Position numbers and translations under genes: made by a program
The notes under the pieces: generated by a model
Databases searched by the model: none
What the model was told of the DNA's origin: nothing
What the model saw: the letters and a program-made list of their open reading frames with translations, nothing else
Part shown: positions 1 through 64,000 of the stretch, piece after piece
Layout: each line of letters opens with the position of its first letter
Numbering within the stretch: the stretch's first letter is position 1
DNA from: Thecaphora thlaspeos
Taxonomy: Eukaryota; Basidiomycota; Ustilaginomycetes; Urocystidales; Glomosporiaceae
DNA length: 64,000 nt
Reading direction: 5' to 3'
Assembly (NCBI GenBank): GCA_900291925.1
Contig: UWYS01000001.1
Span: forward strand, 248,001-312,000

Positions 1-252
1 CTTCCACTCCTCTCGTCCCCGACTGATATCGCTCCTCGCTGCTTCTCGGTTTGCAGTGACAAGGCTTTCGGCGCCACCACCGCCGATCTCGTCCGTCCCT
101 CCCACCTGACCCGTGTTCTACCTCTGGCCAGTTTTCCTCATTGTTTCCCTGTTTCCTCAACCCGTCACATAGTTGGCCCTTGCCGTCTCTATTGAGCTCG
201 ATAGCGCCTCGCACGCCCATCGTCAGCAACGGTCAAAGCGGATCGTCCCGTC

Positions 253-3200
253 ATGTCAGGCCACCGACCGGGCGGCCACCAGGCGTCCTACCCTTCCAGG
301 AGCAGCGCCGGTGGAGGCAGCGACAGTCGCGCTTTCGAGCCGGCCTTCCCCAAGGCGACTGCCGTCCAGCAGCTTTCCCCGGACAGCAGCATGGCGTTAG
401 CCATTCGTGATCGCTTCCACGCCGCCGAGGCTACTCAGTCTCTGGGAGACCCTCGCGGCTTCCACGGCGACGACCACTTCGCGGCGAGACAGCTTTGGGC
501 GGACCCTTCAACGTCGTCGTCGTCATTCTTCCATCAGCAGCACCAGGGCCACTATGTCGAGCGCCCAACTCACAGCGCGCACCATCCGCGCCCGCAGCAC
601 CACCCCTACGCCCACTTCGAGCACAGCGCGATCGCCCATACTCACCAGCCCTCGTCGCATCCGCTCTCGAGCCAGCCGTTCCACGCCCACCCTTCCAGCA
701 GCGCAATGCCGAGCGCACTCCTCGCCGACGCGGATCCGCAAGGCACGCGTCAGGTGTCGCGCGCCGCCTGCCTCTCTTGCAGGTCGGCGAAACGCAAATG
801 CGACGGTGTCAAACCAGTCTGCGGCCCTTGCGCCCAGCGTGGCGTCCAGGACGACGTGGTTCACCCGGACGGCGCCTGCGTCTACGTCGCCAGCAAGCGT
901 GGAGGACCGAGGTTCAAGGGCATCAGGGGTAGCGAGGCCACCAAGAAGGTGCTCAGCAAGAGGGAGCGTTTGCGTATCGAGGAGGAAGAGCGCGCGGCGC
1001 GGGCCTCGTTCAGCCCAGATGCGGCAGCAGCAGCAGCAGCAGCAACAGCAATAACAACAGCAGCTGCGGACCGCGGCCTGTTCAGCCCCGACGCCGCTCA
1101 GGCCGGCATCGCGCCCTATGCAGCAGCTGCAGGTGCGGGCACCGAGTCAACACCCCGCAGGACGCTCAGCAGGTCGCTGGTGCATGACACGCCCGACCGC
1201 CAGGTCAGCCCAGCCTCGGGTATGCCGAGCGTAGACAGTCGCTTGGCGAGCGACACGACCGGCCCCGTCTCGCCGCAAACGCCGCAGACGCCCTCTTCGA
1301 TCCGCTTCGATGCCGGGCAGGACGGGTCCGCCGATGCGGCGCAGTCGCCAGGTGTCTTCGCCTTCGGCCACCAGCGCGACGCGCTGTGCCAAGGCAACTA
1401 CTTCTGTGAGCCGGCCGGCGGGGTCGGCGGGCTCTTTTCCGACCTGTCGCTTGCCAATCTCGAGATCTGGCAGCAGAGTCTGCAGGGTGAGCAGGCGTCG
1501 CCCGCCGACACATTTGCCAACTTCTATAGGAAGCTCGAGAACCTGCCCAAGGCGGGCGTGCTCAACGCCACCGGGATCTTCGTCGAGCCGCCGATCGACG
1601 ACTTCGACGTGCAGTTCGCCAACGTCGACGTGTCCGAGGCCGCCAAGTTGGCGGCTGCCGTCAACTCGGAGCAGCAGACCCGGGCATTGCTCTCAGACTA
1701 CTACAAACTCGTCTACCCGGGATGTCCCGTGATGTTGCCATCTGATCACCTCTCGTCGCTCGCCTTCCACCTGTCCGAGGACGACTCGTCGGCCCTGTTG
1801 GCCGCCGTCTCGTCGTGCGTGGCCCTCCAGCTCCCGCAGGCCGAGGTCCACCGCATTGTCCGTGGCAGCATGCACTTGGCCGATCCAGACGATAAGGAGG
1901 TCAACGCCGGGCTCTGGGCGCTCGAGAACTCCCCGCGCGAGGAAATCGCCCTCTTCCACGCCAAGTCGGCCGAGCGGCTCCTCTACAAAAAGGTGGCCCA
2001 GCTGGCGCGGGGAGGCGAAAAGAAAACGCTCGGCGGCGGCGGCGGCTCTTTATCGTCGTCAGGGTCATCGTCCTCCGTGGGCGACCTCGAGCTCGTCCGC
2101 ATCAAGCTCGTCGCGACGCACGTCCTCCTCTCCCACTATTACTACGGCGTGACCGAGCAGAAGCGCGCCTTCCACCACGCGACGCAGGCGTGGACCTACT
2201 GCCAGGCGCTCGGCCTCGACGTTACATCCAACGCGCCAACAACACCGTCGTGGTTTAGCTCGACGCAGAAGAACGAGTGGGCTAGACGGGCCTACTGGGC
2301 CAGCTACACGGCGGCCACCGTCATGTCATGCACCGGCGGCTTCGCCCCGCTCTCGGTGACGCGCAACAGCCCGGCCGACCTGCGCCTCCTTCCCGGCGCC
2401 GGCCAGGAGCTAGCCTGCTGGAAGGTCCTGGTCAAGGGGGGTCAGTTTGTCTCGCGAGCCTACGCCACCCTGTACGACCTCGAGGCGTACCGGAATGACC
2501 CCGTCTCCCTCGTCGCGCCAGGTCAGCCACAGCCCCGCCAGCACCAGCAGAAGTGGGAGGGGATCTTCAGCAGGATGCAGAGCGTCGACAACGACGTGAT
2601 GAACTACACGCGCCACGACCCGGCCTGGTCGGACACGAGCTGCTTCGACGCGGTTATGGCGGCATCGCAGGGGCACGGCCTGTCCGACGACGAAAATGAC
2701 CTTCGACTGAAACGCAGCCTCAGGAATGCCGGTAAGCTGATGACGAGCGGCGCGCTCATCATCCTCCACCGAACGCAGGCCTTTGCCAACGCCAGTATCT
2801 TTGTCAGCCCCACCTGCGGTCTGCCGGGAATCTACGACGACGATGAAGATCGCGGCGGTAACTGCGGCGAAGGCGAAAGCGGCAATGGCAGCAGCGTCGA
2901 CTCGGCCTATGACCCCATCGCTTCACGACTTGAGCGCGGCCAAGGCAGCCAAGGCGTCGGCGGCAATCGCAGCAGCAGCGCCCGTGCCGCGCCACAAGAG
3001 GTTGCGCCGGACAAGCGGAACGACGCCGCGTCGGCAAGGAAGCATGCCCAGCAACCGACGACGGGCGAGACCGAGTCCGACCGCGCGGCCAAGCGCGCCC
3101 GCACGCGTCCCGTCCGCCGGCTGAGTAATACCAGTCGCAGCAGCTCGAGCAGCGACAGCGGCGGCGGGGCCAGCACGTCCGACTCGGCCACGACGCCATC

Positions 3201-3807
3201 CATCTCCGCGAAGCGGGTCGACCTAACGCCGCACGGCATCCCCGTTGCGTTCGCCGGCGGACCGTTCGATCCGGCCATCTCGCTGGAGCGGTGCCGTTTC
3301 GCGGCGAGCGTCATGTACACGGCGCTGCCCGACATCTGCAGCTCAACGTTCCGGCACGGTCGACGCGTCAGCACTGGGCCACTGGCGACGGAAGGGCTCA
3401 ACCTGGACCTGCCGCAGTCCGTCAGCCGCGAAGAGTGGTCGGCCCCCACGCTGCCGCCCTATTCGGCGTGCTCGCTGGTGCTGGCGGCGTACGTGTTGCT
3501 GATGGAGACGCTGCACGCCCAGCTCTCGGCGGGCGGCAGCGGACTGCTCGATGCCCGGCTGCTGGAGGAGTCCAAGACGCTCGAGGCGCCGTTCCTGCTC
3601 AATGCCGATCCGGACCGACCGCGCCAGATCCCTCAGGTCAAGGGGAGGGAGTCGCTCCAGCTGGCCGTCCGACTGCGCCGCAGCATCGCCGAGATCGAGC
3701 ACGCCCTCCAAAAGTTTGCTCGGGCGTGGGATGTCGCCAAGAACTACGTTCAAGAGGTCAAGATCCTGCTTGAGGTCAACGGCTGCCTCTTTCCCACCCA
3801 GACCTAG
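253..3807 (+). CDS. Zn2Cys6 fungal transcription factor
   Basis: A single-exon frame of 1184 residues. A Gal4-type binuclear zinc cluster lies at residues 173-209: Cys173, Cys176, Cys183, Cys190, Cys193 and Cys209, with the basic segment SAKRKCDG between the second and fourth. Such proteins bind DNA in the nucleus and activate or repress target genes. The last spacer (15 residues between Cys193 and Cys209) is longer than the usual 6-8. The N-terminus is His/Ser/Gln-rich and probably disordered, followed by an Ala-rich run around residues 257-275. The middle part (about 480-780), with many Leu and aromatic residues, is the likely fungal-specific regulatory domain. A second low-complexity Ser/Gly/Arg insert spans about 860-985. 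The first ATG of the frame is used. Targets cannot be told from sequence; the neighbouring MFS genes are only a positional hint. Confidence 0.88.
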   Translation: MSGHRPGGHQASYPSRSSAGGGSDSRAFEPAFPKATAVQQLSPDSSMALAIRDRFHAAEATQSLGDPRGFHGDDHFAARQLWADPSTSSSSFFHQQHQGHYVERPTHSAHHPRPQHHPYAHFEHSAIAHTHQPSSHPLSSQPFHAHPSSSAMPSALLADADPQGTRQVSRAACLSCRSAKRKCDGVKPVCGPCAQRGVQDDVVHPDGACVYVASKRGGPRFKGIRGSEATKKVLSKRERLRIEEEERAARASFSPDAAAAAAAATAITTAAADRGLFSPDAAQAGIAPYAAAAGAGTESTPRRTLSRSLVHDTPDRQVSPASGMPSVDSRLASDTTGPVSPQTPQTPSSIRFDAGQDGSADAAQSPGVFAFGHQRDALCQGNYFCEPAGGVGGLFSDLSLANLEIWQQSLQGEQASPADTFANFYRKLENLPKAGVLNATGIFVEPPIDDFDVQFANVDVSEAAKLAAAVNSEQQTRALLSDYYKLVYPGCPVMLPSDHLSSLAFHLSEDDSSALLAAVSSCVALQLPQAEVHRIVRGSMHLADPDDKEVNAGLWALENSPREEIALFHAKSAERLLYKKVAQLARGGEKKTLGGGGGSLSSSGSSSSVGDLELVRIKLVATHVLLSHYYYGVTEQKRAFHHATQAWTYCQALGLDVTSNAPTTPSWFSSTQKNEWARRAYWASYTAATVMSCTGGFAPLSVTRNSPADLRLLPGAGQELACWKVLVKGGQFVSRAYATLYDLEAYRNDPVSLVAPGQPQPRQHQQKWEGIFSRMQSVDNDVMNYTRHDPAWSDTSCFDAVMAASQGHGLSDDENDLRLKRSLRNAGKLMTSGALIILHRTQAFANASIFVSPTCGLPGIYDDDEDRGGNCGEGESGNGSSVDSAYDPIASRLERGQGSQGVGGNRSSSARAAPQEVAPDKRNDAASARKHAQQPTTGETESDRAAKRARTRPVRRLSNTSRSSSSSDSGGGASTSDSATTPSISAKRVDLTPHGIPVAFAGGPFDPAISLERCRFAASVMYTALPDICSSTFRHGRRVSTGPLATEGLNLDLPQSVSREEWSAPTLPPYSACSLVLAAYVLLMETLHAQLSAGGSGLLDARLLEESKTLEAPFLLNADPDRPRQIPQVKGRESLQLAVRLRRSIAEIEHALQKFARAWDVAKNYVQEVKILLEVNGCLFPTQT

Positions 3808-4565
3808 GCGGAGACGGCGGCGGCGGCAGTCGAGGCAGTGTCCTTCCATTCCCTCGTCGTTTCGCGGTTCACGACCGCGACCGCGGACACCATGCCTTGC
3901 TTTTCTAAACGGCAAAGCATAGCCATCGACTCCCACCTCTTCTCTCTCTCTCTCTCTCTCTCTGCGCATTTTCTCCATGATCCGCGCACCTTATGCACAC
4001 CCGTTCCCAATTCTACCTCCTTTCTCAGTTCACGAAATCATCCCGTCTTTCGACCTTGTCTCGCCTCTTCCTCTCCGTCTCGTTCGCACATGCACTCATA
4101 CCCTTTTCCTTGCTGCTGTCCATCCCTTCGCACACCGACCTTCGAAGCTGTCACAGCATCTGTACTCATATGCCCAGACCGTTTCCTCCCTCTCTGCCTC
4201 TCTACTCTCTCGTTCTCGAACTGTCCATTTTCTCCCTCCCCCCTCTCATTAAGGCTGGGGAGGATGAGTGTCTTGCAACGATTCATCGTCTTTCTCTGTC
4301 CCTCTCCTTTCGTCTGAAAGGGACGTGTGAGGATCGGAAGCGAGGTTTGGCTAGAGTGACTATGCGGAGACGGGCAAGATAGGGGAGGGGAGAGAAGGGG
4401 AGGCTATGCGTAGCTTGAGATTGTCCATTGTTCGAGAAGTGGCAGGGCGGGAAAGGAAAGAAGAGGTTTTATGATACAACAGACGGACGATATGAACGAG
4501 GGAGGGGGGCGGCCGTGGTGAGCGACGTCGCTAGGCCAGCCGAGGAACGAAGGGAGGACGGCGTT
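3808..4565. other. Convergent intergenic region with TC microsatellite
   Basis: This stretch separates two convergent genes and probably holds both 3' untranslated regions. A pure (TC)n run lies at about 3941-3963, and the following 300 bases are pyrimidine-rich. Open frames here have no recognisable protein content and I see no gene. Confidence 0.6.
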
Positions 4566-5549
4566 CTAGTAGCGGGCCGCCGATGGGTCGGGGCGGTACG
4601 AGGGGTAGTCATCGTAGTGCTCCTTGCCATCTGGGCTGAGAGGCGATCCGCCACGTCCATCTCCGTACGGCGCGTAGTCGCTCCTCTCATTTCGCGCCGT
4701 CTCGTAAGGGCTGTAGGCGTTCGTGCCGTAGTAGTGTCCCGACCCGGCATACCCATCCTCGTCCCTCGGTTCCCAGACCGCCGAGTCGCGCGCCGCGAGA
4801 GGGAAACTGTCCAAACCTCCAGCGCCGTTGTCGGCAGCGCTGTAGCGGTACTTTTCCCAGTTGCCGCGCGCCTCGCGCTGGTGCTGGCCGTAGGCGCGCT
4901 GGGCGAAGCACATGTACAGCTGCGTCAGGCCCATCAGGATGGTCAGGCCGCCCATCACGCCGACTTGGACCCATATGAAGACGTTGCAAATCGCCCGTCC
5001 GCTTCCGTCGAGCGCGTTGGTCGCCTCGCTCAGAACGATGCCCGAGCCGGTCGAGGCGGGTGTGTTGCCGTAGGCGGCGACGCACGTGTCGAGCACGGAG
5101 CTGTGCTTGATCGCCGAGACGGCGAAAAAGGCGAGCGTACAGGCGATGATGGCGGCGGTGAAGAGGAAGTTGATGCGGATGTAGAGGCGGTAGAGGCCTG
5201 ACTTTTGCTTGGCGATGGCAAAGATGCCCAAGGGTTGCCAGAAGAAGGCGAGGAAGGCCAGAGCGGCGACGAGCGACTTGGACCACGTCGGGATGGCGCC
5301 CATCGTTGCGACAATCTGCGGCGGCGCCAGGGCCATGATGGCCGTGACGAGCGATACAAAGGCGAACTCGAGGACCAAGAGATAGGCTCCGGCATTGACC
5401 AGCGGGACCGCCTGTAGATAGCGAGGTGAAGTGCGAGGGGAAAAGAGGGCATTGCAGAGCGGGTTGGGTCAGTAGTAGTCCTCTAGGGCTCCCTGCGTCA
5501 CAGTCGCACTCACGCAGCAGCAGAACTCCATGCCTCTGTTGCGACCCAT
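4566..5549 (-). CDS. Tetraspan membrane protein, conserved fungal family of unknown function
   Basis: Two exons: 5514-5549 (MGRNRGMEFCCC) and 4566-5411, joined across a 102-bp intron with GTGAGT donor and CTACAG acceptor, giving 293 residues. The join is in phase and produces CCCAVPLVNAGAY, a Cys-rich start leading into membrane segment 1 that I associate with a fungal tetraspan family; the short first exon is easily missed. Four hydrophobic segments are visible: the first around residues 13-45, then LVAALAFLAFFWQPLGIF, INFLFTAAIIACTLAFF and VGVMGGLTILMGLTQLYM. The C-terminal tail of about 95 residues is hydrophilic, rich in Tyr, Asp, Pro and Ser, and probably cytosolic. It resembles stress- or plasma-membrane-organiser tetraspans, but I cannot assign a specific role. 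Confidence 0.82.
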
Positions 5550-6547
5550 GTTGGCGGGATGCTATGTATGCCTGGGGATGTGTGGTGCGTCGTATGTCGC
5601 TGTCTGTGTGTGTGAGGAGGTGACGCCTGGCCAGAGAGAGAGGAATGCGTTGCGATGTCGTGAAGGTAGGTTCCGGTAGGTTGGCGATCGAGGCGGTGGA
5701 AGAGATGGTAGTACAGAGAGCCAGCGGAAGGAGAAGGCCAGGGCGCTGAAAGGGTGGGTGTGGTGGTGGTGAGGATGGCGGGTTTAAGGGGCGCAGGGCC
5801 GGGCGGTGCAAAGGAGCAGGCCGGCGTGCTTCAGCTCGCCTCTTTCAAGTTTCTCCCTGGCCGAGGGGCAAAAGGGGGTGGCGGGGGCGCGCGAGGCTGT
5901 GTCACCAAACCTCCAGCCAAGCCTACCCTGCATGCAGCGCCCGCCATCCTCTCGCCCAATGCCTGCCGTCCTCGTTTGGAGACTCTACCTTTTAGACGCC
6001 GACCCAGCGGCCGGTCGTGTGGAGGCGAGACCGAGAATCAAAAAAAGATCGGATTAATTTGGATCGGGGGAGCGCGATGTCGATCGGGTTTGAATTCTCT
6101 TGCACGGAGGCCGGCCGTGTTCGGCACAAGTCGGCTCGATGCCCACCACTTCGTTCTACCGGCAAGCTTGCCCTGAGTCATACAGTACGTACCCCCTTTC
6201 TCCCCGCACCATCAGCTCGTCTCATGCTACGGTACTGGTGTGGAGTTGGGTAGTGTAGGTCAACGAGGTCAGATGCCGAGGTCAGATGCCGAGGTCAGAT
6301 GCCTGCTTGGTCGACCCCTTGCCGCGCTCCCGGGCTCTGCCATGGTATCAAGCCGCCGGCTTCTCCCGACGTTGATGGGTGCCTTGCCTTGCGGACCCTC
6401 TTGGGCGCTTCGAAGCGGAGATTGCTCCACCTTCGTTCATCGATACAGATCTCACTTTAAAGCACGAGATGCTCTGCCCCGCCTTTGGCCTCCTTCGCGC
6501 CGACCTCTCACCATCTCGATAGCTACATTCCTCACCCTCACGCCGAC
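5550..6547. other. Divergent promoter region between tetraspan and MFS genes
   Basis: About 1 kb between genes transcribed away from each other, so it should contain both promoters. The only clear structure is a 13-bp tandem repeat at 6264-6302. No conserved gene is visible. Confidence 0.5.
6264..6302. repeat. 13-bp tandem repeat, three copies
   Basis: The unit CGAGGTCAGATGC occurs three times head to tail without mismatch, about 245 bp upstream of the DHA1-like transporter pseudogene. Confidence 0.9.
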
Positions 6548-8274
6548 ATGAGCACATCTACCGTTTTGCTCGAACTTGCCAGGGTCAAGCGCGGTCTCAC
6601 CGGCGTCGACACCCCGGCGACGGCGGCCACCTACCCGCCGACCCCTTCACCAGCGCCCTCGATCGCACCGCTCGACATCGAACACAAGCCCGTCCACAAC
6701 GACCCTCGCCAGTGGAGCGCCGCATGGAAGTGAACAACACTCGTCATCCTCTCGTGGGCAGCCATGATGCCCGCCATGGCGGCCAACATCTGGTTCCCCG
6801 CCCTCTCGACAATCCAGGCCGACCTCCGGACAAGCGAGTCCCTGATCGCGGCCACCGTCTCGCTCTACATTCTCGTCCAGGGTAGGACGCCCCTCATCTG
6901 GTCGCCCATCTCGGACCTCTACGGACGCAAGATCTGCTTCATCACGGGCATGACCATCTACACGATAGCATCAGGCGTCGCCGCACTCACACCCAAAATG
7001 GGCGGACTGATGGCCGCGAGGATCCTACAGGCCGTCGGCTCTAGCACCGTCCTCTCCATCGCAGCTGGCAGCCTCGCAGAGATCTACGAGCCTCGGGAGC
7101 GTGGGAGTAAGCTCGGCGTCTACTACACTGCGCCCGTCCTGGGCCCCGCCATCTCGCCCATCATCGGAGGTCTCCTGGTTCAGACGTCGAGCTGGAGGAC
7201 GGCCTTCTGGTTTGTCGCAGCGTGCGGTGCGACCAACGTTATCTCGTTTGTCTTTTTCAGGGAAATCTACCGCCCCGAGCGCAGCTCAGTCTGGCAGGTG
7301 GCGCTGGCTCGCCAAGCCGGCGAGAGCCTTCCAGCTAGCGATGCGGATCGTCAGCCGCCGCGCAAGGTGAGACGCGGACTCTCTGGTTCTACAGTTTTTG
7401 CGATGAACCGTGCCGGGCAAACGCTCACTGACCTCTCCTGCCTGCCCTGCCGGTCGACGACGACAACGACGCACAGGTCCGCCCACGCTTCGCGGAGCTC
7501 TCTCCCCTCGCCTCTGCAGGTCGAGTGCTGTCGAAGCCGCACAACCTCATCATCCTCACACTCAGCGGCCTGATCTTCGCCTCCAACTACACGCTCAACT
7601 ACTCGGCCACACGGACGTTTGCGGCCGCCCCCTACAACTATTCGCCCATCCTGGTCGGTGCGATCCTGCTGACGATGGGTATGGGCGGCGTGGTGGGTTC
7701 GCTGCTGGGGGGGTTGATACTCTGATCGTTGCGTGCGGTCGACGTACACCAAAGAAAGCGGGATCGATCCGGAGCAGAGACTGCGGTCCATTCAGATTCC
7801 CCTGGCGGTCTGCCCCATCTCGATGGTTGCCTTTGCCTGGGTCACAAGCCAGGAGTTTCATATCAGCATCAGCTGCGTCGCGCTGTTCATCGTAGGCCTG
7901 GCGCAGAACTGGGCCTACAGCGCTGCTGTAAGTTTGTTGCCAGCATTATTGCATCCCTCGACGAAGGCCTCTGCTGATCTTCGCTGCATCTTTCTTGTCG
8001 CCGCCCTCATTCCGGCTCACAGCTGTCTTATATTCTCGACACCAACCAAGGCCGGACGACAGGCGCGGTGGCGTACAACTCTCTGTTCCGAGGCGTGATA
8101 GCGTGTATCGGCTCGGCCATCGCCAGTCCGCTGCAGAAGAGTGTCGGCATCGGCGCCATGTTCACCGGCTGGGCCGTGCTGATCACGGTCGCGAGCGCGT
8201 TTGTGATAATGCTGATGAAGCGGGGCAAGCAGTGGCGAGACAAGGACTGGAAGAGTTCAGTGAGGAGATCCTGA
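6548..8274 (+). pseudogene. Broken DHA1-type MFS drug:H+ antiporter
   Basis: Three exons can be drawn in phase: 6548-7366, 7477-7927 and 8023-8274, with GTGAGA and GTAAGT donors. The protein is a DHA1-like multidrug exporter: TM1 region WAAMMPAMAANIWFPAL, loop 2-3 motif SPISDLYGRK, and the TM5 antiporter motif APVLGPAISPIIGG. Two lesions break it. A TGA at 6731-6733 sits just before TM1, in frame with both sides. A net +1 nucleotide in exon 2, near 7715-7723, shifts the frame after GSLLGGLI; downstream sequence (RSTYTKESGIDPEQRLRS) is again typical MFS. Splice sites and the rest of the frame are well kept, suggesting recent loss or a sequence error. A shorter protein starting at the ATG at 6764 would also end at the frameshift. 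Confidence 0.85.
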
Positions 8275-9687
8275 TTCCCACCGTGGCTTTCGTCTTACAT
8301 GGACGAGGAGAAGGATGTGGTGGGCTGGAAGGACCGATCTGCCGTGAGAACAAGGCTTGTACTTACCCTCTCGAGGCTTCTGCGTCCCTTGAACCCGATT
8401 CATCAGCTGAGCACCGATCTGACATGGCGCAGCGTATGTGCTGTGCAATACACATGCTGTCTACGACTAAGGAGGTGGAACAGCAAGCTGCTCGAGCGGC
8501 AAAAGCAGCCGAGAACGACGCTGCATCGCCACGTTAGCATCAAGGTTGCCACGTTCCCGTGTCCAGCCTGCTACTGTACTAAGCTGTATGTGTATATGTG
8601 CGGGCGAGATCTTCCGCCTGCCCTAGTCTGGGGCCCCGCATCGGCTGATCCCATGGCGGCTACTACCTGTATCCGCTTCGTCGTATGAAAAGAGGCTCGG
8701 GGTCATCGGTCCATGGCGGGTATCGATGCAAGCAACGCATGGCCCAAGATGCCTGACGGGGTTGGGAGGAAGGAAGAATCATGCTGCGGCTCATGCAGCT
8801 GCCGAGACGGCCGCTACGACCGTCAAACGCGTCAAGACCGGTGCGAATTCGCCTTTTTGTGTCGCGAGCCGGCGCCCGCTCCGTGCCCGCTGCTGTCCCA
8901 TCCTGTCAACGAGCTGCCAAGGCCCCGCCTTACCCCAACTTTGCCGCATTCTTCTCTTTGTGGGGGGACGCAGCCGCCCACTGATTCGGATCATCCGTGC
9001 GTCCGAGGGTCCGTCCACGCACGGCGACGTCCCTTGATGAGACCTGTCAGGGAAGCTAGATTGTCACTAAAGCTATCTAGGTGCATATATACAATGCGGC
9101 CAGTCTGTGCGCGGTAGCGTTTTCTGCCAGTTCCTCTCTCTACTCGTGGTGCTCAACACGTCCCCCGCGTCCTCATGATCGAGCAAGAACGTGGGTTTGC
9201 ATGACCGAGACTGCGGATGCGGTTGCCTTGCTGCACGAGCGGGACTGACTGCGCTGTTGCACTCGAAGCGACGGAGAGTGCGTCAAGGGAGAAGTTTCTG
9301 TACCTCGGGGCGAGATTGCAAGCCACGCCAGACCGTCGTGGGGGCAGAGGCTAGTAGTGCGTGGCTGCTGCCGTACACTATTGTACTCTACCACTCAAGA
9401 CGCTGTTCGGACTAGCTAGCCGCCTTGCCTTGCCTGTGTCCGACGAATGGCCTGCCTGCTTTCGTGCATGCATCGGATGTAGCGAAAAGGCAGCGCAAGC
9501 GAGCAGAGCGCTGCGGAGCGCTGCGGAGCGCGCCCGTCGGATCAACCTTACGGGTCTGCCTTGGCTTGAAGATGACTCGAGCCCACCGAACCATAAAGCT
9601 TGCGCCCTCCCCCTTCCCGCCGTATCGCCTTTCGTCTTCCTTCGTCACCACCACCTACCATCGCCTCTGCCCCTACATCCCTCCACG
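8275..9687. other. Intergenic region between two MFS pseudogenes
   Basis: About 1.4 kb with no recognisable coding sequence. Short open frames here do not resemble known proteins. One TACTGTA motif lies at 8572-8578. It should hold the promoter of the following transporter. Confidence 0.5.
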
Positions 9688-11490
9688 ATGCCCGATCAAT
9701 ATGCCCAGGCCGACAGGGCCTCCAGCCCAGACAGCGACCCCAAGGTCTACAACGAGAGCTCTGCGACGCCACACCTCGGCTCGCCCGAACATTCGGCACA
9801 CATCGCCGCCGTCGAGAAGAAGCTTAAACGCAAGATGGACCTCTAGCTAGTGCCTCTTTGCCTTATGATCTACCTGCTCAGGTGAGCTTCTGTGGCCAAG
9901 TGATCCGCTTACTCGCGCACGCCTTTACTGAAACGTAGACCACGTCCCATCCTCACCTCTCGCGCAGTTTCCTCGACCGCACCAACATCGGTCAGGCTCG
10001 TCTCAACGGCCTCGAGGAGGACCTGCGAATGTCAAAGGACGGAAAGGACTGCATGATCGCCCTCACGGTTCTCTATATCCCTTACATCGTCTTTGAGATT
10101 CCATCCAACCTAGTCCTCAAGAAGATCGGTCCGGCCATCTGGATTCCCTTCCTCTTCGTCGCCTGGGGCCTCGTCTCGATGCTCCAGGGCCTCGTCTCCA
10201 ACAAGACCGGCCTCTACATCAACAGAGCGTTCCTTGGATTCACCGAGGCAGGCGTTCTGCCTGCCCTCGCCCTTTACCTCACCTTCTACAAACCGCACGA
10301 ACTCAACCTCCGGCAGTCGCTCTACTTTTCCGGCGCTGCCCTCTCGGGAACGTTCGGCGGCCTCCTCGCCACTGCGATCTCGCAGATAGACGGTATTTAG
10401 GCCGTCCTGGGTGGAGTTAGATTTTCATCCTCGAAGGAATCTTTACGATCGCCTTCGGCCTAGCAGCGTTCTACATGCTCCCCAACGACGTCATGAAGCT
10501 GTGGTGGGTGACGCCCGAGGAGGCCGAGCTGGCGCGTACACGGATGCTCCCGCCGCCCGAGGTCGCCACCGGTGCCGTCGAGGGCGCGGCGTCACGAGCG
10601 CCGAGCGTGCCGCCGTCGTCGTTGACCAGCAGGAGAAGCACGAAGTGACGGGTGCCTACATCCTCTCCGAGGTGAAGCGGACCTTGATCAACCCGCTCGT
10701 TCTGCTGTTTGCCGCCACCGGCTACGCCTACGCCACGCCCCTGTACTCGGCCGCCTTCTTCTCGCCCACCATCATCAGGTCCATGGGCAGGTACACGGTC
10801 ATCCAGTCGCAGCTCCTTACCTGCCCGCCTACCGCCGCGGCCTTTTTCGTCTCGGTCTCTGTCGCTTTCTTCTCGAATCGATACAGGTGGCGCTACCCCT
10901 TTGCCGTCGAATGCATCGTCCTCTCCATCATCGGTACCGCCGTCGCCTACACCGCCATCGACCCAAAGGTCCGCTACGGTGGCCTCGTCCTCCTCTCTTG
11001 CGGAACCTACAGCGTACCCCCGATCGGCATCTCCTGGCTCCTCGAAAATAGTGCCTCGCACTTAAAGAAAGCTGTGAGTTCTGTGCTGCAAAGTTGTGTC
11101 TCTGCTCTTGATTGACGTTTCGAGGTTCTGACGATGGATCGTCTCGAAAAAGAAAAAGAAAAGAAAAAAAAAAAACAATCCCCCACGCGTCAGACGTCGA
11201 TTGCGCTGTATATCGTCTTCACCAACTCGGGGGGCGTCACTTCGACGTGGTTGTTCAATACCAACGAGGCGCCACGCTATCGTCGGGGTTTCCTGGTCAA
11301 TCTCTGCCTATGCTGCGCCGCCATTGCGTTGGTGACGGCGGCGGAGCTGCTCATGATCTGGGAGACCAAGCAACGCAAGGCCGGGAAGCGCGACCACCGC
11401 GTTACCGAACTGCAGGCCAAGAGATGGTCCAACGCCCACATCAGGGATTACCTGGGCGACCGTCATCCCCAGTTCGAGTACACTCTTTAG
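9688..11490 (+). pseudogene. Broken ACS-family (Dal5/Tna1-like) MFS transporter
   Basis: The N-terminus (MPDQYAQADRASSPDSDPK), the KKLKRKMDL segment before TM1, and FLDRTNIGQARLNGLEEDL place this in the anion:cation symporter family that imports allantoate, nicotinate or vitamins. Introns are visible at 9892-9967 and about 11074-11193; the second holds an A-rich run. Lesions: TAG at 9844-9846 between MDL and LVPLCLMIYLL; a frameshift close to a TAG at 10398-10400; a TAG at 10418-10420 where family members have Trp in GRPGWSWIFILEG; and a further frame change around 10575-10620 in the central loop. The C-terminal half, including the last exon 11194-11490 (IALYIVFTNSGG...), is readable. With four lesions this is a genuine pseudogene rather than a single sequencing error. 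Confidence 0.85.
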
Positions 11491-11974
11491 GGTTTCGCTC
11501 CAGTTCCTGAGGACGGTCTAGCTCTCTCTCTTGTCATCTGTGGTTGATTGCTTGTCGTCTTGTTCCCGCTTCGTCCCTTTTACCCGACTCCGCCCCAATG
11601 CTGCTCTTTCGTACCCGGGTTCGTCTCGACGCTACCTCGAGCAACTGTGGTCTACTGTCGCGATACCTCACGCTTCCTCTCTCATACTCTCCTGCGAATC
11701 AAGAGAATATGAGGAGAAGGTTGACGCCGAATTCATCCCAGCTGCGACGATGTCTGTCCCACTCTTCCGCCCGGATCCAGAAGAGTTGTGTCGCTTTGTA
11801 TTCATCGTAAGAGACGAGCAGATGTACTGCTGTCGTTCAGGGATGATCGAAGGGGAGGTGAGGTAGACGGGCGTGCGAGGCCAACCAGAGATGGAAGAAG
11901 AAAAATCTGGAGGAAAGGCCGCACAAAACTAGAGGGTAAAAAAGTGGGATCAAAACGAAAAGAAAATTGATCGT
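11491..11974. other. Intergenic region downstream of the ACS-like pseudogene
   Basis: No gene is recognisable. The stretch becomes purine-rich near 11880-11970, directly before the tRNA, where the T-rich minus strand could act as the RNA polymerase III terminator region. Confidence 0.4.
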
Positions 11975-12075
11975 GCAATCTGGAGGAATCGAACATCCGT
12001 CTAGTCGGAGAAGTAGGTAACCTATAATTTCCCAAAAGCCACAACAACTTGCACTAACCACTATACTAAGACTGC
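11975..12075 (-). tRNA. tRNA-His (anticodon GTG) with an intron
   Basis: Read on the minus strand, the 7-bp acceptor stem GCAGTCT/AGATTGC pairs fully (one G-T). The D arm carries the box A-like TAGTATAGTGGTTAGTGC typical of fungal tRNA-His and tRNA-Asp. The anticodon stem AGTTG pairs with CGACT once an intron of about 30 nt after position 37 is removed, leaving loop TTGTGG-C with anticodon GTG. The T arm has loop TTCGATT and one mismatch in its 5-bp stem. The unpaired T-stem position leaves some chance that it is a decayed copy. Confidence 0.75.
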
Positions 12076-12808
12076 CCGTCTGAATGGACCTTCTGGCTTA
12101 ACATTTCATAAAATTTTCAAGTTTAACTGGACTGGGAGATCCAGATTTGACGAGCAGCGCTTTCGTCAAACCTTGTAGAAGCCGATACCATGGGTAGAGA
12201 GGGTAACGAGTGTCTGCGAAGCGAGAGAAGGATACGGAACGATTCGGAAGAGAGGGATGCACAGACTTCTGCCGTGAGGAGCGGCGGAAACGGCGAGAGC
12301 GTGCGTGCGCGGCGGGGCGTGACCCTGGGGGTCACGTTGGCTGTAGGCGTCCTCGGCGTCCCAAGCGGCTGGCTGCCTGCAAAAAAGGGACGTGCGCGAG
12401 GATCGGCAGGAAAAGAGGCCGCACCAGGCTGAGGAGGGTTGCCTCTGCTCGGCCGCCCACCCAACGTAGGTGTGGAGGTGGCAGGGCTGACTGACGCATG
12501 GCGGGTTGCGCTCACCTTGCCTTGCCTGGCTCTCGCAGCTACATAGACCCTCGACACCTCTCTGCCCGGCCTGGCTCGCGTCCTTCCTCCTCGATCGACG
12601 TCCCGCCTCCTCAAAAAGCAAGCCTCCCTCGGCAACCCAGCCCTCCTCCTTGCCCACCTGTCTCGGTCCCTTATCCTCTGCCACCCCTCCGACTCGACAC
12701 CTCACCTCGACCCACCTCGCTCAGAACGCACGCCGGCACCTCTAAACGCACGCTTGCCGGCGCCGATCTTACACGAAACATCCACCGTCGAACGTCTACA
12801 CGCACGCC
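12076..12808. other. Promoter region of the EGT1-TAD2 gene
   Basis: About 730 bp with no recognisable coding sequence. The last 250 bp are pyrimidine-rich on the plus strand, as is common just upstream of fungal start codons. Small open frames on both strands look accidental. Confidence 0.45.
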
Positions 12809-15800
12809 ATGTCACCATCAGCCGTCTCCGCGGCGGCGCACTCGGTCGTCGACGGGATCAAGGATGCGCTCCAGAAGACCGAACCTCGACACGCCCCGGG
12901 AGCCGATGCCGGCCACGTCCCGCTCATCGATCTCTACTCTGGCAGCGCCGACAGTTCCTCGTCAGAGTCGGCCAAGGACAAGCTCAAGGAAGAGATCATC
13001 GTTGGCCTAAAGGGCCAGGACCGCACCGTGATCCCCGGCAGGGAGTCCGACCCCGAGGACCGCAGCTTCGCCTATAAGCGGACCCTGCCCACCGTCATCC
13101 TCTATGACGAGCAGGGCCTCATCCTCTACGACAAGCTCACTGCCGCACCCGAGTACTATCTCTTCAATGCTGAGCTCGAGATCCTCTGCGAATTTGGCCC
13201 AGAGATCGCTCGGCGCATCTTTGGCTACACCACGCTCGCGCCGACCGTGGATACCTCGCGCGCCGTCCAGCCTGGCGCCGACCAGGCGCCGCAAAAGGAG
13301 CGCAAGGACGAGCAGCGCCGCGACGGAGGACGCACGCCGCCGGCTTCGGGGCTCAGCGACGTCAGTAAGGAAAAGTGGGGCGACCAGAGCGTCGGCAAGT
13401 TCAACGGCGGCGTCAATGCCGAAGAGGGGCTCGACGGCGAGCGCTCGGTTGGAGCCGGCTCCCTGGTCGAGCTCGGCGCAGGCTCGCTCCGCAAGACGAT
13501 TCACCTCATTCGAGCGCTGGAACGGCTCCCCGCAGCCGCTGCAGGAGACCCCAGCGTCAATTACTACGCCCTCGACCTCGACAGGGCCGAGCTCACTCGG
13601 ACCCTGGAGGAACTTAGGGGCAAGGAGGCTCGTCGCAGCGACGGAAACGGCTGGACCGTCCTCGGCGGCAAGGTGGCCCTCCACGGCATGTGGGCTGACT
13701 ACGACGCAGGCCTCGACTTTATCGGCCGCGGCGGCCTCTCGAAGGGTTCAGCGGACGGCGACCGTGAGGGTCCGCGCTGCCTAATGTGGCTGGGCTCGAG
13801 CATTGGCAACTTTGACCGCAAGTCGGCCGCCGAGTTCCTGACTAAGACGGCGAAGAGCGTCATGCGCCCGCAGGACACGATGCTTATCTCGATCGACCGC
13901 CGCAACAAGCCGGCCGACGTCGCGCTCGCCTACAACGACCCCGCTGGCCTGACGCGCGACTTTATCATGAATGGCCTCGACCATGCCGACCGCGTCCTCG
14001 GAGGCGGCGTGCTTGACAGGTCCAAGTTCGAGTACCACGACCGCTACAATAGCCGCGAGGGTCGCCACGAGTCCTACTACCGCTCAAAGGTGGACCAGAC
14101 CATCTCGGTTCCGGGGCATGAGGACAAGCCGATTGAGATCGCCGTGGGCGAGCTGATCCACATGGAGAGCAGCTACAAGTACAGCGAGCGCGAGGCGCTC
14201 GACCTTTTCGACATCGCCGGACTCCGAGTCGTTCAGAAGTGGACCGACCGCTCCGAACGCTACGACGTCTGGCTTGTGGAGAAGCCGCAGTTCCACTTTT
14301 CCAGCAGCGGCGGGGCGCGGGCAGGTGCAATCTCCGTCGACAACAACGACGTCGACGGCGAGTCCCACGAGGTCAGCATATACGAAGGCAGAGGCAACAG
14401 CGGCATGGGCCTACCCAGTCCAAGGGAGTGGACGACTATGTGGAAGGCCTGGGACACGGTCACGCTGAGCATGATTCCGCCCAGCATGCTGCACGAGAAG
14501 CCGATCGACCTCCGCCACATCTGCCTCTTCTACCTCGGGCACATCCCTGCGTTCCTCGACATCCATGTGTCCAAGTACCTCGACCAGCCTCACACCGGCG
14601 ACCACTACTCGTCGATCTTTGAGCGTGGCATCAACCCGCACATGGACGACTTGAAGCAGTGTAATCCGCACAGCGAGGTGCCCACCCGTCCCGAAGACTG
14701 GCCAACGCTCGGCGAGATTCTCGACTATAAGACCCGGGTGACGAAGCGCGTCCAGAAGATCTACGACGACGTTGCAGCCGGCAGCCTCGAGATGAACCGC
14801 AGGCTGGCCAGGATGCTGTGGATGACGTTCGAGCACATCGCCCTCCACCTCGAAACGCTCCTCTACATGCTGAGCCAGAGCTCCAGCACGCTGCCCCCAG
14901 CTGGGTTCACCAGGCCGGACTGGGTCACGCTGAGGCGAAGTTGGGATGCAGACCACAAGCGTTGCGGCGGCGACCGAGCTCTGGAGCAGCGGATCAGGTT
15001 CGAGGCCGGCTCCATCGTGCTCGGCCACGATGACGACGACAGCAAGGACTTTGACATAAAAGCTGCCTGTCCGACGTCGGACATCGCCGACCTCAACGCC
15101 CAGCTTGGCAATCCTGAGTTCGGATGGGACAATGAGCATCCGCGCCGGAAAGTAGAGACGGGCGCATTCAGCATCTCTGCTCTGCCCATCACCAACGGCC
15201 AGTTTGTCGAGTTCCTCTCGGCCGCCGAGAGCACCGACGTCCCCGCTTCGTGGGTCGAGGTGGCCGGGATGCCGGGTCGCCACCACGTCCGGACCTTTTA
15301 CGGTCCTGTCGAGATGGACGTCGCCAAGCACTGGCCTGTTCAAGCCTCAGGCGCGCAGCTAGCCGCCTTTGCAAAGTGGAAGGGCGGCAGGCTGCCTACG
15401 CAACCCGAGCTGCGCAGGTTCCTCGACGCGCCGCCCGAGGCGCTGGTGCTCGACCTGTCGGTGCCGCCATTCCTCGCCGATGGCGAAGATGACGATGACG
15501 CTGCCATGTCCGCCGCCGCACACGACGTCAACCCGCCTGGGAAGCAGCCGCCTCCAGCTCGCGGCTCTGCGGCCAAGTACGTCCCGAAAGAGGAGCAGTT
15601 GGAGAAGGACCTTCGCTGGATGAAGGAGGCGCTCGTCATGGCGCAGGAGGCGGCTGACGCTGGCGAGGTCCCCGTCGGCGGTGTCTTTGTCCGCAATGGC
15701 GAGATCATCGCCAAGGGCCGCAACCGCACCAACGAGCTGATGAATGCCACCCGTCACGCCGAGCTTGAGGCCATTGACTACATCCTGTCAATCCTCCCGC

Positions 15801-16660
15801 CAAAGGGCGAGGACTTCCCCCTCGATCCGCACTCGTGCCTGCCGGGAGACAATCCGTTCAAGGAGACGACCCTGTACGTCACCATCGAGCCGTGTATTAT
15901 GTGCGGCGCGGCGCTCCGTCAGGTCGGCATCAAGCGGGTCGTGTTCGGAGCGGGCAACGAGCGCTTCGGCGGCAACGGAAGCGTGATTGGCCTCCACGAC
16001 GACGACGCGCTCGTCAGCTCGCCCGGCTACGAGTCGGTAGGCGGCTACTACCGCGACGAGGCGATCATGATGCTGCGCCGCTTCTATATCACCGAAAACA
16101 CCAACGCGCCCAAGCCCCAGAGCAAGGCCCGCCGCGTGCTCAAGACCGAGATCCAGCCGCCGGGCATCTCGATGCATGGGCCCGGCATTGCAGCGACCAC
16201 GACGTCGACGCAGCAGCAGGACGACGGCCAGAGCGCGGTCGAAGGAGAAAGCGCCGCCACCGCCACTGCCCAGCGTGCCAACACCCGTCGAGGCTCGCAG
16301 AACCTAACGCAGCCTCAAGCCGCTCCGTGCTCCAACGTGGGCTTCCGTAACTGGCACCCGGTCCCCGCCTCGCTGCCACGCTACGACTCGGACGGCACGC
16401 TGCTTCCCGGTCACAACGGCGGCGTGTGGGAGTGGACCAGAACGCCCTTCATGGCGTACGACGGCTTCCGACCGGCGGCTCTCTACCCTGGCTACAGCTC
16501 CGATTTCTTTGACGGCAAGCACAGCGTTGTCCTCGGCGGCAGCTGGGCCACATTGCCGTCGGTGGCCGGACGACGATCCGTCGTCAACACATATCAGACG
16601 GCCTACCCATACATCTTTGGAGGCGCTCGGGTCGTCTACGATGAGGACACGACTGCGTAG
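12809..16660 (+). CDS. EGT1: Ergothioneine synthase Egt1 with an embedded Tad2-type tRNA adenosine deaminase
   Basis: One uninterrupted frame of 1283 residues. Residues about 30-490 form the EgtD-like histidine trimethyltransferase (AAPEYYLFNAELEIL, SAM loop VELGAGSLRKT, MWLGSSIGNFD). Residues about 525-700 form the EgtB DinB-like part, with the iron ligands of an HX3HXE motif at His676, His680 and Glu682. The FGE-sulfatase fold starts near residue 790 (ISALPITNGQFVEFL), runs through GRLPTQPELRRFLD near 880, and resumes at Asn1176 (NVGFRNWHPVPASL) through GGVWEWT to the C-terminus. Between the halves, about 931-1120, lies a full Tad2/ADAT2 deaminase: His983-Ala984-Glu985, PCIMC with Cys1029 and Cys1032, and GNERFGGNGSV. 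Ergothioneine synthesis uses histidine, SAM, O2 and cysteine in the cytosol; Tad2 with Tad3 makes inosine-34 in tRNA. No stop, start or obvious splice pair separates the domains. The usual Egt1 is about 850-900 residues, so the excess fits the insert. Confidence 0.92.
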   Translation: MSPSAVSAAAHSVVDGIKDALQKTEPRHAPGADAGHVPLIDLYSGSADSSSSESAKDKLKEEIIVGLKGQDRTVIPGRESDPEDRSFAYKRTLPTVILYDEQGLILYDKLTAAPEYYLFNAELEILCEFGPEIARRIFGYTTLAPTVDTSRAVQPGADQAPQKERKDEQRRDGGRTPPASGLSDVSKEKWGDQSVGKFNGGVNAEEGLDGERSVGAGSLVELGAGSLRKTIHLIRALERLPAAAAGDPSVNYYALDLDRAELTRTLEELRGKEARRSDGNGWTVLGGKVALHGMWADYDAGLDFIGRGGLSKGSADGDREGPRCLMWLGSSIGNFDRKSAAEFLTKTAKSVMRPQDTMLISIDRRNKPADVALAYNDPAGLTRDFIMNGLDHADRVLGGGVLDRSKFEYHDRYNSREGRHESYYRSKVDQTISVPGHEDKPIEIAVGELIHMESSYKYSEREALDLFDIAGLRVVQKWTDRSERYDVWLVEKPQFHFSSSGGARAGAISVDNNDVDGESHEVSIYEGRGNSGMGLPSPREWTTMWKAWDTVTLSMIPPSMLHEKPIDLRHICLFYLGHIPAFLDIHVSKYLDQPHTGDHYSSIFERGINPHMDDLKQCNPHSEVPTRPEDWPTLGEILDYKTRVTKRVQKIYDDVAAGSLEMNRRLARMLWMTFEHIALHLETLLYMLSQSSSTLPPAGFTRPDWVTLRRSWDADHKRCGGDRALEQRIRFEAGSIVLGHDDDDSKDFDIKAACPTSDIADLNAQLGNPEFGWDNEHPRRKVETGAFSISALPITNGQFVEFLSAAESTDVPASWVEVAGMPGRHHVRTFYGPVEMDVAKHWPVQASGAQLAAFAKWKGGRLPTQPELRRFLDAPPEALVLDLSVPPFLADGEDDDDAAMSAAAHDVNPPGKQPPPARGSAAKYVPKEEQLEKDLRWMKEALVMAQEAADAGEVPVGGVFVRNGEIIAKGRNRTNELMNATRHAELEAIDYILSILPPKGEDFPLDPHSCLPGDNPFKETTLYVTIEPCIMCGAALRQVGIKRVVFGAGNERFGGNGSVIGLHDDDALVSSPGYESVGGYYRDEAIMMLRRFYITENTNAPKPQSKARRVLKTEIQPPGISMHGPGIAATTTSTQQQDDGQSAVEGESAATATAQRANTRRGSQNLTQPQAAPCSNVGFRNWHPVPASLPRYDSDGTLLPGHNGGVWEWTRTPFMAYDGFRPAALYPGYSSDFFDGKHSVVLGGSWATLPSVAGRRSVVNTYQTAYPYIFGGARVVYDEDTTA
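15590..16170 (+). other. Tad2/ADAT2 deaminase domain inside Egt1
   Basis: This sub-region encodes a zinc-dependent cytidine deaminase-like fold of the tRNA-A34 deaminase type. It begins near RWMKEALVMAQEA, contains GEVPVGGVFV, HAE (catalytic Glu985 and zinc ligand His983), EPCIMCGAALRQVGIKRVVFG (other zinc ligands Cys1029 and Cys1032), GNERFGGNGSV, and the C-terminal YYRDEAIMMLRRFYITEN...APKPQSK segment typical of fungal Tad2. All catalytic residues are present, so activity is plausible. It starts about 45 residues after the first half of the FGE domain ends and is followed by a linker of about 55 low-complexity residues (Thr/Gln/Ala-rich). An internal ATG at RWM could start a separate product, but no stop codon ends the domain. 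Confidence 0.9.
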
Positions 16661-17229
16661 CCGCGCCGACCGGGCCGCGTTCGTCAACCTCGGGACCTTC
16701 TTTTCATGTCATGCAATGCTGGACCGTAACCTCTGTCTCTTTTGCCTTCGCCTCTAGGATGCGTATCGCTCTGCATAACGCTCTTGACGGCTTCGCCTGC
16801 CTCACCGGCCCCCGCTTGGGCAGAGAGCAGGCTTGTATCTTTGTTGCACCATGTCTTATGAATAATGTACCTTTCATCTCTCCTGCCACGCCTTCTATAG
16901 CAACTTCGAAGCAATCCGTAGCCACGCTATGCAACTCGAAGCAGTCCGCCCACAGGCTCGCATCAGGCTCGGAAGTCTCCGTCTTGCCCCACGGGCGCCC
17001 CTATCTCGTTGCCGTTCGCCTGCCGTTCTTCGGCGCTGGGCCGGTACGGCGTGCGGGGATCCCTGTCAAGCTCAAGTCGCTTTGCTGTTCTGCCCGCAAT
17101 CATCCTATTCTGTATGCCCTCCACTTTGTTCGTAGCTGCCTGAGCGGCGGTCGCTCTCCGGCCAATGGGGCCCCGCAGCATGACCAGGCGCCCATCGGAA
17201 AAAGGCGGACAGGAGTGTGTGCGTCACCA
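16661..17229. other. 3' flank of EGT1-TAD2 up to CpG-depleted island 1
   Basis: CpG-containing sequence without a recognisable gene; it probably holds the 3' untranslated region. The composition changes abruptly near 17230-17400. Confidence 0.5.
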
Positions 17230-18610
17230 TGAGTCAAGGTACATTACAGAATCCATGTGACAGCTTGGTTTAAAGCGTGGGTCCATACCTTTTGTGATAG
17301 TTTATGTAGATTTTGGCCGAAAGAACAACAATAGCTAATTGGTCCTTGTATTGAAAGGAGTAATGGGGAAGCTGTGGTTAGCCAACAACACAACTGACGT
17401 AGTTGTCTACTCACAAAGACTAGGTTGAAGTTGTCCAATTATCCTTACTGCTATTCCATGGAAAAAGGATGTCTCTGTGGCAGGTTGGGTACACAGCATG
17501 GACAGCTGTTGAGAGGGTAAAGTAGTTATTGACTTGGGTCAAGTCAAAGAGAGAGAAGAAAAGCTGAACCTCTTGGAAGTGGGACAAAGAGATGATGATT
17601 CAATGACAAGAGAGATGTTGACTAAGTCCACAAATTGCTGACTATATTTACAACCCATCATCCACCTATGGTAAATGTAGGTGCTTGCATAGTGTGATCC
17701 TGCTATATGGAGAGTCAGGACTTTTCCATCCATGACTGTCAGCTATGGGCCATATTCAACATCTATCTAGGAGGGAAGATGAAGGAAAGGTGTAAGTGAC
17801 TACAGAGACATGTCTTCTGTAACCACCTGTTGGCCTTTGCTGGTTTGCCAAACTTGACTGCAACTTGTCAAAGCCCAATGTGTTCCCATGCATATTGACC
17901 CTGACTCATGTGTCCCCAACAGGTCTTGACTCCCTTTTAATTGGGGTTGAGACATCAGGTCCAGAGTCAGCATCAACACTGCAGAAACTGTTGGCATCTT
18001 GCTGTGGTTGTGCATGCTCCATTGTGTTTAGTTGGAGGAATGTCTCAACACCTACAACAGTCAGCCAGGAGCTTGCTGTTAGGTCCTTGGGGTCTGGGTA
18101 CTGCAGGGTGGCCAAGGACAAGTGGGACTTGCTGGAGAGGCTGCAAGATGTACATGTGTTGAGGTTGCACCTGAGTCCTAAGAGACTATGTAGTACATTT
18201 GATGGGGGACAGACCCAGGGTCTGCCTGGGGCCCAGGACTATATATATGTACATCATGCCAAAGACAACTACCAATCCTACCAAGGGCCTCTATCCTTTG
18301 GCCAAGCTTTGCCTGGAATCAGAGCTGGGAGGGTTCCCTGCAGCTCCTGAGTCCCAGTACATGGCCCATTGGGGTGCAGCCCAGCACTTATGCCACTGGC
18401 TTGCCATTTGTAGGCAAAGAGGCAGATGTTATTGGGCTATACCTCTGGATCTGGTTTGGTATCACCACTGTCTATTTGGTATGTGACTGACAAGTGGTAG
18501 CAAAGACAGTGCCAGTGCTGCATTCTGTCTTTGAATTATTTTTGTTTTTGCTTTGTTCTGACTCTTGTTCATGCTCTTGTCATAAACTTGCCTCTCTCCA
18601 AGGTTTGGCA

Positions 18611-18660
18611 GCCCCCCCCCCCTTTTTTTTGTTTTTGTTTTTGTTTTTTTTGCTTGGCTT
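18611..18660. repeat. Poly-C/poly-T low-complexity tract
   Basis: A run of C followed directly by runs of T interrupted by single G residues, within CpG-depleted island 1. It may be a slippage-prone relic. Confidence 0.85.
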
Positions 18661-19082
18661 TGTTTTGGTATTGTGCAAGGCCACAGGTCTTTGTCAAGGC
18701 ATGTTTCTTGCACCCACCACCATGCACACCACAACCACCAGAGAGGCAGATGCTCCAGATGCAGTGTTGGCCACCATGGCCACCACAATCAACATAGGAC
18801 TCCAGGAAAAGGTGGTATTCCTGTGGTCAGTGGTCAAGCTTATCTACATAGGCAAGCAACAGGTCAGCCCAACAGATCTCTCTTTCAGCATCAACCTTTA
18901 CTGGGAATACAGGAAGCATTGGCAAGCCATTGAATTCATCCCCACCTTCCTCAACAATGCTGCACTGGATCACAGCCATCAATGCACCATCAGGTGGCTT
19001 GTTGCAATCAGGCTGTAATATATGAGGTTTTTGAAGATGAGGACAACCTGCACCTCCTCCTGTCTTTGGATGAGGACAAGTA

Positions 19083-19493
19083 GTGGTGCCAAGCTGCAGG
19101 CAGGCCAGCAGCTCTTTGTCAAGCCCAAGAAGAAGGCCATGCTGGTACTCCTGGTGGACTGTCATTTCTAAGGCAGAGCCATCAATCTGTCTGCTGCTGC
19201 TGGCCACCACCTGCGCCAACACTCTGTTGAAGCACCTGACAACAGATCCAGTCATTGGCTCTGATGGGCTGACTTTCTACAACATGCAAAGGGCCTTTGC
19301 CACATTCATGATGCCAAGGGTTTCTAAGGCCCACCACAACCAACTGATGGGTCATTGCAGACCCTCAAACATCTGCTTAGCATCAACATATCAGTCCAAT
19401 TTCCCAGCACTCAATGCTCCTTTGCTGCGCAATAGAAACCAGCTCAATGACTTGGTGGCACATCAACATGCTGCCAATGCAGCAGGGTGCTGA
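19083..19493 (+). pseudogene. Tyrosine recombinase C-terminus (DUF3435/Crypton-like), CpG-eroded
   Basis: The frame contains DGLTFYNMQRAFATFMM, then VSKAHHNQLMGHCRPSN and STYQSNFPALNAPLLRN. This matches the second catalytic box of DUF3435/Crypton-like tyrosine recombinases: an aromatic-x-x-Arg block, then Q-L-M-G-H, then the nucleophile Tyr. The family normally has Arg where this copy has Gln (codon CAA) in NMQR. A CGA-to-CAA change explains it and would remove the catalytic arginine. Likewise TGC (Cys) after MGH fits an original CGC. Upstream, 18840-19150 seems to continue the protein in another frame (LFVKPKKKAMLVLLVDCHF), broken by a stop and frame change. The family assignment is moderate. 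Confidence 0.5.
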
Positions 19494-19748
19494 CACAGGC
19501 TGCCTTGCCCAACCACCTGGGACAAACTTGAGAAGAATGTGAAGGTGCACCAGAAGGTGAAGCAGCTGGTGGCTTTGCACAAGAAGCTTCTGGCCCATCA
19601 GCGCATAGAAGAGACAATCTACTTTGTTTGCAAAGCTGGGGTGGAGCTCTACAAGTGCACTAGCAACAAGGAAGGTGAACAGATGGACAAAAGGCCATAA
19701 TCCATCTATGTTCAGATCACTGAAGCAGAGATCAATGTCCTTGCAGAA

Positions 19749-20735
19749 GTGCAGAGCTTCTCCCTTTGTTTTGGGATTGATCCATCTAGCATGCTCATGT
19801 CCACTGCACCCACAGTTGGAGCAACACCTCTTCCTGCTGCCACCACTCAGCTCAGCAACATTGACCCAAGGCTTTCCATGCCTGCTGCTGCTGCACAGCC
19901 TAGTGCAGATTGCGCCAAAGCAGAAGAGAAGGTCTGTGAACAGATCAAGAAGCTAGTCATTGGGCATTTAAGCCCTCTGAAAGGCCTTGATCTGAGGTCT
20001 TGCATTGCGTCCATTGGAAGCTATGTCAAGGTGGCCAAGGCAGAGAAGCAGAGTTTTTTCCTAACATGCCTCAAGGTGCTGGACCCTTTGGGCTTCTGCC
20101 CCAACACAGGATCAAGGGATCAACTGATCAAATGCTGCCATGCCATAGGCCTTATGACCAATGTGCACCTCCCAACATCCTACTTCCAAGACCTTCTCTG
20201 GAAAGAGACAAGACACAGCAAAACACTTATTGTGGGCTTGTCAATGTCACAGCCAGCATGGACAGCAACTTGCTCTCAGGCAAGTGAGTCTCTTGTCAGG
20301 GTACAGAGACTTACTTGTCACAGGACCAAGTTGCTGGGGAACAGCTGGTGCAGGGCAAAGGCAAAGGCAACCATACATGGTGGGAAAATGGCATGGCCAG
20401 AGCTGGAAGCAGGACAGGCATGGGGGAAGACCATTGGGGCAAGGTATGTCAAGCCAGTGCACCAGGCAGTTTTGGGACAAGTGGGGCAAGGGCTATTGTT
20501 ACAAAGTGCAACCTCCATGCAGCAGGATATGAAGGCAAGGTGGCCGCTTGTATATATAGCTAAGCTGCTCTACAGACAAGGAATGGATCTGGCATCCAGT
20601 CTAGTCAATACACAGTCATTACAAGCTTGCCACATTGCCTATAGAGAGCCTGATGATGCATTGGTAGCATTGCCACAACTGTCAACATACATTGCAATGT
20701 CAATACAAACCCCACCATCTCCCCCACATGCATGA
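19749..20735 (+). CDS. Unidentified open frame inside CpG-depleted island 1
   Basis: A 328-codon open frame without an ATG at its 5' end (the first ATG is about 13 codons in). It directly follows the recombinase fragment and may be a second module of the same element. The N-terminal part is Pro/Ala/Thr-rich. The segment of about 60-150 (EEKVCEQIKKLVIGHLSPLKG...SYVKVAKAEKQSFFLTCLKVLDPLGF) looks like a folded helical region. I recognise no family. Loss of CpG rarely creates stops except from CGA, so an open frame here is weak evidence of function. Confidence 0.4.
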   Translation: MQSFSLCFGIDPSSMLMSTAPTVGATPLPAATTQLSNIDPRLSMPAAAAQPSADCAKAEEKVCEQIKKLVIGHLSPLKGLDLRSCIASIGSYVKVAKAEKQSFFLTCLKVLDPLGFCPNTGSRDQLIKCCHAIGLMTNVHLPTSYFQDLLWKETRHSKTLIVGLSMSQPAWTATCSQASESLVRVQRLTCHRTKLLGNSWCRAKAKATIHGGKMAWPELEAGQAWGKTIGARYVKPVHQAVLGQVGQGLLLQSATSMQQDMKARWPLVYIAKLLYRQGMDLASSLVNTQSLQACHIAYREPDDALVALPQLSTYIAMSIQTPPSPPHA

Positions 20736-22600
20736 CACACTTGCAAACAGTGCCTGCAAGCATTGCCAACCAAATCTGACCACCACCAAGTGTCACTCTA
20801 CCCTCTGATGTGGGTGCCAAAGTGGCAATGGCCCTTGAGCAAGAGCAACTTCCTCAGTAGGGAGCAAATAGGCCTGTAGACTTCCTCCCAGACAAGCTAG
20901 TTGCTGCGCCCAACAACCACTGCTGTTACAGGAGGCCACAGGTGATGACCAAGCTTTGAAAAGTGCTGTGAGGTGTCAGTAAGGGAGGGTGGCAGCAGAT
21001 GATGGCAGGTGTTGGTGGAAGAGAGAGGTGCACACAGATGGACAATAAAGAGTTGCCTTTCTGCCTAAACCTGTCCCATTGCTGAGTGGATCTTTTTTGC
21101 TGACTTTTATGTTTAAAGTACAATATTGATCATTTTCTCAAAAGAAATGTTTGTGTTAATTTGAAAAATAGTGTTTTTGCTTCATTTGTTTGCTGTTTAA
21201 AATCATTTTCCAAAAAGAAGTGTCATTCTTTGTTTTGACTGTGGTCATTGAAAAGCATACAGGCTTTGTCCAAAATAAAGAAAAGTGGTGTACCTGCCAA
21301 GCACAGAATGAAAAATGGCAAATAAAGCTTGACTGTGTCTGTTGTACTTACATAGGAGAGCAAGGGATGATGATGAGATGGCTAGATCCTGTGCCAAAGA
21401 GTGTGTCAGCCACAGACCAGCTGGGATGGGCAGGGTTGGACCCTGAAGGGCAATCCTGTGTCAAGATTGAGCAAAGCCATCCAAGAGGTATTGCTGCCAT
21501 CCTTGAACATTGGTGCTGCTGAAGACAAAGAGTTGCCTCTAGTTACAGTAATTGCCATCAAGGTCCAACACCTTCACTGCCACCATGCTTCCCCTTGGCC
21601 ATGGCCTTTCCTCCTGGGAGCATTGGCATGACCACATGGTGTTTTGCCAGACTGCATGCTCCTCAATTTTTGTTTTGGTGCTCCAAAGCAAGCTGTTGTG
21701 CATCATTGGTCTTTGTTATTGTCATTGGACTCTGCACTTGGCAGAGAAAAGCAGAGCAAACAAAAGACAAGCCACTTGCCCATATCCCTGTCTTGCATTG
21801 TCTCTTTTGGTGCTGACTGTCCATGGCCAAAGTGGCAGATAGACTCTCTGAGGCACACCTCTTAACTCACCCCAGATCTGTCCAGGACAGCATTATTACC
21901 TGTAGACAAGGATGGACTTTGCTTGGCTGACATTGCAGGGTTGGTCAAGAAGACAGGGGCTGTCTTTGCCATTCAATGCAATCTCACTGTCTAGCTCAAG
22001 CTTGGATGGCTGTTGCAAAAGATGCTGTGTCAGATTGGCAGGTCTTGTGGCAGACACTTGTCACTCCATTCAAGGTGGAGAAAGGATGACCTAGCCTGTT
22101 CAAACAGATGGTGCAACCTTGTCTTGTGTTGACCAAACTACCCAAACATTTTAGCCTGACTATGCACATCTTGCTCTTGCACACCAAACTTTCTTTGACA
22201 TCCATTGGCGCATCAGCAGGCTAGGTGGACCTTGTCAATTTGCGCAGCAGAAGGTGCCTCATGCATGCTTGCCATGCCAGCCAGCCTGCTTCTTGTCTCT
22301 GCCCCTTTGGAAATTGTTGACACAAGATGGTGATTGGTCTTTGCCTAGCCTGCCTCTGTTTGCTGTCCAGATGCATGCATGTCAAAAGGGGCTGAGCAAG
22401 ATGAATGGTGGCAGCAGCAGTAACAACAATGGCTGTGGCCTTGTACAGTAGAAAACCAATCTTTTTTGGCATGGTGATGTGCAGGCACAGTGTCAGTGCC
22501 GTGTTTTGAGATGCCGCCCCACACAACATGTCCCCCTGCCTGGCCTGCAACCTGACGCATAAACATCAGCAAGCCACTTTTCATCTCCATGCGCCGACCG

Positions 22601-23401
22601 CACGCATTGGATGCGGGGCGCTACTTTTTCTCTCGTAGTTATTTTATTTTTCCATCGACCTCTTCACTGTCCTTTGTCGCTGAGATGTAGACTAGCACAG
22701 CGCCGAGAGCCTAGCCCCGCCTCAACGCAAGCGAGATCAATTGAAAGCATGTTCCAGCAACCAGCGTCGATTATTATTTGATCTTTTCCCCTTCGTCAGC
22801 GCTTCTCTAGCTACGTACGTGTGTGTTTGTCGCTCAGCAGAGAAGCCGTGGTGCTACTTGTGACCGACTGGACTGGCCGCGCATGCCTTTGTGTGTTGGG
22901 CTAGTTTGCTGAGCAGCACAGGGGAAAAGGAACAGGGCAAGTTAAATCAGGGAGGGGATGAGGGGCAGGCATGCTGACGCGGCTCCTCGCAGCGCCTCTT
23001 ACTCTTGCGTCCCCCGCAGTCGTCGCGATCCTCACGCGCCCTCTTTGCCCCGCTGCGCCGTACGGGGGAGAGGCCGAAGGGAGCTTCGCATCGATCCAGC
23101 CGACCCGAACATCGGGTCGAGCGCTGGTGCAGTAGTGTGGTGAACTGTCCGCGCGGCCTTCTCGGCCACCGCTGCTGCTGCCACTCGTTTGCGTCGCATC
23201 GATTAGTCGGTCCTGCGTCACCAAGCGACGCGGAGATCACGACGGATGGCCGTCCCTCCCTCCTCCCCTCGCCCTACACAAACGACGCGCCGTTGCCCTT
23301 ACCCCACACCCCTACCCCGCTTCCCTCCCTTCCGCTCTTCCTGCCGACACACCGTCACCTTCCCTTCCATCCCACCTCCTCCACCACCATACGCAGCAAC
23401 C
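22601..23401. other. Promoter region of the acetate transporter gene
   Basis: CpG-rich composition resumes at about 22590. The last 150 bp before the ATG are strongly C/T-rich on the plus strand. No coding sequence is recognised. Confidence 0.5.
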
Positions 23402-24352
23402 ATGTCCGAAGTAAAGCAACAGGACAACGGCGTCCAGGTCTACCAGGGTGGCGCCGTCCCCATGCACGCCCTCACGCCCGGAGGACACCCGGAGGACAAC
23501 TCGCAGCCCGCCTTCCCCATCTACCACCGCAAGTTTGCCAACCCTGCCCCGCTCGGCCTCTTTGGCTTCGCCGCCACCACATTCACCCTCTCGATGTACA
23601 ACATCGGCGCGCGCGGCGTGAGCGCCCCCAACGTCGTCGTCGGTCTCGCTCTCGGCTACGGTGGTCTTGCGCAGTTCCTTGCGGGAATGTGGGAGTTTGC
23701 GGCCGGTAACACGTTTGGTGCCACCGCGTTCGCTTCGTACGGCGGTTTCTGGTGAGTGTTGCCTAACGTCGGCGGCGAAAACTCTCCCATGGCCGTGTCC
23801 CCTCGATGCTCCTTTCTGCTGCTTGCACCTTCTTCAAGCTGCAGGCCACCAGAGCATGGCCGCAGGTGCATCGGCGCGATCCGTCTATCGCTCTGTGTTG
23901 GCCGAGTGCCAACATGTGCCCGCACTGACCGCCCTCCCTGGCTCCCTTTTTCGCTCCCCCTTTCCACCACGTCCAGGTTCTCGTACGCCGTCATCCTGAT
24001 CCCCTGGTTCGGTGTCTCCCAGAGCGCCGCGAGCCCCAACGGCGTCCCGGAGAGCGAGCTTGCCGATGCTTTGGGCATCTACCTCGCTGCCTGGTTCATC
24101 TTTACCGCCATCATGCTCATCGCCTCGTTCCGCTCGTCGGTCGGCCTGGTCTCGCTCTTCTTCTTCCTCGACATCACCTTCCTGCTCCTCTTTATCTCCG
24201 AGTTTAGCGGCAACGCAAAGGTCCACACGGCGGGCGGCGCTTTCGGCATCCTCACCGCTGCCATCGCGTGGTACGTCGGTGCCGCTGGTCTCCTGACGCC
24301 CGACACTAGCTTCTTTACGCTCCCCGTCATTGAGCTGTCGCGCAGGGACTAG
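23402..24352 (+). CDS. GPR1/FUN34/YaaH (Ato/Ady2-type) acetate transporter
   Basis: Two exons, 23402-23751 and 23977-24352, flank a 225-bp intron (GTGAGT...CCAG); the splice restores GGF-WFSY in phase and gives 241 residues. The family signature NPAPLGLFGFAATTF is at about residues 42-56, followed by six hydrophobic segments, including VVVGLALGYGGLAQFLAGMWEF, FSYAVILIPWFGV, IYLAAWFIFTAIMLIASF and LFFFLDITFLLLFI. These plasma-membrane proteins take up or export acetate and ammonium and are usually induced on poor carbon sources. The N-terminus (about 40 residues, polar) is cytosolic. No lesion is present, unlike the MFS transporters of this window. The start is the first ATG after a pyrimidine-rich leader. 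Confidence 0.92.
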
Positions 24353-25316
24353 GAGAAGGAAGCGAGCACCCTCCTTCGATCGAAACATCTACACCGTCTT
24401 TAAATTGTCTGCTTTGACCGACAAATGGTCCCTTCCCTCCCTCTTTCTCGCTGCCTTCGTTTACCCAAGGCTCCGGGCAGCGTTGTTCAGCACCCTTCTC
24501 CCCAGGGGACCGTCTGACAGCTGCGGCCGCTCGGGATGCCACGCTGGCCTGTCGTTTGATCTGGCGTCGCTCCGCCTGCTCCGGCAGCCAGCGTATATAC
24601 CACCGTTCCGCTGTTCTATCTCTACAGACGGAGCTGTCCTCCAAGTGTCTCAAGTAACTGCAATCGCTGTAATCTCGCTATCATTATTGTTCCCCTTGTT
24701 CGTTGTCGTCGCTGAATGGCATGGCACTGTTTTTTCGTCCGTAGGCCGTTGGGGCGGGAAGAGGAAAGTAGTGTGTTGCCGCGCGAGTGTGGAAGCTTCA
24801 GGGCCTCCCCTAAAGGGTCCGACTTTGCGCCTAAAGAGAGGGGGCGCGGTGCGTTGTGCAGCGCGACAGAAAGGACTAACGACGCGAACGGCAAGCAGCG
24901 GCAGGGTGCCGGGACAGCGGCCACTTCATGGGGCGCGCACAAGCAGGGGCGAGAGCAGAGCAGAAGCGGACCCGGCCCTGCCCGCCGCCTCGCTGGCCGC
25001 CGAGGTCGCTCGCTTTTTGGACAGCGCGCTGCGCCTCATCCTCCCCAGCCTCCTTTGCTGGCGACACTCCTTCATCACCATCCCTCGTCCACCGCCTGCC
25101 AGCTAGACATCGCTCAGAACCTTCCGACTTCGTCCGCCGCTTCGCGAAGACCGTCTCCTCCATCAGCTCATCGACGCCTCTCCGCCACCTCGCATCACCA
25201 GGCACCCTCTCCTCTGCTACTGCTCCCACGTTGTCTTCCACCTCGAGTCACACTTCCAGCCCCTTCTTGGCTTTCGTCAACCGGACAACTGTCTCGGTAG
25301 CGCATCTGCGCCTCTG
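24353..25316. other. Intergenic region upstream of TVP38
   Basis: About 960 bp between tandem genes, holding the 3' end of the acetate transporter transcript and the TVP38 promoter and leader. No gene is recognisable; the last 200 bp are C/T-rich. Confidence 0.45.
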
Positions 25317-27435
25317 ATGGCCAACCCTTACTACCCGCCCGGCGGGTCTCAGCGCGGCCATCTCATGTACCACGCAAACGAGAGCCACGGCGAGCGGCTA
25401 GTGCTGCCCTCCCAGCCCTTTGCGCGCGGCTACAGCGGCTGCACTCCCGACCTGCATGGCCAAGGCGGCAGGTCGCAAGACGTCCAGCGACCCGATTCGC
25501 CCTTTGACGGTGTCTACGAGGACCGCCCGCCAGTCTGGGAAAAGCTCAACCCGCAACAAAGAGAGATTGTCAAGCAGTTCCCGCCGGGCATCGACGACGA
25601 AGACGGCGGCAAGTCCGGCTTCCAAGCGGTCAAGGACTTGCTCAAAAATTGGAAGCAGTTCTTCAAGCTCAAGTACCTCCGTGAGTATTCGAGCTGTGGT
25701 TGACAAACGACTCGTGTGCGCCAAGGTCTGGCCCAGGCTAACAAAGACCCCCCTCCCTTATCCTTGACCGGATCCCCGCCTTACCGCAGACTGGTGGATC
25801 ATCCTGCTCATCGCCGGCGCCGTAGTGGCCCTGGTCACGATCTACCATGACCAGATCGTCGACTGGCTCACGCCCATCTCGAAGAAAGCCAACTCGGTCT
25901 CTTGGGGCTGGACGATTCCGGTCGCCATCCTCTTTGTGCTCTCCTTTCCACCTCTCTTTGGTCAGGAGATCGTACTGGTCCTGATCGGTATCGTCTATGG
26001 GCTCTGGCTCGGCTTCGGCATCGCCAGTCTCGGAACGCTGCTCGGCGAGATCGGCAACTTCTTCGTCTTCAAGTACTTCCTCCAGGGCACGGCCGCCAAG
26101 TACGAGCGCAAGAACATCTACTACGCCTGCATGGCCGAGATGGTGCGCGAAGGAGGCTTCTGGGTCATGTTCCTCGCCCGCCTCTCGGCGGTGCCGGGTC
26201 ACTTCACCACGGCCGTCTTCGCGACCGTCGGCATGAACATCTGGATCTTCACTCTCGCCGCCATCCTGGCGCTGCCGAAGCAGCTCATTATCGTCTACTT
26301 CGGCGTTGCCATCGAGCAGGCGGGCGACGGAGGCGAGTCGACGGCGTCCAAGGTCATCAAATACGTCGTCCTCGCTGCCACGGTCATCATCACCATCTGG
26401 ACGGCGCACTGGCTGTACAAGCGCATGGAAAAGGTCAGGCCAGACGTTCAGCGAAAGCTGCGCCAGCGCCGCTACAACCTGCTGACGGATGCCCGAGGCT
26501 CCGAGCACCGCGGCGGCCAGACCGCCATCGATGTTGAGCCCATGCAGGTCAACCGCGAGCTCGACTACGGCAACGACGACTTCGAGCTGCAGCCGCGGAA
26601 GCAAGCGTACGGAGGCTACGGCGGCCCGTCGCAAGGGCCCTACGACGCGGCCATCGGCTACGGCCGCTACTACGGCGCCGACGCATCCTACAACGATGCC
26701 ACTCTCGTCGCCTCTCGTCAGCGGCAAGCAGGGCCGCCGCCGACGCACAGCGGCGGCACGCCAATTTTGCCCACGGCGCCGATCCAGTTCCACAGACCTC
26801 TTCGGAGCCAGACGCCGCCCATCGGATCGCGCGGCTATGACAAGGGTTCGGACCTCTCCCAAGCCCGCGCCGAGCTGATGCGGTCGCCCACCAGCCCCGT
26901 CGGCGGCGGGTCGGCAGCAACGGCCCGCGCAGCTCGACCCAACATCCGCCTCGATACGCAGTTCAACGGCAAGTACCAGCACGCCTCTGAGATCGGCTCA
27001 GTCTACCTGCCCGCTTCCGAGGTGTCGTCGATGGGACCACTTCAGGGCAGCTTCCAGTCTGTACAAATCGTCTCGCCCTCGTCGCTGACGCCGCCCGGGC
27101 AGGATACCGGCGCGCCGGTCCCGGCTCTGCAATCCCCGCACGGCGAGCACTTCTCAGAGCGCATGCCGCTTCGAGGGGCCGACGAGGAGTACCTCTCGCC
27201 CGTCTCTCCCGGTGCATCCCACCAGGCGGGTCTAGAGTCGCACCATGGCATGGCCTGGCTCGACTCAGACCGTCGTGCGACCCCGACATCGACGGCTGGT
27301 CATGGTGTCGGCCAGTACGACAGGGGCGCACCGCCGGCCTACGCTAGCACGACATACCTTCCGCACCCTTCGGTCTCTTCACAACCACAGCAGCGAGTCT
27401 CGGATGAGGTGACACGGTACCAGCTCCGCGACTGA
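25317..27435 (+). CDS. TVP38: Golgi membrane protein TVP38 (VTT/SNARE-associated domain)
   Basis: Exons 25317-25680 and 25790-27435 join across a 109-bp intron (GTGAGT...CCGCAG) at KYL-HWWIILLIAG, giving 669 residues. The VTT domain occupies about residues 125-340: GQEIVLVLIGIVYGLWLGFGIASLGTLLGE, a glycine-rich re-entrant-loop region, then RLSAVPGHFTTAVFATVGMNIWIF and a last segment VLAATVIITIWTAHWLY. Yeast Tvp38 sits in late Golgi vesicles; related VTT proteins (TMEM41B, VMP1) scramble lipids. The C-terminal half of the protein (about 320 residues after the last membrane segment) is a hydrophilic tail rich in Gly, Tyr, Pro and Ser, longer than in yeast Tvp38 (337 residues in all). The gene converges with NCA2. 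Confidence 0.88.
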
Positions 27436-27938
27436 TACGTTCACCCTGCCCGCGCCGCCATTCTTGTTTCTTATCTCTTGTCTATTGTTTACATTTGCCT
27501 CTTTGTCACCTCCGCCGTCTCTCTGTGTCCTGTATCATCAAGCTCCCACACTCGCCGGCAGTCGCAGCACCACACCGTGTCTCTCCAGCGGCAGCAGCGG
27601 CGGAGACATAGAACAATCCCTTCGGCCCTTATTCGCGTCGCTTTCCGTCCCCTCCTCTATTCTCACACGACGATCTGGCATCTCTGTCTCTCTTTTCCTT
27701 CTTTGCTGTCCGACCATCGTCGCGCTGTTTTACACTAGTCAAGCCAGGCCTTGACGCATGATACCCACACAGACACATCGACAGCAACGTGGCTGCGCGT
27801 CTCCTTCACTCGTTGGTCACTCTTTTGTATATCTAGAATGTCTGAAATGAATAGAGATCTTGCCCCCTTCGCACTACGCCTCGATCGGGGTTGGTACAAG
27901 TGCGAACTCAGCAGTCGAAGTTGACTCTCGCCCGACCC
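27436..27938. other. Convergent 3' region between TVP38 and NCA2
   Basis: About 500 bp holding the 3' untranslated regions of both genes. No further coding sequence is visible. Confidence 0.5.
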
Positions 27939-30497
27939 CTACACGCCGAGCTGGACGGCCCCACTCCAACTCCTCCATATCCTCTCTACAGCCGCTCTTC
28001 TACTCCAATATCCCAATCCAGGCTGAAAAGTCGTCTTCCCATCTCTCTCTTCCTTTTTCCCCTTCTGTCGCGGTATCTTTTCGTCCGGCTGGTTTGAATC
28101 CTCCAGATCCCTAACGTCGTCCAGGAATTGTCGTTGGAGACGTTTAGCTAGTGCTTTGTTTCCTTTTGAAGAGCATAGGAGGAGAGGGTAGGATGCGCTT
28201 CGAAGGAGAGACAGATCAAGAAGCATCAGACCGTGTGTGAGCGCGGGGAGAGTTGAGGTCGATGAGGGCATTGAGAGAAGTCGGTCGATTCGTCTGTCGA
28301 TGAGGGAGAAAGAGGTGTGAAAGATGGTGTCTTCTTTCAGTTGGAATACCGAGTCGGGAGGATCAAGAAGGGACAAGGAAAAGCGACGATGATGTCGTCT
28401 AGTCCTAGAGACTCACCTCAGGGCTTCCCAAGCTCTGACTTTGATAGCCTGTGCATCCCTCTTTGCCCTTCCACCTCCGACACCGCTCACTTTCGCCCTA
28501 ATCCAATTCGTCCCGACGTAGACGACTCCCAAAGCCGGCGCAACCCCAACCGCTCCAAACAGCAACTGTTGGCTCTTTAGCAACTTGTCGATGCCGTTCA
28601 TCGCCACCTCTAGATCCACCTTTGCCTTTTGGATCTGGATCAAGAGACTCTGCACCAACGAACCCCACACGGCGCTCTTGAGGGGCGACCTGATTTCGTC
28701 TTCGTAGATTTTGAGTACGAGCGTGAGATCGCCCTGTCGAACCTTTGACGTCACCGCGTCGAGCTCCGCCCCCTGCAGACCGTACTTTTCCCTTGTAAAA
28801 GTCGACACCATCCTCTCGAGACTCTGCAGATCCGACTGCAGCGATTCGCGAGACATGATCACGCCGCTTTCGTCTCGACCGTGTCGCACCGTCTCTAGCA
28901 GTTGCACGCAAGGCTCCCAAACCCACCCAACCAGGAAGCCGCGCACCGTCTCGCGTGCCTCGGCCACTTTGGCAGAGATGCCGTCCCAATTCTTGCTGAC
29001 GTAGCGCGAGACCAGCAGAGCCGTGAGCGGATACAGTACGAGACCTGGCCAGTTCTGCGTCAGCTTCGAGGGTTGGCCGAAGCGCGAGGGCGACAGAATC
29101 AGGCGTGTGCGCGTCCTATTGCGCGGCAGCGTCTCTTGCAGCAGGGTGCGCAGCGAAGCGGTGAGCGCTTCGGGGGACGACGAGGCGCGTTCAATGTCAA
29201 TCTGCACTTCGCCCGAGCCAGAGTCATCGTTGTCGTCATGCCGGAAGGCGCAAGAGAGACGGTGCACCTTGGCGCCGAGATCCTGCAGCAGGTGCGTCTC
29301 GACCGCCTTGGCGCTCAGCGAGTCCAGCGATACCTCCCCGTCGTCGTCGTCACCGCCGCCGTCGCCCGAGGTGGAAGGCACGGTCTGCTGCTGCTGGAGC
29401 GCCAGCTGGCCGAGCTTTTCGGCGACGAGGTCGCGCTCGTGCATCAGCCCTTTGCGTTTGCAGCGCGCCTCGTGCCGCACCATGTGGGTGGGCGAGAGCT
29501 TGAGCGCTGCCGAGCGCAGCGTCTTGGTGCGGCGTCTGCTCTTGCTCTTGAAGCCAATGTCGTCATCGTCGGTTTCGGCGAGCTGTCGCTGCTGCTTTTG
29601 CAGTTGGGCAGCTCGAGCCTGTCCGAACGCCCTCTCCCTCGTCTGCTGCTTGTCGCGCGCCTGCTGCTGGACGAGCGCAAAGGTGATGCTGCCTTCGCTC
29701 TTGAACTGGTAGGGAAAGAGGATGCCCGTCACCATGTCGGGCGTCGCAAGAATGGTGCGCAGCGTATTCCGGAAGGTGACTTTGTCCGCCGACGTGCCGT
29801 CGCGCCGCGTCCTGTCGGAGGGAGCCGAGAGGCGGGCAAGGTCCATGGTCCCGCGCACGGTGTGAGAAGCATTTTTGGCGGCCATCTCGAGGGTGGCGCC
29901 GACGAGCGCGGTGATGCGTTGCGGCAGCGTTTGTACGAGGTGAACGAACGAGCGGTAGACCGACTGTTCGATCTCGGTCCAGAACCAGGCCTCGTCGTTG
30001 AGCTTGCCAGCGTCGTTCAGGAGGGCGCCGAGGACGAGGGCGTAAGCTGCGTAGGTGATCCGGAGGAGGGCTGCGAGGCGAAGCGATTCCGTCGTGGTTG
30101 TGGTTGTTGTCGAGGCAGACATAGTGGATGGGGGGTTTGCATCGTTGCAATCGCTGCGGCAGGCTTGGTCGAGCTGGTCGAGGAGCTTGAGGAGCGATGA
30201 GTGGCAGGGGACGTCGGACGACTCGGTGATTGGGATGGCGCTGACGATGGCGGCCACGGCTTTGGAGATGTGGGCTGCGGTGACAGTGGGACTAGCGGGC
30301 TGACCGGGAGATAGCGACGATGTAGAGGTGCGCTGCTGCTGCTGCTGCTGCTGCTGCGGTTCGGAGGGCGGCGTGACGGGCTGAGCGAGGCTGGCCTCGT
30401 ACCTTTCGAGTTGAGGTGCAAAGCGAGAGAGGACATCTGCGGCGAACGAGGCGCGGCCTAAAGATGTGGACGGCGAAGGGGAGTCTGTGTGGCCCAT
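27939..30497 (-). CDS. NCA2: Nuclear control of ATPase protein 2 (NCA2), mitochondrial
   Basis: Exon 1 is 30497-28417 and exon 2 is 28293-27939, with a 123-bp intron (GTGAGT...CGACAG). The splice gives WEALR-RIDRLLS in phase and a protein of 811 residues. The start is the ATG of MGHTDSPSP; an upstream extension has no ATG. NCA2 motifs: WVWEPCVQLLETVRHGRDE, ESLQSDLQSLERMVSTF, the hydrophobic segment LLFGAVGVAPALGVVYVGTNW, and in exon 2 THGLMLLDLSLLRS and FLDDVRDLED, the conserved C-terminal block. Yeast Nca2 is a mitochondrial outer-membrane-associated protein that, with Nca3, controls levels of the mitochondrial mRNA for ATP synthase subunits 6 and 8. A Gln8 repeat from a CAG/CTG tract lies near residue 45, and acidic and basic low-complexity inserts break the middle. 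Confidence 0.88.
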
Positions 30498-30982
30498 GGT
30501 TGCTGAGGGGCTGGCGGTGGTGGTGGTGGTGGTGCGGAGGGAGGCGTGACTTTGGCTGGATGCGCGAACCAAATGCCAGGCCGACGAGGCGGCCAAAGCA
30601 GCGCCGCCTCCACACGCATCACACTCGTCAAAGCACGCACAGATCAGCCTCCCACTATGTACAGCCTCGCGTTCGTCGCCTCGTGCCTCGTGCCTCTTAC
30701 CTCCTCCCCCTCAACACCCCACCACCACTACCGACCAGCGCCGACATTCACAGCCGCCCTGGTTTATTGGATCCAACGTCATTACTTCAAGGCGTCCTGC
30801 GCAACAGCAAGAGCACGCTACAACGCAGTCACTATGCGGTCAGGCTATCCGGTGGAGGGGCGAGAGGAGATGGAAGGATGTGAGATACCACGAAGAGAGT
30901 TCCACCTGGTCAGAAGGGAAGGAGGCGTTCCCCTGGGTGTTTGGTGGGATCGTTGCGTGTCGGTGGTCCTGCAAGGTCGGAG
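30498..30982. other. Divergent promoter between NCA2 and the MFSD1-like gene
   Basis: About 480 bp shared by two divergently transcribed genes. It contains a GGT-rich stretch (30516-30534) next to NCA2 and no recognisable coding sequence. Confidence 0.5.
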
Positions 30983-32911
30983 ATGGCCGGCGGGCGAGAT
31001 GCCTGCCTCTCAGGTTGCGGCCAACTGAAATCGCTGCCATGGCGTCTCAAAGTGCCGGCGCTACTCTGCATCCTTTGCTTCACACTGGGGAGCAACTTCC
31101 TCTCGAGCTCGTTACCGCCGTTCAAGAGCACCATCAAATCCGAGGTTCCCAACGTCAACAATGCACGCTTCGGCGCCCTCGTCTCGGCCGAAGAGCTGAT
31201 CAATGCCATCCTGCCCATCTTTGCAGGTATCGTCATCGATTATTACGGAACCTCGGCGGGCAGCATTGCTGCATAGCTCGCGTGTCTCCTCGATGCAACG
31301 GTGACGGCGGTTGGTGGGACGAGAGGATCGTATTCTGCGTGAGTTTTCTCGCCGATCTTTTGACCTTTTTCAGTAAAGGCAGTTCCTCCGGGCAACGCTC
31401 AACGATACAGTCTGCTTCCACCTTGTGCGATGGCCGCCGTCAACAGTTTGTTGGTGGGCCAGATCATCTTTGGCTTCGGCAGTATAGCCATCGAGACGGC
31501 GCAAGACACCTTGTACAGCCACTGGGCGCGCGGATCGGTCGCAGACGGCGCCGGCTTCCTCGGACTGATGTACGGCTTTGACATCGCCATCGGACGGGTG
31601 TTTAACCTGGCGGGAAAGCTTTCCGCCGTGCCTGTTGCCGAGCAAAGGGACAAGTGGTACTGGACGCTCTGGGTACGTCTCGTCGCTGAGGTCACGAGCT
31701 GCGCAAGCGCGAGGGCGGGAACAAAAGGTTGACGTTTGGCCCTTCCGACTCTGGTCATGACAGCTCGGAGCGATTCTCTGCTTCGTCACGCTGTTGATCA
31801 ACGTATTCTACATCTGCATCGAGCGGCGCATACCACAACGAGCGAGGGTGGTAGGCACTCGCCAGGCGGCTCGCAAACGGTCGGGTGAGTCTGGCGACGG
31901 CGAGACCGCTCCCGCGACCGCCCAGCGATCGCACAGCATCCCAGCACGAGCTCGAGCGATCCTGGCCACCTGTAGGACCAGCTTCGGCGGCATGCCTGCC
32001 TCCTTCTGGCTGATCATGCTGACGCACACCCTGCAAGCCGGAGCGATCAGTTCCTACGTCACCAACTTGCCGGACGTCATCTCTGTGACGCGCGGCTATT
32101 CGGCGCGTACGGCGGGCTACACGGGAGCCTTGACGCAAGCGATCCCCATCGTGCTTACTCCCTTCTTCGGTCTGGCATTCGATCTATTCGGCAGGAGGAT
32201 GCACACCGTCTCTGCCATTTCGATCTTGTGGGTTGTCGTGTTCGTCCTGCTCGCGTACACGACCGTACACACTTCCCTCCCCGTCGTGCTTGGCTCGGTA
32301 GCGTTGGCGGGCAACGCTATACCCTTTGCTGCGTCCATACCCATCCTCGTTCGAGATCAACGGAACATGGGAACGGCGTTTGGGATATGGCAGGCTTTCA
32401 ATGCAGCTGGTTCGACCATCGTCGATGTCTCGTCCGGCGCGATACAGGATCACACGCCGACCGGGAAAAGGCAGTACGATAACGTCTTCTACTTTCTCAT
32501 TGCGCTCAAGGGCGTCGATGTGATCAATGGCTTCTCTTACATCGTACGTACACCTCTCCGGTTTCCTTGAAGATCGCCGCGAGCGGCTACTCACTCTACC
32601 CTCGCCGCCCATCGGTCGTTACGACGCTTGACAGTGGTTCGACAAGAGATGCTTCGGTGGCGTCCTTCGACTTTCTGAAAAGGGGCGAGTCGAACAGGAT
32701 GCTCGAGAGACGCAAGACGATCGCAACGCTGCCCTTAGCAAGCCGATACGAACCTGGACCGTAGTGGGCGCGGTCACGGGTGTAGCGCTCATCGTAGTTT
32801 CATAGTGAGTTTGATCCTGCTCCGTCACGTCCTCTCGTGTAGAGATAGATCGTCGACTGACCCCGCTCATTCACACTGTGCTTGTTCGTCCTGTCACGTA
32901 GTGTCGTGTAA
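30983..32911 (+). pseudogene. MFSD1-like MFS transporter with a single in-frame TAG
   Basis: Five exons join in phase: 30983-31338, 31411-31672, 31764-32543, 32635-32804 and 32902-32911, giving 526 codons. The protein resembles MFSD1, a lysosomal/vacuolar dipeptide uniporter: LPWRLKVPALLCILCFTLGSN, NNARFGALVSAEELINAILP, GIVIDYYG, GFGSIAIETAQDTLYSHW, and the last membrane segment TWTVVGAVTGVALIVVSYVV. The only lesion is TAG at 31274-31276 (codon 98), between GSIAA and LACLL, where Ser or another residue is expected. All splice sites (GTGAGT, GTACGT, GTACGT, GTGAGT) are good. An alternative donor before the TAG would delete the conserved GIVIDYYG segment. It is therefore either a very young pseudogene, a sequencing or allelic variant, or a read-through codon. 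Confidence 0.78.
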
Positions 32912-35900
32912 ATCGTCTACTCGATTGGCGTTTGAGCTGGCTATCACTCACCTCTCATTTCAATTGTACAGTTGCAAAGGGAGGGAAAATAGCGCCGGAG
33001 CCCTCGCGCTGCTCGAATGGCTGCAGTACTCTGACAAGGATAAGGCGTCCTTCTTCGACTCATCCCCCATGGCTCGGTCGTGTCTGGTCGGACCCCGAGG
33101 CAGCCTAGCTCGCCTTGCCGGGTAGTTAACCGGGCCGGAAGATCCCGGTGTTCTGCCGAGGAGGGGAAGATGCTTCTCAACCGTCAACACTCAGACCAAC
33201 GCTTCTCCTCCTGAATGGCACGAACGACAGCTGGAGGGTCACGGGAGTCATGCTCAAGTTGGGCAACGCACGCATGAGGAACATCGAGGCTTCAAACTTG
33301 AGCAGAGCCGGATGGAGCAGGAGGGAAGCCGTTCGAAAAGCCAGACCGCCAGGTCGAGGCATACCGAGACGTTCTCGGTCGTTCGTCTTGATCGTCCAAT
33401 CGCATTGCTCTCTAGATGTCCTCTCTCCTCGTCACTCAACTAGCGACCGAGCACACCATATCACCATCGCGTACAGATACGCACATCAGCTTGTCCTTTT
33501 CGCTCGTTCGTGATCATCAAGGTACTACTACTACTGTACTTAGCCGCACTGTCGCCACCGCCGGAAGTTGAACGGGTCGAACGGCCGACTTGCTTCCGAA
33601 GCGGTGCAGGCATCGCCATTTCAATCCTATTTCGGTCATTGCTCCGTGAGTACTTTCAGTAGCCGTCACTTGACGACTCGACGATCGAGTGGTAAGCCTC
33701 TCCCACGCCATTGGATTCGGGCGTGGGAGGGAAAAGAGCGACTCTACGTATTGTATCACGGCCAGATGCCGAGGTGCACAGATACGTCGGAGGGAGAATG
33801 CCGGCGAACCTCCATGGCTCCATCGCACCCTCCCGGTGCTGGAGGGTATGACTCTTGAACATCCTTCGCTCGCTTTGGTGCACTGTCCAGCGGGAGCACG
33901 GTGGCAAAATTATGAAGGAAGGGGTCCAGTGACTCTCTATCTACCCAGGGAACGGTTCATGGCTTGTCATCAAGATGCGGCAATCATTGTCCGAAGCAAA
34001 GAAAGGGCTAAGCAACGATGCGGGAAGCGAGAGGCGCTCGGTGGTGATGCGTTGGCGGGAGAGCGTCGCTCGTGCCATGACCTGCCCCGAGGATCGACTT
34101 CTCCTTGCCCTGATCGTGGATTCTTCGTACATGCGAAGGAATCCCATCGCGATGGTCGGAGGGAAGCAGCGAGAAGGAGAGAGAGAGAGGGGGAAGAGGA
34201 CGAGACCTGCCAGCTCGACCACCGTCATTGAAGCAATCTGAGGGCGGAGCTGAGAAGTTAATTGCTATGCAGCTCGAGCTCGAGGCGCAATGGCGGTTGT
34301 GGAGAAGAAGAGGAAGCGACAAGTCGGTCAAAGAAGCAAGCAGATGACCATGACATACAGGAGCGTCCGACATGCCCGCACCAACCGCCGGCGGCGGCTG
34401 GGACATGCTGAGCCGCACAACGAGCTGCGCACCGAAGTACATACAGTTACAAAGCAGGGGCGGGCAACAAGGAGCAGGCGACATCCTCAATGTCGGATGG
34501 CAAGTGCCATCTGCATAATGCCGACGGTTGGGTGGAGAGGTACTGATGTTCACGATCATCGTCTGCCTTTACGGCTGGACCTGTTCCGCTGCCTTGATCG
34601 GAACCTTAACGCTTGAACAATGGCGGTGGTTTGGTGGTGAGCGTGATACTGAACCTTCGCGACGAGTCAGCCCGGCTGGCGGCGATATCAGCGCTCGGGC
34701 ATGTACGCAGTACTGTATGTACATACTGTACGCTGTACGATACGGTGCAGAGACGCTAAGTGTTGCAATTTGTGCCTGTTAGCGTGTACAGTAGCACTGC
34801 TTCTTGTCTCGTTCTCTCTATCTGTTGCTTGCTGCAGGGTAAGTAGGTACTGTAGTAGAACACATCCCCGCCCTTGGTCGAGCATCTCGGAAAGGGAAAA
34901 AGGAGAAAGGGTACAGTAGTAAAGCGGCGGTTGGAGCGGTAACGACGGTACGGACTTGTGCAGCGGCGGCGGCAGCGCTCGCTTATGGCACGTCGCCTTG
35001 GTTACTTGCCGCGGCGCGCAACGTCGGTACAGTGCAGCGCCGTACCGTACCGTACAGTGTCAAGGGTACAGCAGCATCACCAGGGGCCTGTCATAGCGAA
35101 GCTCTGGCTGGTCGCCTTGCCTTGAAAAGCCGTGCAATGGTCAGCTTACAGTAGCTTTGTCTGAGTCTGAGAACAAGAGGCAGACAAGCGACTACAGCGT
35201 GCTGTATGGGTCCTCGCTTGGGGTTCTTGGTGTTGCCCACGGCTGCGGCCTGGCATTGGGCGCTGGTCCGCTTCCACGGCACTTGATAGCGCTCCCTTAC
35301 TTTGCTGACTCCAAATACACTACTCCTACTGTAAACTTAAGCGCGACAGAGGCGGCATAACCATGCCAGGATGACGAGCGCAACAAACGGCTGTCGGTCG
35401 GAAGTAAGCAAGTAATGTACTAGCCTCGTTGCGCTCGTCATCATGGCTTGGTTACAGTTACAGTACCTCGGCTCATTCTGCCCTCTTGTGGCGTGCGGCC
35501 GGCTGTGGCGCACGCTTTTGGCTCTTCTTTTGGTATCGCCCGAACAAGCAAGTACCACGCACGGATGGTGTCGAGCCAAATTGAAACAAAGCCAAAGCCA
35601 TATTGTACGTCCGTCCGCTCCGCCTCTCATCTGAGATCCGGGACACCGACAAGAGGCGGTTGAAAACCTTGTGTTCACGATAGAGCCTGTGTTTTGCAGC
35701 AGAGACAGGTCAAGAAAGGTCTTGGCTCGTATCGGCGCCTCGTCGACGATGGTGTCGGAGCGTCGGCGAACGTCGACCTCGGCCGAGGAGCACGACAGCC
35801 GTGGCGAAGCTGTCGGGCAGACGACCGACGGCATGCAGGGTCATCAAGCCTGTCGGCGCCTGTGGCAACCGTGAGCTCCGAGTTGGCTTGCTTCACACCA

Positions 35901-37256
35901 TCGCATCGACCGTAGTGGCGGCAGCAAGAGCTGAGTACCTGTACAGCATCGCCTGTGCGCCGACTGCGTGCGGAATTTGGCTGGAAGCAACGGCGATGGC
36001 GAGGCTAACCTTGTGTGGGTACGTCCGAGTGCTGTAGCAAGCATGGCAGGCTATCGCTCCCTCTCCATCTCGCAGCCAGTCGGCAACGCGGCGACAACAG
36101 AGGTTCATGAATCGGAGAGCAACAGCAATCAGAACCAGAAGCAAGAGCCGCCCTATACGGACAACCGTAAGGCTACGATACACTCGAGCTGCGAGTGCGA
36201 TGCGTGAGTACGATGTAACTACGTACTGTATGATTGCACTATTCGGTGTACTCGCCGAGTCGGAAAGGGCTGACGACGAGGGCGAGAGGGATGACCCTTT
36301 GGCGAGGGGGGAAATGCCGCCGACAAAGCAAAGCGAGATGGATGCCCGGCGGCTTCATACCGCTGCGCTCTCTTACATACATAGAGCATGTAGTTACATA
36401 CATACATCGAGCGGCGCTTGCATCCGGATGCTCTTGATCCGACGAGCGAGATCCCCCATCCGGACGCTGAGTGCTTGAGCAGCCTCGACAGCGACATGTG
36501 GGGGCTTCGCGCTCGTTGTCGTCATGTAAGTACTTACCTGTAAGAGTACGTCTGCACCACCCTGCAGTGCGACTACGACTGGCGACAAGACAGCTCCCTC
36601 ATCAAGGCTTACCCCTATGTACAGTACACGACTAACTCCCTTGTAATCCTACTCGACCACTTGATTGCTATCAAAATGGCCTCAACCCCACGACAACGTT
36701 CGGCGATGCCAGCAGCCACAGGAAGCGTGGTCAGACAATTTTATTACCCTTTTGCCACTCTTGTTCTTCCTCGCCTTTGCATCAGTCTTTGGGCCCTCCT
36801 CTACACACAGATGTGAGCTGACGCTAAGCTTGGTAGCTGAAGCGCATCTTGCCTCTCTTCTTCTCAGCTTAATCTTGCTCCTCCTCGGCCCCCGCAGCTT
36901 GACAGCCGCGGCCAAGCGACCACACCAACCACCTGCCTCCGTCCTCCCGCCGGCGTCCTTCCTTGACTCTGTCAGTCCCACCGCTGACACTCGCCTTTGG
37001 CCCCCCTTTCTGCTGTCGCAGCCAGAGCCGTTCAGACGAGCGCCTTCCGTGCTCCTCGCTTGCGGATACTTAGCACGACAGGCGAAGCCATGAGGCACAA
37101 CGCAGGCGCTACGTACCCTTGAACCCTCGCGGACCAGCGTCGTCTGCTCATCACGATATTGCTGCAACCTCAGCTCGGAGCTTGCCATCCTGGTCTCGAC
37201 AGCTGTCCAAGCTCTTGCTGCTCGACGCTGCGCGACGGTACTGATGCCGGGCAAGG
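32912..37256. other. Gene-free 4.3-kb region with TACTGTA motif clusters
   Basis: I recognise no coding sequence on either strand over more than 4 kb, despite ordinary CpG content. Short open frames are overlapping and lack conserved motifs. The notable content is a repeated heptamer, TACTGTA/TACAGTA, at 33532, 34711, 34724, 34787, 34848, 34912, 35147, 35327, 35459, 36224 and 36620, plus near-matches such as TACAGTG and CGTACCGTACCGTAC. The 3' part should hold the promoter of the aspartic protease. A decayed gene or non-coding transcripts cannot be excluded. Confidence 0.55.
34705..35080. repeat. Dense cluster of GTAC/TACTGTA motifs
   Basis: Within about 375 bp there are five TACTGTA/TACAGTA heptamers and several CGTACCGTAC and GTACAGTG variants. 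TACTGTA and TACAGTA are reverse complements, so this is one motif in both orientations. A heptamer pair should occur about once per 8 kb in random sequence. Confidence 0.7.
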
Positions 37257-37264
37257 TATAAGTA
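37257..37264 (+). promoter_or_regulatory. Probable TATA box of the aspartic protease gene
   Basis: TATAAGTA lies about 150 bp before the start codon and is followed by a C/T-rich leader ending in AAAATG. Position and sequence fit a strong, regulated fungal promoter. Confidence 0.55.
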
Positions 37265-37413
37265 CGGGCAACAACGAAGCCATCGAAGCCATCTCCTCAT
37301 CATCGTCCACTGAACCCCCTCCACACATACCCTAGCCTCCTCTCTCAGACAATCGTCCGCCCTCTCTTCTCCCCTCTTTTACTCTCTTTCAGCCCTCGGA
37401 ACCTCGTCGCAAA

Positions 37414-38595
37414 ATGCAGCTCAAGCTCTCCTTTGTCGCCGGCCTGATCGCCAGCTCGCTCGCCCTCGCCGCCCCCGTGGCCGAGGAGTCGGGCATCAAC
37501 GTCGAACTCTCCAGGCGCTCGACCCTGACGCAGCCCGAATCCAACGTCATCGACTGGTCCAAGGTTGACTCGCACATCAACGGTCTTCGCGCCAAGTACC
37601 AGAAGAACCTTGCCGCTTTTGAGAGGAACACGGGCGCCGCCCACCCGAAGAAGCGCGACCTGCCCGAGCACCTGGCCAAGCGCGCTACGGGCTCCGTCCC
37701 CCTTACCGACGTTGAGAGCGAGACGCTCTGGACCGGAAGGATCTCGTACGGCACGCCGCTCCAGTCGTTCAACATCGACTTTGACACCGGTTCCTCGGAC
37801 ACGCTTGTCAACGCCCGCGTCTACAAGCCCTCGTCGTCGTCGACATCGGTGCGGACGTCCAAGACCTTCAGCACCGCCTACGGCGACGGTACCACCGCGA
37901 AGGGCACCGTCTACACCGACGCGCTCAGCATCGGCGGCCTGACCGCCTCCAAGGTCGCCATCGGCCTCTCGACCACCACGTTCATCAGCGACTCTGCCGG
38001 TATCTCGGGCATGGCCTTTAGCTCCCTGTCTACCTTCAGCACCGCCTATCCACCCTTCTTCTACAGCCTCAAGAACCAGGGCAAGCTCTCCTCGGGAGTG
38101 TTCCAGTTCACGCTGGCCAAGACGGGCTCGTCGCTCTACCTCGGCGGTACGGACTCGAGCAAATACACCGGCAGCTTCACCTGGTCGCCCGTCGACAGCA
38201 GCCAGGGCTTCTGGCTCACCCCTGCCACGGCCAATGGCCTCTCGATCAACTCGATCATCGACACTGGCACCACCGTCGTTTTCGCTCCCCCCTCGGAGGC
38301 CAAGCAGCTCTTCAACAGGCTCCGCCTGCAGTCGTTCACGCAGGGCGACAGCACGTACGGTATCTTTGACTGCAACTCGCCGCCCAAGGTCACCTTCAAT
38401 TACGCCGGCAAGGCCATCACGCTCAGCTCGGCCACCACCTCGTTCGGTACCACCAATGACGGACAGTGTGTCCTCTCGGTTGTAGGCAGCGACATCGGCA
38501 TCGACGGCTGGATCACCGGTGACTCGTTCCTCCAGAACACCGTCGCCGCCTTTGACCTCGACAACAGCCGCGTCGGCTTCGCCACCAAACGCTAA
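37414..38595 (+). CDS. Secreted pepsin-like aspartic protease (family A1)
   Basis: A single-exon frame of 393 residues. A signal peptide (LSFVAGLIASSLALAAPVA) is followed by a propeptide of about 70-80 residues ending at dibasic Kex2-type sites (KKR, then LAKR before ATGS). The two catalytic aspartates are Asp124 in FDTGSSDT and Asp283 in IIDTGTTVVF; the flap YGDGT is near residue 155. A Cys pair (FDCNSP and GQCVLS) can form the C-lobe disulfide. After DTGSS the usual Trp of pepsins is absent (DTLVNARVY). The enzyme is expected outside the cell or in the wall, digesting protein at acid pH. No GPI or membrane anchor is visible at the C-terminus, which ends VGFATKR. Confidence 0.93.
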   Translation: MQLKLSFVAGLIASSLALAAPVAEESGINVELSRRSTLTQPESNVIDWSKVDSHINGLRAKYQKNLAAFERNTGAAHPKKRDLPEHLAKRATGSVPLTDVESETLWTGRISYGTPLQSFNIDFDTGSSDTLVNARVYKPSSSSTSVRTSKTFSTAYGDGTTAKGTVYTDALSIGGLTASKVAIGLSTTTFISDSAGISGMAFSSLSTFSTAYPPFFYSLKNQGKLSSGVFQFTLAKTGSSLYLGGTDSSKYTGSFTWSPVDSSQGFWLTPATANGLSINSIIDTGTTVVFAPPSEAKQLFNRLRLQSFTQGDSTYGIFDCNSPPKVTFNYAGKAITLSSATTSFGTTNDGQCVLSVVGSDIGIDGWITGDSFLQNTVAAFDLDNSRVGFATKR

Positions 38596-39160
38596 ACGAA
38601 GCGCGCGCGAATGAGAAAACGATAAGAGACGACAGCCCTCCCTTGCTTCCCCTTTCACAAAGGGAGGAGGATAATGAAGATCCAATCCTTTTGACGACCA
38701 TATAGACTAGCCTTGCCTTTCCATCGCTGTAGACGGGCAAAAGAGTAGTCGAGGAGACGCGAATATTGGCCTCCATTCTTCCTTCGGTCGGGCCGAACAA
38801 GCGTCTTGTCCACCGTCGCCTGTTTCCATAGATGCTCGGAAAGTTAGTCGATTACGCCTGTTGACCCATGGAGAGAGGATCTCATAACGCTTTATTATGC
38901 TGTTGTTATTTCTGTTATTCTGTCATGGATGAAAAAGAAAAGAAAAAAATGGTTCGATGTTTCTCCGGATCGATAGGAGGGCTTCTTCGACTGTGATGAG
39001 TCGCAGTGACGGTGGTGGCGACGGTTGTGATCTTCTTGCGATGACGTAGGGAAGACGCGATGGGATGTGGACTTGCTGATCGCCCCCGGAAGGATGGACG
39101 TCCCGGCCGGCAAACACACGCGGCGGCGACGGGTTGCGAGGGGACGGCGTGGATACATAT
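38596..39160. other. Intergenic region downstream of the aspartic protease
   Basis: Contains the protease 3' region and an A-rich stretch near 38930-38950. No gene is recognised. Confidence 0.45.
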
Positions 39161-39420
39161 GATTGCGGGGGAGGGCTCAAGGCCCGGGCTCGAAGGCTCC
39201 CGGCCCGCCGTAGGGGCCGGACGAGCGCAGAGAGGAGAGTCCCCAAGCGGCGAGGCCGCAAGGGTGGGAATCGGGCGGGGGAAGAACTACTGCGCGGTGT
39301 GCTACAGGGATAGGGAGAGAGAGGTGATGGGGGAAAGGAAGGCAGAGTGCCGCCGCATTAGCGGTGTATCTGCCTAGCCCAGACACCCACGTCCTGCAAG
39401 CGGCATGTGATCCAAGTGTG
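39161..39420. repeat. Short, non-depleted relative of the island-2 retroelement ends
   Basis: The left part (39161-39210) matches 43599-43650, sharing GATTGC and GAGGGCTCAAGGCCC; most differences are CpG in this copy versus TpG or CpA in the island copy. The right part (39290-39420) matches 48055-48178, including GCGGTGTGCTACAG and the block around ATGTGATCCAA. The two blocks lie about 80 bp apart here and about 4.4 kb apart in the island, as expected for a solo or internally deleted derivative of an element with split or terminal repeats. This copy keeps its CpGs and so was not mutated, or arrived later. Confidence 0.65.
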
Positions 39421-40271
39421 GTCGAATCCAGTCACGGCGCAACAACTGTGCCGCAGAGTGCTTTTGTTCGAACACTGAGTCTGGAGAGAGACACTGACCG
39501 TGCCGACAACCGTGGGCAATAAGCGCAGAAACGAGCAAGCTAGCCAAACGTCGCCATCGTGTAACAAGGTGGGGGCTTCTCTTGACGGACGAGTAAATGA
39601 TCAGCTCTGAATTTCATTATAATCTATGTGGACCAAATCATCTTCACATTCCTTCAGAGCAGCTCTCCTTGTTCTTAGGTTGGGCGGGTCAGAGCAATGT
39701 CATTTGAACCTCGATCCCATCTCGGCTGAATATCGTGGATGGCTGAAAGCAGCGGGACGCTCCCACACCGCTGGCCCTTTCCCCCTGACCGCTCGCAATG
39801 TTATCGTCGAGCGCTCAATATGGCAGGAAAGAGCTCGAGAATGTGTAACACTGCGATAGATGGACCCGAACGAAGCAAAAAAAAAAAAAAAGAGAAGACC
39901 TAATTACAAATTGAGAAGGAAAAGGTAAAAGAAAGGAACGTGGAGCCACCTAGGCTCTTCTATGGTTTTGGACGAGCGAGGAAAACTTGACTATGTGACC
40001 GGGAGAGAGGAGTGAGAGAGAGTGTGTGTGTGTATGTGTGTGTATACAGAGAGGAGAAAGAGAGTATGTGTAGGATGCGCGAGGTTGCGTGTAAGAGAAA
40101 ATCGATGACGAGGGAGCGCGACGACCGAGGAGCATCGGTTGCCAGCGGTGTCGACCACTGAGACCAAGAGACGACAAGCAAAGACGAGACACTACGAAAG
40201 GCCGGATAGAGGAAAGCTGCGATGCGAGTCGAGGTGGTAGAGAGCTAAGCTAGCACGTGGGGGACGCCCTT
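39421..40271. other. Intergenic region downstream of the GH16 gene
   Basis: No coding sequence is visible. It includes a 15-base A run at about 39877-39891 and a GT/AT microsatellite at 40021-40047, and probably the 3' untranslated region of the minus-strand GH16 gene. Confidence 0.45.
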
Positions 40272-41986
40272 CTAGCACTTCTGCCACATCTTGACGCTGT
40301 CGACGATCATGGCCCTGTCCTTCTTCTCGGTGGGCCACGTCGGTAGCCACTTGTCCTTTGCGCTCCAGAAGTCGGCTCGGGCGTTCTCGGCCTCGTTGCT
40401 CCATGGCTTGTGCGGGAACTTGTTGTCCTCAAAGTAGCCATTCGTGCCACCAACGGCGACGTTGAGGATGAGGTAGAACTCTTGGTCGAACGGGGCGATA
40501 TTGGGGTTCTCGGACTTCGACCAAGGGTTCTGCATGATGGTGCCGTTGCCCATCATCGAGGGGAACTGGCCGACGTCCCAGAAGTCCTTGTCAAACTTGT
40601 GCACCATCACCTTGTAGACGGGCGAGTGCTCCCACGTGAAGATGCCCTCCTCGGTCCACTCGAGGCCAAACTTGTGGTAGCCCTGGTTGTAGTAGTCTCG
40701 CCACAGCTTGCGCACGTCGGTCGCCTTCGAGTAGCCGTCGAACATCCAGTTGGGTCCTGGCGGTACGGAGGAGGAGAGGGAAGAGATTTATTGAAGTGGT
40801 CAGCTTACATGGGCTCGGCCGGCCTACACAGCGCCGCTGCTGCAGGAAAGAAATTCGTCAACTTACCAAAGTGGAGCGAGCTTTTGACGGCGTTGGCGAC
40901 GGCGTCATCCCTCGAAGTGGGTAGGTTCCCCTTGCTCTCCATGATGTCGATCTCGCCGGAGCGGGGCCAGTCGCCATAGACGCTGTCTTTGGGCATCATC
41001 CAGATGGCGGGCCAGAGCCAGTCGCCGGTGGGCAGCTTGGCGCGCACCTCGACGCGGCCGTACTTGATGGTGCGGGAAAAGTTGGTCATGAGCCTCGCGC
41101 TCTGGATGGGCGGCAGGACGACGCCGGTCGACGAGTTGCTGACGACGGCGCAGTTGACGTCTGACTTGTTGTTGGCCGTGCACCTTCCGTCTGCGGTCAG
41201 GTTGAGTGTGTATCCGTTGACGATCGCCCCTTCGCCGAGGGCGTCCGAGGTGAGCGTGGGGACGATGTAGAGCTTGCCGTCCTCTACGTAGCTGTTGTTG
41301 GTGCTGTCGGTCGTCCAGTCAAACTGGCTGTTGCCGAAGCCGCTCGTCTCGACCTCGCGCGTCCAGATGTCGGTGTTGAGGGTACTGCCCTCGAACTGGT
41401 CCTCGAGCACGAGGCAGTACTTGTTCCTCGGTACGCCGGCATAGGCCGTGTACATAAGCACCGCGGCGCCGGCGATACCGGCGACGACGGCCACTACAAA
41501 TATCCAGTAGGCCTTTCTGTCCGACTTGCGGCGCTGCGTCGACTGGAGCCACGGCTTCTCTACCAGCTCGTCGGTCCGGAGCGTGCTGCGTACGATCGGC
41601 CTACGGTGCTGAAGCGCCGCCATCGAGGTCGAATGCAACATGCATGACGCCTGATAGTAGCCCACAGTCGGAGTCGTGGTGCCCGTCGAGGAGGCGATCG
41701 AGTTGTAGGAAAGGTGGCGCGCGCCGACGTAGCCAAACGAGCCGCCAGAGTTGGGGCTGGGCAGCGATCCGGGGCCGTTGCGGCTTGACGCAGGCGAGAT
41801 TGTAGCGGTGGGCGAGAGCGACGACGACACCATAGGCGGGCTGCGGTCGCCAAAGGAACCGGTGCGGTTGTCCCTGCCAGGGACGCTCGTGCGGTCGGGT
41901 CTCACAACGTCGCGCAGCTGCTCGATCTGGTTCTCCTCCGCATCTTGGACGACTTGTGTCATTTGCTGGGTTCTTGTCGCCGACAT
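40272..41986 (-). CDS. GH16 glucanase/transglycosylase-like type II membrane protein
   Basis: Exon 1 is 41986-40867 and exon 2 is 40756-40272, with a 110-bp intron (GTAAGT...CCAG) joining SSLHF-GPNWMF in phase; 534 residues. The start is the ATG of MSATRTQQM. After a Ser/Pro-rich cytosolic region comes one membrane anchor (WIFVVAVVAGIAGAAVLMY, about residues 160-180). The lumenal or extracellular GH16 domain has the catalytic signature SGEIDIMES (Glu-x-Asp-x-x-Glu; nucleophile and acid/base) and WPAIWMMP before it. NCAVV and QKC provide cysteines. GH16 enzymes of this architecture act on beta-1,3- or beta-1,6-glucan at the wall or in the secretory pathway. It is closer in layout to basidiomycete GH16 membrane proteins than to GPI-anchored Crh enzymes. 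Several Asn-x-Ser/Thr sites are present. Confidence 0.9.
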
Positions 41987-43430
41987 CTTGAGGGCTGTAT
42001 GGTATGTGTGCTGGGAAGCCAAGGGCGGCTGCCGAAGGTTTAACGCCTCGAGAGAGGGGAAAAGCTTTGGTAGCGGCTACTGGGCAAAGGTGGGTCTTGA
42101 GCGCGTCGGCCTCTTCAGCAGCGGCGCTTGATGTGCGGACGGGATGAGCAGGTATCGAGGCGAGGATGGAAGAGAGGGGGGATGAACGGTTGGGACAATG
42201 AAGACGTTGATGGCGGGGGGAGAGCGGCGAAGGGGAAGGGTGTGATGGACGTGGTGAAGATAGAAGGCAAGGTAGATAAAGGGAGGCGACAAACGCTAGA
42301 GACGAGGTCGACGGGGTGGGTTCCTGAGAGGGATGGGGAGGGGAACGGGTGGAAACTTTGCCTCGGTGTACCTGATGAAGGACCGTGGAGGGAAGGCGGC
42401 AACAGATGGGATCTGAAACGCTTCTCTCGGCGACACGGGGCGTGCTCGACACCGTCGGATGTGTTGTCTCCCTGTATGCTGGGCGCCCGAACCTCGGTCT
42501 TGCCAGGCAGTGGGTCTCGACGCATCGCAATCGACTGCCTTGTACTATAGTCTCTGTACGGTATGTAGCGTCGCATGGCCAGCAGTGGGCGGGCTGTACA
42601 AACAACACAGTAGCAATAACACGGCGGCCGCTCCCCCTCAGGCTTCGCGGCCATGAAAGTACAAGGTCCCGCGTCGTGGTGCCGGCTGCGCATCGACAGA
42701 GACTGGCAAGGGTTAGGCGATACAACGATGGGCCCGGGCCGTTTCTCGCAACAATGGCCGCGGCTGCTGCTGCTACTGCTGCTGCTGGGCGGCGAGGGTC
42801 GAGGGGACCGCGCACGGCAGGGAGGAACGATAGAGAAGCCGGACGCCGAGAAGCGGACCCAAAGGGTTCTTGGTGCGGGATGGCCAGTGCTGATCAGGAG
42901 TACCGTACAGCAGCCTGAGCGGCCCCGTTCGGTTCCACGGGATGAGGCAGTGTGTGATGCGGTGCTGCTTGGCTGACGACGAGAAGGAGGCTGAGCGTAC
43001 AGAGTACAGGAGCAAGCGCCGGCCATAAGGTCGATGGCGTAGTCGAAAGCCAAGGTCTCGCGGAGTCAAGGATTGGGATGGTGCGAGACATCCATCGGGC
43101 GACGCCCTGCGTACTATTGTAGATCCGGGATGTCAATGGTGGTGGATGCATGGGGGGAAGGGGCGCCGGAGGGCCACAGAGGAGCTTGAGATGCCTCTTG
43201 TTCGCCGCCGGCGTCGCTAAAGATCACCCCGAAACACGTATCCACACCCGGGAAATCGCCTAGCATCCAGGCGGGGATGGGTGGGCTGCGCTTTCTGGTT
43301 GCAGGGTGATCTGTACACCCGGGAAGAGTCGTGCTGAGGGCGAGAATCTACAGGATCGTCACAAAGAGCCGCAGAGTTCGAGGAGCAGAGGGCGGGCGGA
43401 GACTTTTTATTTCTTCTCTGTCATGCTCCG
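41987..43430. other. Upstream region of the GH16 gene
   Basis: About 1.4 kb of CpG-containing sequence with long accidental open frames but no recognisable protein. It should hold the GH16 promoter. A CTG/GCT run lies at 42766-42785. Confidence 0.5.
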
Positions 43431-43725
43431 CTCACTCTGCACAAACCTCTTTTATTCTCCTGTTGTAAGCCTCTCAGACAGCACTGGCCCTCTGCACCTG
43501 AGCACCCTTCTGCCTCCACACATCCTGTCCCATCCCAGCTGGCTGCCACACCACATGGCAGAGGCAGGCAAGAACAGACAACAGAGCATCAGACATAGGA
43601 TTGCAGGAGGGAGGGCTCAAGGCCCAGACTCAAAGGCTCCCAACCTGCCACAAGCTGTTGAAGTGCCAGCACAGTGGAAAGCGGTTTTGGCAGTAGACAG
43701 GGGCCCCAAGGCAATAAGTCTGGCC

Positions 43726-44658
43726 CTATGAGCACAGATTGTGCCATGCTGGGCAGTCAGGGAGGAGGGGACCATTGCAGACTGTGTAGAGTGTGGTGGC
43801 AGTGAGAGCATGGCATTTGGCCACTGAGCAGTCAATGTAATGGCAAAGACAGTCTGAGCTCCAGCTGCCCAAGGTGTGGATGATGTTGTTGGGGATGCCA
43901 TTGCATGCAGCCCAGGTGGTGGCACCCCAACAGAACAAGTGCCCAGTATAGAGCAAGGCCAACCACAACAATGGTATAGTGGAGGGACAAGACAAAGAAG
44001 TTGTGGGTGAGCAGGTTGGAGGCAGCAGGACCAAAGCCAAAGAGGGGCAACAAGGGCAGTTGGTGATGAGCTGGCAAAGACAGATGACTGGGCACTCCAG
44101 GCTGCCAACAGCCAGGGCAACAACCTTGACACTGTGGCAGAAGGGGTCTGTTTTTGAGGCCAGCAGGGTGATGAAAACATGGTTGCTCTCCCATCTAATG
44201 GTGCCCACTGTGAGGATTGTGGTGGGATTGGTCAAGCTGTCCCAGATGAGCTTGCCCAAATGGAGGAAGCAGGCAAAAGCAAGAGTAAAATTGGCCTGGA
44301 GGACAACTCAATTGTGAGAGGTGATGTTGACAGAGGTGTCAAGGGCCTGGACCAGGCAACAGAGGAGCAAGAGGGTGATGGGCAGCTTGGGTCCTGTGCA
44401 GCAGATGCCATGAAGGCACTTGTACCCTTGGAAGACTTGCTTAAGGCAGCTGCAGTCAAAGCCAGCTGTTGAAAGGCCAAGGTCAATGTGGTATGACTGC
44501 AGGATTCCAAACTCCTTTTTGGCAGAGTGGAACAGGCAGTGGTCAAGGCTGAAGGAGGCAAGCCACTCAAGGAAATGGAGGCTGGGAGGCAGGCAACTCC
44601 AAGGCCAAAAAAGTGGCCACAGAAAGCGCAGAAATGGGCTGGCATGCTGCTGTCTCAC
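43726..44658 (-). pseudogene. Tyrosine recombinase of the YR retroelement, one nonsense codon
   Basis: One frame of 311 codons with a single internal TGA (44308-44310) in NITSHN-stop-VVLQANF, which fits CGA changed to TGA. Recognisable family segments: GLSTAGFDCSCLKQV, KLPITL, TLAFACFLHLGKLIWDS (box I), HVFITLLASKTDPF, and box II at GHLFCWGATTWAACNGIP followed by LGSWSSDCLCHYI. The box I arginine is His (CAT from CGT) and the box II HxxR arginine is Cys (TGT from CGT); both are CpG transitions. The nucleophile Tyr remains. In an active element this enzyme would integrate the circular cDNA. Confidence 0.8.
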
Positions 44659-44715
44659 TGGCAGGTGCTGTTGGCAAGGCCATACCAGAGGATCTTGGTG
44701 GCACCAGCCAAAACA

Positions 44716-45375
44716 CTAAGGTTGCCTGCAAATGTGGAGGGGGGGGGGTGGCCCATTAACAGGTCCCCTTGGGGAGAACAGCATGGCATGTGCTTGAGGG
44801 AAAAACTCCTGGATGCAACAGAATTGGCAACAAGAGAGGTGGTCAGCAAGTATGTTGTCAGTGGAGGCCACCTGGGTTGGCCAAAGCATGACATTGTGGG
44901 TGGAACAGAGCAGGAAGATCTCATGGAGGAGCTTCTGCATAAGCAGGTTGTGGGAGCAACTGGAACAGAGACCATGTTTGACATTCTTATTATCCACATA
45001 GATGACAACCAGCCATGGGCCAGTCCAGGAGGAGAAGCGGCAGAGAGCTTTGATAACAGCAAGGGCCTCAAGAAAGCGGATGTCCTTTTTGCAGTGTTGG
45101 TGGGGCACCTCATGTGAGAACAGGTCAGCTGGGTTGGAGGCCAGGCCTAGGTGACCCCCATATATGTGCTTGGAGGCATCAGTCCAGGTATGCTTGACAA
45201 GAAGGGGCAAGGGAGCCAGCATGCTGGTGCCACACCACTGATTGAGCACCTTGGACCACCAGCACAGCTTGGAGTGGGCCCCAGCGGACAGCCAGCGGTG
45301 CCCTAAGCAGTGAGCAGCCTGGACCACATTGTATAGCCACTGCAGGAATGCCTTGCCAACTGGGAAGACTTGCAT
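44716..45375 (-). pseudogene. RNase H domain of the YR retroelement
   Basis: A 219-codon open frame. The catalytic carboxylates are all visible: Asp in TWTDASKHIYGGHLG, Glu in FLEALAVIKAL, Asp in VIYVDNKNVKHGL, and Asp in DNILADHLSC. This is the RNase H of DIRS-like elements, which degrades the RNA of the RNA/DNA hybrid. The frame is the least damaged of the enzyme modules, but it lies downstream of a broken reverse transcriptase, so I treat it as part of a pseudogene. Confidence 0.75.
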
Positions 45376-45495
45376 GACAAACTGGAGGCCAGAGACATGC
45401 TGCCAGTCTAGAAGGTCAGCGGTGCCATGGTCAAGCAGCTCCTGGCAGTTGGTGTGGATGGTGCTGCAACAATTGTCAGAGATGCCAACCGTTTG

Positions 45496-46466
45496 TCAGA
45501 CCAAGTCAATGTCCACACCCAGGACCTCAAGTGTTGTGAGGCCTGCAAAGGTCTTAGCAGGGGCCAGCTTGAGGCCAAGGGCTGTGGCTTCCAGGGCAAG
45601 GACTTGGACAGGGAAAAATGGGACAGTGTTGTGCGGTGTGGCACCAAAGTGGTTGTCAAGGTAGTGGCCCAATGGCCAGTGCATCAGCAAGCACAAAGCA
45701 ACAAGCCAGTGAAGGAACTTGAACAAAAGGTTGAAGAGGCATGGAGAGCTCTTGCCACCAAAGGTGAGCACATTCTCCTGGTAGCGCACACCATTGTAGG
45801 CAAAGCCACAGAGGCAGGCATTGAGCAAGCAGACAACAGTGTGGCAGAACGCATCCTGGAGATTGCCCTTCCACAGGCAGCACCCAGGGTTATCTCAGAC
45901 AGATTCAAGGAGGCCAGCCTGAGTCTTGTAGCAGATCTGGACAAACTTGGGCAGGATGCTGGAGTTGACCAAGGGAAGTTGTGTGGTGTGGGAATGGCTG
46001 GGGTGGGAGAGGTGGTGGATTGTGCGCTTCTTGGTTGAGCATGGCTTTGGGATAACCCCAATGGGCAACTCAACAAGTGTGGTGTTGTTGGCTACTGCGG
46101 TGAGGTGCCCTCTGCCAAGCAGGCATCAATATCATGCCGCAGATGAGCATGCCCATTGACCAAGATGGGCAGGTTGGAGGCACATCGGTTTTGCTGATGG
46201 AGTGGGCCCTTGTAGCCATTCAAGCAGCCATGCCTGATTGAGCTGAGCAGTTGCTCCACAAAGTGGGGGTCTGGGTAGTCTGCAAGCAGATGTGCACAAG
46301 CATCAGCCTGCTGCTGCATGGAGCCATGATGCGCTGGAGTGTCCATTGTGTTGAAGATGTTGAGGGTGATGTGCATGTTGGGGCAAGCTGGGGGGAGGTG
46401 TGTGCAAAGGAGGAGTTTGTTGAGGCACTGGTCAGCCAAAGGAATGTCCAGTGCTGTCAGGACCAA
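45496..46466 (-). pseudogene. Reverse transcriptase of the YR retroelement, active site eroded
   Basis: Recognisable segments in order: YPDPHFVEQLLSSIRHG near the N-terminus, LPIGVIPK with RTIHHLSHP (fingers), CLWKGNLQDAF (motif A), FGGKSSPCLFNLLFKFLHWL (motif B), GHYLDNHFG (motif C) and the KTFAGLTTLEVLGVDID end. Motif A has Asn where the catalytic Asp is expected, and motif C reads YLDN instead of YLDD. Both changes are GAY to AAY after a C, that is CpG to CpA. A TGA upstream of motif A (CGA to TGA) also stops the frame. The part between 46040 and 46090 changes frame. Confidence 0.78.
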
Positions 46467-46798
46467 GGTGAAAGGTCAAGCCTGAGTCTGCTGCAAAGAC
46501 AAGGGGAGGAGTCAAGCCATAGACTGCTACAGAGTTGGGTGGTGCCAGGCCTGAATCTGCTGCAGAGACCAGGATGGTGAGCGCAGCACAGGGCAATGCA
46601 ATGTTGCTGGAGGTTGGTGCCAAGCTTGAGTCTGCTGAGGGCACAGGTACCTGGCTGTACTCTGCTGCTGAGAGGTGCCCTCAGGGGGCAGAAGCGATTG
46701 CAGTGAGATTGAGGGATACTTACCAGCCACCAGGGAGTGCGCACTCATAGCTTGTCCCCTGACTTTGCCTTTGCAGCTGAGCCCTTTGGGACAGGGCA

Positions 46799-47884
46799 CT
46801 AGTGGACCAGGTGACTGCCTCTGCAGTGGGAGCAAGCATGTAGGCGGCCACACTTAGAGTTGCTGCAGCTGGGCTTGTTGTTGTAATGCCAGCAGACCTT
46901 GTCTGTGGGGCAAGCGCATTTGGTGGTGGTGGTCAACATTGAAGGGGCTTGAGTGCTGGCACAAGTTGGAGCAGCACCAAGGTGGTCCTGCCAGGCTATG
47001 TTGTTGCACTTGGCCCAGTCAGCCAATGAGGCATAGCCAAAATGGCAATTGCACACAACAACTATGTAGTTGCAGACAGCTGGCCAAGCGTACTTGTGGT
47101 CAAGGTCAATGACATAGACCAGGAAGGAACCAAGAGTGGCACCAAGTGCCTGGTTGGCCGCAAAGCAGGCGCAGAGGTGCGCATAGACTGTCCAGGCCTG
47201 TGCAAAGCAGCGGACATCTGGGATGCCCTTGAGAAAGGTGCGGGCATTGGAAGTGTCAGATGCTGGGGGTAGCACCAAGACCAGGACACCATTGACAACA
47301 ACAGTGCCCTCCTCTGGCTCAGCAGGGCCCTTCTTGGCAGGGCCGCTCAGCTTGGCCAGTTCCTGCAGCAGCAGATGGTCCTCTGCTACAAGTTGGACAA
47401 CATCTTGGCCAACCCAGGGGAAGAGTCCATTGACCTGCAACTCACCATGGGCAGTGCTGGATGGGCAGAGGCTGAGCAGTCCAGCCATGCTGACCTGGGT
47501 TTGCACCACCAGTGGAGAGGAGGTTGCGCCAGGTCTGGTGACAAGGAGGGTGTAGATCTTGTTGAGAGTGCTGGCAAGGTGGCACTGCTCCACCTGGATT
47601 GACTCAATGGCAACATTGAAGGTCTCAGTGTAGAAAAAGGGGGGCGGATTTTCGCGCTGCTGCTGTGCTGTACAGGCTGCTTGTGCAGCCTCCTTGGTGG
47701 TGCAGACAGCCTTGGTTGCCACAGCAGCCTCAACAGCGGCTCTAGTGGTGTCAGTGTTGGGGATGGGGGTGCGGCGGCATGCTGTGCAGCGCTTTGCAGG
47801 TTGGTGGTTGCAGCCAACAAAGTGCTTGGTGGGAAAGGATTGGTGACAGCTGGAGCAGGCCTGCTGGGTGGTGTTGTCAGTCAA
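46799..47884 (-). CDS. Gag-like zinc-finger protein of the YR retroelement
   Basis: An open frame of 361 codons (no ATG at its 5' end; it may start later or have lost its ATG). The N-terminus has CSSCHQSF...KRCTACRR, a probable zinc-binding cluster. The C-terminus has a CCCH-type finger, C-x8-C-x4-C-x3-H (from VCWHYNN to GRLH), followed by CSHCRGSH. The frame ends at a TAG immediately before a TGC codon. The layout (N-terminal domain, central helical part, C-terminal zinc fingers) matches gag proteins of fungal DIRS-like elements, which package element RNA. It keeps more CpGs than the rest of the element. Confidence 0.6.
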   Translation of the reverse strand: MTDNTTQQACSSCHQSFPTKHFVGCNHQPAKRCTACRRTPIPNTDTTRAAVEAAVATKAVCTTKEAAQAACTAQQQRENPPPFFYTETFNVAIESIQVEQCHLASTLNKIYTLLVTRPGATSSPLVVQTQVSMAGLLSLCPSSTAHGELQVNGLFPWVGQDVVQLVAEDHLLLQELAKLSGPAKKGPAEPEEGTVVVNGVLVLVLPPASDTSNARTFLKGIPDVRCFAQAWTVYAHLCACFAANQALGATLGSFLVYVIDLDHKYAWPAVCNYIVVVCNCHFGYASLADWAKCNNIAWQDHLGAAPTCASTQAPSMLTTTTKCACPTDKVCWHYNNKPSCSNSKCGRLHACSHCRGSHLVH

Positions 47885-48942
47885 GCTGGGTGAGGGTTAG
47901 ATGTGCCACAGCCACCAGAAAGGCCGCTTTTGACCAGGCCTCAGTGACAGGAGCGGCTCTCTGGGTGGTGGGTGTGCTGCTGCTAGCTCCTAACCAGGCC
48001 CTGGTGAAAGGAGTGGCAGCAGTGGTGGTAGAAGTGTGTTGTAGAAGCAACTTGTGCGGTGTGCTACAGAGGCAAAAAAGGAGGTGATGGAGGAGGGATG
48101 GAAGGAAGGAGGGGCTGTGCTGACAGTGGATCAGTCTGCCCAGATGCCCATACCCATGTGCAGCACATGATCCAATCCTTCTAGGAGCACTGTTGTGCAT
48201 CCTAGACAGGTTGGGCTGACATGCCACAGGTGTCAAAGCTTCAGTCAATCTCATCTGCTCCTCAGAGACAGCCCAGCCTCTCTTCAGCCTCAACCTCAGT
48301 TGTGCTTGCCTGCTGGCTTCTGAGAGTGGGCCTTGCTTGGCAAGTGAAGTGTCCCCTATGCATTCCAAAAACTTTCTGTGCTTGCCACCACTGGCAGCAG
48401 ACTGCCACTTGCCTCCTGTTCTTGCATTTGTGTGCTGTACCAGTAAGTGCAGTCATCAGAGTACTGTACTTTGGGACATGCACCCCTTGTAGCCCCATTG
48501 TCAGTGCCTGGCCAACCATCCATTTACCAAACCCATTTGAACATAGAGTGCTGATCCCTGCTTCCCAGGCTACAGCAATTGCGATTCTTACCAGCATTTA
48601 ATGATGGTGGCAGTGCATCACTGTTCAAGCACGGTTTTTGTTCCCATATAATTAAAAATCATACATGTCATCAGCCCTCTTTCCACAATCCAATCTCCTC
48701 TTGATGAAATGGTGATCAAGTAAGCCCTTCATGCTGACCATATTGACTGAGGAATCTAACCACTGTGTAACCACCCATTTCATGCTATTCCTGGAACTGG
48801 ATGGGATTTGCAAGGGACATGCCTCCTTGCAAGGTACAGCTGCAACAAAGATCCTGTCCTCCTTCTCAAATGGCCTTTGAGCCACTGATCAAAGAGAGAC
48901 AGACTAGGTGAGTCATCTAGTGCTCCACTGAGTGCCTAGGCA

Positions 48943-48990
48943 GAGGTGCAAGGATCCTCAGTTTGCAGCCTTCAAAGATCCTTGCACCTC
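48943..48990. repeat. Perfect 14-bp inverted repeat with 20-nt loop
   Basis: GAGGTGCAAGGATC at 48943-48956 is followed by its exact reverse complement at 48977-48990. It lies in the unexplained right half of island 2 and could be a hairpin or a joined pair of terminal inverted repeats. Confidence 0.85.
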
Positions 48991-51900
48991 CGCTTCCAGC
49001 TCCCATTTATAGTCTAGTATTGACCATCCTGCTCTCGTTTATGGAGAGAGGCAGTAGGATTCAGATGGAGAATTGAAAGTGGGGCAACAGGACAACAATA
49101 TTGCTATGGAGGACAATGGATGGGAAGGTTTTTTGAGTCTTGTTACCAAGTCCTTGTGCTGCAGGGCAGCAACAAGGGCCAGACAGACAACAACAACCAG
49201 AAAAAGGGTAACAACTTGACACTGATGTGTGGTCCTATTGGTCAACAAGGCAGTTCACTCAACAGAGCTCTCTGGGGTCAAGTTAGGGGCTTTGCTAATC
49301 AAAGGGGCTTCATGGGGGCCTTGGCTCATGGCTTGTAACAAACCTTGGAGACTTTGTCCTTAGCTCACCTGTGTGAGTAGAGCATGTCAGAAGCAGGTGT
49401 AGTGAAGGCCCCAGCACAGCCCAGCTTTTAGAGCTGCCTGGTCTGAAGGAACCATGCCTTCAAAGCACATGTATGTAAATTCTGGCCTAGGAAGTGGACC
49501 AATGGAAAGCAGTGACCAACACTAAGTACAGCTCAGTGTGAGAACAATCATTGCACAACTGAGGTAGAGCAGTCCCATGCATGTGTCTGTCCCATGAGAA
49601 ATAACCAACTTGAATTGTATATGGGATGGGTGTCTGCTTTTGGGAAATATTTTGAGACAAATGAAGATTGTCAAGCCACCAATATCTGGTCTGCCAGACA
49701 CACCAGGCATGCCAGGATCCTACTGCACAAACAAGGTCTGCAGCATTGCATCTACTGTACATGCAGTGGTGACTATGTAGCCACAGAAGGCTTTATGAGT
49801 CCTGATTGTGATGGTGATGCCACAAGCCAAGCATGTAAATTGGCAATTCAGCATCAGCTCTCAGTCAAGCTGTTTCAGAGCCAAGTGTTTGGGGTATTGG
49901 GTCAATGCCAGCAGGAGGATGTGCTTGTGCCCTTGGCTATGGGTGGTGCAATGTGGTTTTGTTTTGTGACAACAACAAGCAAGATGGTGCATGCAGATTG
50001 GGCACAGGTTTGCAAGGAATTTCATATGAGGCTGCATTGTACATTCAAACCTGTGCAAGTGCATTTCCAATAAGTTCTACATGAAGAACTAACTAACTAC
50101 TGTACAGTAACTAGTATTTGCATAGTGCATAGCCTGCTGTTGGGCCTGAGTGGCCTGTGACCCACATATGTTCTGGGTAAGCTTTTGCCTGTCAACACTG
50201 CTCAAGGGAAAGAAGATGCTTAAATGGTTGCCCTTGTTCTTGGACTACAGGATCTAAGCTTGATGTCTTTGACAAGTCTCTCCAAGACTGGGCCACTGGA
50301 CTTTGACATGTTCAAGCATGAGACAATGTGAGTCAAATAGAAAGAGATGATGTGGTGACCAGGTGAGAGCAGGCCTGCCAGTCTGCCTATATCCACTGCT
50401 TAAATGAAAATGTGAGAGAGGGTGCAAAGGTGAACAGTTGGTTGGTTGGATGGATGGTTGGTTGGTTGTTGGTCAGTTTTATAGTACTTGATGGGCAATG
50501 CAGAAAAAGGCGCAATTATTAGCGCCAAAAAAGGGTGCTAGAAGGTGGTGCCTGCCTGGGCATGGAAGCCACCTTGCTTGCCTGCCAGCTTACATACATA
50601 GCTTGGTGCTTGATTTTGGTGCAGGGCTGAGCAACAACCCAGTCTAGCAAGATGCTGATCTCAAATAGCTGCCATCAAAGCTGCCATTCTTATGTATGCC
50701 CTTGCCCTGGTCCAGAACTGCGCTGCATTGGGCTCTGCCTTGCATCAAGTCAATAAGTGCCAGCAAGACATGGCAACTACATCACACATATCAGCAGTTC
50801 CAGCTCTACAATAGAGTGCAGTCATTACATAGCACTTGCTGCTGCTTGGTGGTTTGTACCCACACCAGCAAGACAAAGGGTACCTCAATTGCATCCAGAC
50901 ATCCAAACAAAGGACCCAATCCTTGTTCTGGTGCAGCAGATTGCCCTCTTCCTTTTTTGCCATGTGCTTCCCTCTTTTCTGCCACTTGTCAGCTGGTCTG
51001 AAACATGGTTCAGTGGCCTCAACACTGGACAATCCCAGACACCACACTCACTGTACATGTCACAAATGACTAGTTACATATGACTGCCTCCCTCTTGGTG
51101 TCACAAAATGTTGCCCATGACTACAGCCCCTTCTAATGTGCTCTAAAATTCTGATGGCAACAGAGATTCCACACAAGATCCCACATGAATGAAGATTGAG
51201 CCCTCAAACCATGCAAAGTGCCACAAATCCAACATTTAGCAGCAGTGTACACCATTGCATAGAGGGCACAGGATGTTCAGAATGCCTTGTCATTGGTTCT
51301 GTCCTTTCCCCTCCATGTGCAAGCCAGTGGAAGGCTGACAGCAGCTCACACCCCCCAATAAACCTCTTCTGGCCATTGAAAGTGGGTGAGAGATAGAGAA
51401 AGCTTTGATGGAGAAAGCACACCATCCTTAGTGCTTGGTGGGAACAAGGCAATGGCACATGGGGATTGTTGATGGCACCACAGCCTACATATATTTTGTA
51501 TCAAGATTGAATTCTTCTCATCAGGTCTTTCCAAACAAGAGCTGCAACTAGTTAAGACAACATGATCAATGGATCTTGATGGTTTTCCAGCTGTACAGTG
51601 TATTCAGGTAGTTACTTGCATTACTCAGCAGAAGGCCATTCACTACTTGGCTTGTCTTTGTCCCTGGATAGCCAGAGTAGCATCCATGCTTCCCCCAGGC
51701 AGCTGTGTAGTCTCTTACTGTTGTCACTACTCAGTGTGTCCACTGGATTGATGTGCTATGGTATATCTTGCCATTCACTTGATTACCAACTGCCTCGCTT
51801 GCTGAATGGGCTGAAGTACAACAAGGGCCTAAACAATGGAACATTTGTACATGCAGCAGCCAGACCTGTAGCTACAGTACTTAGGAAGCAGGATACCCAT

Positions 51901-52000
51901 TACTATTTAGTGGGTCATACTAGCAGGCAAGCACAGAAAGCACTGGACTGTGTTTATGTCTCGATATGTAGTGCAACAGTGCCAGATCCTATTTGCTGCA

Positions 52001-53128
52001 CCATCAAACAACTTGTCGTCATTGGTGTCTTCAAAGGGACATTGCACCTTTCTGAATAGCTCAATTGATTTCTTAATAATTCGTCTGGCTGCTTAGCAGT
52101 TCTTGACCTTTCTGGACCCGGGATGGTCATCTTTTGGGTATTGCTGGCGGACGATTCAGAGTCTCTGCACGCCGCCCTCGCACTGGCAGAAGCGGGATGG
52201 GGATCTTCGCAGCTCGCTTGCCTGTCATCGATATTGCGGCCGTCCCCTGGTCGACGGCGGGACGAGCTGGCCTCGATATCCCTCGCCTCAAGGGGCGAGG
52301 GCCGCCAGGGTTTCCTCCCTCTGCAGTTCCCATCTTGCCGTTGGAGAGTGCGAGAGAGCAGCGCCGACACCTTCAAGCACGACCCATACTGTCTAGGTCT
52401 CGTCCCTTTGGTCCGCAATGTGATTGTCTCGGACCACGGCGCTATACGCAAACGTAGGTGCTCCCTCCCGCCAAGCAGGCGGAATGGGCAAGACCAGGCG
52501 GGAGGCCCGCCCTCACAGGACCGTGCTGATCCTGGTAAGTACTGTATAGTTCCGACCTTAGCTCACGTCGACGCCGGCCTTGGGTTCCTGCGATATGGAT
52601 CGCTGGCTGTGCGCGTCCGGCTCATCGCCAGTCTCTTGCCTCGTCCTTTCTACGCCCGTCGATGGCGCTTCTTTGGACAGGCACCGCACCGCTACAGGCC
52701 GTAGAGCCAAGCTCCGATGACCGCCTCTCCTACTTGTATGCCGTCCTTTTCTCCGTCTCCTGTGCCCTTGGCACAGCAAGGGGCTTCACAGGCAGCGGCG
52801 AGCGTCCAGCAGTACAGCTTGCAAACGTGGGTCCTCTTGGATGCTGTCGCCCCAGCGCTGGCCTAGTTATCGCCCTCCGTTGTCCTCGTCTACCGATCCA
52901 ACGTATATCTTCAGACCCCCTCTCGTCGCTGGCCCCCCTTCACGGCAACAACATCCTATCCGCCCTTTACCCCTTCTCCTCACCTCTCATCAAGAGCCCT
53001 GCCTTCAACCCTATACGGTCGTCCTTCATACTCGTCACTCCACCTCTCCTTCCCCCTTCACCGCTCTTCGCCCTTCAGCTTCCTCGCGTTGCAACTCATA
53101 GCTCTTCGGGAGCACATCGTCCTTCGAG
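52001..53128. other. Promoter region of the GT2 gene
   Basis: About 1.1 kb of CpG-rich sequence beginning at the edge of island 2. Open frames here show no recognisable domain. A TACTGTA lies at 52540-52546, and the last 150 bp are C/T-rich. Confidence 0.45.
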
Positions 53129-55948
53129 ATGTTTAAAAAGCCTCTGCCCTTCCAGAAGGCCAAGGCCGATGAGACGGCCGACATGGCGCAGACCGGCGGG
53201 TCTGCCGTCAATATCCTCCAGCCGGGCACGCCCGGCGGCTACCCCAACGCGTGGATCGGCAACCTCGAGTCGGCGCCTCAGTCGGTCGGCTGCTTATCGC
53301 GCAGCGACCACGACGCAAGCTGGATCGACCAGCGCGAGGCCTATGAGATCATGACGGCCCACCTCTACAAGGTCGCCAAGAGCAAGAACTGGTTCTCCGA
53401 GAACCCGACGGTCGCCAGCGGTGTTGCCCTCCGCCTGGCAAAGGGGCAGTACGCGCTCTGCCCGGCCGCCGATGCACGCCTCGGGGACTTCTACCGTGCC
53501 GTCGCCATCCTCAACGTCGAAGTCGCCATCAAGCTCACGTCGCCCGTCGTCTCCGCCATCACCAGCCGCCTCGCACCGGGGACGTACCAGGTGCCCCTCA
53601 CATCGTCGCAGCACGTCCAGGTCGTCGAGACGATGGCCGACGTCGCGGGAGCGAGGAAGGCGCAGAACGCCTGCTTTGTCCGCACCGACAACTCACTCGT
53701 CGCGTGGTGCGACCACATCGACCAGCTCGACGCGAGCTGCCAGCAGCTCGAGCACAGGATGATTGCCTTCGTCTGGTCCAGCGCCGGCGTTGACCCCGTT
53801 AGTGGCAGCAGCAAGCCGCGCGACAGCTCGTTAACCGAGTGGAGCATTCAGCAGCGCACGCAGAGCATGAGCCAGCTTGGCCACGAGTCGGGAACCTCAA
53901 CGCCCAACCGCGCCCCGTCGTTGGTGGCGCACAGCTCGCCCTTCTCCGACTCGCACGCCTCGCCAGTGCAGGCCGGTGACCAGACGCCTGGCGCCACCTC
54001 GACCGTCTCGAACAGCGACCTGGAGAAGGCCCAATTCGCTTACCAGGAGCGTAGCACCAACCTCCAGGCGCCGCTCCAGCATGGTTTCTCGGTTGCGCTC
54101 GACATCGTCCTCTGCTTCCTCCTCCTGCGCGCCCTCTTCCAGGAGTCGTTGCTCGATAGCAACTGGATGCGCATGCTGATCGGCCTCGCCGTCATCCCGA
54201 TGTTCCCCGTCATCCTCTTCTTCTGCGGCAACGTCTGCACCGTCATCCTGCAGCTCATCGGACCCGTCCGCCAGCTCCACCAAAACTCGCGCTACTACTC
54301 TGGCGTCGCGCCCGAGCGTATGACCGGCCAGCTCCCGCACATCACCATCCAGATGCCCGTGTACAAGGAATCGCTCGAGAGCGTACTGATTCCCACCATC
54401 GAGTCGCTCAAGAAGGCCATCAGCACCTACGAGCTCCAGGGCGGCACCGCGTCGATCATCGTCTCCGAGGATGGCATGCAGCTCATCAGCGAGGCCGACC
54501 AGGCCATCCGCCGGGAGTACTACGACAGGCAGAACATCGGCTGGGTCTCGCGTCCGGGACACGGCGTCGACGGCTACATCCGCAAGGGCCGCTTTAAGAA
54601 GGCGTCGAACCTCAACTTCACCTGCCGGGTCTCGCTCAAGGTCGAAGAGATGATGAACGCTCAGCGTCCCGCTGACCTCTCGACGTGGACCGAGGCCGAC
54701 GAGCAGAGCCTCTACCAGACCTGCCTCCCTCTCGCCGCTCAGGAGATCCACCCGCTCGCTCAGGCCGAAGGCAACGTCCGTATCGGCGACCTCATCCTCA
54801 TGATCGACTCGGACACGCGTGTCCCTGCGGACTGCTTCCTCGACGCCGCCTCCGAGATGACACAGTGCCCCGACGTCGGAGTGCTCCAGCACTGCTCCGG
54901 AGTCATGCTCGTCTCAGACTCGTACTTCGAGCGAGGCATTGGATTCTTCACGCGCCTCGTCAACTTCTCGATCACTTACGTCGTCGCGAGCGGCGACGTC
55001 GCGCCGTTCATGGGCCATAACGCATTCCTGCGCTGGTCGGCCGTCCAGGAGGCCTCCTTCGTCGACCCCGAGGACAACGTGCGCAAGGTCTGGTCCGAGT
55101 CGCACGTATCCGAAGACTTCGACATGGCGCTCCGACTCCTGATGAAGGGCTACATCACGCGCTGGGCCACCTACAGCAAGAACGAGTTCGAGGAGGGCGT
55201 CTCGCTCACGTGCGACGACGAGCTCAACAGGTGGCAGAAGTACGCCTTCGGCTGCTCCGAGCTCGTCTTCAACCGATTCTGGGAGTGGCCGTACAAGTCG
55301 CCGTTCACCCCGCTCTTCCGCAACTTCCTCTGGGCCAAGGGTGTTCCGATCCACTACAAGTTCGCCGCCTGCTCCTACATCTTCTCGTACTACGCCATCG
55401 CCATCGCCCTCCCGCTCACTACCGCCCTCTACCTGGTCGAGGGCTGGTTCTACCCTGTCCTCGACCCTGTCTTCCTGACGCCCTTCAAGATCTGGCTGGC
55501 CGTCGTCTTCGTCTTCATCATCGGCGGTAACACGTCCCAGGTTCTCTGCCGCTTCCGCTCGAAGCAGGGCGGCCTCATCTCGCTGGCGGTCGAGCACCTG
55601 GTCTGGATCCCGTTCATGATCACCTTCTTTGGCGGAATGTCGTACCACGTCATGACCGCGCTCCTCTCGCACCCGCTCGGCATCAACATGACCTGGGGCG
55701 CCACCGTCAAGGACCTCGAGGACAGCAACTTCTTCATCGAGGTCCCGGCCATCCTCAAGCGCTTCTGGCGCACGCTCCTCATCTGCGTCGCCATCCTCGG
55801 CGGCGTGGCGGTGCTGGCGGTCGACGTCTTGCCTCTTGAGTGGCAGATCCCGTCGTTCTTCACCTTCTGGCCGATCATACTCGGTGCTGCGCTCCACATT
55901 CTATACCCCATCGTCCTCAACCCGGCGCTCCTGCGCTTCTCGTTCTAG
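53129..55948 (+). CDS. Membrane glycosyltransferase, GT2-like family
   Basis: A single-exon frame of 939 residues. The first 300 residues are soluble and Ser/Pro-rich towards the end. Two membrane segments follow (VALDIVLCFLLLRALF and MLIGLAVIPMFPVILFFCGNV). The GT-A domain runs from PHITIQMPVYKESLESVL to about residue 720: IIVSEDG, the metal-binding MIDSDTR with Asp560 and Asp562, and the SEDFDMALRL block with acidic residues near 662-663. The C-terminus has about five more membrane segments. There is no QxxRW chitin-synthase motif; instead DELNRWQKYAFG occupies that region, so this is a chitin/hyaluronan-synthase relative rather than a chitin synthase. Such fungal GT2 proteins act at the plasma membrane or Golgi on surface polysaccharide; the product is unknown. 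Fewer than ten residues look unusual, and no lesion is present. Confidence 0.85.
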   Translation: MFKKPLPFQKAKADETADMAQTGGSAVNILQPGTPGGYPNAWIGNLESAPQSVGCLSRSDHDASWIDQREAYEIMTAHLYKVAKSKNWFSENPTVASGVALRLAKGQYALCPAADARLGDFYRAVAILNVEVAIKLTSPVVSAITSRLAPGTYQVPLTSSQHVQVVETMADVAGARKAQNACFVRTDNSLVAWCDHIDQLDASCQQLEHRMIAFVWSSAGVDPVSGSSKPRDSSLTEWSIQQRTQSMSQLGHESGTSTPNRAPSLVAHSSPFSDSHASPVQAGDQTPGATSTVSNSDLEKAQFAYQERSTNLQAPLQHGFSVALDIVLCFLLLRALFQESLLDSNWMRMLIGLAVIPMFPVILFFCGNVCTVILQLIGPVRQLHQNSRYYSGVAPERMTGQLPHITIQMPVYKESLESVLIPTIESLKKAISTYELQGGTASIIVSEDGMQLISEADQAIRREYYDRQNIGWVSRPGHGVDGYIRKGRFKKASNLNFTCRVSLKVEEMMNAQRPADLSTWTEADEQSLYQTCLPLAAQEIHPLAQAEGNVRIGDLILMIDSDTRVPADCFLDAASEMTQCPDVGVLQHCSGVMLVSDSYFERGIGFFTRLVNFSITYVVASGDVAPFMGHNAFLRWSAVQEASFVDPEDNVRKVWSESHVSEDFDMALRLLMKGYITRWATYSKNEFEEGVSLTCDDELNRWQKYAFGCSELVFNRFWEWPYKSPFTPLFRNFLWAKGVPIHYKFAACSYIFSYYAIAIALPLTTALYLVEGWFYPVLDPVFLTPFKIWLAVVFVFIIGGNTSQVLCRFRSKQGGLISLAVEHLVWIPFMITFFGGMSYHVMTALLSHPLGINMTWGATVKDLEDSNFFIEVPAILKRFWRTLLICVAILGGVAVLAVDVLPLEWQIPSFFTFWPIILGAALHILYPIVLNPALLRFSF

Positions 55949-58900
55949 TCAGGCGAGTGTTCGTTCTGTCCCCCATCATCTTGGGTCTTCTCATCTGCAT
56001 TCCATCGGATCTCTCTCAGCCATACAGGAACTGGCATCACACACTCTCTACATCGCATTCTCTCCGGCTCCTCTGTCCGTATTCTGGCTGCCCATGTTGC
56101 GCCGAGATGACATCTACATTCTTTCTCTCCTTTCCTCTCGGGTCCTAAGGGTTGTACATCAGTTGTTACCTCGTTTGTCGTTTCTTGCAAAATCATAGAA
56201 GACTTTACCAATCGCATTCCCATTCACATCACACCTCATTTGAGATTGGCTTGAGCGTGTCCCATCTCCCTATCACCAGATCCATTGTCGATTGCATGAC
56301 TACTGCAGCCTGTTGCGTTCGTTCCATGAATACGACTTCGATCCTGTTTATGGACTCGGGAAACACGGGCCAAAGGCGCAAGCCAAACGACCGGTCTCCA
56401 AAGCGTGCACGTACAGAAACACGGCCATGCTTCAAACGGACGAATCTTGCTTCGCCTCATTCCTAAACATTATCCCGCATAAGTACTGCTACACTGGCAT
56501 TGATGCGACATCTGCAATATCACGGGATGGGAGGCAAGATCTTGTCTGTCCTCCGACTGATAGGTTTATCGGCGAGAGCTGATCCTGAGTGGTCCGACGG
56601 AAGCCTAGGCTGCGTCCTCGGATGAAGCACTGCCGTTCAGGCTGCCTGTATAGGGGACAATCTGGTCGTCATACGGAAGGATGGGGGACGGACGACGGAC
56701 TTCCTGAGATTGCTAGTGCACAGTAGCTCATCGATATCTGCCGGCGAGCTGTCTGGAAGGCATCAGGCTTTGGTGGTTCGGTCCAGGAGGTCTGGTGCAG
56801 GACTCTAGTATAGGCCAGCCTAGCTGCAACAAGACAGATGTGGGCGGTAGGCGCTTAAGCCCAGCCGGGAGAACCAAGGATTGACACCGCTTTACATACT
56901 CTTCTGGACTTGCACAAGAATGGGCTTCTGTGCATGAAGGTACATACTGTACCAGTTCGCGAAGAGGAACTCCTGCCAGGTCGAGTGAGGAGAGCGCCAG
57001 GGCCAGAGGCGGACTCCAAATGTTGAGTCAGCCTAGACGGGACACCGAAAGGGATCGACCATCGGATCGTCATGGGTGCAGGCGGCGCAGGGCAGCTGTG
57101 CTCTATTTCTCCACCCATGTTCTTTGTTCCCGTTTCTCCTACCCGCTGCTTCGTCGGGGACAAGGCGGACAGGGCGCGTTTGGTCTTGGTCCGGCATCTC
57201 TTAGTGGCGCCGCCGCGCCGTGTATGTACTATAGTACGCCGTGGCCCGGGCCGGATCTTGCTCTGCGGTTCTCCTGCGACCCTTCCCTTCCCTTACAGCG
57301 GTTCCATCGAGGCCGGTCCCGTTCGTCGCAATTCCCTCGCCCGCTCCATGGTGCCTTTGCGAGGTCTTCTCTGTTCGCTAGTTACTATACCTTTCTTCCC
57401 CCCCCCCCCCCCCCCCCCCCCAATCCCCTCCTGGGTCTCCTTGTTTCCCGCTTCTTGCTGCCGAAACAGAACTTGTAAGCAGGCCTTGGAGCGGCAGCGT
57501 CAAGGAGGCAAGGCATGAGACTGCGACCAGCAGAAGAAGAAGAAGATTCCAGGTCCTGGTGCGCTTCGATGGTTGCCTCGTTCTTGGTCAACGCCTGATC
57601 ATCAGAACAGGAGGGTGCCTTGCCTCCCTTCTCTGACGCAGGAACCAGATCGAATCTTGCCACACTAGTGCAGATTGCATGAAGAGGACCGTGAAGTACA
57701 GTACTGATACCAAGCTACGGTGGGCTACATGCAACAGAGGGAGGCATGGGCGAACATACTACTTACCGTCCATCGATGGACTAGAAGGGCAAGCGATCAT
57801 CGCTGCGGCGATCCAAGATCGGGAGGCGAGCGCAAAGGGACGAGGACAGGGGGTGGAATGCGAGCACCGTGTCAGGGACGCCTTGACCTTCACTCGAAGC
57901 TTGAGCTATAACGCTGGTTGGGCCACGCCCCTCCGGCCGCCACGCATGTAGACGATGTCTCAATGATGGCCTCACTGGGCATTTAGGCTTCAGCAGGGCT
58001 GTACGTATGTTGTAAAGCGATGAGCTGTCCTTGAGGATCGCGAGGGAAGCACATGGTGAAAGAGGCACAAAGCGGGCCGGCGATCACCGATGGCATTGGG
58101 CGCTACGTGCGTACCGGGCTTTGCCTCATGGCGGAGACGTTTCAGCGACGGTGACGGAGGTCGAGGTGACGGTCGCAGATGCAAAACGCACCATGGGTGG
58201 AAGGCCGATAACTACATAGTATGCCTGACAAAGACACTGCACATGCGAAGGCCTGAGGGCAACGCGTGGATTTATAGTGTCACATCTAGGTCAGGATCGT
58301 CTTGTCATGGTGCATGTAAGCGGACAGGGCGCACTTGGTGTTACTGTAAGTAGCAGTAGTGGTGGTCTGTTAGCAGTGGACTGGCAGTACATAGTGACGG
58401 CGCTACGCCTGTCGATGCGATTTCGAGGCGGCCCGGGCGAGATAGGGAGCGGCCGGCGTAGAGGTCTCGAATCAAAATCTCTCGTGACCAGGAATCAGCC
58501 ATGGCGACAACTGTCAATATCGCGGCTGGGCGTAAGCACAGTACGACGGACGAGCCCCTCTCCGTTGGGCCCCGACCACAAAGGAGAGCGGCAAAGGGCG
58601 CAGCAGACCGCCGCTCGTGTCTCTGTGCTTGGCCGTCATCTCGCACTACTTGGTATTTGTTTACTTATGTATGTCACTCGTGCGGACTTTGTAGCTGGGC
58701 AGGCATAACTATGTACACCCTGCGCCACTTGGCCCTGTGCAGGGGTGACCCCCCGTCGCCGAGGTTTGTCCGCCCGGAGAGTTCCTCACGTTCCTCACAG
58801 CCCTTTCTTCGCTGCCTGCCTTGCTTCAGCCGTGCTTGCAGTCGCTGCGAGATTCCGTACCGCCCTTTTTGTCCCCGTTGAACGGAGAGGCGTGGCCGCT

Positions 58901-60417
58901 CAGCCCCGGTGTCTGGACACCTTTCGCCAATGATCTTGGTGTCTAGGTGAGTCTTACGAGCGAAGAAGTCCAGCCTCTAGCTACGAGCTTTGTCCTCTGG
59001 CGCAGATGCCGGCGTACTTGTTGCGAACAGCCAGCGAGCACATGCTGCGGTCTCTCCTGATCTTGCCGGAAGCATCGGGCCAAGCTTTGCTGCTTTTGCT
59101 GGTCTCGCTTACTCACGTTCCTTGTCCCCGGTGGCGCCTGGGCAAGCGGACGCAAGCTAACCAACATTGTTGCTTTCGGAGGAACAGGCCGAGATCGCCT
59201 GACAAGCGGAAGGTAGGTCCATGTCATGCTGTCGGAAGACTGAAGCGGGTGCCTCGACCTTTCCACGGAGACCTAGCCACGCCGTCCCCACCGAGAACAG
59301 GCCGGCTTTCTTGGCTGCCGGGGCTCGTTTGAAAGCCCAAGGGCCAAGACGGCAAGGGATCGACAGAGGGGGTCTGAGCGGCACCGGTACCTCCTAAGCG
59401 TAAAGTCCTCACATATGTAGGACCTTCCACTCTCCCCTGCGGTCCCGGCGCTGCAGAGGCGTTTCAGAACCTCGAGAGTAGGCTTCCGAGATGTCGATCG
59501 CCGTTTGCCCGTACCTGTTCCTCGTTCCTCATCCGACTTGGCCAATCATCCTGGGTCTGCCCACAGTAGTGTCCCTTGTTGCTCCGTTTGAGGACCAGCA
59601 GCCATTTGCTACGGCACACCAATAATCCCCCCTCTCAAGCACAGGAGCAGACAAAGGGATAACACATTCAGGTTGATGGCGGCCGCCGGACTTTCTGCCA
59701 CGAACGAACATCTGCCTCCCTTCTCCTCCTGTGCTCGCCTCGCCTCGGAATTGCCCTGTCCCATGCCCTGTCCCATGCCCCTGTGATGTAAGGGTTGGCC
59801 TACGATGCCTTACAGTACAGTGAAATCATAGCCTCGAACCTTAGGACTGTCTTCTTTAGAAGGGAGGCACTTGCGTCGTCACGGCGGTGCGTGCTGACGC
59901 CAAGTACAAACGGGCCGATTGATTGACTGTAGGTCGTTGGTCTACTGCGAAGGTACATAGTGGCCCATAGTGGCCGTCTCCGTCTTCCATGACGCTCTAG
60001 ATCACGTTCTGGACATCGGGAACCCGTGGCACGTCGGGACCCCCTCCTAGAACCCCTCCTCTCCGCGCCAACTAGGCAAGGTAGACTGGAGGTGGGGAGG
60101 TGCCCCACCCTTGCCTGCTTGCCTGCTTGCCTGTCTCGGTCTTTTTGCCAAACGCCGGCCGGTGTGAGTAGGGAACATGAGGGGAAGCCCGTCGAGTGTC
60201 CGAACGTGCCTCTCAGCTGCCAGAGTGCCTATAGAGTCTTGGGACTCAGCCTGTAGACATCCGCGGAAGGCTCAGGGATGCACAGCCGGGCAAGACGAGG
60301 GGCGGGCGCGGAGAGGCAACTGTCACTCGTCTCTGCATCGAACACTCTGCCTAGACGGACCAGTCGTCGATGAAGCCGCTACACCTCCTCCAGGCCCTCG
60401 TCGAGGTTTCAGGAAAC
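55949..60417. other. Gene-poor 4.5-kb region
   Basis: I recognise no gene on either strand. Features are a 24-base poly-C run (57398-57421), TACTGTA motifs at 56945, 58342 and 59811, and short tandem repeats (CTTGCCTG units near 60112-60132; GTCCCATGCCCT near 59757-59785). Open frames up to about 180 codons lack conserved motifs and are proline- or arginine-rich, as expected from GC-rich noncoding DNA. The first few hundred bases are the 3' region of the GT2 gene. Confidence 0.55.
57398..57421. repeat. 24-base homopolymer C tract
   Basis: An uninterrupted run of 24 C residues, preceded by a CT-rich segment. Its length is probably unstable in replication and in sequencing. Confidence 0.9.
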
Positions 60418-60499
60418 ACATAAAGAGCCGTCCTCTCGAGACCACTACCATCCCCCTCTCCTCATCAACTCACACACATCCACTCCGCTCCTCTCACTC

Positions 60500-60540
60500 A
60501 ACTCTCACTCTTCTCTCTCTTCTCTCTCTTCTCTCTCTTT
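60500..60540 (+). promoter_or_regulatory. CT-rich leader of the secreted protein gene
   Basis: Three near-perfect repeats of TTCTCTCTCT lie 50-80 bp before the ATG. CT tracts in this position are typical of highly expressed fungal genes. A weak TATA-like CATAAAG lies near 60419. Confidence 0.5.
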
Positions 60541-60589
60541 GCATTCTACTGCTCTCTTCCTCCCTCTCACCAGCAGCACTCAAGAAACA

Positions 60590-61330
60590 ATGGTCTCCTT
60601 CAAGCTTACCGCCGCCGCCGCTGTGGCCATCATGGCCGCCACCCTCACCGAGGCCGCCCCCACCGAGAGCCAGCAGCAGCTCGAGGAGCGCCACTTTGGC
60701 CTCATCTGGCAGTGGAAGGCGCAGTTCCGCTGCAAGGCCCCCTGGCTCGGCGCCTCGAAGCCCTACTGGTGCCACGGCACGTCGGTCCCCGGCATCCCCA
60801 AGTGGAACGGCGGTGAGGGCGCCAAGTGCGACAGGTACACCTACGCTCTCTTCCACCACTGGTGCAAGAAGGGCAACACCCCGCAGCCCATCCCCAACAA
60901 CTGCCAGCCCACCCCCGAGGGCCCCGTCTGCACTTCGGGATACCAGCAGGTCTACAGCAACTACGAGTCGACCGCCCAGAGCGGCGCTTACATCGGCCAG
61001 GTCAAGGGTGCCGCCACCATTGACAACGAGAACTACATGACCTACGGCCTCGTCCCGAACCTTCAGAAGTGCCTCGAGATCTGCGATGCCACCCAGGGAT
61101 GCACCTTTGTCAACATCTACCAGGACAACGCCGACAAGCCCGAGGACATCGCGGAGCTCCCCCCGTCGGCCCAGAAGAAGTTCCAGCCCGGCAACCTCAC
61201 TTGCGCCCTCTACAAGGCCTGCTCGGGCACCGAGAAGGCCACCAACTGGGCCGGACAGCAGGACCCCACCTACATCACCCAGTCCTCGGCCTACTGCAAG
61301 GGCGGCTCGTGCGCCACCCCGCGCAAGTAA
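60590..61330 (+). CDS. Small secreted cysteine-rich protein
   Basis: The ATG at 60590 gives 246 residues. The signal peptide (VSFKLTAAAAVAIMAATLTEA) ends at about residue 22. The mature protein has about 14 cysteines. An N-terminal module has paired Cys and Trp (FRCKAPWLG, YWCHGT, KCDRY, HHWCKKG, NNCQP). A C-terminal module (about 115-240) has NYESTAQSGAYIGQVKGA, KCLEICDATQGCTFVNIYQDN, LTCALYKACSG and a final YCKGGSC; this resembles the apple/PAN-like module of basidiomycete fruit-body-specific secreted proteins. It is probably a wall or extracellular protein. The function is unknown, and a role in host interaction is only a possibility. A good AAACAATGG start context and strong codon bias suggest high expression. 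Confidence 0.85.
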   Translation: MVSFKLTAAAAVAIMAATLTEAAPTESQQQLEERHFGLIWQWKAQFRCKAPWLGASKPYWCHGTSVPGIPKWNGGEGAKCDRYTYALFHHWCKKGNTPQPIPNNCQPTPEGPVCTSGYQQVYSNYESTAQSGAYIGQVKGAATIDNENYMTYGLVPNLQKCLEICDATQGCTFVNIYQDNADKPEDIAELPPSAQKKFQPGNLTCALYKACSGTEKATNWAGQQDPTYITQSSAYCKGGSCATPRK

Positions 61331-62341
61331 GAGGTTCTCTGGTCGACGGCCGGCGGCACCACCACCGCCCAGGCCTCACCGCCTTGAGCTTCCGCTCTCG
61401 GTCTCCCCTCGCACGCAACGCTTCCAGAGGTCCACGTTTCCCAGTCATCATCTTTAATAGCCTCGCATCTTGTTTTCTCGGCTTAGCATCTTGTTTTCCA
61501 CTGTCTCTTGTCGCATCCTCGTATCTAAAAGTCACCTCGTCCTTTACTCAAGGACAGATCGGGACTGCCACTACCCTCTCATTCTCCAACGGGCATCACG
61601 CCCAGTCATCTCGAGCAATTCACATTTCCTCACTCTACCCACTCGGTGTGCCTTTTGTGACTGGCCTGATTGTGTCTCGCTGGCTTTCTCTTGCTCGCCT
61701 TGTGGAGTCTGTTTATGTACTGGCGCGATGCTGGCGACGCGTCTAAGGCGCGGTCACCGTGTATGACGGCGTTGTGCCAATGTAGGAAGGTTGCGTACGA
61801 GAATGGGGTGTGCGATCCTCTTTGAATGACGTGAGTGTCGCAGGCAGTGCGCACTTCTGCTGGCTCCGTTGTACCGTGTCATCACGCATCGCGGTGGCTT
61901 AGGAAGCGGCACCTGCGACCCGGCCTGCTGCTTCCGACCTCGGGTCCTCGTCGGCTGCTATGCCAGATGGGTGGACGACGCTTTCAGCAGTACGGAGACT
62001 GCTCCCGGCGAGGTGGTTGTGGAGTGTGCGCTCTGTCGCTGGCCGACTGTTGGTTGTGATAGATGACGTTGGCCCATTGATGGAGAGGACGGGGTCTCGT
62101 CTGTCGGCCGTGAAGCGTGGGGCGAGCGGCGCACAGACCAGCAATGGGGCGCGCTTGCGGGGCTCGCTCCTGGTGCTCGCTCCTGGTGCTCGCTCCTCTC
62201 TCAGCGCCACTTCCTTGACAGCTTCCCCTTTGTCCTTGTCCCTCGATCCATCACATACGCCAGGACTACACAGATACACCTCACGCAACGCCAGCTTGTG
62301 GTCGCACCGCCCGCCGTCTGCCGCTTCGACGACCATCCGCC
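61331..62341. other. Intergenic region before the inositol phosphatase gene
   Basis: About 1 kb holding the 3' region of the secreted-protein gene and the promoter of the phosphatase. A 13-bp tandem repeat (GCTCGCTCCTGGT, 2.8 copies) lies at 62162-62197. No other gene is recognised. Confidence 0.5.
62162..62197. repeat. 13-bp tandem repeat, 2.8 copies
   Basis: Two exact copies of GCTCGCTCCTGGT and a third partial copy, about 145 bp upstream of the phosphatase start codon. Confidence 0.85.
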
Positions 62342-64000
62342 ATGTCGGGCCTGCGCGTACAGCTAGCCTCGTTCAATGCCAACCTCCAAGGCGCACAGTC
62401 GACCCGCCCCGACCTTACACGCTGGCTCGTCCCCACCGTAGACCAGGCCTCATCCCCCGCCATGATCCTTCCCGTCGCCGTCAGCTCGCACTCAGCCCCT
62501 GTGCCGGCCCAACACTTCCGCTCCGCCAATCCACAGACCCCCTCCGCCCACCCTTCGCTGCCGCGCGAGGCGCCCGACTTCTACGCCGTCGGATTCCAGG
62601 AACTCGTTCCGCTCCACACCGGCTTCGCAGCGACGTCTGCACCGGCCTTCTACAACATAGAACTCGACATCCGCAAGACCATCCGCAACCACCAGGCCAT
62701 CGTGTCCGGCAATGCCATGTACGCCGAGCCACAGCTAGGCGGAGGTCCGGAGTCCTACGCGCTCCTCACGCGGGTAGACATGGTCGGCATAGCCCTCTAC
62801 GTCTACGCTCGCGAACGCCCCAGCGCACCTACAGATTGCGGCTCCATCCCGACCAGTGCGGCGGCGAGGGTGCGCGAGATCCGAAAGACGACCGTAGGCA
62901 CCGGGCTGGGTGGTCTGATGGGCAACAAGGGCGCCGTCGGTGTCCGCATCGTCGTGTCCAGCGCAGATGCCAAAGGACCGGACGAGGCGCTCACCTTTGT
63001 CTGCGCCCACCTCGCCGCGCACGACCACAACGTCGAACGGAGAAACCAGGACTGGAAGCAGATCGTACAGAGACTCGTCTTTGCCCCTTCCTCGGCGACG
63101 GCGCTGCCCATCATCCAGGAGACAAAGACCAAGCCGACCGCCTCCAACATGGACGCACTCCAGCAGCAGTACCAGGCTGCGAACTCGACGCAGGTCAAGG
63201 CAAAGCAAAGCAGGAAGCCCAAACCGCTCGACAACACGTCGTATACCCTCTACGACACCACGCACCTCTTCGTCTTTGGCGACCTCAATCATCGCATCGC
63301 ACTCGGACCATCAACGCTGCATGGTGACCTCGGCAGCGGCGGCGACGAAAAGAGCTCTGAATCGTCGTCGTCTGCCGTCCAGCCGCTGACCAAGGACCGC
63401 CTCGCCTCGCTGCTCGAGTCTTGCGACTGGGCGTCCCTGCAGCCGCACGACCAGCTGACGAACCAACGTCTGGCGCTCTCGTCGCCCAAGGCCTTCCACG
63501 CACTGACTGAGCTCAGCATCAAGGAGATGGATATCCCCCCGACGTACAAGTACAAAATCATCCGCGACGATGACGAATCGTCATCAAAGAAGAAGTCCAA
63601 GAGGCAGAAGACGGTGGAAGCGTCATCGGCGGCGGCGGACAAAGGCGTGCCGCTCGGTCAGCAACTGAGCAAGAAGAGGGTGCCGGGATGGACGGATCGA
63701 ATCCTATGGGCTTCGGCTGCTGCTGGTGGACCTGTCACTACATCCAGCAACAAAACAGCGACGCCGGCATTTCACAGGCAGGGTGTTGAGGTTGAGCTGT
63801 ACAGAAGCGTCATGGAGATGACTGTGAGTCCTGACCGAGCGAACGTGACGCAGTAGAGTCAGCGTCGGAAGATTGACCCCGCCTTTCTGCCCCTTCACTC
63901 CTCACTACGGCAACCAGCACTCGGACCACAAACCTATCACTACGCTTCTGCGTCTTCCCGTCCCTCAGAGCTCCTCTTCCGCCTCGCTATGCCTCCTCTC
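62342..64000 (+). CDS. Inositol polyphosphate 5-phosphatase (IPPc domain), 3' end outside window
   Basis: Exon 1 is 62342-63823 (494 codons). A 94-bp intron (GTGAGT...AACCAG) leads to exon 2 from 63918, which runs off the window. The IPPc motifs appear in order: FQELVPL near residue 85, MGNKGAVGVRI, CAHLAAHDHNVERRNQDW, FVFGDLNHRIAL (metal-binding Asp/Asn), PPTYKYK, RVPGWTDRILW, and across the splice HSDHKPITTLL, the last catalytic block. The join MEMT-HSDHKPIT keeps phase; without it the frame ends 11 codons into the intron. The enzyme removes the 5-phosphate of PI(4,5)P2 or inositol phosphates. The layout, with no SAC domain in front, is like yeast Inp54 or animal INPP5-type enzymes. A Ser/Lys-rich insert separates PPTYKYK from the PGWTDRIL motif. 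Confidence 0.9.

Follow-up and report, generated by a model that had tools for sequence, protein, structure and literature searches.

The window analyzed here, a stretch of 64,000 nucleotides, holds a reading frame in which a tRNA adenosine deaminase, Tad2, lies within an ergothioneine synthase, Egt1, an unrelated enzyme of antioxidant synthesis. Tad2 is in most organisms a protein of its own, and a small one. The locus raises the question of whether this arrangement represents a real enzyme with both functions, and whether it supplies the only Tad2 of the genome.

Layout of the reading frame

The frame is uninterrupted and encodes, in order, an EgtD-like methyltransferase, an EgtB-like half, a first FGE-like half, a whole Tad2/ADAT2, and a second FGE-like half. 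The features of the Egt1 part are:

12809..16660, + strand: Egt1 with nested Tad2, the whole open frame (1283 aa and a stop codon)
13076..13219 (contig 261076-261219), + strand: EgtD-like methyltransferase, N-terminal stretch (PF10017 positions 13-60; PEYY motif)
13448..14281, + strand: EgtD-like methyltransferase, main stretch, aa 214-491 (Pfam, alignment, motifs)
14417..15088, + strand: EgtB N-terminal DinB-like part (iron-site motifs and predicted fold)
14537-14554, + strand: GHIPAF iron-site motif (H578)
14834-14854, + strand: HxxxHxE iron-site motif (H676-xxx-H680-x-E682)
15104..15430, + strand: FGE-like fold, first half, aa 766-874, ending ...ELRRFLDA
16334..16657, + strand: FGE-like fold, second half, aa 1176-1283, starting NVGFRNWHP, with NGGVWEW

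Four families were reported by Pfam on the 1283-aa protein: Methyltransf_33 (best stretch aa 214-491, E 3e-74), FGE-sulfatase, which is split into two stretches (best aa 766-868), MafB19-deam, and dCMP_cyt_deam_1 (aa 932-1047, E 1.9e-21). The Pfam DinB model gave no report for this protein, though the iron-site motifs are there. With NCBIfam models, the C-terminal half of EgtB/SenA falls near aa 1190-1275 and TadA on aa 1019-1068, with scores mostly below the curated cut-offs; that of the EasF-type methyltransferase was above its cut-off.

The methyltransferase was aligned to EgtD structures, and PEYY, LGSSIGNF, AYND and HMESSYK, which we take to be the EgtD substrate-site motifs with catalytic residue roles, are all found in the protein. 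The iron-binding histidines of EgtB (HxxxHxE and a third His) are present in all 16 fused proteins, and the iron-site residues are invariant in a nine-row alignment that includes unfused Egt1s. The protein combines an EgtD-type methyltransferase bearing the substrate-site motifs, the EgtB histidines, and a complete FGE-like domain; this fold is shared with formylglycine-generating enzyme, yet the whole protein is Egt1-like and is not classed as a sulfatase activator. The EgtD-EgtB order, HxxxHxE and an FGE-like C-terminal domain also characterize fungal Egt1, as PMC4020840 describes for N. crassa Egt-1 and S. pombe Egt1/mug158, both of which are without a deaminase. Where plain Egt1 has only a short loop, bounded by ELR..D and NVGF, the protein described here has about 280–300 aa with Tad2. 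Ergothioneine is made by related species, according to PMC10858013.

The insert spans approximately 15431-16333, with Tad2 proper at about 15548-16186:

15431..15547, + strand: N-tether, aa 875-913 (PPEALVLDL.VPPF conserved, then variable; AlphaFold2 pLDDT <50 at aa 884-919)
15548..16186, + strand: complete Tad2/ADAT2, aa 914-1126, including the ancestral N-tail (PPPARGSAAKYVP) and C-tail (VLKTEIQPPGISMHG)
15746..15778, + strand: deaminase motif ATRHAELEAID (HAE), in 16 of 16 fused proteins
15884..15907, + strand: zinc motif IEPCIMCG (PCxxC), in 16 of 16 fused proteins
16187..16333, + strand: C-tether, aa 1127-1175 (variable, last part RRGSQNxTQxQAAP; pLDDT <50 at aa 1112-1171)
16286-16297, + strand: RRx[ST] stretch in the C-tether, in 14 of 16 fused proteins

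The best PDB sequence matches of the insert are ADAT2/TAD2, its predicted fold is that of ADAT2, and in the tree the embedded copy groups with fungal Tad2. It has HAE and PCxxC with the catalytic Glu, resembles ADAT2 more closely than it does other deaminases, and has a candidate Tad3 partner in the genome. Comparison of the fused proteins identifies the Tad2 core as the most conserved large region; the basic C-tail of Tad2 occurs in all 16, and both tethers have outer ends that are conserved between species, down to the amino acids at the very borders. The Tad2/ADAT2 proteins of human (3dh1), mouse (7nz7-9) and yeast (7bv5) are stand-alone, whereas here both ends are joined into another enzyme.

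In 15431-16333 the other two forward frames contain seven and five stops and the coding frame none. Because stops are confined to the other frames and 15 other protein clusters have the same layout, it is not a product of chance, and an assembly error as the source of the nesting is ruled out by the same 15 clusters. The codon scores of the tethers speak against the main reading: that of the C-tether is weak (−0.06), though neither of the other forward frames does better, and in the N-tether sense (0.19) and antisense (0.20) score alike.

Both folds, Tad2 and the FGE-like EgtB, were modelled with confidence by AlphaFold2, in a model that does not fix the relative placement of the domains (pTM 0.68); the tethers on both sides are predicted to be disordered. 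Because of the Tad2 insert, the EgtB matches of Foldseek by itself had a poor rmsd (5–14), and realignment with VIA, which re-ranks Foldseek matches only, recovered the EgtB/FGE-like fold despite it. The preliminary description, which had placed a complete Tad2 with intact HAE and PCxxC between two FGE-like halves of Egt1 and looked to modelling of the fold, agrees with Pfam, alignment, predicted fold and the motif check of the 16 fused proteins; its span for the insert, 15450-16350, was slightly narrower than the one given here.

Spread among fungi and proposed origin of the nesting

Among the 120 best listed matches, whose reading frames were taken from predicted proteins, 15 have Tad2 in the same Egt1 loop and the other 105 are Egt1 without Tad2. 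The architecture is shared by relatives, a spread that the preliminary description had proposed to check, and the fused proteins with names among the matches listed belong to Ustilaginomycetes of three orders. A plant label, Cichorium endivia, is attached to one fused record (P0013), presumably through contamination.

Stand-alone Tad2 is present in sister classes. In Exobasidiomycetes and Malassezia this is a separate gene whose product has the same N-tail (PPPVRGSxAxYVP) and C-tail (VLKTExQPPGVSMH) as the insert and, among the matches listed, about 65–80% identity with the window Tad2. The best 120 Tad2 matches of stand-alone length (about 124–395 aa), two of which are pieces of fused genes, include none under the name of a Ustilaginomycete. 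Six stand-alone models run straight through an apparent intron at N^ATRHAE, which is absent from the embedded copy. An origin of the insert as a retrocopy, as suggested earlier, fits this difference, but loss of the intron is an equal alternative.

The tree gives moderate support for the fused group and leaves the deeper order of Ustilaginomycotina unresolved. We infer a single origin of the nesting: a complete intronless Tad2 frame would have entered a short, length-variable Egt1 loop a single time, no later than in the ancestor that Ustilaginales, Urocystidales and Violaceomycetales have in common, and the old stand-alone gene would have been lost.

A literature search, in which subscription papers and preprints were thinly covered, found no account of Tad2 inside Egt1. 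To that extent the nesting has no described case, as had been supposed; the insert itself, however, was noted in 2014 in Ustilago maydis UM00197, its identity not being given in PMC4020840, and database entries are already named 'related to TAD2'. The same paper names UM00197 as the closest homologue of an S. protein. Judged from this description rather than from its sequence, UM00197 is very probably the orthologue of the window protein; it is not named among the matches listed.

Tad2, Tad3 and tRNAs in the assembly

The 20.6-Mb assembly was searched for the second TAD2 whose presence would have changed the picture, and the Tad2 search (E up to 10) matches this locus only. PF00383 occurs at five other places, all of them other deaminases or Tad3. 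Two, L001 and L003, are presumably a dCMP-deaminase-like and a cytidine-deaminase-like protein, respectively; L004 is deoxycytidylate-deaminase-like and L006 matches Inv-AAD. The fifth, L005, is Tad3: among its matches are chains of TAD3/ADAT3, at E 7e-8 to 2e-7, and 8aw3_3, a deaminase chain from T. brucei, at 5e-11, and it has HAI in place of HAE. None of the five was taken as a second Tad2. At the level of sequence, then, the architecture is conserved, its motifs are intact, and it stands without a second Tad2 match in the assembly; on the best reading, this locus would be the sole Tad2 of the genome.

The Tad3 of this genome is fused to a SET domain, and SET and deaminase Pfam labels occur together in 73 of 96 matches. 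The SET-Tad3 of Basidiomycota resembles the window protein in that an ADAT subunit is fused to an unrelated enzyme; it differs in that the two parts are joined end to end and not nested, and in its greater age and wider distribution.

Substrate tRNAs for A34 deamination exist in the genome, as seen in a partial tRNA set (63 of 333 candidates scored). Fifty-two of 58 tRNA matches were examined; the other six are on contig C31, which is probably mitochondrial. Three calls ('Arg gcg', 'Tyr ata' and 'Stop', one each) seem to reflect introns set in the wrong place. ARAGORN found no tRNA within the window.

Probable products of the locus and possible consequences of the nesting

We consider it likely that the locus encodes a real bifunctional enzyme, with three enzyme chemistries in one polypeptide, a Tad2 that was nested once and whose stand-alone form was lost, and a Tad3 partner. 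The EgtD part would convert histidine to hercynine, the EgtB part would join hercynine and cysteine into the sulfoxide, and the nested Tad2 would carry out wobble A34-to-I34 deamination of tRNA. Tad2 would hang outside the EgtB core on two flexible tethers, and we propose that both folds can therefore form independently. The Egt1 and Tad2 parts would both be active in the same intact polypeptide, with Tad2 probably pairing with the separately encoded SET-Tad3 protein for tRNA editing.

Alternatively, one polypeptide could be made and its tethers then cut, freeing Tad2 while the two Egt1 pieces stay together. The disorder predicted for both tethers and the basic RRx[ST] would suit such proteolysis, but no known processing site was found in the tethers, their outer ends are conserved more than simple cutting requires, and a cut would break the EgtB chain within the FGE-like domain; we regard it as unlikely. 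Somewhat less probable still are two mRNAs, one of which would lose the Tad2 region as an open intron and encode plain Egt1, while the other would retain it and give Tad2. The genome does have introns, since stops break the cytidine-deaminase-like gene L003 ahead of the exon that was matched; CTAAC..CAG occurs at 16304-16312. Strict consensus patterns, which odd sites may escape, were used to scan for donors in 15390-15620 and for branch-plus-acceptor in 16100-16345; the donor-like sites at 15457 and 15577, paired with the sole branch-plus-acceptor found, shift the frame (2 mod 3). The border amino acids are moreover conserved between species, and removal of the insert would also delete the loop found in plain Egt1s. 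That the embedded copy no longer works, with inosine coming from another enzyme or an unassembled gene, is very improbable given the motifs, basic C-tail and core conservation of the fused proteins and the stand-alone-length matches described above, even though the assembly is given without a completeness figure.

A free Tad2 arising by internal initiation, also raised earlier, was rejected: the Met at 15506 is not common to most relatives (any N-tether Met, 3 of 16), and the product would keep the second FGE half because there is no in-frame stop between Tad2 and 16658. Early polyadenylation was likewise set aside: none of the signals AATAAA, ATTAAA, AATGAA and TATAAA occurs in 15401-16700, which says little, since the 800 bases after the gene are equally without them.

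If the bifunctional enzyme is real, the nesting may itself be functional: a class of fungi would have coupled the making of a redox buffer to the capacity for decoding, through a single enzyme that cannot be dispensed with, and with tether, iron or substrate control of Tad2-Tad3; this we put forward only tentatively and think doubtful. With the sole Tad2 threaded through the EgtB catalytic domain, loss or misfolding of Egt1 would cost wobble inosine, and a tether signal (for example, RRx[ST] phosphorylation) or the iron or substrate state of EgtB could set Tad2-Tad3 assembly. Tad2 with Tad3 is essential for viability, as stated in PMC11087585, and removal of egt1 is predicted to be lethal in these fungi for a cause unrelated to ergothioneine. 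Such lethality would bear on the ergothioneine engineering in Ustilago and Pseudozyma proposed in PMC11993508. More generally, a mobile reading frame may take over an essential function and thereby fix a pathway that could otherwise be lost; here the only Tad2 copy found runs through the catalytic domain of a secondary-metabolite enzyme, and three orders keep the nesting. Annotators are warned that Egt1 proteins lacking a deaminase have also come to be called 'related to TAD2' (P0043).

The deaminase within Egt1

The reading frame that carries the ergothioneine synthase is as follows:

12809-16660, plus strand: open across 1283 codons; Egt1 with a nested Tad2

Pfam recognizes Methyltransf_33 and an FGE-sulfatase family split in two stretches, with two overlapping deaminase families in between. 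NCBIfam gives OvoA/EgtB-type matches on either side of a central TadA match, mostly under curated cut-offs, and sequence matches to PDB entries are ordered, from N to C, as EgtD, ADAT2/TAD2 (residues 930-1118) and EgtB-IV (approximately 1175-1276). The window protein was aligned at the insertion site with 15 fused (Tad2-containing) and 17 unfused relatives. In unfused Egt1 proteins a short loop separates ELRRFLDA from NVGFRNWHP, and all 16 fused proteins have both flanks with the insert between them. Between fixed motifs, this segment measures 278-300 aa in each of the 15 fused matches; among the 105 listed unfused matches, 76 have 13-29 aa there (the pattern missed the remaining 29). The loop is thus naturally variable in length. 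Stand-alone Tad2 proteins of Exobasidiomycetes have N-tails of the type PPPVRGSAAKYVP and C-termini close to VLKTEVQPPGVSMHG; the window insert has counterparts of both, an N-tail (PPPARGSAAKYVP) and a C-tail (VLKTEIQPPGISMHG), and is therefore an end-to-end Tad2 and not a domain fragment. The preliminary description of a complete Tad2 between the FGE halves of Egt1 is borne out.

The linkers joining Tad2 to the FGE halves differ along their lengths: the N-tether starts with PPEALVLDL.VPPF and then varies, and the C-tether varies and then ends with RRxSxNPTQxQAAP. Mean pairwise identity among 14 fused proteins (protein clusters P0012 and P0013 were left out as incomplete) is higher in the Tad2 core (0.89) than in EgtD (0.79), the DinB part (0.75) or the FGE halves (0.74 and 0.85). 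Identity falls to 0.36 and 0.49 in the variable parts of the tethers; it is 0.86 at the conserved N-end of the insert (lowest pair 0.46) and 0.90 at the conserved C-end, counting in eight FGE residues. All 16 fused proteins retain HAE and PCxxC, the basic C-tail of Tad2 and both iron motifs of EgtB. Three EgtD motifs are each lacking from a single protein, either P0012 or P0013, both incomplete models. A basic kinase-type motif, RRx[ST], lies in the C-tether at 16286-16297 and is present in 14 of the 16, being absent from P0014 and P0015.

The methyltransferase part has an insert of its own (13229-13447, approximately aa 141-213) with the conserved motif EKWGDxxVGxxNGGVNxEEGxDG, also found in unfused Exobasidiomycete Egt1s. 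A 2014 report describes Ustilago maydis UM00197 as having long non-homologous inserts, of unknown function, in its methyltransferase and FGE domains (PMC4020840), and the former is probably this insert.

Distribution and origin

Residues 760-1283 were used for a protein search in which 7989 candidates received a score, 454 of them reaching E 1e-10. The preliminary description had left open how widely the architecture occurs in relatives: deaminase families are present in 15 of the best 120 Egt1-type matches, and HAE..PCxxC is absent from the remaining 105. Species named among the carriers are Pseudozyma flocculosa, Thecaphora frezii, Testicularia cyperi, P. hubeiensis, Kalmanozyma brasiliensis, Sporisorium graminicola, Ustilago trichophora, U. 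nuda and Violaceomyces palustris; one record is labelled Cichorium endivia, a plant. All four carriers checked in NCBI taxonomy (Ustilaginales, Urocystidales, Violaceomycetales) belong to class Ustilaginomycetes. Two fused proteins bear the database name 'related to TAD2'. TAD2-type names also occur on P0043 (Armillaria) and P0028, two Egt1 proteins that lack the deaminase; the names seem to have been taken over from fused orthologues.

A Tad2-only search gave 2195 matches, and the best 120 (approximately 124-395 aa) include stand-alone Tad2 from Exobasidiomycetes (Microstroma, Sympodiomycopsis, Tilletia, Ceraceosorus), Malassezia and other Basidiomycota; no Ustilaginomycete is named among these stand-alone matches. 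Two entries in this set of 120 are fragments of fused genes. A 50-row Tad2 tree places the 16 fused sequences on one side of a single branch (85/84; the branch appears in 84% of 200 bootstrap trees). The group lies within Ustilaginomycotina, where the tree does not settle the deeper order. The simplest reading of these relationships would be a single origin by capture of a native Tad2.

Six of the 120 stand-alone models (P0137, P0144, P0155, P0167, P0206, P0215) have extra residues precisely at N^ATRHAE, as would be expected of an intron left unspliced, and another two start just ahead of this point; the window Tad2 is contiguous there (AATGCCACC). Insertion of a processed Tad2 copy into Egt1 would yield such a contiguous copy, as would Tad2 insertion followed by intron loss.

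Gene copies and products

The assembly comprises 20.59 Mb in 32 contigs, its completeness not being given. The second TAD2 that the preliminary description proposed to look for was not found: a Tad2 query at E up to 10 returned no place in the 20.59 Mb beyond the nested locus. PF00383 marks six places—the nested Tad2, Tad3 and four other deaminase-like proteins—and PF14437 adds none to these. PF10017 and PF03781 each occur only at the nested locus, so no second Egt1 was found. The 39 nuclear tRNA predictions, a partial set, include Ala-AGC (2), Leu-AAG (3) and Thr-AGT (1), and none of those for Ala, Leu or Thr is of a G34 type; tRNA genes predicted to need a Tad2-type enzyme are present in the genome.

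Tad3 and one of the four other deaminase-like proteins lie at:

L005:1270-3423, contig C13, minus strand: SET-Tad3, a 718-aa frame with a Set7-like SET domain first and the deaminase domain last
L004:982-1992, contig C6, minus strand: a protein of 337 aa whose domain resembles deoxycytidylate deaminase (E 6e-10 for the best PDB match), distinct from the dCMP-deaminase-like protein at L001

The SET domain of the Tad3 locus has an E-value of 8.9e-12 and its deaminase domain matches TAD3/ADAT3 chains, with EPCVYC retained and HAI in the position of the Tad2 HAE, a replacement expected for an inactive subunit. The Fusarium inactive subunit is altered at the same position, usually to valine, according to PMC11087585. 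Both Pfam labels are found on 73 of 96 relatives at E 1e-10, indicating that SET-Tad3 is common in Basidiomycota and predates the nesting of Tad2. Each subunit of the predicted wobble deaminase is here fused to an unrelated enzyme. Several Ustilaginales Tad3s have no Pfam deaminase label and keep the EPCxxC motif.

Internal initiation is unlikely to yield a free Tad2, as the frame has no stop between Tad2 and the gene end. Removal of the Tad2 region from the mRNA by splicing could use donor-like sites at 15457 and 15577 (within 15390-15620) and the sole branch-plus-acceptor found in 16100-16345, which ends at 16312, but either pairing shifts the frame, and the evidence is against it. With codon scoring trained on the gene outside 15431-16333, the Tad2 part reaches 0.31 and the N-tether 0.19 (versus 0.20 antisense); the C-tether has -0.06, the highest of its three forward frames.

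Functional implications

The protein is best read as bifunctional, its modules independent of each other and joined by flexible tethers. Gene fusion is common, but the literature searched gave no account of the nested Tad2, nor of any essential tRNA enzyme whose sole detected copy is nested in a metabolic enzyme. PMC10858013 reports ergothioneine in sixteen of sixteen basidiomycete yeasts tested, including U. maydis UM521, P. hubeiensis KM59 and Anthracocystis flocculosa; these strains differ from those whose protein sequences we compared, and production in related species suggests that EgtB with the insert works, be it as an intact chain or in some other form. A regulatory tie between the ergothioneine and tRNA activities is conceivable, given RRx[ST] in most C-tethers and the weakening of Tad3 binding by an N-terminal extension of Fusarium Tad2 (PMC11087585). 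In P0092, an Egt1 model from Naganishia (1522 aa), a choline-kinase-type family (PF01633) lies inside the methyltransferase part; this may be a further nested domain or an error in the gene model.
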